A stretch of 64,000 nucleotides of DNA from Beijerinckia sp. 28-YEA-48 (GTDB lineage Bacteria > Pseudomonadota > Alphaproteobacteria > Rhizobiales > Beijerinckiaceae), in assembly GCF_900104955.1 (NCBI RefSeq), contig NZ_FNSI01000001.1, positions 1,274,001 to 1,338,000 of the forward strand, read 5' to 3'. The notes under the pieces were generated by a model that saw only the letters and a list, made by a program, of their open reading frames with translations, was not told where the DNA came from and made no database searches. The position numbers and the translations under genes were made by a program. Of this stretch, positions 1-64,000 are shown piece after piece (position 1 is the first letter of the stretch; the number at the start of each line of letters is the position of its first letter).

Positions 1-368
1 AGAGGGAGCAACAAAGCTTCGCGCATCCAGAGAAAGGCAGCCTTCACATCGGTTTCATACTGAACCGAAAAGGTCTCCCAGCTGTGGAGGCGGGTTGGAC
101 GATTGAGGCCACGGGCGCCGGCATTGAGCACAACGATCGAGGGCCTTTCGCGCTCGATGGTCCGCCCCGCGAACACCGGGTCCGTCACATCGCCCTGCGC
201 CGTCGCAAGATCGCCTTTCACCTCACGCTTGAGCGCGTCAAGCGATTCAGAGTTGCGCGCGATGGCGACGACCCGCGCCCCCTCGGCCGCCAGGGCCTCG
301 ACGATACCGCGGCCGAAACCGCGCGTGCCGCCTGTGACGACGGCGGTCTTGCCTGTTAACGTACCCAT
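1..368 (-). CDS. SDR-family oxidoreductase (3' end cut by window edge)
   Basis: Only the first ~122 residues are present; the rest lies beyond position 1. The N-terminus carries the classical short-chain dehydrogenase NAD(P)-binding motif TGGTRGFG at residues 12-19 and a NAGA motif at 82-85, with an acidic DV pair at 60-61 that usually contacts the adenine ring. The catalytic YxxxK lies outside the window, so activity cannot be confirmed. The ATG at 368 is about 50 bp after the cupin stop codon and on the same strand, so this is probably the last visible gene of the IclR-hyu-liv operon. A cytoplasmic dehydrogenase acting on a product of the HyuAB reaction is inference; the substrate is unknown. 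Confidence 0.85.
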   Translation of the reverse strand, partial: MGTLTGKTAVVTGGTRGFGRGIVEALAAEGARVVAIARNSESLDALKREVKGDLATAQGDVTDPVFAGRTIERERPSIVVLNAGARGLNRPTRLHSWETFSVQYETDVKAAFLWMREALLLP

Positions 369-417
369 CGGGCCTCCTCTGCCAGCGCGTCGGCGGAAGG
401 TTCCGTGGCGCCAGCTC

Positions 418-753
418 TCAGGAAGAGTACTCCGGCCGGGTCGGCGTGAATACGTCGAGATTCATCACCGGCTCCTCGCCGATCACTTCGCCCCAATGTT
501 CGACGTTCGGCGGCACGACGAGCACGCTGCCGGGCCCGAGGATATGCTCCTCGCCACCGACGACGAACTTGATTTTGCCGCTGATGATATAGGCGATCTG
601 CTCGTGCGGGTGCGAATGCGGCCGGGGCTCGTGGCCAGGCATCAGCCGGTTGATGGCGATGGTGGCGCCGGTGCCGGAAAAGCCCTTGCGATCGACGCCT
701 TCGCGCACGTGCGTCCAGTCGGTTTTGCTCCAATCGATCTTGCTGATGTTCAT
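418..753 (-). CDS. Small single-domain cupin protein
   Basis: A 111-residue protein made of one cupin barrel. Cupin motif 1 is visible with G40, H46, H48 (and H50), E51 and G59, and motif 2 contains PPNVEHW with H86 as the probable third histidine ligand. A divalent metal site is therefore likely. The ATG at 753 is preceded by AAAGGACC at a suitable distance. It lies 32 bp after livH on the same strand and belongs to the same operon. Small cupins of this type act as dioxygenases, isomerases or ligand-binding proteins; which of these applies here cannot be read from the sequence. Confidence 0.85.
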   Translation of the reverse strand: MNISKIDWSKTDWTHVREGVDRKGFSGTGATIAINRLMPGHEPRPHSHPHEQIAYIISGKIKFVVGGEEHILGPGSVLVVPPNVEHWGEVIGEEPVMNLDVFTPTRPEYSS

Positions 754-785
754 GGCAGGTCCTTTCCAGATGTTGATCGATTATA

Positions 786-1656
786 TCACTTGCTGGCGCC
801 GACGATGCCGCCGGGGCGCAGGAACAGGAAGATGAGCAGCATCGACAGGGCCGCGACATTCTTAAGCCCAGAGCCGAAGCCGGCGATCGCCGCCGCTTGC
901 ACCACGCCCAGCAGCAGGCCGCCGAGGAAGGCACCGGACGGTTTGCCGAAACCGCCCACGATGGCGGCGATGAAGCCGGAAATGGCGAAGGGCACGCCGA
1001 CATTGAAGGCGGTGTATTGGGTCGGCGTGATTAGCACGCCGGCGAGCGCGCCCAGCGCGGCGCTGAGCGCGAATGACAACGCCAGCATGCGCTTGACCGG
1101 AATGCCCTGTAATGCCGCCGCCTCGCGATCGATGGCGCAGGCGCGCATGGCCTTACCGGTCTTGGTCTTTTGAAAGAAGACGGCGAGGCCGGCGACGATG
1201 AGGCAGGAGGTGGCGAGGATCCAGATCAGTTGCAGGCTCACCGCGACGCCGCCGAATTTCAGCGGCGGCAGATCGGTGAAGACGGGCAGGGTGCGCGGCT
1301 GATCGCCGACCGCGAGCAGGGTTGCCCGTTCGACCACGATCTGCGCCGCTAATGTGGCCAGTATCATCACGAACATGGTGGCGTTGCGGTCCCACAACGG
1401 GCGCACCACCAGCCGTTCCAGCATCGTGCCGGAGGCCGCGACCAGGAGAATGGCGATGATGGCGGCGATGGGCAGTGGCAGACCAAACCGGCTCAGCACC
1501 ACTTGCGTGAGCATGCCGCCCAGCATGACGAAAGCGCCTTGAGCGAAATTGACGATGCCGCTGGCGTTGTAGATGACGCAGAAGCCGATACCGATCAGGC
1601 CGTAGATGCAGCCGGTGCCGAGGCCGCTGACCAGAACTTGCGCGAAATAGGTATAA

Positions 1657-1664
<8 letters not shown>
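786..1664 (-). CDS. livH: Branched-chain amino acid-type ABC permease, LivH family
   Basis: A 292-residue polytopic inner-membrane protein with the LivH N-terminus (SGLGTGCIYGLIGIGF, then NASGIVNFAQGAFVMLGG) and a conserved cytoplasmic-loop segment REAAALQGIPV that contacts the ATPase. The open frame extends 39 codons further upstream, but that part lies inside the livG gene; the start at 1664 overlaps the livG stop by 8 bp, typical of translational coupling. With LivM it would form the membrane pore of the importer. The substrate is unlikely to be simple leucine, because the operon starts with hydantoinase-type genes; an amide, lactam, hydantoin or amino acid product is plausible. Confidence 0.93.
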
Positions 1665-2441
<777 letters not shown>

Positions 2442-2445
<4 letters not shown>

Positions 2446-3428
2446 GACTTAACCCTCAAGGGGCGGCGCTCGAAGAAAGCGGCGAGGCCGCGTGGCGCGT
2501 AGATCAGCAGCAGGATCAGCGCCGCGCCATAGAACAGGTCCTGGTAATCCTTGAAGCTGCGCAGCACTTCCGGCAGCAGGCTGATCAAGAGGGCGCCGAC
2601 GAGCGGGCCGGCGATGCTGCCGATGCCGCCGACATAGAGCATGGTGAAGCCGAGAATGACCATATGCAGCCCGAACACTTCCGGGCTGACATAGCCGACC
2701 ACGTGAACGAACAGCGCGCCCGACAGCGCGGCGAAGGCGGCGGCGGTGAGGAAGGCGATGAGCTTGGTGCGCGCCACGTTGATGCCGAGCGCCAGCGCCG
2801 CGTTCTCGGAGGCGCCAAGCGCCAGGAAGGCGCGGCCCATGCGAGAGGCCTTGATGCGCGCGGCGACGAAGGCTGAGAGCAGCGCGATAATGGAGAGGGT
2901 GGCGAGCAGGCCGCGATCGGAAATGATCTCATAAGAGCCGATGCCGAGCGGCGGAATGCCGGAGATGCCGAGATAGCCTTGCGTCAGAGATTGCCATTCG
3001 ACGGCGATCTCATAGGTGATGAGGCCGATGGCGAGCGTCGCCATCGCCAGATAGTGGCCCTTGAGGCGTAAGGTCGGATAACCGATGACGAGCGCGATCA
3101 GCACGGCCAACGCGATGCCGGCGCAGATCGCCGGCACGACAGGCCAGTTATAGGTCGTCGTCAGGATCGCCGAGCCATAGCCGCCGAGAGCGGCGAAGGC
3201 GTTCTGGCCGAAGGTGACTTGATTGGCGAAGCCCATGAACAGGTTCAGGCCGGTCACAAACACGGCATAGACCAGAGCGAAGGCGATCACGGTTGCGGCA
3301 TAGCCGCCGACCACGAAGGCATAGCCGACGATGACAGCCGACACCGCCCAGGGCCAGATGCTCAAGGGCAGCGCGCGCAGCAGCAAGCCGCCGCGATCAG
3401 TGGAAGTAATATTGCGCAAGATCGTCAT
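2442..3428 (-). CDS. livM: Branched-chain amino acid-type ABC permease, LivM family
   Basis: A 328-residue permease with multiple hydrophobic spans and the LivM landmarks NLFMGFANQVTFGQNAFAALG near residues 62-82 and the loop GRAFLALGASENAALALGI. The start at 3428 overlaps the end of livF by 32 bp and has no clear Shine-Dalgarno sequence, so translation may depend on livF or begin slightly downstream at a non-ATG codon. It is the partner of LivH in the translocation pore of the same operon. Confidence 0.93.
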
Positions 3429-4119
3429 GTGAGGTCAGGTCACGCGGATCGAGACAGGCCACGATACGGCCGAGAACGAGCACATAGGCACGCTGCGCCA
3501 ATTTCAGCGCGGCGGGCGCCTTTTGTTCGACGAGCAGGATCGGCAGGCCCTCGTCACGCAGCAGAGCCAGCTTTTCCATGATCTCGGCGATGACGCGCGG
3601 CGCCAGGCCGAGCGAGGGTTCGTCGAGCAGGAGAATTTTCGGATCGCTCATCAGAGCGCGGCCGATGGCTAGCATCTGCTGCTCGCCACCGGACATGGAG
3701 CCGGCGGTTTGCGCGAGACGTTCGCCGAGACGGGGGAAAAGCGCCAACACGCGGGTGAGCCGGCGCTCATATTCGGGCTTGTCGCCGCGCAGGCGATAAG
3801 CCCCGAGCTGAAGATTTTCCGACACCGTCATGGGGCCGAAAATGCCACGCCCCTCCGGCACCAGAACCACGCCACGCGAACTCACCGCCACCGGATCGTG
3901 CCGCGGCAATGGCTGGCCGCGAAAGCTCGCGGTGCCCGTGGTCGTGGCCAGGCCCAGGATCGCGCGCAGCAGGGTCGACTTGCCGGCCCCATTGGGGCCG
4001 AGCACGGCGACGAGCTCTCCGGCGCAGACATGAATGTCAGCGCCAGACAGCGCCTGCACATGGCCGTAGCGGGCCGTCAGGGCTTGCGTTTCAAGAACCC
4101 GCGCGGGGGCCTCTGTCAT
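3397..4119 (-). CDS. livF: Branched-chain amino acid-type ABC ATPase, LivF family
   Basis: A 240-residue ABC ATPase with Walker A GPNGAGKST at residues 41-49, signature MSGGEQQML, Walker B ILLLDEPSLGLAP and the LivF-typical LLVEQKAPAALKLAQRAYVL segment. Its ATG at 4119 overlaps the TGA of the upstream binding-protein gene as ATGA. With LivG it forms the heterodimeric motor of the importer. The gene order binding protein, LivF, LivM, LivG, LivH accounts for a complete five-part system. Confidence 0.95.
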   Translation of the reverse strand: MTEAPARVLETQALTARYGHVQALSGADIHVCAGELVAVLGPNGAGKSTLLRAILGLATTTGTASFRGQPLPRHDPVAVSSRGVVLVPEGRGIFGPMTVSENLQLGAYRLRGDKPEYERRLTRVLALFPRLGERLAQTAGSMSGGEQQMLAIGRALMSDPKILLLDEPSLGLAPRVIAEIMEKLALLRDEGLPILLVEQKAPAALKLAQRAYVLVLGRIVACLDPRDLTSHDDLAQYYFH

Positions 4120-5258
4120 TCCACGACCTTCGGTTTGCCATCGACGATGGTGGCGATGAAGAACGGATTGATCGTCAGGCCCTGATGCACGGTGGGGCTC
4201 ATATTGTAGACGCCCGTGGTGCCCTGGAAGCCGGTCAGTTGTTCAAGCGCGTCGCGTACCGCCGGGCCGTCAAAGGATTTCGCTTTCTCGATGGCGGCGA
4301 CCGTCAGCATCACCCCGTCCCAACCGCGCGAAGCCCAGTTCGGATCGCGATCGGCGAATTTCTCGTGCCAGGGTTTCAGGAATCTGCCGATCTCGGTCTT
4401 GAGCGCACCGTCGGGCAGGGCGTTATTGACCTGCGACGGTGAGGCAACGAAGAAGAATTTGTCGCCGAGCACGTCCGCCACCGGCTTGAAGACGGCGATG
4501 TCTTCGAGGCTGGTCAGCAACAGCAGGTTGGAGCCGAGCTGTTTGATGTTCTTGGCGGCCGTCAGCGTGGTGCCACCGAGGCCGATCTTGAGGATCGCGC
4601 CAGCGCCGGCCGCCTGCATCTTGGCGATTTGCACCGAAAGGTCAGCGTCGTCCTGCTTGTATTGTTCGATACCGACGACCTCGATGCCATATTCGGCCGC
4701 CGCTTTCTCCGCCACGCCCTTCTGCAGATTGGCATAGGGGGTGGGGTCATGCAGCACGCCGACTTTGCGGATATTGGTCTTGTTCTTCAGATATTCGTAG
4801 CGCTTGGTGATTTCGAAGCCGGCCGGCGGCAGCGTGGAGAAGGCCCATTTCACCTGATCGGGCTGCTGCGGCAGGATGGAGCAGAGCACCATCGGCACTT
4901 GCGCGCGCACGACAAGGCCGGCGGCGGCGAAATTGCCGGCCGAGACGCAGCCTGAGATGAAGATATTGACTTTGTCTGAGGTCAGCATCTTGCGATAGAC
5001 AGTCACCGCTTCCTGCGGCTCGGAGCGATTGTCCTCGACGATCACTTCAAGCTTGCGGCCATTGACGCCGCCCTTGGCATTGATGGCGGCGGCGGCCAGT
5101 TCGACGCCATCGCGCCAGGCGCGATCGACAGTGGCGGCATAGCCGGTGAGGCCGGCGGAAATGCCGATCTTATAGGTCTCCTGCGCGCTGGCGGCTGAGG
5201 CGGTGAGGACGGCAGCAAAGCTGGCGGCCGCCAATACGGCGTAGTGTCTCCCTTGCAT
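4116..5258 (-). CDS. Periplasmic substrate-binding protein of the Liv-type ABC importer
   Basis: A 380-residue type I periplasmic binding protein of the leucine-binding (LivJ-like) group. Residues 1-25 form a Sec signal peptide ending ASAASA before QETYKIG. The mature start KIGISAGLTGYAATVD, the segment NAKGGVNGRKLEVIVEDNRSEP and the FISGCVSAGNFAAAGLV stretch are typical of the family. The start at 5258 was chosen because the upstream frame extension is not signal-like and because GGAGAGGGAG precedes this ATG. It lies 31 bp after hyuB, so hydrolase and uptake genes are co-transcribed. Ligand specificity is unknown; an amide or cyclic amide linked to HyuAB is inference. Confidence 0.93.
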   Translation of the reverse strand: MQGRHYAVLAAASFAAVLTASAASAQETYKIGISAGLTGYAATVDRAWRDGVELAAAAINAKGGVNGRKLEVIVEDNRSEPQEAVTVYRKMLTSDKVNIFISGCVSAGNFAAAGLVVRAQVPMVLCSILPQQPDQVKWAFSTLPPAGFEITKRYEYLKNKTNIRKVGVLHDPTPYANLQKGVAEKAAAEYGIEVVGIEQYKQDDADLSVQIAKMQAAGAGAILKIGLGGTTLTAAKNIKQLGSNLLLLTSLEDIAVFKPVADVLGDKFFFVASPSQVNNALPDGALKTEIGRFLKPWHEKFADRDPNWASRGWDGVMLTVAAIEKAKSFDGPAVRDALEQLTGFQGTTGVYNMSPTVHQGLTINPFFIATIVDGKPKVVE

Positions 5259-5289
5259 ATTCTTTCTCCCTCTCCTGTTTATGCTTAAA

Positions 5290-6840
5290 TCAGTAGTTGG
5301 ACGATCCGAAACCGCCCCCTCCGGGCGTTTCCAAGAGAACAACGTCATCGGGCTGCATGGTCAGCTTACGTGGTTCGCTGACATCGCGGCCATTGACTTG
5401 AAACACACCCTTCTGGCCCGGCGAACCGCCGCCGACGCCGTCAGGCCCGGAGGCGAGACGGCTTGGCACGGCGTTGAGCAGCCAGGGATCTTCAGTGAGC
5501 ATATGGAACTGGATGATCTGGCCGTCGCCGCCGGCCGTGCGACCCTGGCCGCCGGAGCCGCGCCGCAATTCCTTGCGGTCGAAAACGATCGGCATGGCTG
5601 CTTCGAGAATTTCGATCGGCACGGCCGCGACGCCGGTGGGATAGCAGGTGGCGCTGGGGCCGGGTTTTGTGGCGCGCGCGCCCATGCCGCCGGAATAGTT
5701 GAACATGGACGAGGTGAAGGCGTTGCCGTCGGCTTTCTTGCCTTGGATCTGCATGGTCCAGACCGCGCCCGAGCCTTCCGCCAGCACCCGCTGCGGCATG
5801 ACCTGATAGAGCGCCTTGAGGATCGGCATCGGCACATACATGCCGACCACGTGGCGCGCATTGACGGGCGCCGGATAGCGGCAATTGACGATCGAGCCTT
5901 CGGGCGCCTTGACGATGATAGGCGCCAGGCTGCCGGTGTTGTTGGGCAGTTCCGGGTTGAGGCAGCTGCGGATGGCGAAGGTGGTATAGGCGTGGGTGTA
6001 GTTGAGCACGACATTGATGCCGGTGGTCGTCTGCATCGAGGAGCCGTCGAAATCGACGGTGATGCTGCCCTTGTCGGCATCGACGGTGAGCGCGGTCTTC
6101 AAGGTGATGATCTCGCCGCCGGGCACGTCGAACTTGCTCTCGCCGTGATAGACGCCGGGTTTGAGCTTGCGGATGGCGGCGCGCGTCGCCTCCTCGGAGC
6201 GGGCGATGATCTCGTCCGACAAGGTTTCGATATCGTCGAGCCCGTGGCGACGGCACAGCGCGATGAGATGATCGGCGGCGGCATGGCCGCTCGACACCTG
6301 GGCGGCGAGATCGCCGAACACGGCGTCGGGCGTGCGCACATTGCGGCCGATCATGGCATGCAACACTGGATTGGGGACGCCGCGCTCATAGAATTTGAGC
6401 GGCGGAATCCACAAGCCTTCCTCGTGCACGTCACGCGCACCAGCGCCGATGCCATAGCCGCCGATGTCGGTGTGATGGATGGTCGAGCCGATATAGGCGA
6501 TGATTTTGGTGCCGTCGTAGATCGGCGTCAGCAGAGTGATATCGAAGAAATGGCCGGCCGAGAGCCAGGGATCATTGGTGATCAAAACGTCGCCCGGCTC
6601 GCATTTGCCCTCGAAGAGCTTGACGAGATGAGCGCCAGCGAAGGCGAGCGAGTTGATGTGGCCAGGCGTACCGGTATTGGCCTGCGCCACCATGCGGCCG
6701 CGCTGGTCGAATAGAGCGCAGGCAAGATCGCCCGCCTCGCGCACGATCGGGCTGAAGGCGATGCGCTGCAATGCCTTGGCCCGCTCGCTGACGATGCCAA
6801 TCAGGTTCGACCACAGGATTTCAAGTTCAACGGCGTCCAT
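5290..6840 (-). CDS. hyuB: Hydantoinase B / oxoprolinase-type subunit
   Basis: A 516-residue HyuB-family subunit. The N-terminus MDAVELEILWSNLIGIVSE, then FSPIVREAGDLACALFD and ANTGTPGHINSLA, are strongly conserved in the family; the C-terminus ends with LETPGGGGFG. Together with HyuA it forms ATP-dependent amidohydrolases such as N-methylhydantoinase, 5-oxoprolinase and caprolactamase, or the related acetone and acetophenone carboxylases. The frame is open for a further 156 codons upstream, but this is an alternate frame of hyuA; the ATG at 6840 has AAAGGAT before it and lies 5 bp after the hyuA stop. The exact substrate cannot be deduced. Confidence 0.93.
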   Translation of the reverse strand: MDAVELEILWSNLIGIVSERAKALQRIAFSPIVREAGDLACALFDQRGRMVAQANTGTPGHINSLAFAGAHLVKLFEGKCEPGDVLITNDPWLSAGHFFDITLLTPIYDGTKIIAYIGSTIHHTDIGGYGIGAGARDVHEEGLWIPPLKFYERGVPNPVLHAMIGRNVRTPDAVFGDLAAQVSSGHAAADHLIALCRRHGLDDIETLSDEIIARSEEATRAAIRKLKPGVYHGESKFDVPGGEIITLKTALTVDADKGSITVDFDGSSMQTTTGINVVLNYTHAYTTFAIRSCLNPELPNNTGSLAPIIVKAPEGSIVNCRYPAPVNARHVVGMYVPMPILKALYQVMPQRVLAEGSGAVWTMQIQGKKADGNAFTSSMFNYSGGMGARATKPGPSATCYPTGVAAVPIEILEAAMPIVFDRKELRRGSGGQGRTAGGDGQIIQFHMLTEDPWLLNAVPSRLASGPDGVGGGSPGQKGVFQVNGRDVSEPRKLTMQPDDVVLLETPGGGGFGSSNY

Positions 6841-6845
6841 GAATT

Positions 6846-8909
6846 TTATCCTTTTGTGGCGACGATGCAGCCATAGGCGTCGATGACGGCGGTCCAGCCA
6901 GGCGGCAAAGCGGTGGTCGTTTCGCGCTCTTCGATGATGGCGGGGCCTTCGATCTTCTGGCCGACAGCCAGATCGGCGCGCGCATAAACCGCGACCTGCT
7001 GATTGTCTTCCCAGGCATGCACCGTGCGATGGCGCTTTTGCGCTGTGGCCTTGCCACCGGCATTGGTCGCGGGCTGGAACGGGATCGCCGGGCCGCGCGC
7101 CGTCAGCCGCCAGGTGACGACCTCGATCTGCACATGGGAGGGGCTGACGCCATAGAGTGTGCGATAGGCGGTCTCGAAACGATCGCCGATGCCGCTGATG
7201 TCGCGGGTGACGCGCGGATCGCCCTCGAAGGTGACCGGCACTTCGTGCTGCTGGCCGACATAGCGCATGTCGGCGCCGAATTCGAAGCGCACGTCCTGGG
7301 GCGCGCAACAGGCCTCGACGAGGGCCTCGGTTGCTTCCTTGGTCAGTTCGCCGAGAATGTGGTTGACGCGGTCCCAGTCGAGATCGTTGAGGCGGCCGAG
7401 GTCGCTGCGCACCAGATCGAGCCGCACCGGCGTCACCAGAGTGCCAAAGGCGGACAGCACGCTCGACTGCGGCGGCACGATCACCGAGGCGCTCTGCAGC
7501 AGGCTCGCGACGCCGCAGGCATGCAAGGGGCCAGCGCCGCCAAAGGCAAAGAGCGGCAGGCCGCGATAATCGATGCCGCGATCAGTGGCGTGGGCGCGTG
7601 CGGCCGACGCCATGGCTTCGGTGACGACGCGGTAGATGCCGCGTGCGGCTTCCACGGGCGTGAGTTTCAATTCGCCCGCCAGTTGATCGAAGGCCTTTTG
7701 CATGGCGGGGCGATCGAGCTTCATGTCGCCGCCGAGGAAATTGTCGGCGTCGATCAGGCCGAGCATCAGGTCGGCGTCGGTGACGGTGGGTTTGGTGCCG
7801 CCACGGCCGTAGCAGGCTGGGCCTGGCATAGAGCCGGCGCTTTCGGGGCCGACCTTCAAGAGACCCAGATCATCGACATGGGCAATCGAACCGCCGCCGG
7901 CGCCGATTTCGATCATGTCGATCGACGGCACCGTCACCGGCAGGCCGCTGCCATCCTTGAAGCGATAGCGCCGGTCGACCTCGAATAGACCGGTGACGAG
8001 AGGCACGCGATTTTCAATCAGGCAGGCTTTGGCGGTGGTGCCGCCCATGTCGAAAGACATCAGCCGGTCGATCTTGAGCAATTCAGCATAGTGGCAGGCG
8101 GCGAGCGCGCCGGCGGCCGGGCCGCTTTCGATCATGCGCACGGGATTGCGGCCTGCGGTTTCAGCGCCGACGACACCGCCGGACGAGAGCATGATCAGCG
8201 GCGTATTGGCGAAGCCCTCGGTCTCCAGCCGTTCGCTGAGCCGCTTCAGATAGGGCTGCGAGATCGGCATCGTATAGGCATTGACCGTGGTGGTGGAGGC
8301 GCGGGGATATTCGCGGATCTGCGGCGCCACGTCCGATGACGTGCAGATGAACAGATCGGGCAGGGCCTGGCGCAGGGCGGCGGCCACCTGCCGCTCATTT
8401 TCCGGATTGGCGAAGCTGTTGAGGAAACAAATAGCGATGGCCTTGGCGCCGCTGGCTTTCAGCTGGGCGATAAGCGCGGCGATGTCCTTTTCCGCCGGCC
8501 TTGCCAGAACGCGGCCATCGGCCAGGGTGCGCTCGGCAATGCCGAAGGTGAGTTCTTGCGGCACCAGCGGCTCGGGAAATTCGATCTGCGGATCGTACAT
8601 TTCGTAGCGGTGTTCGTTGCGGATGAAGAGTACGTCGCGAAAGCCTTCCGTCACCACCATGGCGGTCGGCTGGCCCTTGCGCTCGATCAACGCATTGGTG
8701 ACGACGGTGGTGGCGTGGACGACGACGCCATCGACGCTGTTGGGGGCGATATCGGCCTTGGACAAGACCGCATGCACACCGTGGAAGAAGCCCTCCAGGA
8801 GATCGTGGTGGGTGGTCAGCGTCTTGTCGACCGTCAGCGCGCCGGCATCGTTGCGCAGCACGATATCCGTGAAAGTTCCGCCGATATCGACAGCGAGCGA
8901 ATAGGTCAT
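6846..8909 (-). CDS. hyuA: Hydantoinase A / oxoprolinase-type ATP-binding subunit
   Basis: A 687-residue HyuA-family protein with an actin-like ATPase fold. The phosphate-1 loop is DIGGTFTD at residues 8-15, followed by the family segment VDGVVVHATTVVTNALIERKG and the second glycine-rich motif SFDMGGTTAKACLI. The length matches N-methylhydantoinase HyuA (about 690 residues). It pairs with HyuB to open a cyclic or linear amide using ATP. The start at 8909 lies 4 bp after the iclR stop, and its GGAG ribosome-binding site is embedded in the last codons of iclR, suggesting coupled translation. Hydantoins, oxoproline, lactams or carboxylation substrates all remain possible. Confidence 0.93.
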   Translation of the reverse strand: MTYSLAVDIGGTFTDIVLRNDAGALTVDKTLTTHHDLLEGFFHGVHAVLSKADIAPNSVDGVVVHATTVVTNALIERKGQPTAMVVTEGFRDVLFIRNEHRYEMYDPQIEFPEPLVPQELTFGIAERTLADGRVLARPAEKDIAALIAQLKASGAKAIAICFLNSFANPENERQVAAALRQALPDLFICTSSDVAPQIREYPRASTTTVNAYTMPISQPYLKRLSERLETEGFANTPLIMLSSGGVVGAETAGRNPVRMIESGPAAGALAACHYAELLKIDRLMSFDMGGTTAKACLIENRVPLVTGLFEVDRRYRFKDGSGLPVTVPSIDMIEIGAGGGSIAHVDDLGLLKVGPESAGSMPGPACYGRGGTKPTVTDADLMLGLIDADNFLGGDMKLDRPAMQKAFDQLAGELKLTPVEAARGIYRVVTEAMASAARAHATDRGIDYRGLPLFAFGGAGPLHACGVASLLQSASVIVPPQSSVLSAFGTLVTPVRLDLVRSDLGRLNDLDWDRVNHILGELTKEATEALVEACCAPQDVRFEFGADMRYVGQQHEVPVTFEGDPRVTRDISGIGDRFETAYRTLYGVSPSHVQIEVVTWRLTARGPAIPFQPATNAGGKATAQKRHRTVHAWEDNQQVAVYARADLAVGQKIEGPAIIEERETTTALPPGWTAVIDAYGCIVATKG

Positions 8910-8913
8910 GGCG

Positions 8914-9696
8914 TTACTGTCTCCAACCTAAAGTTCCGGAAATACGAGCGGCGGTTTCGAGTGTCGCCGTGATCTGGGCGGGCGTCGGCGTGGCCGGGAT
9001 GAACTGCTTGGCGCCGACGATGGCGATGGAGGCGATCAGCGTGCCGTGATGGTTGCGCACTGGCGCCGCGAGCGTATTGACGCCGCTGATCACCTCGTCC
9101 GGTGCCGTGGTCCAGCCCCGCGTCCGGGCTTCTTTGACATCGCGGATGAGTCTCTTGGGATCGGTGATCGTGTCCGGCGTCCAGGACTGCAGCGGCGCGC
9201 TCGCCACTTTGTCGAGCAGATGATCGGGGCCGAAAGCGAGCCAGACCTTGCCATGGGCGCTGGCGTGCAGCGCCATGCGCGTGCCGGGCCGAGTGGCGAA
9301 TTCAATGACGGTGCGCCCTTGCGTGAGTTCGAGGACGACGACTTCGTCATCGATCAGAGTGCAGATGGTGACGGCCTGGCCGGTGGCATCGCGCAGCGCC
9401 AGTAGTTCGGGCCTTGCCGTCGTGACGATGTCGAAACGGCTGCGCGAGGCCTCGCCCAGCACCATCATCTTGACGCCGATGTCGTAGCTGCCGGTTGCCG
9501 GATCATGGCGGACGAAGCCGTGGCGCTGCAGTGTTTGCAGATGGCGATAGACCGTGGATTTGGAAGCATCGAAGGCGGCGGCGATCGTACCGAGAGGCGT
9601 CGGCCCGCTCTGATAGGCGAGGTATTCAACAAGCCGCAGCGCGAGATCGAGCGTGCTCGTCCCTGGCTCGGTGTTGACGCTCTCCGCCTTGCCCAT
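8914..9696 (-). CDS. IclR-family transcriptional regulator
   Basis: A 260-residue IclR regulator: an N-terminal winged helix-turn-helix (TPLGTIAAAFDASKSTVYRHLQ region, about residues 33-62) followed by a GAF-like effector domain with HASAHGKVWLAF and RTRGWTTAPDEVISGVNTLAAPV. The frame begins earlier at a TTG (9735), but the ATG at 9696 has GAGGAAA about six bases upstream and is preferred. It is the first gene of the operon, directly upstream of hyuA. A perfect palindrome just upstream of the frame (9733-9747) is the probable operator, implying autoregulation of all ten genes. The effector is presumably the imported compound or its hydrolysis product. Confidence 0.92.
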   Translation of the reverse strand: MGKAESVNTEPGTSTLDLALRLVEYLAYQSGPTPLGTIAAAFDASKSTVYRHLQTLQRHGFVRHDPATGSYDIGVKMMVLGEASRSRFDIVTTARPELLALRDATGQAVTICTLIDDEVVVLELTQGRTVIEFATRPGTRMALHASAHGKVWLAFGPDHLLDKVASAPLQSWTPDTITDPKRLIRDVKEARTRGWTTAPDEVISGVNTLAAPVRNHHGTLIASIAIVGAKQFIPATPTPAQITATLETAARISGTLGWRQ

Positions 9697-9732
9697 GCGG
9701 TTTCCTCGGTGCGATCCCATCGTTTCATTATT

Positions 9733-9747
9733 CAAAACGACGTTTTG
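9733..9747. promoter_or_regulatory. Candidate IclR operator palindrome
   Basis: CAAAACGACGTTTTG is a perfect 7+1+7 palindrome located 37 bp upstream of the chosen iclR start. IclR-family proteins typically bind ~15-bp palindromes of this form near their own promoters. The link to this IclR protein is inferred from position. Confidence 0.6.
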
Positions 9748-9862
9748 TTATATGGATCATGCGCCGATGCCCTGAGGCCGTCAAGGGGGCGATTTGCATT
9801 GGCGTGGGATGTCTTTTCGGGGCGGGGCGGTATCCTCCGAGCGGATTTTCTGGGAGCGCCCT

Positions 9863-10081
9863 ATGATCGATCATCCGAACGCCAAGTCGTCTAGTACGAT
9901 GAAGATTGTGGAGAGCGACGGTCTCAAGACGGTTATCGTCGTTGATACAGACCTCAAACTGAATCGCGACGATCCGGGTTACGACGGCGTCAAACTGCAA
10001 AGCTTGCGTGATGCCTGCAAAAATTACGTTGCTGCGCATCACGGTCAGATTGATAGGTACAGCATTCGAAGCTGGAACTGA
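9863..10081 (+). CDS. Small hypothetical protein
   Basis: A 72-residue open frame divergent from the IclR operon. The predicted protein is soluble, with a strand-rich middle (MKIVESDGLKTVIVVDTDLKL) and a helix-like C-terminal part ending RYSIRSWN. The upstream GGGAG near the ATG at 9863 is a moderate ribosome-binding site. Codon use is plausible for this genome but the family is not recognised. It could be a real small gene controlled from the same intergenic region as iclR or a chance frame. Confidence 0.45.
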   Translation: MIDHPNAKSSSTMKIVESDGLKTVIVVDTDLKLNRDDPGYDGVKLQSLRDACKNYVAAHHGQIDRYSIRSWN

Positions 10082-10134
10082 GAGTTGGGTCCTAATTGAA
10101 ACCCCGGCCAACTGAACGGCATTGCCGACACCTG

Positions 10135-10181
10135 GGTGTCATTCCCGACAGCCGCATAGCGGCTGAGCGGGAATCCAGAGT
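10135..10181. repeat. REP-like hairpin, copy 1
   Basis: The unit reads GGTGTCATTCCCG, then a nested stem CAGCCGC-ATA-GCGGCTG, then CGGGAATCCAGAG. The outer ATTCCCG/CGGGAAT and inner stems form a long near-perfect hairpin (10141-10174). An inverted copy lies at 10335-10381 and a related one at 40335-40381, which is the pattern of dispersed repetitive extragenic palindromes. Confidence 0.65.
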
Positions 10182-10334
10182 CACTGCTTCAGTCTTTCAT
10201 GGAAGCTCGTCGCTTCAAATAGTTTACCGCTTGTTCTGAATGCCGGATCGATTGCTGCGTAGTCGTCCAGCATGACAGAAGTCGCAGCGTGATTGCTATG
10301 CAACACTTTGTCCCGAACAGCATCCTGCCGCTTG

Positions 10335-10381
10335 CTCTGGATACCCGCTCACCCGCTGCGCGGGCGTCGGGTATGACACCG
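10335..10381. repeat. REP-like hairpin, copy 2 (inverted relative to copy 1)
   Basis: Read on the minus strand this begins CGGTGTCATACCCG and ends CGGGTATCCAGAGC, matching copy 1. Internal stems ATACCCG/CGGGTAT and CCCGC/GCGGG are visible. The two copies flank about 150 bp in head-to-head orientation, as in bacterial interspersed mosaic elements. The whole 324-bp gap 10082-10405 holds only this pair and no supported gene. Confidence 0.65.
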
Positions 10382-10405
10382 AGGGGTCTTCTACAACCTC
10401 CTAAA

Positions 10406-11137
10406 TCAGACGAGAGCGATCTTGCCCGTCGCTAGATCGTAGTGTGCGCCAACCACTTTCACCTTCTTGGCCTGAACGAACTCGCTGAGGATCGGCTTGG
10501 CGGTTTCGAGGCGGCGCACGCCGTTGCGAACGTTCTGGGTGATCGACGCGGCGAGCAGATTGGCCGGCTTCTGCTTCTGCGCGGCTTCGACGGCTGGCTT
10601 GATGTCGCGCACCAGCTGCTGCAAATGGCCGGGCAGGGTGACGCGATCGTTGAGTACCTTGATGGCGGCATCGACGGCGCCGCAGTTGGAATGACCGAGC
10701 ACCATGATCAGCGGCACGTTGAGGATCTTCACCGCATATTCGAGACTGGCGAGACCATCGTCGTTGACGAAATTGCCAGCGAGGCGAACAACGAAAAGAT
10801 CACCGGGCGCCTGGTCGAAGGCGAGTTCGGGGGCAACGCGCGAGTCGGCGCAGCTCAAGATGGCGGCGATGGGATATTGCGCCGTGGCGCGCGCGGCGCG
10901 GCCGGCCGAGTAATCTTGATTGGAGGAGGTATTGGCGGCGTAGCGCGCATTGCCGTCCATGATGCGCTTCAACGCCTCGTCTGGCGAAATGGCATTCTGC
11001 GGTGTCGCCGTCTGCGCCGAAGCTGCTTGAAATGGCGTCAACGCAGCGGTGGCGAGTGCCGCACCGCCCCAAAGAAGATGTCGGCGGGACAAGTTTGATC
11101 GGTCGTTTGACCCGTTAGAAGAACAATAGTCGCACAT
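10406..11137 (-). CDS. Exported beta-class carbonic anhydrase
   Basis: A 243-residue beta-carbonic anhydrase, which interconverts CO2 and bicarbonate. Zinc ligands are C96, H149 and C152 in SCADSR and GHSNCG, with the D98-R100 dyad preserved. The N-terminus contains a twin-arginine signal (LSRRHLLWGG followed by a hydrophobic stretch and AASAQ), so the enzyme should act in the periplasm after folding in the cytoplasm. Upstream of the Tat motif is a short MCDYC leader with a CxxC pair. The open frame starts further upstream, but the ATG at 11137 has GGGGG just before it; 11152 is an alternative. No neighbour is obviously linked to its function. Confidence 0.92.
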   Translation of the reverse strand: MCDYCSSNGSNDRSNLSRRHLLWGGAALATAALTPFQAASAQTATPQNAISPDEALKRIMDGNARYAANTSSNQDYSAGRAARATAQYPIAAILSCADSRVAPELAFDQAPGDLFVVRLAGNFVNDDGLASLEYAVKILNVPLIMVLGHSNCGAVDAAIKVLNDRVTLPGHLQQLVRDIKPAVEAAQKQKPANLLAASITQNVRNGVRRLETAKPILSEFVQAKKVKVVGAHYDLATGKIALV

Positions 11138-11315
11138 GAAGCCCCCAGCCATGATCGATGTTGCTCGTGCACCAGCGGTATATATTTGCGATATGCTGGC
11201 CGTGGCAACGCGGGGAGGATTTTCTATCGGATCGTGAACGGCTGACCAGTATTTTCGGCAAGTCTGGTTCATGAATTCGAAACCCAGGCCGCAGCTAGAC
11301 AGAGCCAGCCCTCGA

Positions 11316-12362
11316 TCAGCCTTCGTCAGCCGGTGGTTTGTCGGAGCGGCCGACGACCAGATGTCGTGCATAGGCGCCGAAGTGATTTTGCACGGAGGCC
11401 AGTCGCGGATCGCTCTGCCCCGACGGTAGTTGGCCACGCGCCTGGTTCGGCGTCACGGCAAAACGGGCGCGGAAGGCGCGGTGGAATTGCGTGCTGCTGG
11501 AGAAGCCGAACGTATGGGCAATTTCCGAGATCGACTGGACGCGGCTGCCGGGCAGGGACAATTCGCGGAAGGCTGCATCGAGGCGCTTTTCGCGAATGAT
11601 CGTCGCGACACCGCCTTCGGTTGCGAACATCCGATAGAGATGAGCGCGCGACACTTGGAAACGCTGCATGAGCAACGCCGGGCTGAGTTCTGGATCGGAC
11701 AGATTGGCGTCGATGAAATTGAGTAGACGGTGACGTAGAATATGGGCCAGCGCCGGGTCGTGCGAAGTGGGGGCATGCTGGGCCAGGCTTGTTGCGACCA
11801 GCGTCGTTACCGCTTCCTCGATGGCCAACGCATCGGCGCTGTCCTGATCCGTCAGCTTGGAGAAGGTGACGATGAAGTCGGCGAGGAAGCGCGTCAACGG
11901 CGTGTCCGCCTTCAGCACCAGTCCATGCAGATTGCGCCCGTTGGTGGCTTTGTCGATCAGGGCTCGTGGCAACACCATCGATAGGGTGGAGCCGGTTCGC
12001 ACCTGTGTCTCAAAAGGATGGGCGAGGTCGAAGACGCAAATGTCTCCGGGCTCGACAGATATGGCACGGCCGTTGCAATCGCCTTCAAGCGCGCCGGAAA
12101 CGAACAATTGTAGGAAATACTGATCCAGTCCGCCTTGCAGGATGGTGCGCCGGTCGCGGCGATATTGTTGCTGGCTGAACGTGGTGGGGCCAATCAGGAG
12201 CGCGCCGATGGCGCGTGAGCGGATCGAAACTTCGAGAGGTGTTCGGGCTTCGCCAGGGTAGGGCGTCGCTTCGAAGAAAGGCCGCGAGATTTCACGGCAC
12301 ATGTCGGTGCGCAGGGATGGTTCGACCATATCGGTCGAAAGAGAGATTTCATCCGCTGCCAT
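11316..12362 (-). CDS. AraC-family transcriptional regulator, paralogue 1
   Basis: A 348-residue regulator with an N-terminal cupin-like sensing domain of the AraC-binding-like type (RRTILQGGLDQYFLQLFVSG, EPGDICVFDLAHPFE) and a C-terminal AraC double helix-turn-helix (SRAHLYRMFATEGGVATIIREKRLDAA and IAHTFGFSSSTQFHRAFRARFAVTPNQAR). The ATG at 12362 follows GGGGGCGG. It lies 57 bp downstream of a clearly homologous gene in the same orientation, so the pair arose by tandem duplication. Candidate targets are the divergently transcribed porin-like and amidohydrolase genes. Effector unknown. Confidence 0.92.
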   Translation of the reverse strand: MAADEISLSTDMVEPSLRTDMCREISRPFFEATPYPGEARTPLEVSIRSRAIGALLIGPTTFSQQQYRRDRRTILQGGLDQYFLQLFVSGALEGDCNGRAISVEPGDICVFDLAHPFETQVRTGSTLSMVLPRALIDKATNGRNLHGLVLKADTPLTRFLADFIVTFSKLTDQDSADALAIEEAVTTLVATSLAQHAPTSHDPALAHILRHRLLNFIDANLSDPELSPALLMQRFQVSRAHLYRMFATEGGVATIIREKRLDAAFRELSLPGSRVQSISEIAHTFGFSSSTQFHRAFRARFAVTPNQARGQLPSGQSDPRLASVQNHFGAYARHLVVGRSDKPPADEG

Positions 12363-12419
12363 TGAGCCGCCCCCAGCTCGCGCACCGCCAAACACGACGG
12401 TATCCCGTTTATTGCTAAG

Positions 12420-13472
12420 CTAAATTGCTTGATGGATCAAGTGAGCTGCCCAGGGAGCTCCCGAAAGCGAGATGGCGCGTGTATTGGCCGAAAAGGCCCT
12501 GCAGTGGGTCAGTCGCTGATTGGCCAGGGCGGAGAGGCGTTCGCGGCGCGCCTGGTTCGGTGTCAGCGAGAAGCGCGCGCGAAAGGCGCGATGGAATTGC
12601 GTGCTGCTGGAAAAGCCAAGGCCATCGGCGATCTGGGTGATCGAACGGCTGCCGCTCTGCGGCGTGGACAGGGTGTGGAAGGCGGCGTCAAGCCGCTTTT
12701 CACGGATGATCGTGGCAACGCCACCTTCCGCCGCGAACATCCGGTAGAGGTGAGCCCGTGAGACTTGAAATCGATGCATCAATAACGCCGGACCAAGCTT
12801 GGGCGAGGAGAGATTGGCATCAATGAAGCGGAGCAGACGGTGGCGCAGAACATGCGCTAACGCAGGATCATGTGCCTTGGGCGCTTCTTGAACGAAACAG
12901 GTGCCGATCAAGGTCGTCGCAGCCTCTTCGATGGCTTGTGAGCTGGTATCTGCTGTTTCCGCCGCAAGCGCGGAGAAACTCACCATGAAATCAGTTAGAA
13001 ATTGCGTCATCGGCGCGCCGGCTTTGAGGATCAGCCCGTGCAGATCGCGTCCGCGGGTTGCTCTGTCGATCGGCGCGCGTGGGAGAAGCAAGGACAGCAT
13101 CGAGCCTTGATCGACACGGCCTTCGAAGGGGCGAGCGAGATCGAAGAGTATGATGTCGCCCGGGCCAGCCGACATCATGCGGTCCTCACAAGCGCCCTCA
13201 TGCGTGCCCGTGCGGAACAGGCGCAGGAAATACTGGTCCAGTCCGCTTTTCAGGATGCGGCGACGGTCCCGATAATATTGCTGTTGGCCATGGAGACTGT
13301 CGGCAACCATCACCCTGTCGATCATCTGCGAGCGGATGGAGAGTTCGAGAGGAGCAGGTCTACCGGCGAGCGGCGTCGCCTCGAAAAAGGGGCGTGACAT
13401 TTCGCGGCAAAGCTCGGTGCGCAAGCCAGGCTCGACCATGTTGGTCGAAAGGATGACTTCGTCGGTCGCCAT
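12420..13472 (-). CDS. AraC-family transcriptional regulator, paralogue 2
   Basis: A 350-residue paralogue of the adjacent gene; both share the opening xATDE-LSTxMVEPxLRTxxCRE pattern and almost the same C-terminal helix-turn-helix. The sensing domain keeps RILKSGLDQYFLRLF and GPGDIILFDLARPFE. The second of two adjacent ATGs (13472) is spaced better from GGGAGG than the first (13475). The C-termini of the two paralogues differ completely after the HTH. It is divergent from the outer-membrane protein gene, and direct repeats in the shared intergenic region (13609-13640) are candidate binding sites. Confidence 0.92.
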   Translation of the reverse strand: MATDEVILSTNMVEPGLRTELCREMSRPFFEATPLAGRPAPLELSIRSQMIDRVMVADSLHGQQQYYRDRRRILKSGLDQYFLRLFRTGTHEGACEDRMMSAGPGDIILFDLARPFEGRVDQGSMLSLLLPRAPIDRATRGRDLHGLILKAGAPMTQFLTDFMVSFSALAAETADTSSQAIEEAATTLIGTCFVQEAPKAHDPALAHVLRHRLLRFIDANLSSPKLGPALLMHRFQVSRAHLYRMFAAEGGVATIIREKRLDAAFHTLSTPQSGSRSITQIADGLGFSSSTQFHRAFRARFSLTPNQARRERLSALANQRLTHCRAFSANTRAISLSGAPWAAHLIHQAI

Positions 13473-13608
13473 CATGCCTCCCAGGCTTGTGAATTCGCCA
13501 TTTTAGTGAGGCGAGCATAGAGGGCTAAGGTTAAGAGGATTTGTCAGTGCGATCAATATGATTGACAGCGAGTAAACGCCGCCGATGGCGGTTCACCACA
13601 ACCGGTTT

Positions 13609-13640
13609 TGAGACGCAGCGCCATTAAAAATGAGACGCGG
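13609..13640 (+). promoter_or_regulatory. Candidate AraC-type direct repeats
   Basis: TGAGACGCAG at 13609-13618 and TGAGACGCGG at 13631-13640 are direct repeats whose starts are 22 bp apart, two helical turns, the usual spacing of half-sites for AraC-family activators. They lie between the AraC paralogue 2 gene and the rightward porin/amidohydrolase pair. The rest of the 303-bp gap (13473-13775) shows no gene. Assignment to the neighbouring AraC proteins is inference. Confidence 0.45.
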
Positions 13641-13775
13641 TGTTACGTTCAAAGCGGTGCCGATGTGCGAGCATTCCGTGCAGTGCTGATTCATCTTCGC
13701 CACGCAGTCTCTATCGGGGCCGCGCGGGTGGGGCATTTTATCCAATCGATTGGCTGAGCCGGGGGGCATAGCAGT

Positions 13776-14618
13776 ATGTTTTCGACGTCTAATTCTTTGC
13801 GTGGACTTTCGCTGCGTGGATATGCAATCGCCGCTTCCGTGGGTTTGGCGACCCTCGCTGCGGCCATGCCAGCGGGTGCCGCCGACATGCCGGCACCGCG
13901 AGCGCCGGTGCCGACCTTCGTTGCGCAGAAGGATTGGTCGATTACCGTCACGCCTTATCTTTGGGCGGCGTCGCTCAACGGCAATGCCGCCGTGCTTGGC
14001 ATCCATCGCCCTGTCGACGTGCCGTTCCGCGATACCCTGAAAAATCTCGACTTCGGCTTCATGGGCAATGTCGAATATCGCCAGGGTTCGGCCGGCGCCT
14101 ATCTCAATGCCGAATATACCAAGGTCTCCAACAACGCCCATCTTGGCCCGTTCAACATCGGCGTCAGCATGCGCTCAGCCTTGATCAGCGCCGGCTTCTT
14201 CTACCGCGTCTATGAGGCTGGGCTCGGCGGCAATACGGTGTTTGGCACGCCGCGTGTCTTCGCTATCGAGCCGACGGCCGGCATGCGCTGGACCAGCATG
14301 AGCGCCCGCGTCCACCTTGGTTTCTTCAACGTTTCCGAGCGGCAAAGCTGGGCCGATCCGTTCGTCGGTGCCCGTTTCAACTACGATCTGACCGACCGCT
14401 GGAATCTGTTCGTTGAAAGCGATGTCGGCGGCTTCGGCGCTGGTTCGCGCTTCAGCATCAATGCCCAGGCGGTGCTCGGCTATCGCATGCTGCTGGCGGG
14501 TTATCAGACGACGTTTGGCGTCGGCTATCGCGTGTTGAAGCAGGATTACCGCAGCGGCGGTTTCCAGTGGAACGTCACCCAACATGGGCCGCTGGTCGGC
14601 GCCTCGATCCGCTTCTGA
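13776..14618 (+). CDS. Outer-membrane beta-barrel protein
   Basis: A 280-residue protein with a signal peptide (residues 1 to about 36, ending PAGAA before DMPAP) and alternating aromatic/hydrophobic strands through to a C-terminal ...GASIRF, the terminal phenylalanine recognised by the BAM machinery. Segments such as WSITVTPYLWAASLNGNAAV and YRQGSAGAYLNAEY resemble alphaproteobacterial outer-membrane proteins with a porin-like or lipid A palmitoyl-type barrel. It is 29 bp upstream of the amidohydrolase gene in the same direction, so they are probably co-transcribed under control of the AraC paralogues. A channel for the amidohydrolase substrate is a reasonable guess. Confidence 0.8.
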   Translation: MFSTSNSLRGLSLRGYAIAASVGLATLAAAMPAGAADMPAPRAPVPTFVAQKDWSITVTPYLWAASLNGNAAVLGIHRPVDVPFRDTLKNLDFGFMGNVEYRQGSAGAYLNAEYTKVSNNAHLGPFNIGVSMRSALISAGFFYRVYEAGLGGNTVFGTPRVFAIEPTAGMRWTSMSARVHLGFFNVSERQSWADPFVGARFNYDLTDRWNLFVESDVGGFGAGSRFSINAQAVLGYRMLLAGYQTTFGVGYRVLKQDYRSGGFQWNVTQHGPLVGASIRF

Positions 14619-14647
14619 CGGCGTGAGATATTTCAAGGAGATCTACG

Positions 14648-16393
14648 ATGTGCTTGGCTTGTAACCCCGGCCAATTAGCCGTTCTCCGCAGCGCCGCATC
14701 GCGCCGCGGTTTTCTCAAGTATATGAGCGTTGCCACCGCATCGGCCTTCGTCGCTTCGGCGGTGGAGCCGGTCATGGCCCAACCGGCTTCGGGGCCTGCT
14801 GACGTTATTTTCCGCGGTGGCCCGGTTCTCACCATCAACAGCCAGGCGCCGCGCGCCGAGGCTCTTGCCATCCGTGGCAACAAGATTATCGCCGTCGGTA
14901 AATTGGACGATGTGCAATCCTTCAGCGGCCCCAAGACGCGTGTGGTCGATCTGAAAGGGCGCACCTTGATGCCGGGGTTGATCGATCCGCACATGCATTT
15001 CGTCTTCACCATTTTCGAAGACTGGATCGACGTCAGCCCGATCACGACGCCGGATTACGCGACGGTGTTGACGAAACTCAGAGATGGTGTGGCCAAAGCC
15101 AAGGACGGCGAATGGGTCCGCGCCCAGCAGTTCGACTCCAGCATCACCCGTGACGCCCACATCCCGACATTGGCTGAGCTTGACCAGATTTCACCGAAGA
15201 ATCCGTTCTTCATGCAGGAGAGCAACGGCCATATCGCTTACGCCAACAGCCTCGCCTTCAAAGCCGTCGGCGTTACACGTGACACGCCCAATCCGTCGGG
15301 AGCGCGTTTCGTTCGCGATTCGAACGGGAACCTGACCGGGCGCCTCGAGGAGATGGCCGCCCAAGAATTATTCATCAAGGCCATGCCGGCGCCGAGCGCG
15401 GCCGAGATGGTCGGACGGACGCGGAACTTGATCAACCGCTGCGCCTCGGTCGGTTGCACGATGGTGCACGACAACGGCATCGGCTTGATGGCTGGCATGC
15501 AGGACCTGGCGCTGCTCGACGCCGTGGCCGGCAATGCGAATTCGCCGCTGCGCTACCGGGGCATGCTGGTTTCGACGTTGATGGACGAATGGGAGAAGCA
15601 GGGCATCAAGCCGGGACGCGGCAATGAGTTCTTCCGTGTCGACGGTATCAAGGCCTGGGCCGACGGTTCGAACCAGGCGCAGACCGGCTATCAGCGCGAG
15701 AACTATCTCGGGACCAACGCGCGCGGCGCGTTGAATTACAGTCTTGAGCAGGTAACCGAAGTGATCCGCAGGTCGCACGCCGGCGGCTGGCAGGTCGGTG
15801 TGCATGCCAATGGCGACGCGGCGATCGATATGGTCATCGATGCCTATGAGGCTGTGCTCGGACCCAATCCGAACACCGATCTGCGCCATCGCATCGAGCA
15901 TTGCAGCGTCCTCCATCCAGAACAGATGGTGCGGATGAAGAAGCTTGGTCTGTCGCCGTCCTTCCTGACGGGGCATATTCGCTGGTGGGGCAAGGCGTTC
16001 CGCGACCGGCTGCTGGGGCCGGAGCGGGCGCGCTTCTATGATCCCTGCGCTTCGGCTCTCGCGGCTGGTCTCAAGATTTCATTCCATTCGGACTGGAACG
16101 TGACGCCGATCGAACCGCTGCGTTGTGTCGAGGATGCGGTGACGCGTGTAATGAACGAGGGCGGCGACGTCTTCTTCCCCAACGAGCGCATTCCCGTCGA
16201 AGCGGCGCTGCGCGGAGTCACGATCGACGCCGCCTGGCAGTGCCATATGGACGACAAGATCGGCACGCTCGAAACAGGCAAACTGGCGGATCTGGCCATT
16301 CTCGAACAGGACCCGACCGCTGCCCAGGTGCAGATCAGCAAGATCAAGGTCAGCGAGACCTGGATGGATGGCGTGCAGCGCTACGGCGCTTAA
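14648..16393 (+). CDS. Tat-exported YtcJ-like amidohydrolase
   Basis: A 581-residue metal-dependent amidohydrolase of the YtcJ / N-substituted formamide deformylase group. After a MCLAC leader, SRRGFLKYMSVATASAF at residues 18-34 is a twin-arginine signal, placing the enzyme in the periplasm. Catalytic motifs: H115 and H117 in DPHMH, the later VHANGDAAID and HRIEHCSVLHPEQM histidines, and HSDWNV near the end. ATG at 14648 is preceded by AAGGAGAT. It is the second gene after an outer-membrane protein and is followed by a hairpin at 16417-16447. Substrate is unknown; amide or formamide bonds are typical. Confidence 0.92.
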   Translation: MCLACNPGQLAVLRSAASRRGFLKYMSVATASAFVASAVEPVMAQPASGPADVIFRGGPVLTINSQAPRAEALAIRGNKIIAVGKLDDVQSFSGPKTRVVDLKGRTLMPGLIDPHMHFVFTIFEDWIDVSPITTPDYATVLTKLRDGVAKAKDGEWVRAQQFDSSITRDAHIPTLAELDQISPKNPFFMQESNGHIAYANSLAFKAVGVTRDTPNPSGARFVRDSNGNLTGRLEEMAAQELFIKAMPAPSAAEMVGRTRNLINRCASVGCTMVHDNGIGLMAGMQDLALLDAVAGNANSPLRYRGMLVSTLMDEWEKQGIKPGRGNEFFRVDGIKAWADGSNQAQTGYQRENYLGTNARGALNYSLEQVTEVIRRSHAGGWQVGVHANGDAAIDMVIDAYEAVLGPNPNTDLRHRIEHCSVLHPEQMVRMKKLGLSPSFLTGHIRWWGKAFRDRLLGPERARFYDPCASALAAGLKISFHSDWNVTPIEPLRCVEDAVTRVMNEGGDVFFPNERIPVEAALRGVTIDAAWQCHMDDKIGTLETGKLADLAILEQDPTAAQVQISKIKVSETWMDGVQRYGA

Positions 16394-16416
16394 AGAGCCC
16401 TGCTGACGAAATTTTG

Positions 16417-16447
16417 AAGTGCCACGCCGGCCCCGGCGTGGCACTTT
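16417..16447 (+). terminator. Hairpin terminator after the amidohydrolase gene
   Basis: AAGTGCCACGCCGG and CCGGCGTGGCACTT form a perfect 14-bp stem (16417-16430 with 16433-16446) followed by a short T run. The inner pairs must open to give a loop. Confidence 0.7.
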
Positions 16448-16453
16448 CATGGG

Positions 16454-16819
16454 ATGAAGTTGCGATCCCTCGCGCATTGTCTGGTTCTGGCGCTGTTCAT
16501 GGCGGCAGGGACCCTGTCGGCTTTCGTCAGTCCTGCGAAGGCCGGCTACGGCATGCCCGGGGGCGAAAATGCGGCCATGGAAGCTGGCATGCCGTGCTGT
16601 CCTTCCGACGACGGCAAAACGCCCGATTGCGCCACGCATTGTCCGGCATTGAATCTCTGCCTTATCAAGAGCTTCGCGAGCGGTGCCGGAAAAAGCTTCG
16701 TCAATCTCGTTCTGCCCGTCGTCGCGGTGATCGCCCTGGAGGACGACGCGGCGCGCAGCTCCCGGCTGTCGGAGCCGCCGGCACGACCTCCTCGAACCGT
16801 CAGCATCGCCGGCGCTTGA
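16454..16819 (+). CDS. Small exported Cys-rich protein, possible metal binding
   Basis: A 121-residue protein with a signal peptide (MKLRSLAHCLVLALFMAAG, ending PAKA) and a cluster of cysteines and histidine: MPCCPSDDGKTPDCATHCPALNLC. This is similar in style to small periplasmic proteins found near copper efflux genes (DUF2946-like). A second hydrophobic stretch (VNLVLPVVAVIALE) follows. It is directly upstream of the CusB-like adaptor gene in the same direction, which suggests periplasmic metal binding or sensing. The family assignment is tentative. Confidence 0.7.
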   Translation: MKLRSLAHCLVLALFMAAGTLSAFVSPAKAGYGMPGGENAAMEAGMPCCPSDDGKTPDCATHCPALNLCLIKSFASGAGKSFVNLVLPVVAVIALEDDAARSSRLSEPPARPPRTVSIAGA

Positions 16820-16929
16820 ACGCCGGCTACGGCCGCATGGATCATCCGCGCGGTCGTCGCGCCGTGGCCTTTTTTGCCACGCCATGAGCCGTGCCTTTGC
16901 GCGGCAGCTGATCAATTTCGAGTCTGAAC

Positions 16930-18447
16930 ATGAACTTCTTTCATCTGTCGCGCGCCCTCGTCGCGGCGTTTGCGCTCGTCCTGGCCACCGCAACGGGCAG
17001 GGCTGACATCAAGGACTACGAGTTTCGTCTGCTCGAAGACGGCTTCCAACCGGGCGATGCCGTGGTCGCCGTGCGCCTCATCGACAAGCGCTCGGGCCAA
17101 CCCGTGTCGGGCGCTGAAATCGTCGCCCGGCGCATGGACATGGAGCCGGACGGCATGGCCGAAATGACCACGTCGCTGGACATTCTCCCCGTGTCGGAGC
17201 CAGGGCTTTATCGTTTCAAGACGAACCTGACCATGGGAGGTCGCTGGCGCCTGTCGCTGACTGCGAATGTGCCCGGCGAGAGCGGAGTTTTGCAAAGCAG
17301 TTTGGTTGTGAAAGCCGTGTCGGCGCCCGTGCCGGCGCAGGGTAAAGGCCGGCTGCTTTATTACCGCAATCCGATGGGCCTGCCCGACACGTCGCCCGTT
17401 CCCAAAAAGGATTCGATGGGGATGGACTACTTGCCCGTCTACGAGGGCGAGGACGGCGACGGCACCACGATCAAATTATCGCCAGGCCGAGTGCAGCGCA
17501 GCGGCGTGCGGTCGGAGCTTGTAAGCCGACAGGCGATGACCCGGACGATCCGCGTGCCTGGCGTGGTGCAGCTCGACGAGCGCCTGATCTCCGTGGTGGC
17601 GCTGCGCGCCGATGCATTCATCCAAGAGGTTGCACCCGTCACCACCGGCGACCGGGTCAGCAAGGGGGCACGTCTCGCACGCATTTATTCGCCTGACATC
17701 AGTGCGGCGAGCGCGCAGTTCGTCACTGAACTGAGCGCCGCGACGCGCGGCGCGCTGGAAGGCGGGGCGCGGCAACGGTTGGAAAATCTTGGTGTTCCAT
17801 CGGCGATCGTCGCTGAGATCGAGCGCACCCGGAAAGTACCTTCCACACTCAACTGGACGGCGCCACGGGACGGCATCGTACTCGAACGCAATATTGTCGA
17901 CGGCATGAAGGTGGTGGCGGGCAGCACGCTCTTTCGCTTGGCTGATCTGTCGACAGTCTGGGTTGTCGCCGACGTGCCGGAGGGCGATCTGGCCGCCATC
18001 GGCGTTGGCACGTCGGCCTCCGTCCAGCTGCGCGGCCGACCGGAGAGCCGATTCACCGGCCGGATTGGCCTGATCTATCCGCAGGTGGCCGAGGCGACGC
18101 GGACAGTGAAAGTGCGGATCGAACTCGCCAATCCCGAAGGCTTGTTGTTGCCGAACATGTTTGCCGAGGTGGATATCCGCTCCGGCGATGCGGCGCCGGT
18201 GCTGGTGGTGCCCGATAGCGCGGTGATCGATAGCGGCACGCGCCGTGTCGTCATTCTCGATCGTGGCGAAGGCCGGTTTGAAGCACGTGAAGTGGCCATC
18301 GGTCTGCGGGGCGACGGCATGGTCGCGATCCGCGATGGTGTCAACGATGGCGATCGCGTCGTCGTGGCCGCCAACTTCCTGATCGACGCGGAAAGCAATC
18401 TCAAAGCGGCGCTGCGGACGCTTTCCATGACGGAGAACCAGCCGTGA
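16930..18447 (+). CDS. cusB: CusB-like RND efflux adaptor with FixH-like N-terminal domain
   Basis: A 505-residue periplasmic adaptor of a heavy-metal RND pump. Order: signal peptide (to about 25), an Ig-like FixH/YtkA-type domain (about 26-130, with DGFQPGDAVVAVRLID and RRMDMEPDGMAEM), a heavy-metal-binding domain at 143-173 (YYRNPMGLPDTSPVPKKDSMGMDYLPVY), then the biotinyl-lipoyl and beta-barrel hairpin domains. Methionines in the 143-173 segment are suited to Cu(I) or Ag(I). Its stop overlaps the GTG start of the pump gene. No outer-membrane factor is encoded nearby. A FixH-type domain fused at the front is an unusual architecture compared with CusB of enterics. Confidence 0.9.
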   Translation: MNFFHLSRALVAAFALVLATATGRADIKDYEFRLLEDGFQPGDAVVAVRLIDKRSGQPVSGAEIVARRMDMEPDGMAEMTTSLDILPVSEPGLYRFKTNLTMGGRWRLSLTANVPGESGVLQSSLVVKAVSAPVPAQGKGRLLYYRNPMGLPDTSPVPKKDSMGMDYLPVYEGEDGDGTTIKLSPGRVQRSGVRSELVSRQAMTRTIRVPGVVQLDERLISVVALRADAFIQEVAPVTTGDRVSKGARLARIYSPDISAASAQFVTELSAATRGALEGGARQRLENLGVPSAIVAEIERTRKVPSTLNWTAPRDGIVLERNIVDGMKVVAGSTLFRLADLSTVWVVADVPEGDLAAIGVGTSASVQLRGRPESRFTGRIGLIYPQVAEATRTVKVRIELANPEGLLLPNMFAEVDIRSGDAAPVLVVPDSAVIDSGTRRVVILDRGEGRFEAREVAIGLRGDGMVAIRDGVNDGDRVVVAANFLIDAESNLKAALRTLSMTENQP

Positions 18448-21400
18448 TCGCCCGCCTGATTGCCTGGTCGACGCGCAATCTAATTCTTGTCCTGGTCGGC
18501 GCGGCATTCGCGGTAGCGGCTGGGCTTTACGCGCTGAGAACTCTACCGCTCGATGCCATTCCCGATCTCTCCGATGTTCAGGTGATCGTCTATACGGACT
18601 TTCCCGGCCAGGCGCCGCAGGTGGTCGAAGATCAGGTAACTTATCCGCTGACCACTTCGATGTTGACGGTGCCGAAGGCGCGGGTTGTGCGTGGCTTCTC
18701 TTTCTTCGGCGTTTCCTTCGTCTATGTGATTTTCGAGGAGGGCGTCGATCCGTATTGGGCCCGCTCGCGGGTGCTTGAATATCTCAATGCCGCCGCGCCT
18801 CGGCTTCCGTCAGGCATCGTGCCGACGCTCGGTCCGGATGCGACGGGCGTCGGCTGGGTCTATCAATATGCGGTCATCGCGAAAGAGATGACCTTGGCTG
18901 AATTGCGGTCCCTGCAAGACTGGGTGGTGCGTTTCGCTTTGTCGCGCGCCGAAGGCGTGGCGGAAGTAACGAGCGTGGGTGGGTTCGTCAAACAATATGC
19001 GATCGTCGTCGACCCCATTCGTCTGCGAGCGCAGGGTCTTTCACTGGTAGCGCTGCGCGAAGCGGTGCGCACAAGCAATCAGGATGTCGGGGGCCGCACG
19101 ATTGAGCTGTCCGAGTTCGAATTCATGGTGCGCGGCCGTGGTTATCTGAAATCCGTTGCCGATATCGAGAATATCGTTTTGAAGAGCGAAGCTGGCGTTC
19201 CGCTGCGGCTTCGTGACGTGGCGCGTGTGGAGATGGCTCCCGACGAGCGCCGCGGTATTACCGAGCTGAACGGCGAAGGGGAGGTGGCAAGCGGCATCGT
19301 GCTGCAGCGGTATGGCGCCAATGCGCTGAGTGTGATCGGGCATGTCAAGGCACGCGTGGCCGAGATCGCGCCGAGCCTGCCGGCGGGCGCAGAGATCGTG
19401 CCGGTCTATGACCGCTCGCAGCTCATAGAGCGGGCGATCGATACGTTGAAGAGAACATTGCTGGAAGAGAGTGCGATCGTCGCTCTGGTGTGCGTCGTTT
19501 TTCTACTGCATCTGCGCAGCGCGCTGGTAGCGATCCTGATGCTGCCGGTTGGCATTCTGATGGCCTTCGCGGCGATGCGGGCGCTCGGGATCGGTTCCAA
19601 CATCATGAGTCTCGGTGGCATCGCCATCGCCATCGGCGCGATGATCGATGCCGCCATCGTGATGATTGAAAATGCCCATAAACATTTGGAACGCGCACCG
19701 CCAGACAAATCGCGCGTTGCGATCCTGGTCGAAGCGGCGAGCGAGGTCGGGCCGGCTTTGTTCTTCAGCCTGCTGGTCATCACGGTATCCTTCTTGCCGA
19801 TCTTCACTTTGGAGGCGGAGGAAGGGCGATTGTTCGGCCCGCTTGCCTATACCAAGACCTTCGCCATGGCGGCGGCGGCGTTGCTGTCCGTGACGCTGGT
19901 GCCGGCGCTGATGGTTGTTTTTATTCGCGGCAAGATCGTCGCCGAGCACCGCAATCCAATCAACCGAGTGTTGATCGCACTCTATCGCCCACTCATTCGC
20001 ACCGTGCTTCGTGCCAAAGTGCTGACCATCGTCGTGGCGCTGATGGCGCTTGGGGCTAGTGTCTGGCCAGCGCGCCAACTCGGCTCTGAATTCATGCCGA
20101 CCTTGGACGAGGGCACGCTGATGTATATGCCGACCACTTTGCCTGGTCTCTCAGTGACCAAAGCGGCCGAATTGCTCCAGACACAGAACCAGATCATCCG
20201 TTCCTTTCCCGAGGTTGTCTCAGTGTACGGCAAAGCGGGGCGCGCCCAGACAGCCACCGATCCGGCCCCGATGGAGATGTTCGAGACCATCATCAATCTG
20301 AAGCCCCGGGCCGAATGGCGCGCCGGCCTGACGCTCGATGCTCTCAAGGCCGAGATGGATCAGGCCTTGCAATTCCCCGGCGTTACCAATGCGTGGACGC
20401 AGCCGATCCGCGCCCGCATCGATATGCTGGCTACGGGCATTCGCACGCCGGTCGGTGTCAAACTGTTTGGCACTGACCTTGGCCAGATGGAGGCGATTTC
20501 GCGCCAGATCGAAAGTGCTTTGAAGAAGGTGCCCGGCACGAGCAGCGCCTATGCCGAGCGCTTCATCGGCGGCTATTTCCTCGATATCGTGCCAGATCGC
20601 ATCGCGTTGGGTCGCTACGGTCTGTCGATCGCCGATGTGCAAGGTGCGATCAGCATGGCTTTGGGCGGCGAGACCGTGACAACGATGGTCGAAGGCCGTG
20701 AACGTTATGGTGTGAGCATCCGCTATCCGCGCGACCTGCGTTCCGATCCGCAAGCGATTGCGCGAGACGTTCACGTCGCGATTGCATCGGGCGGGTCGAT
20801 TCCTCTGGGAGAGGTCGCCTCCATCGAGCGCCGACGGGGTGCGACATCCATTAGAACCGAGAATGGGGAGCTGGTGATCTACCTTTTTGTCGACATCGCC
20901 GGCCGCGACCTCGGCGGCTATGTCCAGGCGGCGCAGGAAGCGGTCGCACAGGCGGTGAAGCTGCCGCCGGGTTACCGCATCGCCTGGAGCGGCCAATACG
21001 AATATCTCGAACGGGCGGAGGCACGATTGAAATTGGTGGTGCCGCTGACCTTGGCGATCATTTTCCTGCTGCTCTATTTGAATTTCGGCCGTCTGACCGA
21101 AACATTCATCGTTCTGCTGTCGCTGCCTTTCGCCTTGGTCGGTGGCGTTTGGTTCCTTTGGTGGCTGGATTTCAACATGTCGATTGCCGTTGCCGTAGGC
21201 TTCATCGCTCTTGCCGGCGTCGCCGCTGAAACCGGCGTGATCATGCTGATCTATCTCGATCATGCGTTGAAGGAGGTGCGAAACCGCTGTGCTGTAGAGG
21301 GGCGGGCCTTCACGCAGGCCGACCTGCACGAGGCCATCATGATCGGTGCGGTCGAGCGTGTCAGGCCCAAGGTGATGACGGTTATTGCCATCATCGCCGG

Positions 21401-21584
21401 CCTGCTGCCTATTTTGTGGAATACCGGCACGGGATCGGAGGTGATGCAGCGCATTGCCGTGCCGATGATCGGCGGCATGATTTCCTCAACCGCGCTGACG
21501 TTGATTGTCATCCCGGCCATATACGGATTGGTCAAGAGTTGGCGGTTGGCACCTTCATCAGATTGCTCGACTACGGGCTGTTGA
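18444..21584 (+). CDS. cusA: CusA-like heavy-metal efflux RND pump
   Basis: A 1046-residue inner-membrane RND transporter using the proton gradient to export metal ions. The N-terminus IARLIAWSTRNLILVLVGAAF, then DLSDVQVIVYTDFPGQAPQVVEDQVTYPLT, and the TM4 segment GGIAIAIGAMIDAAIVMIENAHKHLE (about residues 390-415) match the CusA/SilA branch rather than CzcA. Translation starts at a GTG overlapping the adaptor stop (GTGA). The C-terminus overlaps tail-to-tail by 14 bp with the convergent cfa gene. Monovalent copper or silver export is likely from family and context; individual methionine ligands were not aligned. Confidence 0.92.
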   Translation: MIARLIAWSTRNLILVLVGAAFAVAAGLYALRTLPLDAIPDLSDVQVIVYTDFPGQAPQVVEDQVTYPLTTSMLTVPKARVVRGFSFFGVSFVYVIFEEGVDPYWARSRVLEYLNAAAPRLPSGIVPTLGPDATGVGWVYQYAVIAKEMTLAELRSLQDWVVRFALSRAEGVAEVTSVGGFVKQYAIVVDPIRLRAQGLSLVALREAVRTSNQDVGGRTIELSEFEFMVRGRGYLKSVADIENIVLKSEAGVPLRLRDVARVEMAPDERRGITELNGEGEVASGIVLQRYGANALSVIGHVKARVAEIAPSLPAGAEIVPVYDRSQLIERAIDTLKRTLLEESAIVALVCVVFLLHLRSALVAILMLPVGILMAFAAMRALGIGSNIMSLGGIAIAIGAMIDAAIVMIENAHKHLERAPPDKSRVAILVEAASEVGPALFFSLLVITVSFLPIFTLEAEEGRLFGPLAYTKTFAMAAAALLSVTLVPALMVVFIRGKIVAEHRNPINRVLIALYRPLIRTVLRAKVLTIVVALMALGASVWPARQLGSEFMPTLDEGTLMYMPTTLPGLSVTKAAELLQTQNQIIRSFPEVVSVYGKAGRAQTATDPAPMEMFETIINLKPRAEWRAGLTLDALKAEMDQALQFPGVTNAWTQPIRARIDMLATGIRTPVGVKLFGTDLGQMEAISRQIESALKKVPGTSSAYAERFIGGYFLDIVPDRIALGRYGLSIADVQGAISMALGGETVTTMVEGRERYGVSIRYPRDLRSDPQAIARDVHVAIASGGSIPLGEVASIERRRGATSIRTENGELVIYLFVDIAGRDLGGYVQAAQEAVAQAVKLPPGYRIAWSGQYEYLERAEARLKLVVPLTLAIIFLLLYLNFGRLTETFIVLLSLPFALVGGVWFLWWLDFNMSIAVAVGFIALAGVAAETGVIMLIYLDHALKEVRNRCAVEGRAFTQADLHEAIMIGAVERVRPKVMTVIAIIAGLLPILWNTGTGSEVMQRIAVPMIGGMISSTALTLIVIPAIYGLVKSWRLAPSSDCSTTGC

Positions 21585-22824
21585 CCGACGCGGGCGCGCG
21601 CGAGGGAATAGCCGGCCGGCTGGCAGAGAATTGGTCGATATAGCCGCGTGTCAGCGGCACGACATCGTTACGATGGGTGAGCTGAATCTGGAACACCATC
21701 AGCTCTTGCCAGCGGAAGGCAGCTTCCGAGGAGGCGAGGTAGAATTCCCACATCCGGCAGAAGCGTTCGTCGTAGATTTCCTTGGCGCGGTCGCGATGCG
21801 CCTGGAACCGTTCCTGCCAGGCCTTCAGCGTCTCGGCATAATGGAAGCGCAGGATCTCGATGTCATTGACCATCAGCCCGGCCTTCTCGATCGCCGGCAA
21901 GACTTCGGACATCGAGGGAATATAGCCGCCCGGGAAGATATATTTGCGAATGAAAGCGCCAGTGGCGATGGGCGGCCCGTTGCGGCCGATCGAGTGCAGC
22001 ACCATGACGCCGTCCTTCTTCAAGAGCTTCGCGCATTGCTCGAAGAAGGTGTGGAAGTGGTTGACGCCAACATGTTCGAACATGCCGACCGAAACGATGC
22101 GATCGAAAGGCTCGGTCAGGTCGCGATAGTCTGTAAGCTCGAAGCGGACGTGCTTGTCGACGCCGGCGACACGTGCCCGCTCCACCGCCACCGCATGCTG
22201 CTCCGTCGACAAGGTGATGCCGAGCACATCGGCCTCGCAATGCCGCGCCAGATGCAAGCCGAGGCCACCCCAGCCTGAACCGATATCGAGGACGCGCTGG
22301 CCAGGCTTGATCAGGAGCTTTGCCGCGATATGGCGCTTCTTGGCGAGCTGGGCTTCTTCCAGCGTCATGTCGGGGCGCTCGAAATAGGCGCAGGAATATT
22401 GCATGTCCTCGTCGAGGAACAATTTGTACAGTTCGCCGGAGAGATCGTAGTGCCGGTGCACGTTCTCCTTCGCCCGGACGGCCGTGTTGATCTGCTGCAA
22501 GCGTTTGAAAAGATTCCGCGTTCCCTCGATGATGCGGGTCAACACGTTGCCGTGGATGCTGAGGCCGATGTTGTTGTAGACGACCGACAGCAGCCGCAGC
22601 ACGTCGCCTTCAAGGAAGTCGACCTCGCCGCTCATATAGGACTCAGGGAAGGCGAGCATGGGGTCGCGGGTGATCGCCCATTCGGCGCGGCTGTTGTGAA
22701 TGACAATATGCGCGGGTGGACCGCTGCCATCGCCAAATCGGTTCACCTTGCCCTCGGGATCGGTGACGAGAAGGTTTCCGTTGCGTATCACGCGTTCAAG
22801 GGTGCGCTGCAATAGAGTGTTCAT
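21571..22824 (-). CDS. cfa: Cyclopropane-fatty-acyl-phospholipid synthase
   Basis: A 417-residue SAM-dependent enzyme that adds a methylene bridge to unsaturated acyl chains of membrane phospholipids. Landmarks: HYDLSGELYKLFLDEDMQYSCAYF (125-148) and the SAM-binding loop VLDIGSGWGGLGLHLA (178-193), then SVGMFEHVGVNHF. An alternative ATG lies four codons upstream (22836). The gene stands alone, converging on the RND pump gene. Such enzymes respond to acid and membrane stress; no promoter signal was identified here. Confidence 0.95.
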   Translation of the reverse strand: MNTLLQRTLERVIRNGNLLVTDPEGKVNRFGDGSGPPAHIVIHNSRAEWAITRDPMLAFPESYMSGEVDFLEGDVLRLLSVVYNNIGLSIHGNVLTRIIEGTRNLFKRLQQINTAVRAKENVHRHYDLSGELYKLFLDEDMQYSCAYFERPDMTLEEAQLAKKRHIAAKLLIKPGQRVLDIGSGWGGLGLHLARHCEADVLGITLSTEQHAVAVERARVAGVDKHVRFELTDYRDLTEPFDRIVSVGMFEHVGVNHFHTFFEQCAKLLKKDGVMVLHSIGRNGPPIATGAFIRKYIFPGGYIPSMSEVLPAIEKAGLMVNDIEILRFHYAETLKAWQERFQAHRDRAKEIYDERFCRMWEFYLASSEAAFRWQELMVFQIQLTHRNDVVPLTRGYIDQFSASRPAIPSRAPASVNSP

Positions 22825-22962
22825 GGCAACAACCATTGTTGTCGGCAGTACCGCCTATTGGGTCCGATGAACTTAATTAACGCCAGTTTTCTTTCAAGGG
22901 CTAGACCTTGGGTTGTGGGGCAGGCCCGCCGTCCCGTCATAGCTGCCGCGATTGAGTAGCAC

Positions 22963-24177
22963 TTAAGTTGCAGCGGGCTTCCCGGTGGATTTGCACAGAT
23001 CGGCGATGCAGGGCGAAACGAACAGATTGCCACGCCAGGCGCCAGCGACCGTGCGTGCCGTGACCAGGGTCCACATCGTGGCCAGGACCGCGGTGAGCAG
23101 GGTGCCGGCGATGCCGAAGAAAGTCAGATTCAAGGTGGTGCCGAGTTTGAAGGTCGTGACGGCATAAACGCCGATGGGAAAGGTGTAGCCCCACCAGCCG
23201 AGATTGAACGGAATGCCCGAGCGCAGATAGCGCAGCGTGATCATGGTGGCGAGCAAGAGCCACCACAGGCCAAAGCCCCAGAGCGCGAGGCCGGCAACGG
23301 TGCCGATGCCCTGGGCCACCTGGCCGGCGGTGGCCATGCCGTGGGCGGCGAAAATTGTCGGGGCATCCGTGCCCAGCACCAGAAGGCCGAGCGCGCCGGT
23401 GCCAATCGGGCCGAGCGCCAGCCAGCTTGAGGCGGCCATGCTCTCGTGCGGCAGTTTGTGCAGGGCCATGCGCAGCATCAGGATGACGAGAATGGAGAAG
23501 GCGGCGGGCACGGAATAGGCCCACAGCACATAGCTGGTGACGAGCGTGGCATATTGGGCCGCAGGATCGGCCAGGTGCGGCGCCAGCAAACCGCCGCTGA
23601 CGGCGGCGACTTCCGCCGCGACCACCGGCAGGAGCCAGATGGCCGTCATCTGATCGATGCGATGCTCCTGGCGCGTGAACATGAGATAGGGGATCAGCAC
23701 GCCGCAGAGGATCGAGAGGGCGCTGTCGATCCACCACAGGGTTTGCGCGATGGTGATCGCAGCCGCGCCGAAGCGAGGAATGCCGAAAACGAGAAAGCCG
23801 TTGATGATGGTGGCAAGGCCCATCGGGATCGTGCCGATAAACATCGAAACCGAGTTATGGCCGAAGATGCGTTTGGCTTCGTGGCCAAACAGCAACCAGC
23901 GAGCCCCATAAAGGGTGCTGAAAAGCAGGAAGAGCACGATATTGGCAAGCCATAGCGCTTCGCCCAGGCCCTCCAGCGACGGGCCGATGCCGGGCACCTG
24001 CGGCAGCGCCAGGGCGAGGATGCCGGTGCCCATGGTGGCGGCAAACCAGTTGGGCGTGAACTGACGGATCACCTCGCGCGGATGGTCGAGTGCGGCGAGC
24101 GGGCTCAAGCCGTTGAGAACCTTTTGAACGCCAGCGGGGGCATGTCGAGAGAATTGACGAGGGAATTGAAACGTCAT
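22963..24177 (-). CDS. TehA/SLAC1-type (TDT family) membrane exporter
   Basis: A 404-residue protein with about ten transmembrane helices. NWFAATMGTGILALALPQVPG and the repeated aromatic/glycine helices (LWWIDSALSILCGVLIPYLMF; FGLWWLLLATMITLRYL) are typical of the TehA/Mae1/SSU1/SLAC1 family, which move tellurite, dicarboxylates, sulfite or anions. The frame remains open upstream but that part is inside the LysR gene; the ATG at 24177 overlaps the LysR stop as ATGA. Tight coupling to a LysR regulator suggests substrate-induced expression. Sulfite export is one attractive possibility, not proven. Confidence 0.85.
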   Translation of the reverse strand: MTFQFPRQFSRHAPAGVQKVLNGLSPLAALDHPREVIRQFTPNWFAATMGTGILALALPQVPGIGPSLEGLGEALWLANIVLFLLFSTLYGARWLLFGHEAKRIFGHNSVSMFIGTIPMGLATIINGFLVFGIPRFGAAAITIAQTLWWIDSALSILCGVLIPYLMFTRQEHRIDQMTAIWLLPVVAAEVAAVSGGLLAPHLADPAAQYATLVTSYVLWAYSVPAAFSILVILMLRMALHKLPHESMAASSWLALGPIGTGALGLLVLGTDAPTIFAAHGMATAGQVAQGIGTVAGLALWGFGLWWLLLATMITLRYLRSGIPFNLGWWGYTFPIGVYAVTTFKLGTTLNLTFFGIAGTLLTAVLATMWTLVTARTVAGAWRGNLFVSPCIADLCKSTGKPAAT

Positions 24178-25052
24178 CTTCCGTTCTCCGTGATGAGGTC
24201 GAGCAGGGCCTTGGCGGCGCGGCTGCTGTAACGCTCCTTGTGGCGCAGGCCGAAGAACGGCCGGCGCGGCAGATCGAGTTTGAGTTCGGCCAGCATACCA
24301 GCGCGCACCGCCCGCAAAACGACGAGTGACGACAGCGCGGCAATGCCGGCGCCGGCTTCCACGGCACTGCGTACCGCTTCGTTGGACGGCAGGGTCAGGG
24401 CGATATCGAGCGTCGCGGGGTCGAGGCCACGGGCGCGCAACACGTCCTCGAAGGTCGAGCGTGTGCCGGATCCTTGTTCGCGCATGATCCAGCGCGCGCT
24501 TTGCAGCCAGGCCTTGTCGATGGCGGGCGGGGCGGTGCCTGGCGCCGCGACCAAGGTCATCTGGTCTTGAGCCACTTCCCAACTGATGAGGGCCGGATCG
24601 TCGATCTGTCCTTCAACGAAGCCAAGTTCGGCGGCGCCATCGTGGACGCGCTCGGCCGCGCCACCGGTGTTGGCGATGGCGAGATCGACCGCCACGTCGG
24701 GATAGCGCTGTCGGAACGCCGCGAGATGGCGGGGCAGCCAGTAGCCGGTGATGGTCTGGCTGGCGACGAGTTTGAGCGTGCCGCGCTTCAATCCGCCGAA
24801 TTCGGCGAGCGTCAGCTCGGCGCTGGCGGCGCGGCCGAGGACGGCGCGCGCTTCCTCGAGAAACTGACGCCCCGGCTCGGTCAGTTCGATGCGGCGGCCG
24901 ACCCGGTGGAACAGGGCGACGCCGTGCTGGGTTTCCAGGGTGGCGATCGCGGCGCTGGCGGCGGATTGGGTGACGTTCAGCGCTTGGGCGGCCTTGGTCA
25001 TATGTTCGCGCTCGGCGACGGCCACGAAAATCCGCAGTTGTTCAAGAGTCAT
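24174..25052 (-). CDS. LysR-family regulator of the TehA-like exporter
   Basis: A 292-residue LysR regulator: N-terminal HTH (LRIFVAVAEREHMTKAAQALNVTQSAASAAIATLE) and a C-terminal effector-binding domain (LKLVASQTITGYWLPRHLAAFRQRYPDV). The HTH pattern resembles the YeiE/CysB-like branch. It is translationally coupled to the exporter gene downstream. A perfect TAATCA-N11-TGATTA operator lies 31 bp upstream of the start, so the two-gene unit is probably autoregulated. Confidence 0.92.
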   Translation of the reverse strand: MTLEQLRIFVAVAEREHMTKAAQALNVTQSAASAAIATLETQHGVALFHRVGRRIELTEPGRQFLEEARAVLGRAASAELTLAEFGGLKRGTLKLVASQTITGYWLPRHLAAFRQRYPDVAVDLAIANTGGAAERVHDGAAELGFVEGQIDDPALISWEVAQDQMTLVAAPGTAPPAIDKAWLQSARWIMREQGSGTRSTFEDVLRARGLDPATLDIALTLPSNEAVRSAVEAGAGIAALSSLVVLRAVRAGMLAELKLDLPRRPFFGLRHKERYSSRAAKALLDLITENGR

Positions 25053-25082
25053 ATCGGTCTCCGCCGTCTTGATGCGCCGATC

Positions 25083-25105
25083 TAATCAATCTGTCTAACT
25101 GATTA
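25083..25105. promoter_or_regulatory. LysR box upstream of the LysR-exporter unit
   Basis: TAATCA and TGATTA are perfect 6-bp inverted arms separated by 11 bp, which matches the T-N11-A rule for LysR binding sites. An AT-rich promoter-like stretch follows (25100-25137). Confidence 0.65.
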
Positions 25106-25237
25106 TTATAATCATAATGATCTATTTTTACGATTAATTGTCGGCGCCGGAAGGAGGTGCCTGATGGATGGGTGAGCCGCTCTCTCGGGCGTGCTAAGCC
25201 TGTGCTAGGTTTCTGTACCAACCGAAGGAGACGACCG

Positions 25238-25669
25238 ATGGCACGGCTGAGACATTTTGCGATCAGCGTGAAGGACCTGGAGGCGTCGGCGCGCTTCTAT
25301 TCGCAGGTTTTCGACCTCAAGGAGGTGGGCCGCGAGAGCAACGAGATTGGCTCGGGGGTGTATCTCAGCGATGGCGTGATCAACCTGGCGCTGCTCAGTT
25401 TCAACGGTGAGCGTGGCTCCGGCCTCAAGGACGCGAAGAGCTTCGCAGGCCCGCATCATTTCGGCTTTCAGGTCGACGATCTCGCCGATGCGCAGCGCCG
25501 TATTGAGGCCGCCGGCGGCACGTTCTTCTTCGATTTAGGCGAGGAGCAGAAGGGCAACTTTGAACGTAAGTTCAAAGATCCCGATGGCGTCATCTTCGAC
25601 ATCTCCAAGAATGGCTGGGTCGGGACAGACGGCTTTTCTTTCGCACACGCGGAAGCGGAGAAGGATTGA
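25238..25669 (+). CDS. VOC-family (glyoxalase/dioxygenase fold) protein
   Basis: A 143-residue protein with one vicinal-oxygen-chelate module pair: RHFAISVKDLEASARFYSQVFDLKEVG at the start and HHFGFQVDDLADAQRRIEAAGG plus FKDPDGVIFDIS later. Candidate metal ligands are the early His and the HHFG His. The ATG at 25238 has AAGGAG upstream; the longer open frame before it lacks support. It converges with the marR gene (3 bp between stop codons). Function could be glyoxalase, extradiol dioxygenase or antibiotic-binding. Confidence 0.88.
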   Translation: MARLRHFAISVKDLEASARFYSQVFDLKEVGRESNEIGSGVYLSDGVINLALLSFNGERGSGLKDAKSFAGPHHFGFQVDDLADAQRRIEAAGGTFFFDLGEEQKGNFERKFKDPDGVIFDISKNGWVGTDGFSFAHAEAEKD

Positions 25670-25672
25670 CGG

Positions 25673-26149
25673 CTAGCCGCGGGCAGCTTTTGCCGGCTTC
25701 CGCGGCTGCATGCCTTGGGACATGTTGTTGCGGAAACGCTGCAACAAGGACCTGAGCTGCTGGCGCTCCTGGTCGGTGAAGTCCGACATGGAGGTGTTTG
25801 TCACCACTGAAATCTCGGGGATGACGAGAGCGTGGAGGCTGCGGCCGCTGTCGGTGAGTGTCACCAGAACCTTGCGTGCGTCCTTTTCATCGACCGAACG
25901 TTGAATATAGCCGGCTTGTTCGAGTTGTCTTAGCGCCACGACAGTCGTCGAGCCGGTGACGCCGATGCGATCGGCGAGTTGCCGTTGCGTGACACCGTCT
26001 TTTTCCCAAAGTGAGCGCAGGAACGGAAACACGCCCACCGAAATGCCGTGTAGCATCAGGGTCTGATTGTAGTGTTTCGTAAGCGAACGCGCCGCGTCCC
26101 ACATCAGGAAGCCAATCGCGTCTTCAAGCTTTTCATGCGGTGGTTGCAT
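25673..26149 (-). CDS. MarR-family transcriptional regulator
   Basis: A 158-residue winged-helix regulator. HTH: TQRQLADRIGVTGSTTVVALRQLEQAGYIQRSVDEKDARKVLVTLTDSGR, including the wing with D-x-R. Flanking helices for dimerisation are present. It probably represses nearby or its own expression in response to small phenolic-type ligands. The adjacent convergent VOC gene could be a target only if a promoter is shared elsewhere; this is weak. No clear palindrome was found in the region before the start (26150-26336). Confidence 0.92.
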   Translation of the reverse strand: MQPPHEKLEDAIGFLMWDAARSLTKHYNQTLMLHGISVGVFPFLRSLWEKDGVTQRQLADRIGVTGSTTVVALRQLEQAGYIQRSVDEKDARKVLVTLTDSGRSLHALVIPEISVVTNTSMSDFTDQERQQLRSLLQRFRNNMSQGMQPRKPAKAARG

Positions 26150-26336
26150 TGGGTCCTTGCCGGTTGTCTGCCTGTCCGACGAACGGCATTACACCATTTC
26201 GTTAGACCATGAATCGATACCGTTTGACAAAACAGAAGCGCCTCCTGACGATCTGGCGCGCAAGACGGTCCAGTCGTTCGCTTAACGTCTGGCCTCCTAA
26301 TTGATTGGCGCGATCTGGCCTGAGCGGAGATGAGGT

Positions 26337-26942
26337 TTGAGCGAAGCGGCGAACGACAGCGAGATGCCGAAGCGACGCCGCAGGGAGGCTGTGAAGTCAT
26401 TCCTGAGCGGCGATCGCACGCCGATGTGGTTTTCTCTCTTCGTCCTGCTGCTTGGCGGGGGCGGAACCTACTTTCTGGCACCGCGCGTCAATGCTCAATT
26501 CGAGGAGCAGAAGATCAAATCCGATTTCGTCATCAAGAACTACGGCGACCTGCGCACGAAAATGGAAGAGTTCCAGGGGCTCTATGCCGTCGTGACGCAA
26601 AAGCTCGTGGCTGGGGAGGACGTTCGCGCCGATGTCTTCAAACTGCAAGAATTGAACGCACGGATCAGTGCGCAGAATCTTTCGCTGCTGCCCATGTTCA
26701 GCACCGAATCCGGCCCCAAAGCGGCTTCAGAGTTGAACGCCGCCTTGAACGGTATGATCCAGGTGATCTTCGCCAATGCCGGGAAGAAGATCGAGAGCGA
26801 AGCGGAGGTCGCTGCCTACCAGGCCCAGGTGGCGGAGGCGATGCAGAAAATGGTTTCGCCCTTGCTCGAACTCTATGTGCGCATCGGCGACGTCGGCCGG
26901 TTGCGGCCGATCGAAAAGAACCAGCAGCTGGCCAAGCCCTGA
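26337..26942 (+). CDS. Membrane-anchored hypothetical protein
   Basis: A 201-residue protein not recognised. A basic N-terminus (PKRRRREAVKSF) is followed by a single transmembrane helix around residues 30-48 (MWFSLFVLLLGGGGTYFL), then a helical extracytoplasmic domain rich in Glu, Gln and Lys. The most likely start is TTG at 26337, with GGAG seven bases upstream; an ATG nine codons later is an alternative. It precedes the two-component system by about 170 bp in the same direction, but no functional link is visible. Confidence 0.75.
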   Translation: MSEAANDSEMPKRRRREAVKSFLSGDRTPMWFSLFVLLLGGGGTYFLAPRVNAQFEEQKIKSDFVIKNYGDLRTKMEEFQGLYAVVTQKLVAGEDVRADVFKLQELNARISAQNLSLLPMFSTESGPKAASELNAALNGMIQVIFANAGKKIESEAEVAAYQAQVAEAMQKMVSPLLELYVRIGDVGRLRPIEKNQQLAKP

Positions 26943-27114
26943 AGCAGTCTCGGCCAACGCGGTGTTTGCCAATTCGGTGCTTGTTTGTCTCGGTGGGGTA
27001 TTGGCCACCCGTTAACCGTCCCTTTGGGCGGCCCACGAGCCTTTGCAAAGGCGCCGTTGGAACGGCGCGGCCGGTGGCATAGAGTGGCCGAGAGACTCAT
27101 GGGGGACGGACGAC

Positions 27115-27801
27115 GTGGCCGGTTTGCGCATTCTGCTGGTCGAGGACAATGTTGAACTCGCCGCCTTGGTCATGTCTGGCCTGCGGTCGGCCGGGTTTCT
27201 GGCTGACCACATGGGCACGGCCGCCGATGGCCGCCATGCCCTGCGGCTTAGTCAATATTCGCTGCTTATCCTCGATCTCGGCCTGCCCGACGCGGATGGG
27301 CTGACCCTGTTACGGGAAATCCGCCAGGCGAACGATGCGGTACCGGTGCTGGTGCTGACGGCCCGGTCCGGCGTCTCCGACCGGGTCGAGGGGCTACGGG
27401 CGGGCGCCGATGACTACCTTGCCAAGCCCTTCGCCTTCGAGGAATTACTGGCCCGGATCGAGGCTCTGCAGCGCCGGCCGCGCCAGCTCGCGGACACGAT
27501 GCTGTTTATCGCCAACCTGAAACTGGATGTTCCCAACCGCCAGGCCTTTGTCGATCAGCTGCCGATCACCCTCAATTCCCGTGAAATCTCGGTGCTTGAG
27601 CTGCTGCTGCGGCGCAAGGGCAGGGTGGTGCCGAAACAGGTCTTCGAAGACCAGCTGTTCGGCCTGTCGGGCGATGGCTCGCCCAATGCGGTCGAGGTCT
27701 ATGTCTATCGGCTGCGCAAGCAGCTCGGCGATCATGGCGCCTCGGTGAAAGTGCATACGGTGCGCGGGGTGGGCTATCTCATCTCCGAGGCCACGGGGTG
27801 A
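27115..27801 (+). CDS. OmpR/PhoB-family response regulator
   Basis: A 228-residue response regulator. Receiver domain: acidic pair E10-D11, phospho-acceptor D54 (LILDLGLPDADG), T in VLTARSG and K in DDYLAKPF. C-terminal winged helix: LNSREISVLELLLRRKGRVVPKQ and NAVEVYVYRLRKQL with the final VRGVGYLI. Starts at a GTG (27115) after GGGGGA; the open frame extends upstream without a plausible domain. It is coupled to the kinase gene (TGATG overlap). Its candidate DNA sites are the four direct repeats at 29203-29240 in front of the RND genes. Confidence 0.94.
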   Translation: MAGLRILLVEDNVELAALVMSGLRSAGFLADHMGTAADGRHALRLSQYSLLILDLGLPDADGLTLLREIRQANDAVPVLVLTARSGVSDRVEGLRAGADDYLAKPFAFEELLARIEALQRRPRQLADTMLFIANLKLDVPNRQAFVDQLPITLNSREISVLELLLRRKGRVVPKQVFEDQLFGLSGDGSPNAVEVYVYRLRKQLGDHGASVKVHTVRGVGYLISEATG

Positions 27802-29183
27802 TGCGTCGTAATTCGATCGTCGCGCGTATCGTCTGGCTACATATTCTGGTGGTCGGCAGCGTCTCTATCTTCATGCCGGTGGCGCTGTATTTCCTTTTGG
27901 CCTCGGAAACGAACGAGATCCAGCGCCAGTTCATCACCAGCCAGGTCAATCAGATCGGCAAATATTTGGAGCGCGGCAGTGACGGGACCTGGCAGCTGAA
28001 GCTGCCGGAAGGCATCCAGGACATCTATTCAGAGGCCTATGGACGCTATCGCTACGCGATCATCAATGACAAAGGGCAGGTCGTGTTCTCGTCCCTGGCG
28101 GACAAATCCGCCGTCTTTCCCGACGCTGGGTTGACCGACGAGCCGCAATATCTTGATCGGCGCGATAGTGGCCTGGCCGTCGCGGGCGCTCGCATCCCGG
28201 AAACGATCGATGGCGAGCCGTTCTGGGTCGAGGTCGGAGAAGACCTGTCGCATCGAGACGTTATTATCGACGATATCCTGGGGCGATTCCTGCAACGCGT
28301 CGCCTGGGTTACGTTGCCGCTGCTGTTGCTGCTGCTGGGGCTCGACATCGCCATCGTCCGAACCGTGTTCAAGCCCGTTCTGAGGGCTTCGGAGGAGGCC
28401 GAGGCGATCAGGCCCTCGCAGCCGGGTCTGCGTCTGTCGAGCGCGGAACTGCCCAGCGAAATCCGCCCCCTGGTCCAAGCCATCAACAATGCCCTTGATC
28501 GTCTGGAAAGCGGCTACAAGCTGCAACACGAATTCGCGGCCGATGCCGCCCATGAATTGCGCACGCCGCTGGCCATCCTGCGCACGCGCATCGACACGTT
28601 GACCGATCGGGACGTGTCGCGGCAACTGCGCAGCGATGTCGAGCGCATGTCCCACACCGTCAATCAGTTACTTGAAATGGCGGAGTCAGAGATTTTCATC
28701 GTTGGTCCCGACGAACAGGCGGATCTGCATGCGATCGCTGTCGATGTCGTTTCCTTCCTGGCGCCGTTGATCTTTGGCGAGGGGAGGTCGGTCTCTGTTG
28801 TCGGCGCCGATCAACCTGTGCTGGTGAACGGCAACGTTGAGATGATCGCGCGTGCTTTGCGCAACCTGGTCGAGAATGCCGCCAAATACTCTCCCTCGGG
28901 CAGCGAGATCGAGGTCATTGTCGATAGCGCCGGGGCGTTGCGGATCACGGATGAGGGCGCTGGGATCAGCGACGACGACAAGCAGCTTCTCTTCCGGCGG
29001 TTTTGGCGGCGTGACCGGCGCGGCACCAACAGCGTCGGCCTTGGCTTGGCGATCGTGCAACGGATCATGGCGGCGCACAGCGGCGAGATAGAAGTCCATA
29101 GCCGTTCGCCACGCGGGACTGCTTTCGTCCTTCGCTTCAAGCCCTTCGAGACTGACATTTCGTCAGACGGCGCCATCGCTTGA
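27801..29183 (+). CDS. Sensor histidine kinase
   Basis: A 460-residue membrane kinase. TM1 near residues 10-33, an extracytoplasmic sensor domain (about 34-170), TM2 near 171-192, then a short linker. H-box HEFAADAAHELRTPLAIL with H251, N-box NLVENAAKYSP, G1 DEGAGIS and G2 GLGLAIVQRI are all intact, resembling the QseC/PmrB/TctE group. ATG at 27801 overlaps the regulator stop. The sensor loop contains no obvious metal-binding cluster. With the RND genes immediately downstream it likely senses the pump's substrate in the periplasm. Confidence 0.94.
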   Translation: MRRNSIVARIVWLHILVVGSVSIFMPVALYFLLASETNEIQRQFITSQVNQIGKYLERGSDGTWQLKLPEGIQDIYSEAYGRYRYAIINDKGQVVFSSLADKSAVFPDAGLTDEPQYLDRRDSGLAVAGARIPETIDGEPFWVEVGEDLSHRDVIIDDILGRFLQRVAWVTLPLLLLLLGLDIAIVRTVFKPVLRASEEAEAIRPSQPGLRLSSAELPSEIRPLVQAINNALDRLESGYKLQHEFAADAAHELRTPLAILRTRIDTLTDRDVSRQLRSDVERMSHTVNQLLEMAESEIFIVGPDEQADLHAIAVDVVSFLAPLIFGEGRSVSVVGADQPVLVNGNVEMIARALRNLVENAAKYSPSGSEIEVIVDSAGALRITDEGAGISDDDKQLLFRRFWRRDRRGTNSVGLGLAIVQRIMAAHSGEIEVHSRSPRGTAFVLRFKPFETDISSDGAIA

Positions 29184-29202
29184 GCCGCTTCGGGCGGCTC
29201 GT

Positions 29203-29240
29203 GTCAGTTTCGCGTTAGCTTGGCGTCAGGCATTTGTCAG
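29203..29240 (+). promoter_or_regulatory. Four 11-bp-spaced direct repeats, candidate response-regulator site
   Basis: GTCAG (29203), GTTAG (29214), GTCAG (29225) and GTCAG (29236) recur at exactly 11-bp intervals, the phasing used by OmpR/PhoB-family regulators. They follow a small GAGCCGC/GCGGCTC hairpin (29182-29200) at the end of the kinase gene and lie 50 bp before the adaptor start. Confidence 0.6.
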
Positions 29241-29289
29241 CCAGCCCTCCTATGAGACTCAGAGCTAGATTTAGCGCGAGGGCGCCCAA

Positions 29290-30531
29290 GTGGTCGACAA
29301 TGTGAGCAATCGGAAGCGATACGTGCGGTCGCTACCAGTCGTCGCGGGCGTTCTTGCGATAGGTGCAGGTTTGGCTTGGGCCCTGCCTTCGCAAACGGCG
29401 TCGAAGGCCGAGACCGCAACCACACTGCCGAAACCCGCTGCGCCGTCGTCGTCGTTCAAGCTGTCCGAGGATCAGATGGCGGCGGTGACTCTTGAGCCCG
29501 CGACCGAGATGCGGTTCCGCTCGACTTTGACGACCGATGGCAAGATCGCGGTCAATGAAGACGAAGCCACGCCGGTCTATCCGGCCTATGCTGGCCGCAC
29601 CGTGCGCATTCTGGCGAAGCCCGGCGATCAGGTACAGCGCGGACAAGTGCTGTTTACCCTTGAAGCCGCGGATATGGTTCAAGCGCAAACCGATTTCATT
29701 TCAGCTGTCGCTACGCTCAACAAGGCTATCTCGCAAGAAAATCTAGCGAAGACGGCCGAAAAGCGGGTGCATGGGCTCTATCTCGTTCACGCCCTGGCGC
29801 AGAAAGACTGGCAGGAGGCACAGGCCGAGCTCGTCAGCGCGCAGAACGACACACGTTCTGGCCAGGTTGCTGTTGAGGCGGCGAGCAATCGACTGCGACT
29901 GCTAGGTCGCAGCGACGAAGAGATTGATCGCTTCAAGAATGAGGGGCGCATCAGCGCCGAGACATCCACCTATGCGCCGCTGAGTGGCACGGTGGTCCAG
30001 CGCAAGATCGGCCCCGGCCAGTTTATCGCGGCAGGTTCGTCTGATCCGGCCTTTGTTATCGGGGATCTGTCGTCGGTCTGGATCGTCGCCAATGTTCGCG
30101 AGAGCGACGCGGGCAATATCCGCCTCGGTCAGACGATCACGGTTTCGCTACTTGCCTATCCTGGCCAACATTTCAACGCGACGGTGGATTATGTCTCCTC
30201 GTCGGTCGATCCCTCGACCCGTCGTCTCCAGGTTCGCGGCACCATCGCGAATCCGGATCGTAAGCTGCGACCGGAAATGTTCGCCACCGCGACGATCGAT
30301 ATTGCCAACGCGACCTCGTCGATTGGTGTTCCCCGCCATGCGCTTGTCTATGAGGGCGATAGCATCCGTCTGTGGGTCTATCAGGACGGCAAAATCACAC
30401 CGCGCAACGTGACCACGGGCCTCATCAACGACGACTTCGTCGAAATCAAGGATGGGTTGCGTCGCGGTGAAACCGTGGTGACACGGGGTAGCCTGTTTAT
30501 CGATCGGGCGAATGTCGCAAACGCCGGCTGA
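29290..30531 (+). CDS. RND efflux periplasmic adaptor (second system)
   Basis: A 413-residue membrane-fusion protein. N-terminal anchor/signal (VRSLPVVAGVLAIGAGLAWAL), lipoyl half-motifs VYPAYAGRTVRILAKPGDQVQRGQVLFTLE and TYAPLSGTVVQRKIGPGQFI, a helical hairpin between them, and a beta-barrel/MP domain ending GETVVTRGSLFID. GTG at 29290 preceded by GAGGGCG. Belongs to the CzcB/heavy-metal efflux group, but lacks the metal-binding module seen in the first system's adaptor. The pump gene begins 29 bp downstream. Confidence 0.9.
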   Translation: MVDNVSNRKRYVRSLPVVAGVLAIGAGLAWALPSQTASKAETATTLPKPAAPSSSFKLSEDQMAAVTLEPATEMRFRSTLTTDGKIAVNEDEATPVYPAYAGRTVRILAKPGDQVQRGQVLFTLEAADMVQAQTDFISAVATLNKAISQENLAKTAEKRVHGLYLVHALAQKDWQEAQAELVSAQNDTRSGQVAVEAASNRLRLLGRSDEEIDRFKNEGRISAETSTYAPLSGTVVQRKIGPGQFIAAGSSDPAFVIGDLSSVWIVANVRESDAGNIRLGQTITVSLLAYPGQHFNATVDYVSSSVDPSTRRLQVRGTIANPDRKLRPEMFATATIDIANATSSIGVPRHALVYEGDSIRLWVYQDGKITPRNVTTGLINDDFVEIKDGLRRGETVVTRGSLFIDRANVANAG

Positions 30532-30560
30532 TCGTTGCACGTCTAATCGAGGATAAGCGC

Positions 30561-33500
30561 GTGAATACGCTGATCGAATTCGCACTGCGGCAACGCGTGC
30601 TGGTGATCCTATTGCTCCTCGGCGTCTTCGCGGGCGGCTTTGTCGCGTTTCAAAACCTCAATATCGAAGCCTATCCCGATCCAGTACCGCCTATGGTTGA
30701 CATCGTCACGCAGAGCGATGGCATGTCGGCGGAGGAGGTCGAGCGTTACATCACCATTCCGATCGAAACGCAGACATCCGGCCTTCCCAATTTGCGCACG
30801 ATGCGCACGATCTCGCTGTACGGCCTGTCGGATGTGAAGTTGCAATTCACCTTCGACTACACCTATGAGCAGGCGTTGCAGCAGGTGCTCAACCGCCTGT
30901 CGCAGCTGCCAAACCTGCCGAATGGCGCGCAACCCTCGATTTCGCCGGTGTCGCCGATTGGCGAAATCTATCGCTACAAGCTGACGGGTCCCCCGGGCTA
31001 CAGCGTTCTCGATCTCAAAACCTTGCAGGATTGGGTGTTGCAACGGCGTTTCCGCGCCATCCCCGGCGTGATCGATGTGACCGGATGGGGCGGCAAGACC
31101 AAGACCTATGAGGTTCAGGTTAAATTCGACAAACTGGTGGCCTATGGCCTGACCTTGCCGCAGGTCATCCAAGCCATCAACAATGCCAATATCAACGTCG
31201 GCGGCAATACGGTCGACATTGGTTCGCAATCGGCTGTTATTCGCGGTGTCGGCGCTATTCGCACGGTCGACGACATCCGCAACACCATGTTGACGCAAAA
31301 CGGGGGCAGTGCGGTCCTGGTGAAGGACATCGCCGACGTCATCGTCAGCAACCAGCCGCGCCTCGGCATCGCCGGCAAGGATGACGACAACGACATCGTG
31401 CAAGGCATTGTGTTGATGCGTCGTGGCGAAAAGAGCATGCCGACGATCCTCAACGTGCATGCCGCCGTCGAGCGCATCAACAGTTCCGGTGTCCTGCCGC
31501 CGGGCGTCAAGATCGAACGCATCTATGATCGCAAAGAGCTGATCGATCTGACGACCCACACCGTCTTGCACAATATGATGGTCGGCATCATCCTCGTCTT
31601 TCTCATCCAATGGCTGTTTCTGGGCGATTTACGCAGTGCGGTCATCGTGGCCGCGACGATTCCGTTTTCGTTATGTGTCGCTATCGGCATCATGGTCTTA
31701 CGCGGAGAATCCGCGAACCTGCTCTCGGTCGGCGCCATCGACTTTGGCTTGATCGTCGATGCGACGGTAATCATCGTCGAAAATATCTTCCGAAATCTGG
31801 CGCATCGTACTGGCGGTGTTCCCACCGGCCCGTTCGGCAAAAACGCCAAGCTTAATATCATCTATAACTCGTCAACGAGCGTCAGCCGGTCGATCCTGTT
31901 TTCCGGCGCGATCATCATCGCCGCCTTCCTGCCGCTGTTTACGCTGAGTGGCGTCGAAGCCCATATTTTCGGGCCGATGGCGAAGACCTATGCCTATGCG
32001 CTCGCCGGTGGTCTGCTTGCGACCTTCATCGTCTCGCCAGCGCTGTCCGCCGTGCTTCTGCCGGAGCGCGTGCGCGAGACCGAGACCTGGCTCGTGCGCG
32101 GATTGGATTCGATCTATCGGCCCGTGTTGCGTGCGGCGATGGCCAATCGGTTGAAAACGGTGGCCAGCGCGCTCATCCTCTTTGTCGGCGCTTTGGCGGC
32201 GGGACGGGGGCTGGGTCTCGAATTCCTGCCCAAGCTGGAAGAGGGCAATCTCTGGATTCGCGCCACCATGCCCGCGACCATTTCGCTGACCGAAGGCAAT
32301 GGCTATGTGAATCAGATCCGTTCGGTCATTCAGTCGATTCCGGAAGTGCAGTCGGTTGTCTCACAACACGGCCGGCCCGATGACGGCACCGATGCCACGG
32401 GCTTTTTCAACGCCGAGTTCTTCGCGCCACTGGTGCCGGCTGGCGATTGGCGGCCTGGGATGACCAAGGACAAACTGACTGCGGAAATTCTCGGCCAGCT
32501 CGAGCGCCGCTTCCCTGGCATTGAGTTCAATTTCTCGCAATATCTGCAGGACAATGTCGCTGAAGCGGTGTCGGGCGTGAAGGGCGAGAATTCGATCAAG
32601 CTCTATGGCAATGATTTGGCGCAGCTGACAGCCACCGGCAACAAGATCAAAGACGTTCTCGCCACTGTTCCGGGCATCAAGGATCTGTCGGTGTTCACCT
32701 CGTTGGGCCAGCCGACGATCCAGATCGATGTCGATCGCGAACGCGCCTCCCGTTATGGCCTCGCGCCTGGCGATATCAATACGGCGGTTCACGCGGCGAT
32801 CGGTGGTCAGTCGGCAGGCGATCTCTTCGAGAACGGCAGCGATCGCCATTTCCCGATCATGGTGCGCCTGGCGCCGGAGTTCCGGCAGAGTGCCGAAGCC
32901 ATTCGCAATCTCACCATCGGCGTTGCCGGACAGAACGGATCGATTTCACAAATCCCGCTCAGCGACGTCGCCTCGATCCGCTTGGTCACGGGCGCCTCCT
33001 ATATTTATCGCGAGCAACAGGAGCGTTATCTGCCGATCAAGTTCAGCGTTCGCGATCGCGACTTGGGTGGTGCGATCGAAGAGGCACAGCGGCGGATCGC
33101 GGAGGAGGTTAAGCTAGGGCCGGGCATGCGTCTGGAATGGGTTGGCGAATTCGGCAACCTTCAGGACGCGATCGCGCGGCTGAAGATCGTTGTTCCCGTC
33201 ACGCTGCTGCTGATCGCGCTGCTGCTCTATCTGAACTTCGCGTCGATCACCGATACGCTTCTGGCGCTGTCGGTCATTCCGATGGCGATGGTCGGTGGTG
33301 TCGTCACCTTGTTCCTGTCCGGCACGGCGTTTAGCGTCTCGGCGGCGATGGGCTTCATTGCGCTCTTCGGTATCTCGGTGATGGAAGGCGTGATCCTGCT
33401 GGCGACGTTTAATGGCCTGATCAACACGGGAATGGAACGCTCGGCAGCTATTTTCGAAGCGGCCACCACCCGCATGCGCCCGGTGATGATGACCTGTGTC

Positions 33501-33725
33501 GCGGCTTGCGTCGGCTTGTTCCCGGCGGCGATTTCCACGGGCATCGGCTCGCAGGTGCAAAAGCCATTGGCCATGGTCGTCGTCGGCGGCATTCTTCTGG
33601 CGCCGATCCTGATCCTGGTCTATCTGCCGCTGCTCATCGATTTCTTCTCGCGGCGGAAACTGGCCATTATCGATGATAGCGAGGGCGAGGCGCCTGTGCC
33701 TGAGGCGCATCCGCATCAGACGTAA
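30561..33725 (+). CDS. Heavy-metal efflux-type RND pump (second system)
   Basis: A 1054-residue RND transporter of the heavy-metal efflux clade: NTLIEFALRQRVLVILLLLGVFAGG, then NIEAYPDPVPPMVDIVTQSDGMSAEEVERYITIPIE, and TM4 GAIDFGLIVDATVIIVENIFRNLAHR with the proton-relay Asp. GTG start at 30561 after GAGG. Compared with the CusA-like pump it is closer to the CzcA/NczA-like branch, so divalent cations or a non-metal substrate are possible. No outer-membrane factor follows; a strong hairpin terminator does. Regulation by the adjacent two-component system is likely. Confidence 0.9.
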   Translation: MNTLIEFALRQRVLVILLLLGVFAGGFVAFQNLNIEAYPDPVPPMVDIVTQSDGMSAEEVERYITIPIETQTSGLPNLRTMRTISLYGLSDVKLQFTFDYTYEQALQQVLNRLSQLPNLPNGAQPSISPVSPIGEIYRYKLTGPPGYSVLDLKTLQDWVLQRRFRAIPGVIDVTGWGGKTKTYEVQVKFDKLVAYGLTLPQVIQAINNANINVGGNTVDIGSQSAVIRGVGAIRTVDDIRNTMLTQNGGSAVLVKDIADVIVSNQPRLGIAGKDDDNDIVQGIVLMRRGEKSMPTILNVHAAVERINSSGVLPPGVKIERIYDRKELIDLTTHTVLHNMMVGIILVFLIQWLFLGDLRSAVIVAATIPFSLCVAIGIMVLRGESANLLSVGAIDFGLIVDATVIIVENIFRNLAHRTGGVPTGPFGKNAKLNIIYNSSTSVSRSILFSGAIIIAAFLPLFTLSGVEAHIFGPMAKTYAYALAGGLLATFIVSPALSAVLLPERVRETETWLVRGLDSIYRPVLRAAMANRLKTVASALILFVGALAAGRGLGLEFLPKLEEGNLWIRATMPATISLTEGNGYVNQIRSVIQSIPEVQSVVSQHGRPDDGTDATGFFNAEFFAPLVPAGDWRPGMTKDKLTAEILGQLERRFPGIEFNFSQYLQDNVAEAVSGVKGENSIKLYGNDLAQLTATGNKIKDVLATVPGIKDLSVFTSLGQPTIQIDVDRERASRYGLAPGDINTAVHAAIGGQSAGDLFENGSDRHFPIMVRLAPEFRQSAEAIRNLTIGVAGQNGSISQIPLSDVASIRLVTGASYIYREQQERYLPIKFSVRDRDLGGAIEEAQRRIAEEVKLGPGMRLEWVGEFGNLQDAIARLKIVVPVTLLLIALLLYLNFASITDTLLALSVIPMAMVGGVVTLFLSGTAFSVSAAMGFIALFGISVMEGVILLATFNGLINTGMERSAAIFEAATTRMRPVMMTCVAACVGLFPAAISTGIGSQVQKPLAMVVVGGILLAPILILVYLPLLIDFFSRRKLAIIDDSEGEAPVPEAHPHQT

Positions 33726-33742
33726 CCTCGAACAATTCTCCA

Positions 33743-33776
33743 TTGCCATTCCCGACACGGCTGTCGGGAATGGCAA
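33743..33776 (+). terminator. Strong hairpin terminator between RND operon and queC
   Basis: TTGCCATTCCCGACA and TGTCGGGAATGGCAA form a perfect 15-bp stem with a CGGC loop, and a TTTTT run follows at about 33783. It lies between convergent genes and may serve both. Its CCATTCCCG arm resembles the REP-like repeats. Confidence 0.75.
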
Positions 33777-33798
33777 CGAGCGTTTTTAGCAGGCGTTA

Positions 33799-34500
33799 TC
33801 AGATGGCCTGAAAACGGCGATAACCGTCCGCCCGCAATTCGCAGGCGGGGCAGGTGCCGCAGCCAAAGCCCCAGGGATGGCGCATGCCGCGTTCGCCGAG
33901 ATAGCAGGTGTGGCTGTCCTCGACGATAAGATCGATGAGGGGCTGGCCGCCGAGCCTTCCGGCCAGGCGCCAGGTCTCGGCCTTGTCGATCCACATCAGC
34001 GGTGTTTCGAGTACGAAGCGCTTGTCCATGCCCAGATTGAGCGCCACCTGCAGCGCCTTGATCGTATCGTCGCGACAGTCGGGATAACCGCTGTAGTCGG
34101 TTTCGCACATGCCGCCGACGATGTGTTTGAGACCACGGCGATAGGCCAGAGTCGCCGCGAAGGTGAGAAAAACGAGATTACGCCCCGGCACGAATGTATT
34201 GGGCAGGCCCGCATCGGTCATCTCGATGGTGACATCGCGGGTCAAGGCGGTGTCGGAGATCTGGCCCAGCACATTGAGATCGATCGTGTGGTCGTTGCCG
34301 AGCCGCGTCGCCCAGCGCGGATTCATGGCGGTGAGGCCATCGCGAATCCGGCCTCGGCAATCGAGCTCGATGCGATGGCGCTGGCCATAGTCAAAGCCGA
34401 CCGTCTCGACCCGGTCAAAGCGCTCCAGTGCCCAGGCGAGGCAGGTGGCGGAATCCTGTCCACCGGAGAACAGGACGAGGGCAGCGGTGTTCAAATCCAT
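33799..34500 (-). CDS. queC: 7-cyano-7-deazaguanine synthase
   Basis: A 233-residue PP-loop ATP pyrophosphatase converting carboxy-deazaguanine to preQ0 in the queuosine pathway. N-terminal PP-loop [23 protein letters not shown], the [20 protein letters not shown] core and the C-terminal zinc cysteines in CYLGERG and FGCGTCPAC are all present. ATG at 34500 has AAGGAG. It is 20 bp downstream of an MFS exporter gene on the same strand. Other que genes are not in the window. Confidence 0.96.
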
Positions 34501-34520
34501 ATCTCCTTCACGGCTTTCCT

Positions 34521-35771
34521 TCACGACTCGGCTTTCACCGGGGCTCTGGCCACGGTGAAGTGATAGACGAGCACGAGCAGCAGCAGAACGCCGAAGGCCG
34601 AAACGCCCAGCGACCAGTGGATGCCGGTCCAGGCGCCGAGCAGACCGACCGAAATGCCGCTGAAGGCGCGCATGCCGAGCCCGGCCATATTGTAGAGGCC
34701 GACGACGCGGCCACGGCTTTCCGGCGGCGCGTTCAACTGCACCAGTGCCTGCGCGATGGTATTGAACGACAATTCGCAAAAGCCTGCGATCATCAGCAAG
34801 GCGATCGCCAGTGCGAAACTTCCGGCGGTGGCGAAGCCGAGGAGGGCGGTTGCCCAGACCGCAGCCAGAATCATCGCCGCCTTCGCGGTCGAGCGAATGA
34901 CGTTCCAGCCTTCGAGCAGGACGCCGGCGAGCACCGCGCCGGCTGCATCCGCCGCCAGCAGCAGACTGTAGGAAATGCCGGGATCGCCATGGCCGAGATC
35001 GGCGGCGAAACCTGGCATTTGCGCGCTATAGGCATTGCCGACGAGGAACGAGGTCAGACCCGCCAACAGGGTCATCGAGGTCAAAACGGTGTTCGGCCTA
35101 ATATCGCGCATGGTCTGGATGATGTCGGCGAAACCGCGCACAGCGCGCGCCAGAGGCTGCGCCGCCTTGCCTGGCGCCCAGAACAGCCACAACAGCATCG
35201 GCAGGTAGAACAGGGTGTTCAGCATGATGCCCTTGATGGGCCCCAGCGTGTACATGATCAGGCCGCCGACGGCGGGTCCGACCAGAACGCCGAGATAGCG
35301 CGCCATGGCATTCAGACGCACGGCCGATTGCAGATCACCGGGGCCGACCATGTCATAGAGCAGCAATTGGTTCGGTGTTTGCCACAGCACGCCAGCGCAG
35401 CCGTGGATGATCAGGATGAACATGGCGCTCCACATCGTCAGCGTGTCGGTGACGAAGAAGAAGGCCCAGCCGGCCGAAGCGATGATGAACAGCAGCATGC
35501 CGCATTGAATGATGCGGCGCCGGTCCATCCGATCGGCCAAGCCGCCGACGGTGACCGAGAACAATAGGAATGGCAGCCAGTGGGACAGGATGGCGAAGCC
35601 ACCGAGCGCCGGCGAATGGAATTTTTGATAAATGAACCAGTAGCTGATCACATGCTCGATGTTGTCGGCCATCATGGCGACGACATAGGAGATGAATTGC
35701 AGGCGGTAGGCGGGGTGCCGCATGGCGGCAAAGGAGGTCCGAGGCAGACCGGTTTTGACAGGGGCAGTCAC
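34521..35771 (-). CDS. MFS transporter, EntS-like
   Basis: A 416-residue major facilitator with about 12 transmembrane helices. [20 protein letters not shown] is the loop 2-3 signature and [26 protein letters not shown] is the equivalent in the second half, as in the EntS/MFS_3 group of siderophore or drug exporters. The GTG at 35771 has GGAAAAG in front; the 15 residues before it (from ATG 35816) look unnatural. Co-directional and 20 bp from queC, hence co-transcribed; no functional relation is obvious. Confidence 0.85.
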
Positions 35772-35902
35772 GTCACTTTTCCAATGCAGGTGTGTCCAAT
35801 GGAGGTGCGGCCGCATAACACGGAAGCGGCGGCAGTTTTTTGATCTTGTACCGGAAGGTGTACTTCTCGGTGTACCTTTGTCCTAAGCAATCGCCACGCC
35901 AT

Positions 35903-36835
35903 CTATGGCGCTTTCGGAATATCGAGGGTTTCGAGGCGGCTCAATTCGGCATATTCGGCGGCGAGAAAGTCCATCAATGCGCGCACCGAGGGCAAAAGGC
36001 CACGCCGGGATGGGAAGGCGGCGTGGATGATGCCCGTGCGCGGCGCCCAGCCGGGCAGAATGTCGATCAGCCGGCCGGCCCGCAGGTCCTCTTGGACCAC
36101 CATGGTCGGAAATTGGCAGACACCGATGCCAGCGAGCGCCGCCTCGCGCAGCGCCACCATATCCTCGGTCAAAAGCCGGGGGCGGTGCGGGATTTTCGCC
36201 GTCGCGCCGTCCGGGCCATCGAGGCACCAGTCATGATCACTGTGCGCCGGGCCCCAGGCCAGGCTCGGTAGGGTGGTGAGATCGGCCGGCACCAGTGGAT
36301 GCGACAGGTCTTTGATCAGCGTAGGGCTCGCCACCAAGCGTTGGATGCTGTCGGCAAATTTGCGGATGATCAGATCGCTGTCGTCGAGCGGCGGAAAGCG
36401 CACGCGGATGGCGAGATCGAAGCCTTCGCGAATGACATCCACCCGCCGGTTGGTGCTGTCCAACATCACTTCGACCTGCGGGCAGGCGGCCATGAAGCGG
36501 GCGATCATGGCGCCAAGCTGAAAGTAGATCACCGATGAGGGGCAGCTGACCCGCACGAGACCACGCGGCTCGCCGCGCATGCGCTGGACGGCCTCCGTCG
36601 CTGCCTCGGCTTCCACCACCATGGCGACGCAGTGGCGATAGAATTCGCGGCCGACGTCAGTGACGGCGAATTGTCGGGTGGAGCGTTGGATAAGGCGGAC
36701 GCCGAGACTTTCCTCCAGCAGTCCGATGCGGCGGCTGAGCCGCGAGCGCGGCATGCCGAGCTTGCGAGCGGCGGCTGAAAAGCCCTTTTGCTCAACCACA
36801 TCGACGAAGAGCTTGTAGTCGTTCAGATCCGGCAT
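35903..36835 (-). CDS. LysR-family regulator divergent from pirin
   Basis: A 310-residue LysR protein: HTH YKLFVDVVEQKGFSAAARKLGMPRSRLSRRIGLLE, then RLIQRSTRQFAVTDVGREFYRHC and an effector domain. It belongs to the DsdC/AaeR-like group often placed next to pirin genes. ATG at 36835 opens a divergent intergenic region (36836-36938) shared with the pirin gene, in which TGTCC-N8-GGACA is the likely operator. Confidence 0.92.
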   Translation of the reverse strand: MPDLNDYKLFVDVVEQKGFSAAARKLGMPRSRLSRRIGLLEESLGVRLIQRSTRQFAVTDVGREFYRHCVAMVVEAEAATEAVQRMRGEPRGLVRVSCPSSVIYFQLGAMIARFMAACPQVEVMLDSTNRRVDVIREGFDLAIRVRFPPLDDSDLIIRKFADSIQRLVASPTLIKDLSHPLVPADLTTLPSLAWGPAHSDHDWCLDGPDGATAKIPHRPRLLTEDMVALREAALAGIGVCQFPTMVVQEDLRAGRLIDILPGWAPRTGIIHAAFPSRRGLLPSVRALMDFLAAEYAELSRLETLDIPKAP

Positions 36836-36849
36836 GGCGGGGCTTTGAT

Positions 36850-36867
36850 TGTCCTATCTTTGGGACA
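36850..36867. promoter_or_regulatory. Candidate LysR operator between lysR and pirin
   Basis: TGTCC (36850-36854) and GGACA (36863-36867) form an inverted repeat with 8-bp spacer in a 103-bp divergent promoter region. Confidence 0.45.
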
Positions 36868-36938
36868 GTCTAGCGTGAAATCGCCGTCTACAGGAATTTT
36901 TGATGCGTATCTATCTCGCTGCCAACAAGGAGAGTGAG

Positions 36939-37805
36939 ATGAAGAAAGTTCTCGGAACCTACAGTAGCCCGCGACCCCACTGGGTTGGCGACGGCTTCCC
37001 CGTGCGCTCGCTGTTCTCCCATGGCAGCCATGGCGAGCATATCAGCCCGTTCCTGCTGCTCGACTATGCCGGCCCGGCGGATTTCAAGCCGACAGACACG
37101 CCCCGTGGTGTTGGGGTTCACCCGCATCGCGGCTTCGAGACCGTGACGATCGTCTATAAGGGCGAGGTAGAGCATCGCGACTCCACCGGCCGAGGCGGTG
37201 TCATCGGACCGGGCGACGTGCAGTGGATGACGGCGGCCGGCGGCATTTTGCACGAGGAGTTCCATTCCAAGGCGTTCACCGCCAAAGGTGGCACGCTGCA
37301 GATGGTGCAGCTCTGGGTCAATCTGCCGAAGAAGGACAAGGACGCCGAGCCTGGCTATCAGAGCATCGTCAACGGCGACATTCCCGCGGTTGATCTGCCC
37401 GAAGGGGCCGGCACGCTCCGGGTGATTGCTGGTGATTATGACGGCAAGCGTGGTCCGGCGCGCACCTTCACGCCAATCGAGGTGTGGGATGTGGCGCTGA
37501 AACCGGGCGCGACGGCGCGGTTGCCGGTGCCCGAGGGCCATTCGACGGCTGTGGTCGTGCTGGAAGGCGTGGTCGAGGTGAACGGCGAGGCCATTGCGCG
37601 TGAGGCGGAATTCGTTCTGCTCGATCGCCAGGGCAGCGAGATCACCATCGAGGCCAACGGCAATGTGCGCCTGCTTGTGCTGGCTGGCGAGCCGATCGAC
37701 GAGCCGGTGGTCATGCACGGTCCGTTCGTCATGAACACGAAGGAAGAGATCGTGCAGGCGATGACCGACTTCCAAAGCGGTCGCTTCGGCGCCATCCCGG
37801 CCTAA
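36939..37805 (+). CDS. Pirin-family cupin protein 1
   Basis: A 288-residue bicupin of the pirin family. The N-terminal cupin has the four expected metal ligands, in VHPHRGFET and ILHEEF (two His, then His and Glu). The C-terminal domain ends with the conserved EPIDEPVVMHGPFVMNTKEEI. Pirins act as quercetinases or redox-sensing regulators. ATG at 36939 follows AAGGAGAGTGAG. LysR-pirin divergence is a recurring arrangement, suggesting control by the LysR protein, probably under oxidative or phenolic stress. A strong terminator follows. Confidence 0.94.
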   Translation: MKKVLGTYSSPRPHWVGDGFPVRSLFSHGSHGEHISPFLLLDYAGPADFKPTDTPRGVGVHPHRGFETVTIVYKGEVEHRDSTGRGGVIGPGDVQWMTAAGGILHEEFHSKAFTAKGGTLQMVQLWVNLPKKDKDAEPGYQSIVNGDIPAVDLPEGAGTLRVIAGDYDGKRGPARTFTPIEVWDVALKPGATARLPVPEGHSTAVVVLEGVVEVNGEAIAREAEFVLLDRQGSEITIEANGNVRLLVLAGEPIDEPVVMHGPFVMNTKEEIVQAMTDFQSGRFGAIPA

Positions 37806-37829
37806 TGCGTTCTTGCCTAAACGAAAGCG

Positions 37830-37868
37830 GCCGCCGCTCTGGAGTTCTCTCCAGAGCGGCGGCTTTTT
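37830..37868 (+). terminator. Rho-independent terminator after pirin 1
   Basis: GCCGCCGCTCTGGAG and CTCCAGAGCGGCGGC form a perfect 15-bp stem with a TTCT loop, followed immediately by TTTTT. It also separates the convergent cytochrome c gene, whose stop is at 37870. Confidence 0.9.
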
Positions 37869-37869
37869 G

Positions 37870-38205
37870 CTATGGGTCGATGATCTTCTTCACGTCGACG
37901 GCGGCCGGTCGCGACGAGAGATAGGCGTGGATCGCCTGTAAATCCGGCTCGGGGAGAACCTGCTCGCGGAATGGCGGCATCTGGCGCGAACTGCTTCTGA
38001 CGAAGGCTGAGAAACCTTCGTAAGGCAGCGGGTCTGGAGCAAGTTTGGGGCCGGCCGAAGTGCCTTGGCCCTCGGTTCCGTGGCATTGCCAGCAGCCATA
38101 TTTCAGGAATTGCGCATGGCCGGTGTCATCAGCCGCCGCCGCCGGCAGATAAGAGCCGAGGAGCACCGCAAAGCTGAGGGACGTGAATTTCAAGGTTCTC
38201 ATCAT
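37870..38205 (-). CDS. Small periplasmic class I cytochrome c
   Basis: A 111-residue exported cytochrome with a signal peptide (residues 1 to about 25, ending PAAAA). One heme c attaches at C38-W-Q-C41-H42; the distal axial ligand is probably M76 in RQMPPF. The start pair ATGATG at 38205 has GAGG seven bases ahead. It begins 4 bp after the ThDP-enzyme stop, so the two are co-transcribed, which points to cytochrome c as electron acceptor of that enzyme. This functional pairing is inference from genomic position and shared periplasmic location. Confidence 0.92.
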   Translation of the reverse strand: MMRTLKFTSLSFAVLLGSYLPAAAADDTGHAQFLKYGCWQCHGTEGQGTSAGPKLAPDPLPYEGFSAFVRSSSRQMPPFREQVLPEPDLQAIHAYLSSRPAAVDVKKIIDP

Positions 38206-38209
38206 CACG

Positions 38210-40186
38210 TTACCTCGGCTGGCAGACGACATCGACGAGAGCAGGCTCGCCACTTTTGACAACTTCCACCGCGCGTTTGAGCGCTGCGGGCAGATCCTTG
38301 GGATCTGTGATCGGCCCGGCCGACCAGACGCCGAGCGATGACGCCAGTTTGGCGAAATCGATATTCGGGTTCTCGATACCGGTGCCGACCGGCACCATGC
38401 CGCCGCCGAGATTGGCGACACGATTATGCCGGTTCGCCATGCGCTGCACGTGCATCACCTCCTGATGATAGGCGCGGTTGTTGTGCATGACGTTGAGCAG
38501 CGGGATCTTGTGATGGGCAGCTGTCCACAGCACGCCCGGCGCATACATGAGATCGCCGTCCGCCTGGATATTGACCGAGAACCGGCCGAAGGCCTTATTG
38601 GCCAAAGCGGCGCCCAGGGCTGCCGGTGCGCCGTAGCCGACGCCATAGCCTCCGGCACCGCCGATGAACTGATAGTACTTGTCGAAGGGCCAAAGCCGCG
38701 TCGGCCAGGAGCTGTGAAAGCTATCGCGGCTGACCATGGACCAGTCTTCGCCCTTGATCTGATTCCAGATTTCAGCGCAGAGCCGCGCCGTGCTGATAGG
38801 CTGGGCATCCCAGGCGATGCCGGCCGCGGCGATTGAGCGTGCGCGGTTTTCGCTCCAGGCTTTCTTGTGGCGATCGGCGCGCTGGCTGAGCGCGTCCTTC
38901 TTGCTGGCCGGCAGAGCCGACTTGATGAATTCAATCAACTGCGGCAGCGAGGCTTCGGCATCGCCGGCCATGCCGATGTCGACCGACTGGAAGCGCTGGA
39001 AATCCTGGAAGTTGGCTTTCGTCAGCAGTTCAGCCGATGAGATCGAGATCAGCTTGGCTGACGGTTTGGTCGTCGGCTCCTGTATGCCGTGGCCGTGATT
39101 TTCCTCATTGTCGATATAGCCGTTCACTGTGCCCCAGAAGTCGGACAGTTCGAGGCCAAGTACGACGTCGGCTTGGGCGATCAGCGCGCGCCCGCGCGCC
39201 GATTGATTGAGATAGTGGTTGGTCGCGATATTGAGGCGGCCGAGCTGGTCGATGACCGGTGCCTGCAAGGTTTCGGCGAGTTCGGTCACCAGGCGCAGGC
39301 CAGCTGGCGTGCGCGCGGCGCGATCGGCGATGATCACCGGGTTTTCCGCTGCTGCGAGCAGTTTGGCGGCCTCACGCAAGGCTGCGGTGTCGGCCTGTGG
39401 CGGGGCGCTCGGCACATATTTGGGAATCTGGAGTTTTTCGCCCCTCGGAGCTTCCTCTTGCAAGCCGGCGTCGAGGGAGATCGCGACCGGTTCGTAAGGC
39501 GGCGTCATGGCGATGCGATAAGCCCGGACCATCGATTGCGCGAAGTGATTCAAGGAAACCGGTTGATCATCCCATTTGGTGAAATCGCGGATGATGGCAT
39601 TGGGATCCTGCGCCGCATGGAAAGTCGGCACACCAGGCGGCCGCGTCGCGGCGTCGAGATGATTGCCGCCGATGACGATGATGGGGACGCGATCGCACCA
39701 GGCGTTAAAAATACCCATGGTGGCGTGCTGCAATCCGACCGTGCCGTGAACCAGAACGGGTAAAGGCTTGCCGGAGATCTTGAAATAGCCGTGCGCCATG
39801 CCGACCGCTGACTCTTCGTGCATGCAGGTCAGCATTTCCGGCATTTTATTGCCGCCGTAGTTGATCAGCGACTCGTGAAAGCTGCGAACGCTCGATGCCG
39901 GATTGGTGAGCAGGTAGTCGAAGTTGAGGGATTTCATGACATCGACCATGAAATCGGAGCCTGGCTTGCGGGCTTCCTCAACGGAAGCCGTCGATATCTG
40001 TCCGACCTCGGCAGCGGCGACCTGGGCATTGGGCGGCAAGGCGCTGGGTTTGGGAGGCGGGAGGTCGAGATGATCGGGCGGTGCCGCCGCGTTGGCGATG
40101 GATGCGCCGGCAACCGTTCCGGACGCACCTGCCGCCACGACCGTTTTTAAAAAGACGCGACGCGAACTTCCTCGAGCATTAGCCAT
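38210..40186 (-). CDS. Tat-exported thiamine-diphosphate enzyme (acetolactate synthase-like)
   Basis: A 658-residue ThDP-dependent enzyme with an N-terminal twin-arginine signal (SSRRVFLKTVVAAG, followed by a hydrophobic run and ANAAA). PYR domain: MHEESAVGMAHGYFKISGKP with E124 as the probable cofactor-activating glutamate. Middle domain: AENPVIIADRAAR. PP domain: a ThDP/Mg motif beginning ADGDLMYAPG and ending with the NN pair of VMHNNRAYH, around residues 540-570. Relatives (acetolactate synthase, benzoylformate decarboxylase, pyruvate oxidase) are nearly all cytoplasmic, so export of a folded ThDP enzyme is unusual. The co-transcribed cytochrome c suggests periplasmic oxidative decarboxylation of a 2-oxo acid. 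Substrate unknown. Confidence 0.9.
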   Translation of the reverse strand: MANARGSSRRVFLKTVVAAGASGTVAGASIANAAAPPDHLDLPPPKPSALPPNAQVAAAEVGQISTASVEEARKPGSDFMVDVMKSLNFDYLLTNPASSVRSFHESLINYGGNKMPEMLTCMHEESAVGMAHGYFKISGKPLPVLVHGTVGLQHATMGIFNAWCDRVPIIVIGGNHLDAATRPPGVPTFHAAQDPNAIIRDFTKWDDQPVSLNHFAQSMVRAYRIAMTPPYEPVAISLDAGLQEEAPRGEKLQIPKYVPSAPPQADTAALREAAKLLAAAENPVIIADRAARTPAGLRLVTELAETLQAPVIDQLGRLNIATNHYLNQSARGRALIAQADVVLGLELSDFWGTVNGYIDNEENHGHGIQEPTTKPSAKLISISSAELLTKANFQDFQRFQSVDIGMAGDAEASLPQLIEFIKSALPASKKDALSQRADRHKKAWSENRARSIAAAGIAWDAQPISTARLCAEIWNQIKGEDWSMVSRDSFHSSWPTRLWPFDKYYQFIGGAGGYGVGYGAPAALGAALANKAFGRFSVNIQADGDLMYAPGVLWTAAHHKIPLLNVMHNNRAYHQEVMHVQRMANRHNRVANLGGGMVPVGTGIENPNIDFAKLASSLGVWSAGPITDPKDLPAALKRAVEVVKSGEPALVDVVCQPR

Positions 40187-40220
40187 GCCAGCCTCCTTGG
40201 TTCAGATCATCCCATCTCAG

Positions 40221-40237
40221 CGCACAGTATTTGTGCG
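40221..40237. promoter_or_regulatory. Inverted repeat upstream of the ThDP-enzyme gene
   Basis: CGCACA-GTATT-TGTGCG, 34 bp upstream of the start codon; a plausible operator or promoter element. No cognate regulator gene is adjacent. Confidence 0.4.
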
Positions 40238-40334
40238 TCGGTATTCTTGAGAGCTAGGTTGATCCTAACGAGGCTCCGGATCAAGCGCGAAAAGACGCGC
40301 TCAAGCTGCAATATTTTGCATCAGTTTGGGGTTC

Positions 40335-40381
40335 CGGTGTCATTCCCGCTCGCCGCCATGCAGCTGTCGAGAATGACACCG
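40335..40381. repeat. REP-like hairpin, copy 3
   Basis: CGGTGTCATTCCCG and CGAGAATGACACCG pair over 14 bp with one mismatch, and a TTTTTT run follows at 40385 on the plus strand. The CGGTGTCATTCCCG arm matches the units at 10135 and 10335. It sits between the ABC transporter gene and the ThDP operon, and could also end transcription. Confidence 0.6.
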
Positions 40382-40399
40382 AGGTTTTTTCGTAGCCTG

Positions 40400-42076
40400 T
40401 TAGACCTCGATCTTCTCATACCGCCCGACGCCTTGCGGCGGCCGATGGGCGATGATGACGAATGTGGTCTGCGGTAGCGTCGCCTTCAGCCGTTGCAACA
40501 ACGCCGCTTCACTCTCCTGGTCGAGCGCGCTGGTCGCCTCGTCGAGAAAGGCCCAATCCGGTTGTTGCAGGATCAAGCGGGCGAGCGCCAGGCGCTGTCG
40601 TTCGCCGCCAGAGAGGCCGCGCCGCGCTTCCTCCCAGGCTGTGCCTTGAAGCGAGCCCAACCTCTCAAGCCCGACGATTTCCAATGCCCGGGTGAAACGC
40701 TCTTCGGCGAAGTCGTCGGGATTAAGGGGATAGGCCATGGCGGCGCGCAGGCTGCCGAGTGGCAGATAGGCTTGCTGCGGCATGAAGGCGATGTCGCTGG
40801 CGGGTTTGCCGATACGCCCTTCCGCATGGCGCCAGAGGCCGGCGATGGCCTTTGCCAATGTGCTCTTGCCACGGCCGGAGGGGCCGGAGAGCCAGTAGGA
40901 CGTGCCGGCCTGCAGATCGAGACGGTCGAAGGGCGCCAGTACCTTGCCAGCCGGCGTCAGCAGGCGCACGTCATCGATCGTCAGGCGATCGTTGGGCGCG
41001 GTGGCGATGACCGGCCGTATCGCTTGCTGGCTGGCTTCTTCCGCCGCGTCGAGGAAGAAGGCGAGGCGGTTCGCGGCGGCGGCGAGTTCGGCCAGATCGC
41101 GATAGGAGAAGATGAACCAGGACAGGGTGGTGACCACATTGGAGAAGGCCGAGCTGATCTGCATCAAGCCGCCGAAGGTGATCTTGCCAGCGAGAAAGGC
41201 TGGTAGAGCCAGGAACAGCGGAATGCGCAGGACCGTCTGCATATAGGGACGGGTGAAACAGCCCAGTATCAGGTCGCGGCGGGCCAACAGTCGCCAATTG
41301 TCAAGCACGGCGCGAAAGCGATCGCGCAACAGGCGGCGCTCGGCGTTCTCGCCATTGGCCAAGGCCACGGCCTCGACATGCTCGCGGAAGCGCGACAGGG
41401 CGAAACGGAAATCGCCTTCGCGGCGCTGCTGTTCGAAATTGATGTCTTTCAGCGGCGCACCGAGAAAGTGCGTGGCGCCGCTGGCGATCAGTACATAAAT
41501 CGGTGCGGCCCAGACCATGTAGCGCGGAATCTCGATGCCGAGGCCGAACACTGAAAACGACAACGGAAAGGTCGAGAGCTCCCAGACGATGCTGACATAC
41601 CAGACGATCGCCACGATATTGACCATCAATTCGACGGCCTCGCCGGTGAGCTTGTCGACATAGATGCGGCAATCCTCGGCGATGCGCTGGTCGGGATTGT
41701 CGACGCCGCCGTCCTTGCGATCGCGCAGGTGCCAATAGGCCTTGCCGGCGAGCCAGCGGTCGAGCACCGCCTCGGTCAATGTGCGGCGCCAGCGGATGAT
41801 CAGCATTTTGCGCAGATAGGTCGCTGTGAGGAACATGGTGGCGCTGGCGCCGATCAGGCAGAAGAATACGCCGATCTGCCAGATTGCCGTGTCGACATCG
41901 AGCTTTTGCAAGGCGTTGTAGAAAACGGCGGTCCAGCCGATGATCTGTACCGTGATCCAGATGCCGCCGAGGCCGAGCGCGAACAGGATGACGACATAGA
42001 GCAGGCCGATCCTGCCGCCTTCGCCGGTGATGCACAGGCGTGTGAGCCGGACGAGCTGGCTGGCTAGAACGCTCAT
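40400..42076 (-). CDS. BacA/YddA-type ABC transporter (membrane domain fused to ATPase)
   Basis: A 558-residue exporter-fold ABC protein of the SbmA/BacA-related YddA group. Membrane domain residues 1 to about 340 with the hallmark MLIIRWRRTLTEAVLDRWLAGKAYWHL. ATPase: Walker A GPSGRGKST near 395, signature LSGGERQR, Walker B WAFLDEATSALD. Relatives include importers of peptides, bleomycin and cobalamin (Rv1819c). ATG at 42076 overlaps the chaN-like stop as ATGA, and the operon begins with a heme-type TonB-dependent receptor and a HemS-like protein. No HmuTUV genes are present, so this protein could bring heme or a related tetrapyrrole across the inner membrane. That role is inference. Confidence 0.88.
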   Translation of the reverse strand: MSVLASQLVRLTRLCITGEGGRIGLLYVVILFALGLGGIWITVQIIGWTAVFYNALQKLDVDTAIWQIGVFFCLIGASATMFLTATYLRKMLIIRWRRTLTEAVLDRWLAGKAYWHLRDRKDGGVDNPDQRIAEDCRIYVDKLTGEAVELMVNIVAIVWYVSIVWELSTFPLSFSVFGLGIEIPRYMVWAAPIYVLIASGATHFLGAPLKDINFEQQRREGDFRFALSRFREHVEAVALANGENAERRLLRDRFRAVLDNWRLLARRDLILGCFTRPYMQTVLRIPLFLALPAFLAGKITFGGLMQISSAFSNVVTTLSWFIFSYRDLAELAAAANRLAFFLDAAEEASQQAIRPVIATAPNDRLTIDDVRLLTPAGKVLAPFDRLDLQAGTSYWLSGPSGRGKSTLAKAIAGLWRHAEGRIGKPASDIAFMPQQAYLPLGSLRAAMAYPLNPDDFAEERFTRALEIVGLERLGSLQGTAWEEARRGLSGGERQRLALARLILQQPDWAFLDEATSALDQESEAALLQRLKATLPQTTFVIIAHRPPQGVGRYEKIEV

Positions 42077-42939
42077 GGTGTGGCTTTCAACGCGACGGGC
42101 CGTCGTTCGGCTGGTGGCTCCGGATAGGCGAGACGGAACAGGCCATCGGCAATGCCGGGGAGCACGTCGGCGTCATGGCTGTCGCGATCGGTCGGCAGCA
42201 GAACGCCGATCCGGCTGACGCCAAGATCGTGCAGCTGATAGGGCGTGCCATGGCCATATTCGAGATGGCCGCGCCCGATGATGCCGATCACGAGGGGATC
42301 ATCAGCTTGCCCCTTGAGGCAGTCGGCGATGGCGCAAGCGAAGGAACGATCCCAGACCTGTTGCGCGCGGATGAAACGATCGAACCGTTCCGGGGCTGCG
42401 AAGGGGGCCGCAACACCCGCCATCAAGCCCGTGAGATAGTCGCGATAGGCCTGCGTCGCCGGCGCTGAAGGCGTGACGCTGTCACGCTCCTCCAGCGGAA
42501 TAACGTCCCAGCCGAGCTGGCCGACGCGGGTGACCAGCGACCGGGTGCAGTTCAGCGCCTTCATCGGCACATTCTGCTGCCGACAGAAATAGAACAGCGG
42601 CAGGTAGATTGCCGGATCGAAGCCCCAGACGGTGGCCCATTCGCTGCGCTCGATGAAGTCCGCTGTGGTTAGCTCCTGCGCCACCCAGGCATCGAGCACC
42701 GGCTGGACGCGGCGTGGAAACATTTCGAAGCCGACGACCATGTTGGGGCGCAGCAGATGCAGGCAGGTCATCACCTGCAATTGCCAGCGATGGATTTCGG
42801 CGATGTCGTGGGTTTCGCCCAATAGCACGACCTGCTGCGTCGCCATGCGCGCGATCAGATCGCTTTGCATCTGCTCCGCGCCCGTCTGCGGATCGATCCA
42901 ACAAGCGCGACGATGCGGAATACGGCGTGGCTCAACCAT
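42073..42939 (-). CDS. ChaN-like heme-binding domain protein
   Basis: A 288-residue ChaN-family (DUF399) protein. The motif QVVLLGETHDIAEIHRWQ at about residues 36-53 and the later FDPAIYLPLFYFCRQ and GIIGRGHLEYGHGTPYQL are characteristic. In Campylobacter ChaN binds two cofacial hemes as a lipoprotein; here no signal peptide or lipobox is visible, so the protein seems cytoplasmic. The start at 42939 overlaps the upstream HemS-like stop by 8 bp, and its end overlaps the ABC gene. Heme trafficking or storage is likely by family and operon. Confidence 0.88.
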   Translation of the reverse strand: MVEPRRIPHRRACWIDPQTGAEQMQSDLIARMATQQVVLLGETHDIAEIHRWQLQVMTCLHLLRPNMVVGFEMFPRRVQPVLDAWVAQELTTADFIERSEWATVWGFDPAIYLPLFYFCRQQNVPMKALNCTRSLVTRVGQLGWDVIPLEERDSVTPSAPATQAYRDYLTGLMAGVAAPFAAPERFDRFIRAQQVWDRSFACAIADCLKGQADDPLVIGIIGRGHLEYGHGTPYQLHDLGVSRIGVLLPTDRDSHDADVLPGIADGLFRLAYPEPPAERRPVALKATP

Positions 42940-43702
42940 GGATGACAGGCTCCGCGAGGGCGGGTACGTGCAGGCCCGGCACCCGCGCAAAGGCCTGCGG
43001 CGCGCCACGCAACACAAGACCGCTCGCCGCGCCGTCGGCCGTCTCGGCATGCAGTTCCACTTCTCGTGCGTCGCCGAGCTTGCGCCAGCGCGCGACGGCT
43101 CCCGCCATCAGGTGCAGGTGAAAATCCTTGCTCATGACGTTGACGAACCCCATGGCCGGTTTTGGCGCGGGCACATCGCCGGTCCAAGCCTGGACCAGAC
43201 CGGCGCGGCGAATCTCGATGGTGACAGGTTCGCCACTTTCGTGCGCAGCTTGGAACGTGGCCGCGGCGAGATCGTCCGCCGGCACGTCCTGCGCTGGCGA
43301 TGATGAAGGCTTACGCTCGATGGGAGCCACGGATGTGCCGGGGCCAAATGGCGCGAGCGCCTTGTCGAATAGGTCTGGGCCGTCAAGCGCGTGCAGGCTG
43401 AACAGCGTCTTGCCGTTCCGATCCTGCATTTCGAGTTTCGGCAAGATGCGATCACGCATGCGCCCGGTGCGGTCGGCGATGACGGTGGCGATCTGCGACA
43501 CGTCGATCTGACTGTTATGGCATGGCCCTGACAACCGTGCGGTTTCGCCCTCGATGGCAACGGTCTCGACTTCGCCAAGCCGCTCGTGGGTGGCGCCGCC
43601 GGCCTGAGTGCCGAGCATGATGCGACCCATCTGCGGCAGAAGGGCGAGAATGACTTTTGCCGAGGCGTTGAGGACTGCGCGCTCGGGTGATAGCTCTGAC
43701 AT
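42932..43702 (-). CDS. HemS/HmuS-like heme-trafficking protein, short form
   Basis: A 256-residue protein with both halves of the HemS/ChuS repeat but much shorter than the usual ~345 residues. First half: MGRIMLGTQAGGATHERLGEV and GRMRDRILPKLEMQDRNGKTLFSLHA. Second half: VTIEIRRAGLVQAWTGDVPAP and the family signature FVNVMSKDFHLHLMAGAVARWR. The linker in which the heme-ligating histidine normally sits is abbreviated and Pro/Ser-rich, so heme ligation may differ. ATG at 43702 follows GGGAG. Second gene of the heme operon, 63 bp after the receptor gene. It probably receives heme in the cytoplasm. Confidence 0.82.
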   Translation of the reverse strand: MSELSPERAVLNASAKVILALLPQMGRIMLGTQAGGATHERLGEVETVAIEGETARLSGPCHNSQIDVSQIATVIADRTGRMRDRILPKLEMQDRNGKTLFSLHALDGPDLFDKALAPFGPGTSVAPIERKPSSSPAQDVPADDLAAATFQAAHESGEPVTIEIRRAGLVQAWTGDVPAPKPAMGFVNVMSKDFHLHLMAGAVARWRKLGDAREVELHAETADGAASGLVLRGAPQAFARVPGLHVPALAEPVIHG

Positions 43703-43765
43703 GATGGTACTCCCTGACGAGAACGGCGCCGGGCTTATGCCGGCACCGTTCCTCAATTGCGGTTT

Positions 43766-46006
43766 CTAGAAATCGATGGTCGCGCCGATCTTGAACGTGC
43801 GGCCCGGAGCGGTCTGCAGTTCAAGCGGATTGACGGCGCGCACGCTGGCCAACGGCGCCATGTCGTAACGGAACACATTCGAGAAATAGCGGCGGTCGAA
43901 CATGTTCTGGATGCCAGCGCGGAGTGTCACGTTCGGCAAGGGCTTCCAGTTAAGAAAGGCGTCGAAGACGCTGTAGCCCGGCGGCTTGAACGTCGTCGCC
44001 GTTGCGGCGCGAGTGACGCCGGCCGCGAACGTGCCGATGAATTCAGCCTCAAGACCGTATTCGGGCATGAGATATTTGACGCCGGTGACGGCTGTCAGCG
44101 GGCTGATATCCGTATAGGCGGTCTTGGCCGCGCCTGGCGTGGTGCGCTGGTCGCCGTATTGATAGCTGACGGAGAGATTGGCCAACCAACGCTCGTGGAA
44201 GCGCCATTCGGCCGAGGCCTCGACACCTGAAATGGTCACCGACGACAGATTGCGCGAGGTGATGTCGGTGGCGTTGACCTGGTACAGCTCCTGGATGAAG
44301 TCCTTGTAGCGGGTGTGGAAGACGCCGAGCGAGAACCAGCCTTGAGCGAACTTGCCGCGAATGCCCGCTTCATAGGATTGCGCCTGTTCCGGCCGTAGAT
44401 CCGGATTGGGGATCACGACTTGGTTGCCGGCGGGCAGGGAGGTGAACAATTGCTGCGCCGTCGGCATTTTGAAGCCTTCGGAATAGCGCGCATAGACCGC
44501 ATAGGTGTCGTTCAGCTTGAACATGGTGCTGATCTGCGGCACAAAACGATGGGCGGCGAGATCGCGCGGCAGCTTGCCAGGAATATAAATGTAACCTGGG
44601 CCCGGCTTCGGATTGATCTCGTAATTGGCGTAGCGAACGCCAGGTGTCACCGTCCAACGGTTTCCGAACAGCTCGATCTCATCCTGCAGGAAGAAATCGT
44701 AGCGCTTGGTCGTCGAGTTGGCGAAATTGAAGCCGGTGGCAACCGTCGTCGTCAACACATTGGTGGTCAGATTGCGCGCATCGTCACGCCGATTGTAGTC
44801 GGCCTGCATGAGGTCGCCTTGGAAACCATAGGTCAGCTTGTGCCGGCTCGGTCCCAGAACGAAGGTCGACTTGGCTTGAATGTCGAGCTGGGTAAATTTC
44901 TCCTGATAGCCCAGATAGGAGTGGGTGTAGCGGAGCTGGCCATTGGCGAGTTGCTGCACACGGTCGCTGATGAACTGGCGTTGTTGCTGCGAATGCGACA
45001 CCTGCCAGCGCAGGCTGTCGAGGAAGGGTGCGCCGACGTTCCACTCATGTTCGAGCGAGAGGGTTTTGCGCGTCAGCACCTGATTGCGCAGATAGGGCCC
45101 GTTGCGAATGCCAAGGCTGACAACATTGTAGTCGTAGATCTGGTTGACGGTGCCGTCGCGATCATACCATTCGCCGGTGAGCTTGAACTCGTGGTCCGCA
45201 CTCGGCCGGTAGACCAATTTCCCGAAAGCATTCACCGTCGATTGCGAAACGGGATTGAGCTGGTTGCACGGCAAGAAGCGCAGGGTCGGAACCGGACAGC
45301 CGTAGATGCCGCCATCGGCGCGCGCCTGGCTCAACCGGCCCTCGTTGTTGCTGCGCTGGCTGAAACCGACAAGCGCCTCAAGGGACGGATTGATGCGGAC
45401 CGCGACAATGCCGGTTTTGACGAAGGACCGGTCGAAACTGTCGAAGGCGGTGTCGAGCTTGCCGCCGTAGGATTTCGTCGGATCGCGCAGGAGATCGGAC
45501 GGATCGAGCGTGCGATAGGCGACGATGCCGCCCAGCGCATCGGCGCCCCATAGCACAGTGCCGGGGCCGCGCAGGATTTCGATGCTTTTGGTGAAGGGTA
45601 AGCCGACGAAGTCGCGCGTGCCGTCGGTGATACGCTCGATGACGCGCACGCCGTCAACACGCACCTGCACGCGGTTGCCGCCGACGCCACGGATGGTGAA
45701 GCCGCCATAGTTGCCGAACGGATCGGTGCCGCTGGTCTGGCGGTTGACGCTCACGCCCGGCTGATAGCGCACCAGGTCCTGCATGTCGCGGATGCCGCGA
45801 TCTTCGATTTCCTGACGGGTGATCACGCTCACGGTCGCTGGCACATCGAGCACCTGCTGCGGACTGCGAGTCGCTGTGACGGTGATCTGATCTAGATCAA
45901 TCGGCGATTCAGCCGTCGCGCCGGAGGATTGCTGGGCCGATAGACCACCGGGAAGGATCGAGGCCGTAACCAAGGCTAAGGCCGTAATATGCCACTTAGA
46001 ATTCAT
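43766..46006 (-). CDS. TonB-dependent heme/hemoprotein receptor
   Basis: A 746-residue outer-membrane receptor. Signal peptide to about residue 24; TonB box region near DQITVTATRSPQQ; plug domain with SVITRQEIEDRGIRDMQDLVRYQPGV and RGPGTVLWGADALGG; a 22-strand barrel with the heme-receptor landmarks YARYSEGFKMPTAQQLF (FRAP-like) and NPDLRPEQAQSYEAGIRG, ending in a terminal F. The NPDL element is typical of heme and hemoglobin receptors. First gene of the operon, behind a 448-bp AT-rich divergent promoter region shared with tonB. Iron control is expected. Confidence 0.93.
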   Translation of the reverse strand: MNSKWHITALALVTASILPGGLSAQQSSGATAESPIDLDQITVTATRSPQQVLDVPATVSVITRQEIEDRGIRDMQDLVRYQPGVSVNRQTSGTDPFGNYGGFTIRGVGGNRVQVRVDGVRVIERITDGTRDFVGLPFTKSIEILRGPGTVLWGADALGGIVAYRTLDPSDLLRDPTKSYGGKLDTAFDSFDRSFVKTGIVAVRINPSLEALVGFSQRSNNEGRLSQARADGGIYGCPVPTLRFLPCNQLNPVSQSTVNAFGKLVYRPSADHEFKLTGEWYDRDGTVNQIYDYNVVSLGIRNGPYLRNQVLTRKTLSLEHEWNVGAPFLDSLRWQVSHSQQQRQFISDRVQQLANGQLRYTHSYLGYQEKFTQLDIQAKSTFVLGPSRHKLTYGFQGDLMQADYNRRDDARNLTTNVLTTTVATGFNFANSTTKRYDFFLQDEIELFGNRWTVTPGVRYANYEINPKPGPGYIYIPGKLPRDLAAHRFVPQISTMFKLNDTYAVYARYSEGFKMPTAQQLFTSLPAGNQVVIPNPDLRPEQAQSYEAGIRGKFAQGWFSLGVFHTRYKDFIQELYQVNATDITSRNLSSVTISGVEASAEWRFHERWLANLSVSYQYGDQRTTPGAAKTAYTDISPLTAVTGVKYLMPEYGLEAEFIGTFAAGVTRAATATTFKPPGYSVFDAFLNWKPLPNVTLRAGIQNMFDRRYFSNVFRYDMAPLASVRAVNPLELQTAPGRTFKIGATIDF

Positions 46007-46454
46007 AAAAGCGCCCCATTTATTGATGAAGCGCCTTAAATTAACAATATATCTGAGAGCAAGCTAAATATAACTCAGATATGTACTATATATTTGGAAT
46101 ATATATAGATTATAACTCGCATAGAAACAGATAAAGTATATTGTCTTTGAAATTCAAGGCGATCTTCGGTCCGCGCGCTATTTTGGATCGCCAGACGGCA
46201 GAAATCACTTTTCTGCGGAATATGTGGCTTTAAGGGCGAAATTATCCGTATAACTACGGTATTAGTGGGCTTTTCTGCCCTTTGCCTGGGACTCGCATCG
46301 ACAGATCGTGACGGCAATGCATCGAGTGATTGTGGTGGATGAAACTTATAATATTTAAAAAATACATCTGTTGCGCGAAGGAAATACTTGGCTATAGACG
46401 ATTGATGCCGGAGACCGCGCATGACCTGTCCTCCGGCTATCGGATGAGAAGGCC
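46007..46454. promoter_or_regulatory. AT-rich divergent promoter region of receptor and tonB
   Basis: 448 bp with no gene, strikingly AT-rich (runs such as ATATATTTGGAATATATATAG) compared with its surroundings. It contains the inverted repeat ATATCTGAG (46049-46057) / CTCAGATAT (46074-46082) about 43 bp before the receptor start. No canonical Fur or Irr box was recognised. Two divergent promoters are expected here. Confidence 0.55.
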
Positions 46455-47318
46455 ATGTTGAACAGCTACGATTTCGGACAGCCTGCGGACGGAAAGAGCC
46501 TCTGGGGCATGCGCCTGCGCTGGGTCGCAGCGGGGCTGTTGGTCGCATTCGCCCATGGCGCGGTGGTCTGGCTGGCGGTGAGCTGGCGGCTCAATCCGGC
46601 CGAGGCAGCGGAACCCGCCCAGAGCATGATCATCGAACTGGCCTCTTTGGCTGTCGATCCCGAGACGGCCGAAGAGGATGCGCCCCCGACGCCGGACGTG
46701 GTGAAAACCGAACCGCCGCCGGTCGAGGAGCCGGTGCCCGCGGAAACGGCCGAGAAGCCAACGCCGGAGCCCGAGCTTGAACAGGCGGTGGAAGCGTCGC
46801 CGCCCACGACGCATGAGAGCGACGTGGTGATGGAGACGGCGAAACCGAAGATTGAACCGAAGGTCGTGCCGAAGCCGGTGCGCGAGGTGAAGCCGAAGGA
46901 ACCAAAGCGCGAGGTTCGACAAGCGAAGGTGGAGCATCATAAGCCGGAACATGCGGCACCGCCGCGCGCTGCCGCGTCGCGTCTCGCGGCCCAGCCCAGC
47001 GCCGCAGCGCCGGTGGCGGCTTCAGCGCCTGTCTCCGGGGCGGCGATAGCGTCATGGCGCGGTAGCCTGATCGCTCATCTCAACCGCTACAAGCGTTTCC
47101 CAGCGGGCGCGAATGGGGCTGGGGCCGCCTCTGTCTCTTTCACCATTGACCGATCGGGCAGGGTGTTGTCATCGAGCCTGGTGCGCAGCTCCGGCGATCC
47201 AGCGCTGGATGGCGAGGCGGTGGCGATGATGCGGCGGGCAAGCCCGGTGCCGCAGCCGCCCGAGAATATGGGCGGCCGCACGATTTCGCTGGCGGTGCCG
47301 ATCCGCTTCAATCGATAG
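46455..47318 (+). CDS. tonB: TonB energy transducer
   Basis: A 287-residue TonB protein: one N-terminal transmembrane helix (about 20-45, with VAAGLLVAFAHGAVVWLAVSW), a long periplasmic Pro/Glu then Pro/Lys-rich spacer (roughly 75-165, with VPKPVREVKPKEPKRE) and the C-terminal TonB domain (about 200-287: LIAHLNRYKRFP, VSFTIDRSGRVLSS, LDGEAVAMMRRASPVPQPP). ATG at 46455 has AGAAGG upstream. Divergent from the heme receptor gene, so it is probably its dedicated partner. ExbB and ExbD are not in the window and must be encoded elsewhere. Confidence 0.93.
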   Translation: MLNSYDFGQPADGKSLWGMRLRWVAAGLLVAFAHGAVVWLAVSWRLNPAEAAEPAQSMIIELASLAVDPETAEEDAPPTPDVVKTEPPPVEEPVPAETAEKPTPEPELEQAVEASPPTTHESDVVMETAKPKIEPKVVPKPVREVKPKEPKREVRQAKVEHHKPEHAAPPRAAASRLAAQPSAAAPVAASAPVSGAAIASWRGSLIAHLNRYKRFPAGANGAGAASVSFTIDRSGRVLSSSLVRSSGDPALDGEAVAMMRRASPVPQPPENMGGRTISLAVPIRFNR

Positions 47319-47328
47319 AGCGGTATAT

Positions 47329-47354
47329 GTTGGAGACAGCTCGCTGTCTCCAAC
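47329..47354. terminator. Hairpin between convergent tonB and hugZ-like genes
   Basis: GTTGGAGACAGC and GCTGTCTCCAAC form a perfect 12-bp stem. There is no T run on either side, so termination strength is uncertain. Confidence 0.5.
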
Positions 47355-47358
47355 CTGG

Positions 47359-48108
47359 TTACGGGCGTTGCGCCTCGATCTCGGCGAGCGCTGCGAAGAA
47401 TTCATCCTTCGAATGCACCGGCTGCGGAAGCCACAGACGGGCAAGCGCATCCGTCGTTGCGAGATCGATTCCCGTCGGATCGATGGAGGTCACGCGCCAT
47501 CGTCCGAGTTTCGCGCCGGAGCGAACAGCCAGGTTTGACGGTTGCTCGCCGCTGTTCAGAACAGCGATGATTTCAGATGCGCTCGCCATCAGCGCTTCCG
47601 CGCCCGCCAGCTCCGTAAGCAGGTCTTGCGGTTGCACGTCGTTGGCGTTGCGGGCGGGGCCGCCATTCAGCTGCACGCCCTCGACCTGGAGACGGTAAAG
47701 CCGGCTGTCGCGCAACGACAAATACAGTTTGCCTTTGGGGTATCGGTCGACATAGCGCTGCTTCAGTTCGGCGATCTCATGGTCAGGAACCAAGACGGCT
47801 CGGCCCACCAGTGTCAGCCTTGGCGTAGTCATGACATCGGTACTGGTCTCGGCAACGGTCAGTGAAATCCGTTCGTCGCCATCGATGTTGCGCGCATGCA
47901 GTGCCAGGCCTGCCGTATAGAAAAACGGTGTTCCGTTCGGCTCAATCGCCAGATTTGTGACGGTGCTATAGGGGTAGCCGCTGGGATCGATCGTCGCCAG
48001 GGCGGCGATCCGCGACGTTCTCAGCAAGGCGCGGGCGACGTGCACCGCTTCAAGTGGCAAAGCCGCGTCCAAATTGATTTCTAGCCCCCGTGGGGTGATG
48101 ACCGGCAT
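47359..48108 (-). CDS. HugZ-like heme-utilisation protein (PNPOx-like fold)
   Basis: A 249-residue protein with an N-terminal split-barrel flavin-reductase-like domain (SRIAALATIDPSGYPYSTVTNLAIEPNGTPFFYTAGLALHARNIDGDERISL) and a C-terminal DUF2470-like domain. This architecture is that of HugZ/HutZ heme oxygenases. The DUF2470 part lacks the usual HMNxDH sequence; the corresponding place reads LMASASEIIAVLNSG. Heme ligation would therefore need another residue. It lies in the heme region, convergent with tonB and on the same strand as the IsdG-like gene upstream. Confidence 0.85.
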   Translation of the reverse strand: MPVITPRGLEINLDAALPLEAVHVARALLRTSRIAALATIDPSGYPYSTVTNLAIEPNGTPFFYTAGLALHARNIDGDERISLTVAETSTDVMTTPRLTLVGRAVLVPDHEIAELKQRYVDRYPKGKLYLSLRDSRLYRLQVEGVQLNGGPARNANDVQPQDLLTELAGAEALMASASEIIAVLNSGEQPSNLAVRSGAKLGRWRVTSIDPTGIDLATTDALARLWLPQPVHSKDEFFAALAEIEAQRP

Positions 48109-48177
48109 TCTCTGACCTTCAACTTCTGGCTTGCAACCGAAATTCCAACATTGACGAAATAGCTGCGGCTCCGCCGC

Positions 48178-48546
48178 TTATGCGGCTTTTCCGGAGGATT
48201 TTCCGTCAATGACCTGCAAGACATCAAAGCCTTCGAACTGCGAAGGGCCGATTGTCATGGGCTGCTTTTCGGGTTCCGACTTTTCATCGCCGGCGGTCTT
48301 GCTCGCTGCCGACTTATGGGCGGAGGCGAATTGCGGCGATTTGGTCCAGGCTTCGAAAGCCTCGCGCGAGGCCCACAGCGTGTAGGAGGAAAACAGAATG
48401 TGATCCTCGCGCTGCGGTCCGCGCAACATATGGAAAGACAGAAAGCCCGGCACTTCCGGCAGTCGCGTCTCGCGCTTCAGCCACATCTGCTCGAACGGGG
48501 TGGCGGCTTCGGGGCGGACTTTGAAACGGTTCATGGCGACATACAT
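48178..48546 (-). CDS. IsdG/MhuD-type heme-degrading monooxygenase
   Basis: A 122-residue ABM-fold protein. The catalytic triad of IsdG-type heme oxygenases is present at matching positions: N6 (AMNRF), W67 (EAFEAWTKS) and H77 (FASAHKS), close to N7/W67/H77 of staphylococcal IsdG. These enzymes open heme to release iron, producing staphylobilin- or mycobilin-like products. The ATG at 48546 follows GAGAGG; the longer upstream frame is not supported. It is 69 bp upstream of the HugZ-like gene, same strand. A Lys/Glu-rich insertion (KTAGDEKSEPEKQ) separates the last strands. Confidence 0.85.
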   Translation of the reverse strand: MYVAMNRFKVRPEAATPFEQMWLKRETRLPEVPGFLSFHMLRGPQREDHILFSSYTLWASREAFEAWTKSPQFASAHKSAASKTAGDEKSEPEKQPMTIGPSQFEGFDVLQVIDGKSSGKAA

Positions 48547-48785
48547 GGGCAGACCTCTCGACGGGGACATGGCCGCGAACGAACACATGACGATAGCAAA
48601 CGTCAACGGAGAGAGGCGAAGATTTAGTTTGTTATAATCCTACGTCGGGCGCGGGCAGAGCCCATCTGATCTTGGCTGTTTGCCGATTTTATGGCTGAGC
48701 CGCGCTGGCCATCGTTGGTACGCGAACGCTTCAACGTCATCGCAATGACGGACGTTACGTGTCGGAGAGTTTTATTCGGATTTGA

Positions 48786-49112
48786 TCATGCGATCCGTCG
48801 TTGCCCGTCCGCTTGGCGTGCATGCGCTGCATGGCGGCCGGCCAAGCGATAAGCGACGCGTCTATCTTGGCCGGGAAAGTAGTAGCGTTCGAGGGCGCCG
48901 ACGGTCATGAGATCGATCAGCGCCTGCAACGCTTCCACGCTCAGGGGAATTTCGTCGACGATCTCGTCAGCAACGTTTTTCAAAACCAGCCGCGGTCGAG
49001 CCGCGTGCGGAATTTCTTCGAGATATTGGCTGGGATCGCCGCTCAGTTGCCGGAGAAGATCTTGGTGCCGAGACGAAAAGTCGGGCAAATCTCTATCAAG
49101 ATGAATGGTCAT
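48786..49112 (-). CDS. Hypothetical protein in the heme region
   Basis: A 108-residue predicted soluble protein, family not recognised. The central part (LVLKNVADEIVDEIPLSVEALQALIDLMTVGALERYYF) looks like a regular alpha-helical protein; the C-terminus is rich in Arg, His and Ala. No strong ribosome-binding site precedes the ATG. Support comes from a 19-bp palindrome 47 bp upstream of the start (49159-49177) and from its orientation with the IsdG-like and HugZ-like genes. An antisense frame of similar length exists but looks like a shadow. Confidence 0.5.
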   Translation of the reverse strand: MTIHLDRDLPDFSSRHQDLLRQLSGDPSQYLEEIPHAARPRLVLKNVADEIVDEIPLSVEALQALIDLMTVGALERYYFPGQDRRVAYRLAGRHAAHARQADGQRRIA

Positions 49113-49158
49113 TGGCGTTAAACTATCGCTCCCTTGAGGGGCTTATCGTTGAACAATC

Positions 49159-49177
49159 AATTCAAATGATTTGAATT
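49159..49177. promoter_or_regulatory. 19-bp palindrome, Fur-like
   Basis: AATTCAAATGATTTGAATT is a perfect 9+1+9 palindrome whose CAAAT-N-ATTTG core resembles alphaproteobacterial Fur/Mur sites. It lies 47 bp upstream of the 108-residue gene that starts the heme-degradation strand. Confidence 0.5.
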
Positions 49178-49198
49178 CAATGACGCTAAAAAAGCATC

Positions 49199-49230
49199 AC
49201 CGCGATCGTTACAATTTGAACGATCGCGGT
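49199..49230 (-). terminator. Rho-independent terminator of the AapJ-like gene
   Basis: ACCGCGATCGTT and AACGATCGCGGT form a perfect 12-bp stem with an 8-nt loop; on the minus strand it is followed by a TTTTTT run (49187-49194). Confidence 0.8.
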
Positions 49231-49283
49231 AATCCGTGGGGATAGCTTTGCAATGTCGCGTTTCGATCGAAACGCGTTCTACT

Positions 49284-50306
49284 CTAGCGCAAGGGTGGGG
49301 CGTAGAGGATGCCGCCGTTCGACCAGAGCTGGTTTAGACCACGCGGGATGCCGAGCTTGGACTGTGCGCCGACATTGCGCTCAAAAATCTCGCCATAGTT
49401 GCCGACGGCGCGCACAGCCCGGATTGCCCAATCGGGTTCGAGCTTAAGTTGCGCGCCAAAGCCGCCTTCGGTGCCGGTGAAGCGGCGCACGTCGGGCTTG
49501 GTCGATTTCATCGCCTCGTCGACCGTTGTCGTGGCGATGCCGAGATCCTCCGCATTGATGAGTGCGAAATTGGTCCATTTAATCAGATTGAACCAGGCGA
49601 CATCGTCGCCGCGCACGGCCGGGCCGAGCGGCTCTTTCGAGACAACGTCGGGCAGGACCACGGCAGTGCCGGGCTGGGACAGTTTCAGGCGTTCACCGTA
49701 GAGGGCTGACTGGTCAGCGGTGAAGACGTCGCAATCGCCTTTCTCCAGCGACTTGATGGCATCGGCCGGCGAGGCGACAAGCACCTCGCGGTAGGTCATC
49801 GAATTGGCTTTGAAGAAATCGGCAAGATTGGCGCGGGTCGTCGTGCCTTCCTGCACGCACACAGACGTGTTGTTGAGTTCGAGCGCCGAAACCACCTGTG
49901 GCTTGCGCGCGACAAGGAAGCCCATGCCGTCGTGATAGGTGATGCCGGTGAACAGCAGGCCGAGCCCGGCCTCGCGCTCGAAGGTCCAAGATGAGTTGCG
50001 CGACAGGAGATCGATGCGCTTAGCTTTCAGCGCCTCGAAGCGATCGGCGGCGGAGAGCGGAACGAAGCTTACTTTCGTTGGATCGTTGAAGATCACCGCC
50101 GCGACGGCACGGCAGAAATCGACATCGAAGCCGTTCCATTGTCCTTTGCTATCTTGCTCGGAAAAGCCGCCGAGACCGGTGCTGACGCCACACGACAAAG
50201 TGCCGCGTTGCTTGACGTCATCGAGCGTGCCGGCGTGGACGGGCAGGGTGATAGCGGTTAACGCCAGTCCAAGCGCTAGGCCTGTGGTGCGAAACTGATC
50301 GAGCAT
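49284..50306 (-). CDS. AapJ-like amino acid ABC substrate-binding protein
   Basis: A 340-residue periplasmic binding protein of the general L-amino acid (AapJ/BztA) type: signal peptide ending PVHA before GTLDDVKQRGTLSCGVSTGLGGFSEQD, then WNGFDVDFCRAVAAVIF and the later SRNSSWTFEREAGLGLLFTGITYHDG, both diagnostic. No permease or ATPase genes accompany it, so it either works with a transporter encoded elsewhere or is an orphan ligand sensor. Its own terminator follows (49199-49230). Confidence 0.93.
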   Translation of the reverse strand: MLDQFRTTGLALGLALTAITLPVHAGTLDDVKQRGTLSCGVSTGLGGFSEQDSKGQWNGFDVDFCRAVAAVIFNDPTKVSFVPLSAADRFEALKAKRIDLLSRNSSWTFEREAGLGLLFTGITYHDGMGFLVARKPQVVSALELNNTSVCVQEGTTTRANLADFFKANSMTYREVLVASPADAIKSLEKGDCDVFTADQSALYGERLKLSQPGTAVVLPDVVSKEPLGPAVRGDDVAWFNLIKWTNFALINAEDLGIATTTVDEAMKSTKPDVRRFTGTEGGFGAQLKLEPDWAIRAVRAVGNYGEIFERNVGAQSKLGIPRGLNQLWSNGGILYAPPLR

Positions 50307-50326
50307 GGAATGTCCTTGCGATCTGA

Positions 50327-50965
50327 TTAAAGTTGCGCCGAATGGCGAATGATGACTTTCGCGCCGACATTGGTGCGAGAGAAGAGATCGATGACGTCGC
50401 CGTTGGCGAGACGGAAGCAGCCGGAGGAGATCGATTGGCCAATGGTTTCCGGCTGATTGGTGCCGTGGATGCGATAGACGGTGGAGCCGAGATACATGGC
50501 GCGCGCGCCCATCGGATTACCAGGGCCACCAGCCATGAAGCGCGGCAGATAGGGCTGGCGGGTGATCATTTCCGGCGGTGGCGTCCAGTCGGGCCATTCA
50601 GCCTTACGACTGACTTTGACCAGGCCCGACCATTGAAAACCCTCGCGGCCGACGCCGATGCCGTAGCGCAGCGCCCGGTTGTTGCCGAGAACGTAATAAA
50701 CGAAGCGTTCGGAGGTGTGGATCACCAGTGTGCCGGGTGCCTCGTTGGAGCGGAAGAACACGAGCTGGCGGGCATAGGGGCCATCACGGATGATGGTTTC
50801 CTCGGTCGAAATGCGGCCCGGTTCGTCGCCGACATTCATGGTCTCGCGCTGCGCTGCAGCGGAGGCCGCCTGCGCCTGCGCGAAAGAAGGGGCCAGCAAG
50901 GCCACGGCGGCAACCAGCGCGGCTGCCAACCATGGGCGGGTCGATATTTTATCTTGCGTCGTCAT
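50327..50965 (-). CDS. L,D-transpeptidase (YkuD domain), secreted
   Basis: A 212-residue protein with a Sec signal peptide (PWLAAALVAAVALLAPSFAQA) and a YkuD domain. The active-site signature is HGTNQPETIGQSISSGCFRL with H168, catalytic C183 and R185. It cross-links peptidoglycan stems (3-3 links) or attaches lipoproteins in the periplasm. The AapJ-like gene begins 20 bp downstream and a small lipoprotein gene ends 12 bp upstream, all on the same strand. A paralogue lies at 63299-63973. Confidence 0.93.
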   Translation of the reverse strand: MTTQDKISTRPWLAAALVAAVALLAPSFAQAQAASAAAQRETMNVGDEPGRISTEETIIRDGPYARQLVFFRSNEAPGTLVIHTSERFVYYVLGNNRALRYGIGVGREGFQWSGLVKVSRKAEWPDWTPPPEMITRQPYLPRFMAGGPGNPMGARAMYLGSTVYRIHGTNQPETIGQSISSGCFRLANGDVIDLFSRTNVGAKVIIRHSAQL

Positions 50966-50977
50966 GCCCGCCCTTTC

Positions 50978-51457
50978 TTAACACCGTACATAGATGAAGG
51001 TCCCGTAGCGGTTGTTCGCATCGGGATCGACAAAGCGCATGATCATCTCTTTGTCGGTCATCGAGATGATTTCACGATCCTGCGGATCGCCAGGTGGCGT
51101 GGCGAAGCCGAGATAGGTCTTGCCATCACGCGCACGCTTGAGCGCCAATTCATATTCTTTCGGATCGTCGGCGACATGCATCAGCACGCCGTCAGTCGGG
51201 CCCTTGGCAATCACATAGGGCTGGCGACATTGCCGCGCGATGCGCTCAGTGCGGGCGCGATCCTTGTCTTCGCGGTAGGAGGCCATGCCCCATTTGCCGA
51301 TCATTCGGTCCGCCGGCAGGGTCTGATAGTTCCCGGAAGCCGGCGCTTGCGCTGTCGTCGGCGTCAGGTTCTCGACTGTGGCGCAGGCGGACAAGCCAAG
51401 CGCCATCGCTAAGCCAACAAGTTTTTGGCAGACGAGCTTTTCGGCACGGTACTTCAT
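50978..51457 (-). CDS. Small lipoprotein, hypothetical
   Basis: A 159-residue protein with a lipoprotein signal (VGLAMALGLSAC, lipobox LSAC) and a globular part containing IGKWGMASYREDKDRARTERIARQC and MRFVDPDANNRYGTFIYVRC. Family not firmly recognised, but similar small lipoproteins are common in Hyphomicrobiales. GGAGGAAA precedes the ATG at 51457; the longer frame before it is discounted. Directly upstream of the L,D-transpeptidase gene, so an envelope role is reasonable. Confidence 0.85.
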   Translation of the reverse strand: MKYRAEKLVCQKLVGLAMALGLSACATVENLTPTTAQAPASGNYQTLPADRMIGKWGMASYREDKDRARTERIARQCRQPYVIAKGPTDGVLMHVADDPKEYELALKRARDGKTYLGFATPPGDPQDREIISMTDKEMIMRFVDPDANNRYGTFIYVRC

Positions 51458-51630
51458 GTGATCTGTTTCCTCCAGCACGGCAAAGACTAAGGTAAGGCTC
51501 CGCGTGTGTCCAGTTAGGCACTTGCCGACCTCACTTGCTGACGCGTTGACCGCTACAGGGGACGCGGCTATGCACACGCTTAAGAACGCCGTTGAGCGCG
51601 TCATCACTTGTGAATGTGAGGAGGAAGGCC

Positions 51631-52599
51631 ATGGAATTTCGGACAGTTGGCCGTTCGGGCCTGCGCGTCTCGACGCTGGGCATCGGCTGCAACAATTTCG
51701 GCGGCCGCCTTGACGAGGAGAATTCGCGCAAGGTGATCCATGCTGCCCTCGACGCCGGCGTTAACTTTTTCGACACGGCCGATGTCTATCCGATGAACCG
51801 CTCCGGCGCGTCGGAAGAGATCCTTGGTCGCGCGCTGGGCAGCCGCCGCGCTGATACGGTCATCGCAACCAAGTTCGGCCTGCCGCTCGATCGCAGCAGC
51901 CATGACTCCAACGGGTCGCGCCGCTATATGATCGCGGCGGTCGAGGCAAGCTTGAAACGTCTCGGCACCGACTGGATCGATCTGTATCAGCTGCACTTTC
52001 CCGACCATGTCACGCCGATCGAGGAGACCTTGCGTGGTCTCGACGATCTCGTGCGGCAGGGTAAGGTGCGCTACATCGGCATGTCCAACATGCCGACATG
52101 GCAGCTGGTCGATGCTTTGCATGCGTCGGATAAGCTCAACGCCGAGCGCTTCATCTCCAGCCAGAACCAGTACAGCCTCCTGGCGCGCGACGTGGAAGCG
52201 GAACTGCTGCCGGCGCTCGAACATCACGGGCTTGGTTTGTTGCCGTTCTTTCCGCTGGCAAGCGGTTTCCTGTCCGGCAAATATCGCCGCAACGTGCCAT
52301 TGCCGGAGGGACGGCTGACCAAGAGCGAAATGCTCGCCGATATTTTCCTGCGCGACAACAATTACGAGATCGTCGAACGGCTCGATGAATTTTGCACGGC
52401 GCGCGGCATCACCATGCTGCAACTGGCATTCCGCTGGCTGCTATCACGCCGGGTGGTGCCGAGCGTCATCGCCGGCGCTTCGACGCCGGAACAGGTGCAG
52501 CAGAACGCCGATGCGGTGAGCGGATTCTTGAGCGGCGATGACGTGGCGGAGATCGAACGGCTCGCAGGCAATGCGCCGAGTGTCTTCTGGGTGCATTAA
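51631..52599 (+). CDS. Aldo/keto reductase
   Basis: A 322-residue NADPH-dependent oxidoreductase with a TIM barrel. Catalytic tetrad: D48 and Y53 (FFDTADVY), K81 (IATKFG) and H122 (YQLHFPD). C-terminal NADP-binding segment SVIAGASTPEQVQQNADA. ATG at 51631 follows GGAGGAAGG. Divergent from the lipoprotein gene. It resembles the YghZ/PerR-like AKR group; substrate unknown. Confidence 0.94.
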   Translation: MEFRTVGRSGLRVSTLGIGCNNFGGRLDEENSRKVIHAALDAGVNFFDTADVYPMNRSGASEEILGRALGSRRADTVIATKFGLPLDRSSHDSNGSRRYMIAAVEASLKRLGTDWIDLYQLHFPDHVTPIEETLRGLDDLVRQGKVRYIGMSNMPTWQLVDALHASDKLNAERFISSQNQYSLLARDVEAELLPALEHHGLGLLPFFPLASGFLSGKYRRNVPLPEGRLTKSEMLADIFLRDNNYEIVERLDEFCTARGITMLQLAFRWLLSRRVVPSVIAGASTPEQVQQNADAVSGFLSGDDVAEIERLAGNAPSVFWVH

Positions 52600-52606
52600 A
52601 GCAGCC

Positions 52607-53683
52607 TTATTTCATCAATGTATCAAAATCGGGATCAGCACGCTGACGGCAACTCGTTTGCCCAGCTAGCTCGTCCTTCCTGCGCAATTCAAGGCGACCG
52701 ACCGCGGTCGCATCGTAGGGCTTCGTCGTTAAACCATCAGCGCTGTATGTCGTCGCATAGCCGGTTAGAGGTCTATTCGTTATCGATTGCAATTTCTCAG
52801 CGACGTCTTCGAGGCCCGTTTTGCTCTCACAATGAAAGTTCCCTGCAGAGCAAGAGCATCTTCTTGTTTCGTTGACGATACCGCTCCAGTTTCGCTTTAG
52901 GTAGGAAATAGGTGCTGAACCTTCGCCACTGACGCGTGACCCAGGATTAAATGAGCCGACAATAACAGAAGATACAGTAGCCGTGGTCGATATGCGCCAG
53001 TCGATGGCTTCATACGATGCCAGCCAGAGGATCAGCGGCTTATCAGACGCTGGTAGCACAACTGTCACGCTCGTGTCTTTTGCGCGACTTTCGTACATAC
53101 TCACATAATATAGGTCGGCATCGTCCGACTTGTTGTTCATGAAATATTGAGCGACCTCGGTTTCAGTTAGCAGAGTCCTTTTATCGTCGATCGTGACCTT
53201 ATATTCAACGGTGTGCCAATTATTGATGTATTCGACTTCCATGACGTGTTCGCCAGGACTGAAGTCGTACACAAAAGATTTGCTGGTGTTTTTATCATCG
53301 AACACTATACGGCCGTCGATGAAAATTCGTGATTTTGCCCAGCTTTGACTGATGCTGATCTGCTTCGTGGCCGGCTTATCGAATTTCAATTTGCCAACCC
53401 AGTAGGCGCCGAAATTTTCAGATTTTATGCTGTGAAAATCGGACCATGAGTACTTGATCGCAACGTCTTTGATATTTTCTTGGAATATTGCGCGGGTGGG
53501 ACGATTTCGATCGAAATAGTACGCCGCAAACCCGTCATTTGGGATCACGCCGGCTGGATTTAATGTCTTACCCCAACTGCTACTGATTGAAAGTTGCGCG
53601 GCAACGGGATTATCAGCAAGAGCAATGACCGGCGTGGCAAGCGCGGATACGATGGTCAGAATTGCGCCGAAGATCTTGAGCAT
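52607..53683 (-). CDS. Secreted protein with PA14-like domain
   Basis: A 358-residue exported protein (signal peptide to about residue 23, ending ALA). Residues ~75-170 look like a PA14 jelly roll: FGAYWVGKLKFDKPATKQISIS, SRIFIDGRIVFDD, then FSPGEHVMEVEYINNWHTVEYKV. The C-terminal third has cysteines in CSCSAGNFHC and QTSC but is not recognised. By eye the gene is AT-richer than its neighbours and uses codons such as AAT, ATA and TTT more often, which hints at horizontal acquisition. PA14 modules usually bind glycans; no enzyme domain is visible. Confidence 0.8.
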   Translation of the reverse strand: MLKIFGAILTIVSALATPVIALADNPVAAQLSISSSWGKTLNPAGVIPNDGFAAYYFDRNRPTRAIFQENIKDVAIKYSWSDFHSIKSENFGAYWVGKLKFDKPATKQISISQSWAKSRIFIDGRIVFDDKNTSKSFVYDFSPGEHVMEVEYINNWHTVEYKVTIDDKRTLLTETEVAQYFMNNKSDDADLYYVSMYESRAKDTSVTVVLPASDKPLILWLASYEAIDWRISTTATVSSVIVGSFNPGSRVSGEGSAPISYLKRNWSGIVNETRRCSCSAGNFHCESKTGLEDVAEKLQSITNRPLTGYATTYSADGLTTKPYDATAVGRLELRRKDELAGQTSCRQRADPDFDTLMK

Positions 53684-53796
53684 GTTCGAAATCCTAACGG
53701 TGAGCCAAGCTAGGTATTTCTGGTTGCGTTCTCATTAAGCCGAACGTGAAAAATTGCTCATGTCTAAAGTTCGAGCGTCAGGTCCAGGAGCGCAGC

Positions 53797-54375
53797 TCAC
53801 GCGAGCGGGGTCGGCTTGCTGCGATCACCATCGTTCAGCGCGCGCTGCATCATCACCGTGTCGACCCATTGGCCGAGCTTGAAGCCGACGGCTTGAAATG
53901 TGCCGATGTGGCGGAAGCCCATACGGCGATGCAGGGCGATGGACCCGGCATTGCCGCTATGGCCGATGACCGCCGTCATTTGCCGCCACGGCCCTCTCTC
54001 GCAACGGGCGATGAGTTCGCCGAGCAAGGCGGTGCCGATGCCGTGTCCGTCGAGGCCATGGGCGACATAGATCGAGTCCTCGATCGCATAGCGGTAGGCC
54101 GGGCGAGGCCGGTAGGTGGCTGCATAACTAAAGCCAACCACTGCGCCATCGCGCTCGGCGACCAGATAGGGCAGGCCGGAGTTCAGCACGGCGGCGCGGC
54201 GCGCGATCATCTCGTCGAGTGAGGGCGGAACCTCCTCGAAGGTGGCAAGGCCATGGAGAACATAGTGCGCGTAGATCGTCTGGACCGCGGCCATGTCGGC
54301 CGTCTTGGCGTCGCGGACGACGGGCTGCGCGCGATCGGGCGCAGCCGTGTTTCCGGTGAGGTTGTCGTTCTCCAT
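53797..54375 (-). CDS. GNAT N-acetyltransferase, PAT/MddA-like
   Basis: A 192-residue acetyltransferase: VRDAKTADMAAVQTIYAHYVLHGLATFEEVPPS is typical of the phosphinothricin/methionine-sulfone acetyltransferase group, followed by the acetyl-CoA loop LDGHGIGTALL and the end motif NAGSIALHRRMGFRHIGTFQAVGFKLGQWVDTVMMQ. An earlier TTG (54402) could extend it by nine residues. It probably N-acetylates toxic amino acid analogues. Confidence 0.92.
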   Translation of the reverse strand: MENDNLTGNTAAPDRAQPVVRDAKTADMAAVQTIYAHYVLHGLATFEEVPPSLDEMIARRAAVLNSGLPYLVAERDGAVVGFSYAATYRPRPAYRYAIEDSIYVAHGLDGHGIGTALLGELIARCERGPWRQMTAVIGHSGNAGSIALHRRMGFRHIGTFQAVGFKLGQWVDTVMMQRALNDGDRSKPTPLA

Positions 54376-54471
54376 CGCGTATCTCGAAGTCTTGAGGCCC
54401 AAATATCAGCTTACCGCTGCGTCATGGGTTATGGCCAAGCATAAGAGACGTTTGCAAGCCTCATTCGCACT

Positions 54472-55662
54472 TCATTCGCCCGGACAGGCTACCACAGCCG
54501 TGCGATAGGCCTTGCGCCGCTCCAGCCGCAGGGCGAAGAGCGCCACAGAGAGGGCCAGAAGTGGCACGAAGCCGGCGATGAGGGTGACGGACCCCAGGCC
54601 CGGCCCATGATCGATGACGAAGCCGCCGAGCCAGGCGCCGATGGCATTGCCGAGATTGAACGCGGCGATGTTGAAGCCCGACGCCAGGCCCTGGCCGGCG
54701 CCTTCGGCCTTTTCCAGCACCCAGGTCTGCAGCGGCGGCACGGTGGCGAAGCCCGCTGCGCCAAGCAGGCCGATGGCAATCACCGTCAGCACCTGGTTGT
54801 GCAGGGTGAAGCTCATGGCGATCAGCACGACCGACAGGGCCGCGAGGCTGCCGAGCAATGCGGGCACCAGGCGCTTATCGGCCAGGCGACCGCCGAGCAG
54901 ATTGCCGACGACAAGGCCGCCGCCGAAGACCAAGAGGATTGGTGACACCGCCGCATCCGAAAAGCCGGTGATGCGGGTGAGGATCGGCGCGATATAGGTG
55001 AAGGCGGCGAAGACGCCGATCCAAGACAGCACGGTGGTCAACAGGCCAAGCAAAACCGGGACGCGGCCGAGCACGGCGAGGAGATTTTCAGATCCTGCCT
55101 CGCTTTCCTGCTGCTTTTCATCGCGCGGCACGAAAAGCGCGATCACGCCCCAAGCGATCACACCAATGACGGAGACGGCCCAGAAGGTGGAGCGCCAGCC
55201 GAAATGCTGGCCGAGCCAGGTGCCGAAGGGGACGCCCAGAATATTGGCGACGGTCAGGCCGGTGAACATGATGGCGATGGCCGAGGCCTTGCGGTCGGGT
55301 GCGACAAGGCCAGTGGCGACAACCGAGCCGATGCCGAAGAACGAGGCATGGGCGAAGGCGGTGAGAACCCGCGCGGCCATCAAGGTCCAATAGTCCGGCG
55401 CCAGGGCACAGGCGATATTGCCGATGGTGAACACCACCATCAGCGCCATCAGCAGCGCTTTGTGGGACATGCGCCCGGAGATGGCGCCGAGGATCGGCGC
55501 GCCGACGACCACGCCCAGGGCATAGCCGGAGATCAGCAGGCCGGCGGCGGAAATCGAGACGTGCAGGTCGGCGCTGACATCGAGCAGCAGGCCCATGATG
55601 ACGAATTCGGTGACGCCGATGCCGAAGGCACCGGCGGTGAGGGCATAAAGAGCGACAGGCAT
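54472..55662 (-). CDS. MFS transporter, AraJ-like
   Basis: A 396-residue 12-helix major facilitator of the DHA1/AraJ-like family: LYALTAGAFGIGVTEFVIMGLLLDVSADLHVSISAAGLLISGYALGVVVGAPI is diagnostic. A small charged loop (RDEKQQESEAGSE) separates the halves. ATG at 55662 was chosen because helix 1 begins immediately; the extra 18 upstream residues overlap the operator region. Divergent from a LysR gene with palindromic sites between them, so it is probably induced by the regulator's ligand. Drug or sugar-derivative efflux is likely. Confidence 0.93.
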   Translation of the reverse strand: MPVALYALTAGAFGIGVTEFVIMGLLLDVSADLHVSISAAGLLISGYALGVVVGAPILGAISGRMSHKALLMALMVVFTIGNIACALAPDYWTLMAARVLTAFAHASFFGIGSVVATGLVAPDRKASAIAIMFTGLTVANILGVPFGTWLGQHFGWRSTFWAVSVIGVIAWGVIALFVPRDEKQQESEAGSENLLAVLGRVPVLLGLLTTVLSWIGVFAAFTYIAPILTRITGFSDAAVSPILLVFGGGLVVGNLLGGRLADKRLVPALLGSLAALSVVLIAMSFTLHNQVLTVIAIGLLGAAGFATVPPLQTWVLEKAEGAGQGLASGFNIAAFNLGNAIGAWLGGFVIDHGPGLGSVTLIAGFVPLLALSVALFALRLERRKAYRTAVVACPGE

Positions 55663-55711
55663 GGGTTTTCTCAAGGGTGGAGGCTGCCCGAATCCGGCGC
55701 CGGGCGTGAGC

Positions 55712-55741
55712 TTCACAAATGAGGGGGCAGGCGTTTGTGAA
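55712..55741. promoter_or_regulatory. Inverted repeat TTCACAAA-N14-TTTGTGAA
   Basis: Perfect 8-bp arms at 55712-55719 and 55734-55741 in the MFS/lysR intergenic region; they share the TTCACAA half-site with the palindrome at 55766-55784. Confidence 0.6.
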
Positions 55742-55765
55742 CCAGTCTTGATTTAGGCACAGTTT

Positions 55766-55784
55766 TTGTGAATTGAATTCACAA
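55766..55784. promoter_or_regulatory. 19-bp palindrome overlapping the lysR start
   Basis: TTGTGAATTGAATTCACAA is a perfect 9+1+9 palindrome containing a T-N11-A LysR core. Its last base is the A of the lysR start codon, so occupancy would block lysR expression directly. Confidence 0.65.
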
Positions 55785-56713
55785 TGGCCCGTCCTGACAT
55801 CAACCGCTCCGGCGAAATCGAAGTCTTCGTGCGCGTCGTCGAGGCGGAAAGCTTCTCGGCGGCGGCGCGCGACCTGCGCATGACCCCCTCGGCGGTCAGC
55901 AAGCTGATCGCCCGGCTGGAAGACCGCCTCGGCGCCCGCCTGATCCGCCGCTCGACCCGGAAACTGCAGGTGACGCCGGAAGGCTTGGCTTTTTACGAGA
56001 GCGGCCTGCGCATCCTCGCTGACCTCTCAGCGGCCGAGCGCGAGGCCTCGCTGGGCGCCACGCCGCGCGGCCGGCTGCGCATCAATTGCCTGGTGCCGTT
56101 CGGCCAGCACTACCTGATTCCGCTGATCCCGCGTTTTCTGGAACAGAACCCGGAGATCACCATCGAGCTGACGCTCACCGACAAAGTGGTCGACCTGATG
56201 GAGGAGCGCGCCGACCTCGCCATCCGCGCCGGCCAGCTCACCTCGCCAGGCCTCGTCGCGCGCCGGCTCGGCCAGAGCCGCATGGTGATGGTGGCCTCGC
56301 CGGCCTATCTGGAAGCCCATGGCCTGCCGCAAACGCCGGCCGATCTTGCCCAGCATAAGCTGCTCGGTTTCTGCTTCCGTCGCACCAGCGAGGGTTGGCC
56401 GTTTCTCGAGGCCAAGGGCCAGAATGACGGCAAGATCATCAATGTGGTGCCCGACGGCTCGTTGGTCAGCGATGGCGAACAGATGCGGCTGATGATTTTG
56501 GCCGGCGGCGGCATCGGGCGCCTGTCGTGCTGGCACTCCGCGCCCGACATCAAGGCGGGAAGGCTGGTGCCTTTGCTGGAGGACTTTAACCCCGGTGACG
56601 AGGAGGCCGTGCACGCGGTCTATGTCGGCCAGGGCAAACACCTGCCGGCGCGCGTGCGGGCGTTTCTGGATTTCCTGGTGGCCAATGTGAAGATGCAACA
56701 GGGTTGGAGGTGA
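55784..56713 (+). CDS. LysR-family regulator of the AraJ-like MFS gene
   Basis: A 309-residue LysR regulator with HTH IEVFVRVVEAESFSAAARDLRMTPSAVSKLIARLEDRLGARLIRRSTRKLQVTPEG and a C-terminal ligand domain (GRLRINCLVPFGQHYLIPLIPRFL). The start has no ordinary Shine-Dalgarno sequence because the operator palindrome abuts the ATG. Divergence from the MFS gene and shared palindromes indicate negative autoregulation plus control of the exporter. Confidence 0.93.
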   Translation: MARPDINRSGEIEVFVRVVEAESFSAAARDLRMTPSAVSKLIARLEDRLGARLIRRSTRKLQVTPEGLAFYESGLRILADLSAAEREASLGATPRGRLRINCLVPFGQHYLIPLIPRFLEQNPEITIELTLTDKVVDLMEERADLAIRAGQLTSPGLVARRLGQSRMVMVASPAYLEAHGLPQTPADLAQHKLLGFCFRRTSEGWPFLEAKGQNDGKIINVVPDGSLVSDGEQMRLMILAGGGIGRLSCWHSAPDIKAGRLVPLLEDFNPGDEEAVHAVYVGQGKHLPARVRAFLDFLVANVKMQQGWR

Positions 56714-56810
56714 AAGCCCTCGGCGATCACGTTGCGGCAGGTTGGACTGCTATACGTGCGGGTAAGGACGATTTGTGCCCTTCAATTGGCAACGAATTGG
56801 ACACAAGGAG

Positions 56811-57482
56811 CTACGGCGGTAAATTTTTTCCCGGAGCATCAAACGGGCCGCCAAGGAAAAAAGCTAAATACTCAGCTATGAGATCGACCTGATCGTTCTC
56901 CTGTCCTTGGGGCGCCCTTGTAAATAATTCCAACGCAATGGCCAGCAGTTTGCCAAACGGCCTCGGATGAATCGAAAAGCGATTGGTAACGGGAATTCCT
57001 AACTCGTAGGCCATGGCAGCAAAAAAGGCTCGCTGGATATGCCCGGTTCCGTCCAAGAACGGATGGATTTTGCCTAGCCAGCAAAAGGTGCACGCTAAAC
57101 GCCATAGCTTTGTGGCGTCGTCGATACTTTGGCGGCTCGATATCGTCGTGGACGCTTGATTTAGAACTTTATCCATGGCCGGGCGCACGAGGGAAGCGTC
57201 CAAAAAATTGTAGGTCGTTCCCGGTGCCAACTGGCTGGGCGAACTAGCCGCTCTCTTGGCGAGTGTTGTTGCGGGCGTTCCTCGATAGGTTCCCGCATAT
57301 TCGGAATATCCTGCCGGGGCGAAATCTGCCAACAATTCGGCGTGTAGATGCCTTGGATCACCAATTATCGACTGGCGACGCGACTGATCACTCTTGATTT
57401 CATGTAGCAGTTGGTCGCAACGTTTGGACATTTTGGCGTCATAGTCGTTGGCTTGGTGCGCCTGCCACGATGGGAAACTCAT
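56811..57482 (-). CDS. Fic/DOC-family protein with degenerate motif
   Basis: A 223-residue Fic-domain protein. The Fic motif normally HxFx[D/E]GNGRxxR reads HPFLDGTGHIQR at residues 140-151: the catalytic H140, F142, D144 and last R151 remain, but Asn is Thr and the first Arg is His. Since those residues position ATP phosphates, AMP transfer may be weak, or another nucleotide may be used. N-terminal part contains ITYNFLDASLVRP-like helices and no clear inhibitory [S/T]xxxE[G/N] helix. ATG at 57482 follows GGAG. AT-richer than the surroundings; a small DUF2158-like gene lies upstream on the same strand. Confidence 0.82.
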   Translation of the reverse strand: MSFPSWQAHQANDYDAKMSKRCDQLLHEIKSDQSRRQSIIGDPRHLHAELLADFAPAGYSEYAGTYRGTPATTLAKRAASSPSQLAPGTTYNFLDASLVRPAMDKVLNQASTTISSRQSIDDATKLWRLACTFCWLGKIHPFLDGTGHIQRAFFAAMAYELGIPVTNRFSIHPRPFGKLLAIALELFTRAPQGQENDQVDLIAEYLAFFLGGPFDAPGKNLPP

Positions 57483-57619
57483 CTCTGCTCCAGAGTAATT
57501 AGCTGCGAATTAAATCAAAGGAAATCAAACTTGGCACGTGGTGGCATGAGCACAGGAGCATTCAACCAACAGGATACAAACCGTCGGCGATGCCGCTCCA
57601 TCGGAAAATGTGTGGTGGA

Positions 57620-57847
57620 TCACGGCCCTTTCCAAATTGCGAGGCCGAGAACGCCGGTCGGAACATAGCGGCTCAGTGAACTGAGGACGAAAGTGTGTTG
57701 TTTGGGCTCATTACCCTCTTTCCAAACGCAAAGAGCGGAACCATCAGCTCTTAATTCGCGAATTGTCATAGGTTGGCCGTTCGGAGCAGCTGTGACGTCA
57801 TCGCCTACTTGCAATGGGCGGTTTAGCTTCTTTGATTTTCGTGGCAT
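57620..57847 (-). CDS. Small DUF2158/YodC-like protein
   Basis: A 75-residue basic protein. LQVGDDVTAAPNGQPMTIRELRADGSALCVWKEGNEPKQHTFVLSSLSRY follows the DUF2158 pattern (VGD-V-L..GGP.MTV, then CxW and TF...L), a small SH3-like fold. Such genes are often on mobile or accessory DNA. It is 137 bp upstream of the Fic gene, same strand; whether it acts as an antitoxin or regulator is not known. The C-terminus (VPTGVLGLAIWKGP) extends beyond the usual family end. Confidence 0.65.
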   Translation of the reverse strand: MPRKSKKLNRPLQVGDDVTAAPNGQPMTIRELRADGSALCVWKEGNEPKQHTFVLSSLSRYVPTGVLGLAIWKGP

Positions 57848-58113
57848 TAGGGGCTCCTATTCTTAGATAAAGTCATCCAGAAATTTGCTTAGCGCCTTTT
57901 GGAAGCTCTGCTAGATTATCTGTATTGCAACCGAGAAAGCGTATTTGCCAAGAAACACCACGCTCGGCTCGTCGCGGGTGAATGCTTGCGCTTAGCCTTT
58001 CGACCATGGATAGGTGGAGGAAAGATCTGCTTCTTTCCTATGTTCAGTAGTACCGCGGCCCGCAGCCGGTTGGTGCTACTATTGCTGGACCGTCTGCTTG
58101 GCTTCTAGACGGG

Positions 58114-59082
58114 TCACTGAACCTCAATCTTGCCAATCCGCACCGCGTCCTTCCAGGCGCCGAGAGCCGTTTCGAAGTTCGCCTTATAGTCCGCTGTATT
58201 CAGAGCACGGGGCGTGGCGCCCTGATCGGATAGAAACTTCTGCGTGTCGGGCATGTTGGTGATGTCGGTCGTCCAGCGCTCGAGCTGGCGCAGGATCTCG
58301 GGCGGTGTGCCGGTGGGGGCCCAAACGCCCCACACGGCAACGATGTCGCCGGTCTTCGTGCCGGTGGCTTCCTTCAACGTGGGGACATCCGGCAAGGTGG
58401 GAGACCGCTCGTTCGACGAAATGGCGAGGATTTTGATGCGACCCTGCCGCGCCTGACCCGTGGCATAGACGACATCGGCGAAGGCGAAGTCGATCTGGCG
58501 GCCAGTCACGTCCTGCACGGCATTCGCGGTCGCCTTGTAGCCGACATAGGTCGCTTCCGCGCCGATGGCGTTCAGATAGAGCGCGGACGACGCCACGCCG
58601 CTACCAGTCGCCGCGCCATAGGTGGCGCGGGCGCCTTTCGCCTTGATGGCTGCGGTGAGGTCGGCGACGGAGTTGATGCCGGCATCGGGCGCGACGACCA
58701 TGACGAAGGGTGTTTCGGCGAAACCGACGATGGGCACGATGTCCTTCTCGACGTCGATCGGCAGTTTGCGGAACAAGGCGGCATTGCCGGCCGTGCCGAC
58801 GGTGGCGGAGAAGAGAAGCGTTAGGCCATCTGGCTTGGCATGCCCGGCGGCTTCGAGCGAAAGATTGCCGGAAGCGCCGACTCTGTTCTCGACCAGGAAC
58901 GTGCCGCCGGAAAGCTTGCCGAGTTTCTCCGCATACCAGCGCGCCATGATGTCGGCGCCGCCGCCGGCGGCGAAGCCGAGCATGATACGCACCGGCCGAT
59001 CCGGATAGGCAGCGGCCGCAGGCGCGGCTTGGACGAGGAGAAGTGCGGTCGATAGGCAGGCAGCTGCGATGCGGGCGAACAT
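58114..59082 (-). CDS. Bug-family (tripartite tricarboxylate) periplasmic binding protein
   Basis: A 322-residue Bug/TctC-like protein: signal peptide (MFARIAAACLSTALLLVQAAPAAA), then YPDRPVRIMLGFAAGGGADIMARWYAEKL, the family hallmark, and PDGLTLLFSATVG. C-terminal WWAPTGTPPEIL-like segment is WGVWAPTGTPPEILRQLE. ATG at 59082 follows GAGGAAACG. No TctA or TctB membrane genes are adjacent; orphan Bug genes are common and may capture carboxylated ligands for sensing or shared transporters. Confidence 0.94.
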   Translation of the reverse strand: MFARIAAACLSTALLLVQAAPAAAAYPDRPVRIMLGFAAGGGADIMARWYAEKLGKLSGGTFLVENRVGASGNLSLEAAGHAKPDGLTLLFSATVGTAGNAALFRKLPIDVEKDIVPIVGFAETPFVMVVAPDAGINSVADLTAAIKAKGARATYGAATGSGVASSALYLNAIGAEATYVGYKATANAVQDVTGRQIDFAFADVVYATGQARQGRIKILAISSNERSPTLPDVPTLKEATGTKTGDIVAVWGVWAPTGTPPEILRQLERWTTDITNMPDTQKFLSDQGATPRALNTADYKANFETALGAWKDAVRIGKIEVQ

Positions 59083-59480
59083 GGCGTTTCCTCTTAGCGT
59101 TTTCTCTTGGCCGACAGGCTTGTGCGTCTGGCCGTCTAGCGCGGCCATGCTGCGAGAATGACACTGGCACGGCTATGGAGGCAAGCGCGGGCCGTCTGGC
59201 CTCGAAGGGGGCGTTTCTTGAGAGGAAAACGGATGAGACGGCACTGCGCGCCGCTCAATCGCAGAGGGCTCTACACGTGAGACGGAAAATCGGAAGAACC
59301 TATGCGTGGCGCCAGCCAACAGCGCCGATCGTTCAGAATCACCCGCACATAGGAGTCGATGAGGTCCGCCAGCAGTCGTGTTTCGAGACCTTTTGTCTCG
59401 GTGAAATCAAGACGTTCATGCCTATCTTACGGGTAGCTTCAATGGCTTGGCGCCGCTGACTATCTCGGTAGGAGGCAAGG
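59083..59480. other. Gap without a supported gene
   Basis: 398 bp between the Bug gene and the 35-residue membrane peptide. Open frames here are short or run into stops, with composition unlike real proteins. It must hold the Bug promoter on the minus strand and possibly a promoter for the small peptide; neither could be placed with confidence. Confidence 0.5.
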
Positions 59481-59588
59481 ATGTTTGAGAGCACTGGGAA
59501 TATCAAGAATTGGCATCCGGTGCCGTTCTGGACCGGCTTTTCAGTGGGGGTGATGCTTACCGTCGGACTCTTCTTGCTGGGCAAGTGA
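59481..59588 (+). CDS. 35-residue single-span membrane peptide
   Basis: A short frame of 35 residues preceded by GGTAGGAGGCAAGG, one of the strongest ribosome-binding sites in the window. The N-terminal half is polar (FESTGNIKNWHPVPFW); residues 16-34 form a hydrophobic helix (FWTGFSVGVMLTVGLFLLG) ending with a single Lys. No homologue is recognised. The combination of ideal ribosome-binding site and coherent transmembrane segment supports a real membrane microprotein. It lies alone between the Bug gene and a region without supported genes. Confidence 0.6.
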   Translation: MFESTGNIKNWHPVPFWTGFSVGVMLTVGLFLLGK

Positions 59589-59899
59589 GGGGCGATCCGT
59601 GTCGACGTGATCCCAACAGAAACCGCCCACAAGGCACAGAGTTTCGGCGGTTTTCCAAGTTACGATCATCCAGCTTATATCCACTCCATCTGCGATAACA
59701 GCGCGCTCTAGCTTATCAGCGTCCGATATCGCGTAACGGATCAGGCAGCATGTAAGGACGGTGTAATTGGCCGATCGTATGAATTGATGGCGGCAAAATA
59801 GGATATGACGACTGCAACAATGTCCTGCGAAACCTAGGCAAGCAATCACTCGGTATGACGTTTACAAAGGGCCAAATCGAGCACACACGATGAAGCTTA
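59589..59899. other. Gap without a supported gene
   Basis: 311 bp of lower GC by eye. An antisense frame of about 100 codons exists but is Cys/His-rich and unlike a folded protein. Nothing else identified. Confidence 0.45.
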
Positions 59900-60253
59900 A
59901 TGCGAAATAGCGCGCTGGCAGCCTGCTCATTGGCATCGATGTCTTTAATATTTGGTGGCTTCGCTCAGGCGACGGAGTGGCGTTATTGCCTTGCGCTGTC
60001 ACGAGTAGAGCGCAGGATTTACATGTCGCACCCGTTTCAATGCGGGATTGGCGACTACCAGAAGATCGAGCGAATGCTCGGAGAATCGCTAACCGGTGCG
60101 GGCGTTTCTGTTGACGTTGTACAGTGCCCGCGGGGTAGCGATGAGCGCACCATTCTGGCAATGCGCGACCACGCCGTCGCATTCAATCAGAAAATGCAAA
60201 TTACCGTGGCCGATGTCAATTGGCATCCCGGAGCTGGTCTTGGATGCGAGTGA
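59900..60253 (+). CDS. Small secreted hypothetical protein
   Basis: A 117-residue protein with a plausible signal peptide (RNSALAACSLASMSLIFGGFAQA), giving a mature protein of about 93 residues with four Cys (WRYCLAL, PFQCG, VVQCPRG, GLGCE) that could pair in the periplasm. Family not recognised. No clear ribosome-binding site; AT-richer surroundings suggest recent gain. Confidence 0.6.
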   Translation: MRNSALAACSLASMSLIFGGFAQATEWRYCLALSRVERRIYMSHPFQCGIGDYQKIERMLGESLTGAGVSVDVVQCPRGSDERTILAMRDHAVAFNQKMQITVADVNWHPGAGLGCE

Positions 60254-60404
60254 TAATGTTTGAACATTTCCCGCCCGTCTATCGGGCAATGAGAATGCGG
60301 GGCGGCGTGTAAGCATCTAACGTCTTGGTGCGATGACCTTGTCTCCCAGCACCAACGCACTGCTCTATCCCGGGAGAAGTGCCGATCAATACTCTTCTCG
60401 GCAT

Positions 60405-61991
60405 CTACATCTTCGTTCTCAAACTCTCCCTCAAATCCTCCATCAACCTCGGCAAGTCCGCCAACCTTCGCCCAGCCCCAAACAAATAATAATCCGGCCG
60501 CTTCACCAGAACGTCGGCGCCGTATTCATCCATCAGGCGCAGGATGCGGCCGTCGAGATCGACGCATTGCGTTGGCCCGGCGTTGTGCGCGCACGCCATT
60601 TCAAGGGTGCGGCCGCCGAGGGATTGCCAGAATTCTTGATCGGCCTCACTTAGAACGCTGCTGGCTGCGGCGCAGCGCGTGATGATGAGAAAGCCGCGCC
60701 CCGCCACATCATCGAACAGGCCTTCACGACCGCCGATGCGCACGCGCCCCTGCGGAAAAGCGTCGCCACGGCCCAGAGTGTCGCGATGTTTGGCGGCGAT
60801 GACGCCTGACGAATAGCCCGGCACGCGGAAAGCGATCAACGCCTTGTCGAAGGTGCCGGCGTCTTTCTGCGCCTGCAAGGCCATCAGCTGCGCGTCGCGG
60901 GCGCGTATTTTGTCGGGATCGCGTTCGTTGACGTTGAAGCCGACCTTCATGCTTTCGATCACCGTGGCGCGGGCCGGCGGCTCGCGTTCGTGGACGTAGT
61001 TTTCGAGAAAGCTGTCCGGCGCGAGATCACGCAGGGCGAGGTCGAGCTTCCAGCTCAGATTGAAGGAATCGCGGAAGCCCGAACACAGGCCCTGGGCGAG
61101 GAAAGGCGGCATCAGATGCACCGCATCGCCGACCATGAAGATGCGGCCCTCCTGCCAGCGCGTGGCGATGCGTGACTGGAATTGATAGGAGGCGATCCGG
61201 ATCAGGTCGAACTCGTCCGGCGTCGCGCCTTCGCGCCGGTCGAGCCGGCGCCAGACGTTTTCCGGCTTCATCGCTTCGGTGTGGGATTCGCCCGGAAAGA
61301 TCATGAACGACCAGCGCCGGTGCTGTGGCCCCATCTGCATGGTCATGCCGGGCTGCTGCGGATCGCAGAACTGGCGCAGATGCGGCAGGCCAGGGCGACC
61401 GCTCTTGGCCTTGGCATCGATCACCAGCCAGTCCTGATCGAAACCAAGATCTTCCCAGCCGATGCCTAGCGTCTGGCGGACAAAACTATTGCCGCCGTCG
61501 GCGCCGATCAGAAAGCGCGCTTCGATATCGCGCGCAGCGCCGTCTTGTTCGACGGTGATGCGCACCGTTTCCGCCGTCTGCGTGATCGCGGTCGCCGTCG
61601 CACCGAGGTGCAGGTCTATATTGGGCAGGCGTCGCGCCTCGACATCAAGCTCGGTCTCGAAAGCCGGCTGATAGATCGAGGTGAATTCTGGCCAGCCATG
61701 GGTGGCATAGGGCTCGACATCGTTCGAGAGCAGCACCCGTCCGTCGTGAGCCAGTTCATAGTTCGGCAGGAAGCGGGTGGCGGGCGCGACCCGCTCGGCA
61801 ATGCCGATCTCCTGGAACATGCGCAGGATGTCGTCGTGGACGATGCCGACGCGCGGCAGGTTGTAGAGACAGGTGTAGCGTTCGATCACCGCGACGCGGT
61901 GTCCGGCGCGGCCGAGCAGAATGGCGGCCAACATACCGCTTGGGCCATAGCCGACAATCGCGACATCATAGATCGCTGGATGGATCGGCAT
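60405..61991 (-). CDS. FAD-dependent aromatic-ring monooxygenase, MhpA-like
   Basis: A 528-residue flavoprotein hydroxylase of the MhpA/PobA-type family. FAD motif GYGPSG at residues 14-19 in DVAIVGYGPSGMLAAILLGRAGHRVAVIER, the DG motif ARFLIGADGGNSFVRQTLGI, and GD motif GRIFMVGDAVHLMPPFLAQGLCSGFRD. The C-terminal thioredoxin-like part (to 528) is as in MhpA, which hydroxylates 3-(3-hydroxyphenyl)propionate. ATG at 61991 follows GGGAGGAA. No ring-cleavage or other mhp genes are near, so the phenolic substrate is uncertain. Confidence 0.92.
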   Translation of the reverse strand: MPIHPAIYDVAIVGYGPSGMLAAILLGRAGHRVAVIERYTCLYNLPRVGIVHDDILRMFQEIGIAERVAPATRFLPNYELAHDGRVLLSNDVEPYATHGWPEFTSIYQPAFETELDVEARRLPNIDLHLGATATAITQTAETVRITVEQDGAARDIEARFLIGADGGNSFVRQTLGIGWEDLGFDQDWLVIDAKAKSGRPGLPHLRQFCDPQQPGMTMQMGPQHRRWSFMIFPGESHTEAMKPENVWRRLDRREGATPDEFDLIRIASYQFQSRIATRWQEGRIFMVGDAVHLMPPFLAQGLCSGFRDSFNLSWKLDLALRDLAPDSFLENYVHEREPPARATVIESMKVGFNVNERDPDKIRARDAQLMALQAQKDAGTFDKALIAFRVPGYSSGVIAAKHRDTLGRGDAFPQGRVRIGGREGLFDDVAGRGFLIITRCAAASSVLSEADQEFWQSLGGRTLEMACAHNAGPTQCVDLDGRILRLMDEYGADVLVKRPDYYLFGAGRRLADLPRLMEDLRESLRTKM

Positions 61992-62108
61992 GACGTGTTC
62001 CTCCCGCCGATGCTTTTCCAGCAACTGGCGAGGTTATCGTAATAATGATTTGCGGCGTAGGCTAGGGGGTGCGTCAGAAGTTGCTGGCTTTACCCTGCGC
62101 GGACAGTT

Positions 62109-62312
62109 TCACGCGCGCTCAACAGCGATGACGAAATCATGCAGTTCTTCCGGGAGGGCTTTTCTCGCTTCGTCGAGCGCCTCTTCCCTAAAAGGCGATA
62201 TCTTCCCAAAAAGGGTTGTCTCCACGCTTGGCACAGTTTCAATAGCGACGCGAGACTGTTTGGGCCAAGCGTCCGCTGTGTGACGGAATTGCCGAACGAG
62301 GTAGCCAGAGGA
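62109..62312 (-). pseudogene. Possible 5'-truncated gene remnant
   Basis: One minus-strand frame between a TAG near 62313 and a TGA at 62109-62111 encodes about 67 residues that look like real protein: QFRHTADAWPKQSRVAIE, then SPFREEALDEARKALPEE and LHDFVIAVERA. It has no ATG and only internal GTG codons, so it is either the 3' remnant of a gene truncated upstream of the pirin gene or a short GTG-started gene. The rest of the gap 61992-62314 holds nothing else recognised. Family unknown. Confidence 0.3.
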
Positions 62313-62314
62313 CT

Positions 62315-63157
62315 ATGGACATCATCATTGATCGCGTCGAACGCGCGCCCATTCATCAAGGCAATGGCCAGGTCGATGCCAAACGTGTGCTGATCTCGAC
62401 GTCGGATTTCGCGTCGATCTCACCGTTCCTGCGTTTTTCCGAAGACTGGTTTCAGGCACCCAGTGGCTTCGACACCCATCCGCATCGGGGCATGCAGACG
62501 GTGACCCTGGTGCTCGATGGCGCCTTGCAGCATCGCGACCACACCGGCGGGGAGGGCGTGCTGCGGGCGGGTGACGTTCAGTGGATGACGGCCGGCCGTG
62601 GAGTCCTGCACAGCGAGAAGCCGTGGGGGCTCGATCCCGTACACACGCTACAATTGTGGCTGAACCTGCCGTCGCGTCTCAAAATGTTGCCCGCGCGCTA
62701 CACCGACCAACCTTTTGCGGGTGTGCCTGTGCATCGTGAGCCAGGTGTAGAGGTCAAGGTATTCGCCGGCAGGGCCGGTGAAGCGGAGCATCAGCATGGC
62801 AGCGACTGGCCGCTGATCTTCCTCGATATCCAGCTTGATCGTGAGGCGATCTATCGGGTTGAGGTGCCGGCCGCTTGGCGGGGTTTCCTCTATGTCATCG
62901 ATGGTCAAGGCATAGCAGGAGGCAACAAAATCAAGGTCATGGCGCCGGATATGGCTTGGTTTGAACCGTCATCCGAGGCGGCCGATGCAACGGCGATATT
63001 GACGATCGAGGCCTCGACTCCACTGCGGGTGCTGCTCTTTGCGGGGCTGCCGATCGATGAACCGGTGGTCGCTTATGGCCCGTTTGTCATGACCACAGCC
63101 GAGGAGATTCAACGCGCTTTTGATGACTTTCGGCATAACCGTCTGACAAACGGTTGA
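62315..63157 (+). CDS. Pirin-family cupin protein 2
   Basis: A 280-residue bicupin of the pirin family, diverged from the first pirin. Metal ligands in THPHRGMQT and VLHSEK (three His and one Glu) are kept, and the C-terminus has LPIDEPVVAYGPFVMTTAEEI. The starting ATG at 62315 is preceded by AGAGGAC. It lacks an adjacent LysR gene, unlike pirin 1, and lies divergent from the flavin monooxygenase gene. A quercetinase-like or redox-sensing role is possible. Confidence 0.92.
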   Translation: MDIIIDRVERAPIHQGNGQVDAKRVLISTSDFASISPFLRFSEDWFQAPSGFDTHPHRGMQTVTLVLDGALQHRDHTGGEGVLRAGDVQWMTAGRGVLHSEKPWGLDPVHTLQLWLNLPSRLKMLPARYTDQPFAGVPVHREPGVEVKVFAGRAGEAEHQHGSDWPLIFLDIQLDREAIYRVEVPAAWRGFLYVIDGQGIAGGNKIKVMAPDMAWFEPSSEAADATAILTIEASTPLRVLLFAGLPIDEPVVAYGPFVMTTAEEIQRAFDDFRHNRLTNG

Positions 63158-63298
63158 TTTGACGTCGAACGATCGGTTGAGCATATAAGGCGCAGATTGT
63201 TGCGTTGCGTAATTGAGTGGGCCGGGGGACTAACTTTGCACTGCGCGGTGAGGTAGGCGCTTCCGCCGGTTCATTTGATATTGAGTGAGGCTATTGAA

Positions 63299-63973
63299 AT
63301 GCGGATTGATAGACGGGTTTTTGTGCTTGGCGCGCCATTGGCTGTTGCCGGTTGCGCCTCACAGAGAGAAATGATCGTCGCCGCACCTGGTCCGACCATC
63401 GATCCGCACTACCGCGCCATGTATGATGAGTTGCCGGACGAGAAGCATCCGGTCGACGCGGTGGATCTGACGCAGATCGACGAGCAATTCCTGCGCCGCG
63501 AGGTCAATTTCCCGACCAACGAGCCGGTCGGCACGGTGATCGTCGATCCGAGCGCGCGTTACGCTTATCTGGTGCAGGGCGGCGGCAAGGCGATTCGCTA
63601 CGGCGTCGGCGTCGGCAAGACCGAAGCCTTCAACTTCAACGGCGTTGCCACCATTGGCCGGAAGGCCGAATGGCCGCATTGGACGCCGACCGCCAAGATG
63701 GTCGCCCGCGAGCCAGATCGTTACGGCCCGGTGGCTGCTGGCATGGTCGGTGGCGAGGACAACCCGCTCGGCGCCCGCGCGCTGTATCTCTATCGCAACG
63801 GCAGCGACACCTTCTACCGGCTGCATGGCACGACCGAGCCCTACAGCATTGGCACCATGGTTTCCTCGGGTTGCATCCGTTTCCTCAACCAGGACATTAT
63901 CGATCTCTACAGCCGGGTGCCGGTTGGCGCGAAGGTGATCGTGCGTCCGGCGCGGGCCACCGCTGCGGCCTGA
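63299..63973 (+). CDS. L,D-transpeptidase (YkuD domain), lipoprotein form
   Basis: A 224-residue lipoprotein (DRRVFVLGAPLAVAGC, lipidated C19) with a YkuD domain. Active-site signature HGTTEPYSIGTMVSSGCIRF, with H176, C192 and R194. Its catalytic part is clearly similar to that of the enzyme at 50327-50965 (shared KAEWP-WTP, NPLGARA/NPMGARA, SSGC-R and VGAKVI blocks), but this one is anchored by lipid rather than released. The ATG at 63299 is preceded by GTGAGG. The remaining 27 bp of the window show nothing. Confidence 0.93.
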   Translation: MRIDRRVFVLGAPLAVAGCASQREMIVAAPGPTIDPHYRAMYDELPDEKHPVDAVDLTQIDEQFLRREVNFPTNEPVGTVIVDPSARYAYLVQGGGKAIRYGVGVGKTEAFNFNGVATIGRKAEWPHWTPTAKMVAREPDRYGPVAAGMVGGEDNPLGARALYLYRNGSDTFYRLHGTTEPYSIGTMVSSGCIRFLNQDIIDLYSRVPVGAKVIVRPARATAAA

Positions 63974-64000
63974 TGGCGCCAGCATGATGAGCTTGTCCGT

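What the first reader, a model, noticed from the sequence alone, without database searches (positions are those of the whole stretch)
37870..40237. Periplasmic ThDP enzyme paired with a dedicated cytochrome c
Seen: a 658-residue acetolactate-synthase-like protein has a clear twin-arginine signal and intact ThDP motifs (E124, GD...NN), and a 111-residue CxxCH cytochrome with a Sec signal starts 4 bp after it. Known: ThDP decarboxylases of this superfamily are almost always cytoplasmic, and pyruvate oxidase passes electrons to membrane quinones. Inferred: the enzyme folds with ThDP and metal in the cytoplasm, is exported by Tat, and oxidatively decarboxylates a 2-oxo acid in the periplasm, passing electrons to cytochrome c and so to the respiratory chain. 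I know of no characterised system of this type. An inverted repeat 34 bp upstream may control it.
Basis: partly seen in the sequence, partly recalled or inferred. Interest (0 to 1): 0.8.

Follow-up and report, generated by a model that had tools for sequence, protein, structure and literature searches.

The report
Thiamine enzyme with cytochrome partner
Bacteria from at least two phyla carry a gene pair, an enzyme of the vitamin B1 (thiamine) family with a twin-arginine export motif and next to it a small protein with cytochrome c motifs; the pair is predicted to work outside the inner membrane, where the enzyme would oxidise a keto acid or aldehyde and likely pass the electrons to the cytochrome, a pairing that our literature searches did not find described.

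Summary
Window 38210-40186 (-) encodes a 658-aa ThDP enzyme with a Tat motif; a 111-aa CxxCH protein starts 4 bp after its stop. Among 134 distinct related genes, 98 of 105 with Tat motif and enough room have the cytochrome within 450 nt downstream; none of 24 without the motif does. Of the 7 misses, 3 have one close by or behind a tandem copy. Tat proteins form one side of one branch (SH-aLRT 89). The pair occurs in Alpha- and Betaproteobacteria, Acidobacteriota and one Myxococcota record. ThDP residues E124, D543, N570 and haem residues C38, C41, H42, M76 are invariant in the sets aligned. H574, just after the ThDP NN motif, is confined to the Tat clade. Nearest fold: benzoylformate decarboxylase (tied with acetohydroxyacid synthase), but its family cut-off is missed. 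Nearest working analogue: p-cresol methylhydroxylase with its cytochrome subunit. Export, haem loading, oxidation, electron transfer and substrate are inferred; FAD was not tested; the inverted repeat is not significant. New variant of a known kind, high interest.

The parts
38210..40186 (-). ThDP-family enzyme with twin-arginine motif (658 aa)
   Evidence: Tat clade
40082..40186 (-). N-terminal signal region, residues 1-35: SRRVFLK, hydrophobic stretch, ANAAA
   Evidence: Sequence; Tat motif and hydrophobic stretch required; cleavage site not computed
38459..38560 (-). ThDP/metal motif D543-G544 to N569-N570 and the clade-marking H574-Q575-E576 just after it (residues 543-576)
37870..38205 (-). 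Protein with one haem-c motif (111 aa) and Sec-like leader; C38, C41, H42, M76 invariant in 75 of 75 aligned
40221..40237 (.). 6-bp inverted repeat upstream; not significant, one arm changed in the nearest relative
37830..37863 (.). Perfect 15-bp inverted repeat between the convergent cytochrome and pirin genes, terminator-like
   Evidence: and sequence

Best explanation
The locus is a conserved two-gene module encoding a ThDP-family enzyme with a twin-arginine motif and, 4 bp downstream, a small protein with one haem-c motif; the enzyme is predicted to be exported folded, and likely oxidises a 2-oxo acid or aldehyde in the periplasm and would hand the electrons to that cytochrome. Proposed steps: (1) the enzyme folds around ThDP and metal in the cytoplasm, probably as a dimer because ThDP sites of this fold lie between subunits (recalled); (2) Tat carries it out (inferred); (3) the cytochrome goes out by Sec and gets its haem there (inferred; TatC and cytochrome c assembly genes are present in the genome); (4) substrate adds to ThDP and gives the enamine (Breslow) intermediate (inferred from the fold and the conserved Glu and His); (5) instead of being protonated to an aldehyde, the intermediate loses two electrons one at a time to the cytochrome haem (inferred), giving an acid; (6) the cytochrome passes electrons to a terminal oxidase (inferred). 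The substrate is unknown.
Against: No biochemical data. Seven Tat genes with room lack the cytochrome within 450 nt. Three of them have one otherwise: L149 at 460 nt, L141 convergent on the other strand, L142 as the upstream member of a tandem whose downstream member has the pair. Four have none in the locus held (L087, L133 = L090, L134 = L092, L172), and in L087 an alpha/beta hydrolase follows instead; so the partner can be absent or act from elsewhere. The cytochrome profile fits several other electron carriers better or as well. No fused ThDP-cytochrome protein was seen among the three odd-length hits read. Branch support for one Tat clade is 89, under the 95 mark. FAD could sit between ThDP and haem; not tested.
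Confidence: 0.5

Rival explanations
1. A flavin relay: the exported enzyme binds FAD as well as ThDP, like pyruvate oxidase, and electrons go ThDP to FAD to cytochrome c.
Against: The best sequence match is benzoylformate decarboxylase, which to my knowledge (recalled) binds no FAD. FAD contacts were not examined here.
Confidence: 0.2
2. A periplasmic but non-redox ThDP enzyme (decarboxylase or carboligase) whose aldehyde product is oxidised by another periplasmic dehydrogenase; the cytochrome serves that dehydrogenase.
For: Its nearest relatives in sequence are decarboxylases and lyases. Some Tat members lack the cytochrome. Molybdenum-hydroxylase-type genes lie near in 7 of 81 loci and aldehyde dehydrogenases in 6 (clustering; one representative of each named by Pfam).
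Against: In the crude clustering no dehydrogenase family is a constant neighbour, while the cytochrome is.
Confidence: 0.2
3. The N-terminus is not a working Tat signal and the enzyme stays inside; the cytochrome is an unrelated neighbour kept by operon inertia.
For: No localisation experiment exists.
Against: Every related gene of at least 39.5% identity whose start lies on the locus has twin Arg plus hydrophobic stretch, and every one of at most 37.5% lacks it; adjacency is kept across phyla.
Confidence: 0.05

Closest known systems
Benzoylformate decarboxylase (P. putida, PDB 1bfd)
   Different: Tat motif and about 70 extra N-terminal residues; Q575 and E576 where BFD has A460 and L461; no conserved counterpart of H281; cytochrome partner; NCBIfam score 144.5 against cut-off 493
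p-Cresol methylhydroxylase (flavoprotein plus cytochrome c subunit, PDB 1dii)
   Same: Oxidising enzyme with its own small His/Met cytochrome c subunit (PMC6472588, passages); the cytochromes are alike in sequence and fold
   Different: Its active-site cofactor is FAD; Pfam finds ThDP domains and no FAD-binding domain in our enzyme
Pyruvate oxidase PoxB
   Same: An enzyme that oxidatively decarboxylates a 2-oxo acid and feeds the respiratory chain (PMC11636273, passages); ThDP-dependent (recalled)
   Different: Peripheral membrane enzyme using FAD and quinone (partly recalled); NCBIfam PRK08611 score 82.8 against cut-off 742
NCBIfam PRK08327, thiamine pyrophosphate-requiring protein
   Same: Best NCBIfam match of the window protein; matched by all 26 members of A1
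   Different: 220 bits against cut-off 456; four sister proteins without Tat motif and cytochrome also have it as best match and also miss the cut-off

Membership tests
ThDP-dependent enzyme superfamily (TPP_enzyme_N/M/C) | All three Pfam domains above their cut-offs | tested here: met
   C 78.8, N 70.3 and M 37.2 bits against 21.9, 26.8 and 30.4
ThDP-dependent enzyme superfamily (TPP_enzyme_N/M/C) | Catalytic Glu and DG...NN cofactor motif conserved | tested here: met
   E124, D543, G544, N570 in 64 of 64 Tat rows
Benzoylformate decarboxylase | NCBIfam cut-off (PRK07092) | tested here: not met
   144.5 against 493 bits
Benzoylformate decarboxylase | Catalytic His70 equivalent | tested here: met
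   H147 aligned, invariant
Benzoylformate decarboxylase | Second catalytic His (His281) equivalent | tested here: not met
   No invariant or nearly invariant His between residues 331 and 392 in A1; the alignment there is of low confidence
Pyruvate oxidase | NCBIfam cut-off (PRK08611) | tested here: not met
   82.8 against 742 bits
Pyruvate oxidase | Bound FAD | not tested
   No FAD contact analysis was made
NCBIfam PRK08327 | Curated cut-off | tested here: not met
   220 against 456 bits
Class I c-type cytochrome | CxxCH and a distal Met conserved | tested here: met
   75 of 75; Pfam above cut-off
Tat substrates | Twin Arg, hydrophobic stretch, near a start codon | tested here: met
   Window protein and 106 distinct genes of the set, this being the selection rule
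Tat substrates | Export shown in cells | not testable with these tools
   -
p-Cresol methylhydroxylase family | FAD-binding catalytic subunit | tested here: not met
   Only ThDP domains found by Pfam

The most novel reading that the evidence does not exclude
A new class of respiratory enzyme: thiamine-dependent dehydrogenases that work in the periplasm and transfer electrons from the ThDP-bound intermediate straight to a dedicated cytochrome c, without flavin, iron-sulfur or quinone, so that bacteria oxidise keto acids or aldehydes outside the cytoplasm and gain energy without importing them.
Probability: 0.4. Interest if true: 0.9.

Novelty: new variant of a known kind. Interest (0 to 1): 0.74.

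Why it matters
Dehydrogenases with cytochrome partners are known with flavin, PQQ, molybdenum and iron-sulfur centres; a review that groups them by cofactor has 'thiamin' 0 times in the text held (PMC6472588, passages found by search). A thiamine version would add a cofactor to that list, raise the question of how a ThDP-loaded dimer crosses by Tat, and give many proteins that sources now name acetolactate synthase a different role. The pair is small enough to test in one laboratory strain.

Tried and rejected
Substrate from gene neighbours: clusters that include tripartite tricarboxylate receptors (28 of 81 loci), amidohydrolases (11), UbiD (10), UbiX-like (7), SnoaL (7), molybdenum hydroxylases (7) and aldehyde dehydrogenases (6) lie within about 8 kb (clustering; one representative of each named by Pfam, two for the receptors, of which L040 is below cut-off and L047 well above). 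Gene calling was crude, so the counts are lower bounds, and no background control was made; this hints at aromatic-compound settings and no more. The window's own pirin, LysR and ABC genes were sought among the loci: only the ABC gene recurs, in L039.

Inverted repeat as operator: rejected, 9.1% of simulations have one.

Defence system: no PADLOC match. Fusion proteins: none among P0010, P0014 and P0019, whose extra length is an internal repeat or a longer N-terminus; others were not read. Surveys: 4 of 398 genomes of the phylum match at 1e-60, and of these only the window's own has the Tat form by the loci read; 7 of 247 in the phylum of G455; 12 of 250 in the family of G457, 9 of them of the sister type. 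Only 3-5 candidates were scored per genome, so these are lower bounds.

Slips corrected on the way: I first took H324 for the equivalent of BFD H281; the alignment of the H281N mutant showed this was wrong. A first count (143 genes, 105 Tat with cytochrome, 6 without, 25 non-Tat) held some pieces of one gene twice and did not check that the CxxCH protein was a cytochrome; one search repeats it with a cytochrome profile and stricter removal of copies, and its numbers are used. The Fisher value belongs to the first count.

Literature: nine searches on the question (two of them returned nothing) and one on the methylhydroxylase gave listings; passages were read in PMC3305326, PMC6472588 and PMC11636273. 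None describes a Tat-exported ThDP enzyme. Most subscription papers and all preprints are outside this library.

Full report
What is there. The minus strand of the window carries two genes in a row. The first (38210-40186) encodes 658 residues with an N-terminal SRRVFLK motif, a hydrophobic stretch and an ANAAA sequence, followed by the three domains of ThDP enzymes. The second (37870-38205) starts 4 bp after the stop and encodes 111 residues with one CWQCH motif and a Sec-like leader. The ThDP motif is intact in spacing (D543 to N570, 27 residues) but the usual Gly before the Asp is Ala here.

Is it more than chance. I collected relatives from same-genus and same-order genomes, a scan of one genome per species (the 80 best of 573 relatives), plasmids, a Pseudomonadota sample, ten handle genomes, the phylum of G455 and the family of G457. 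Loci were given for the best matches only, so the set leans towards close relatives. A first count was repeated with a cytochrome profile and stricter removal of copies: 173 hits gave 134 distinct genes. Tat motif with a same-strand CxxCH protein that fits the profile within 450 nt downstream: 98. Tat motif, room, none in that range: 7 (L087, L133, L134, L141, L142, L149, L172; L133 and L134 are the genes of L090 and L092). Tat motif, under 450 nt of room: 1 (L110). No motif and no cytochrome: 24. No motif, no room: 2. N-terminus cut by the locus end, cytochrome present: 2. No gene without the motif had a profile hit anywhere in its locus. Of the 7, L149 has the cytochrome at 460 nt, L141 has one convergent on the other strand, and L142 is the upstream member of a tandem whose downstream member has the pair; that leaves four without one in the locus held. 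L087, L090 and L092 group together in the tree, so they are probably one loss. L141 and L172 lie in genomes that also hold a regular pair (L132, L161).

History. In a tree of 91 rows (64 with motif, a sample of those available and including the window and its identical copy; 27 without) the label changes once, against 23.5 on average in shuffles; support for the branch is 89 by SH-aLRT in a quick search, below the 95 mark. One long row, L005, stands apart in that set. Identity to the window's core separates the two kinds: at least 39.5% with the motif, at most 37.5% without. Named records with both features: 26 Betaproteobacteria, 24 Alphaproteobacteria, 20 Acidobacteriota, 3 other Pseudomonadota and 1 Myxococcota (by the first count; mostly metagenome-assembled genomes). 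The distance from stop to start codon has a median of 13 nt in 75 pairs (74 of the 80 loci plus the window), from -4 to 197. Beyond the pair the genes differ: in a crude clustering the most frequent other neighbour family is in 28 of 81 loci. In Caballeronia zhejiangensis plasmid p3 the pair (the cytochrome there with two haem motifs) stands beside a cluster with a Rieske dioxygenase, 4-hydroxy-2-oxovalerate aldolase and PdxA; in Novosphingobium sp. KACC 22771 two cytochrome genes follow. Four Acidobacteriota cytochromes of the set carry two haem motifs.

How it likely works. The combination that keeps recurring is: export motif, ThDP active site, own cytochrome. The simplest reading is an exported ThDP enzyme that uses the cytochrome as electron acceptor. 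Shown: the genes, their conservation, the intact motifs, the linkage. Inferred: export, haem loading, oxidation, direct transfer, the acceptor of the cytochrome, and the substrate. TatC (one match) and cytochrome c assembly proteins (two matches) are encoded in the same genome.

What is known. None of the 25 NCBIfam cut-offs shown for the window protein is met; the best, PRK08327, is missed by half (220 of 456 bits), and all 26 members of A1 match that model. Sources name these proteins acetolactate synthase or thiamine pyrophosphate-dependent or -binding protein. I found no paper on a Tat-exported ThDP enzyme.

Odds.

Noticed in passing
L087:9937-11394, L090, L092: In one Acidobacteriota group the Tat-ThDP gene is followed by a same-strand gene of 486-493 aa in place of the cytochrome; the L087 one is an Abhydrolase_10 protein, the others look alike at the N-terminus.
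   Followed up: partly
L141:3424-3813 (-): A second Tat-ThDP gene of a Limnohabitans genome has a CxxCH cytochrome gene downstream on the opposite strand, convergent.
   Followed up: partly
L142 and L158 (G455, contig 15): Two Tat-ThDP genes lie in tandem on one strand; the downstream one has the cytochrome.
   Followed up: partly
L094, L103, L111, L117: Acidobacteriota pairs whose cytochrome carries two haem motifs.
   Followed up: no
L050, L052, L053, L064: Another gene of 558 aa with like N-terminus lies about 200 nt downstream of the pair; Pfam shows a ThDP enzyme in L050.
   Followed up: no
window 40335-40381: 14-nt inverted repeat (93%) between the ABC gene and the ThDP gene, possibly a terminator or a dispersed repeat.
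   Followed up: no
window 37830-37863: Perfect 15-bp inverted repeat with 4-nt loop followed by TTTTT on the plus strand, between the convergent pirin and cytochrome genes.
   Followed up: no
window 35903-36835 (-): LysR regulator above the NCBIfam PRK14997 cut-off (387.7 against 380), next to a pirin gene at 36900-37805; pirin and LysR genes also lie near the Caballeronia pair.
   Followed up: partly
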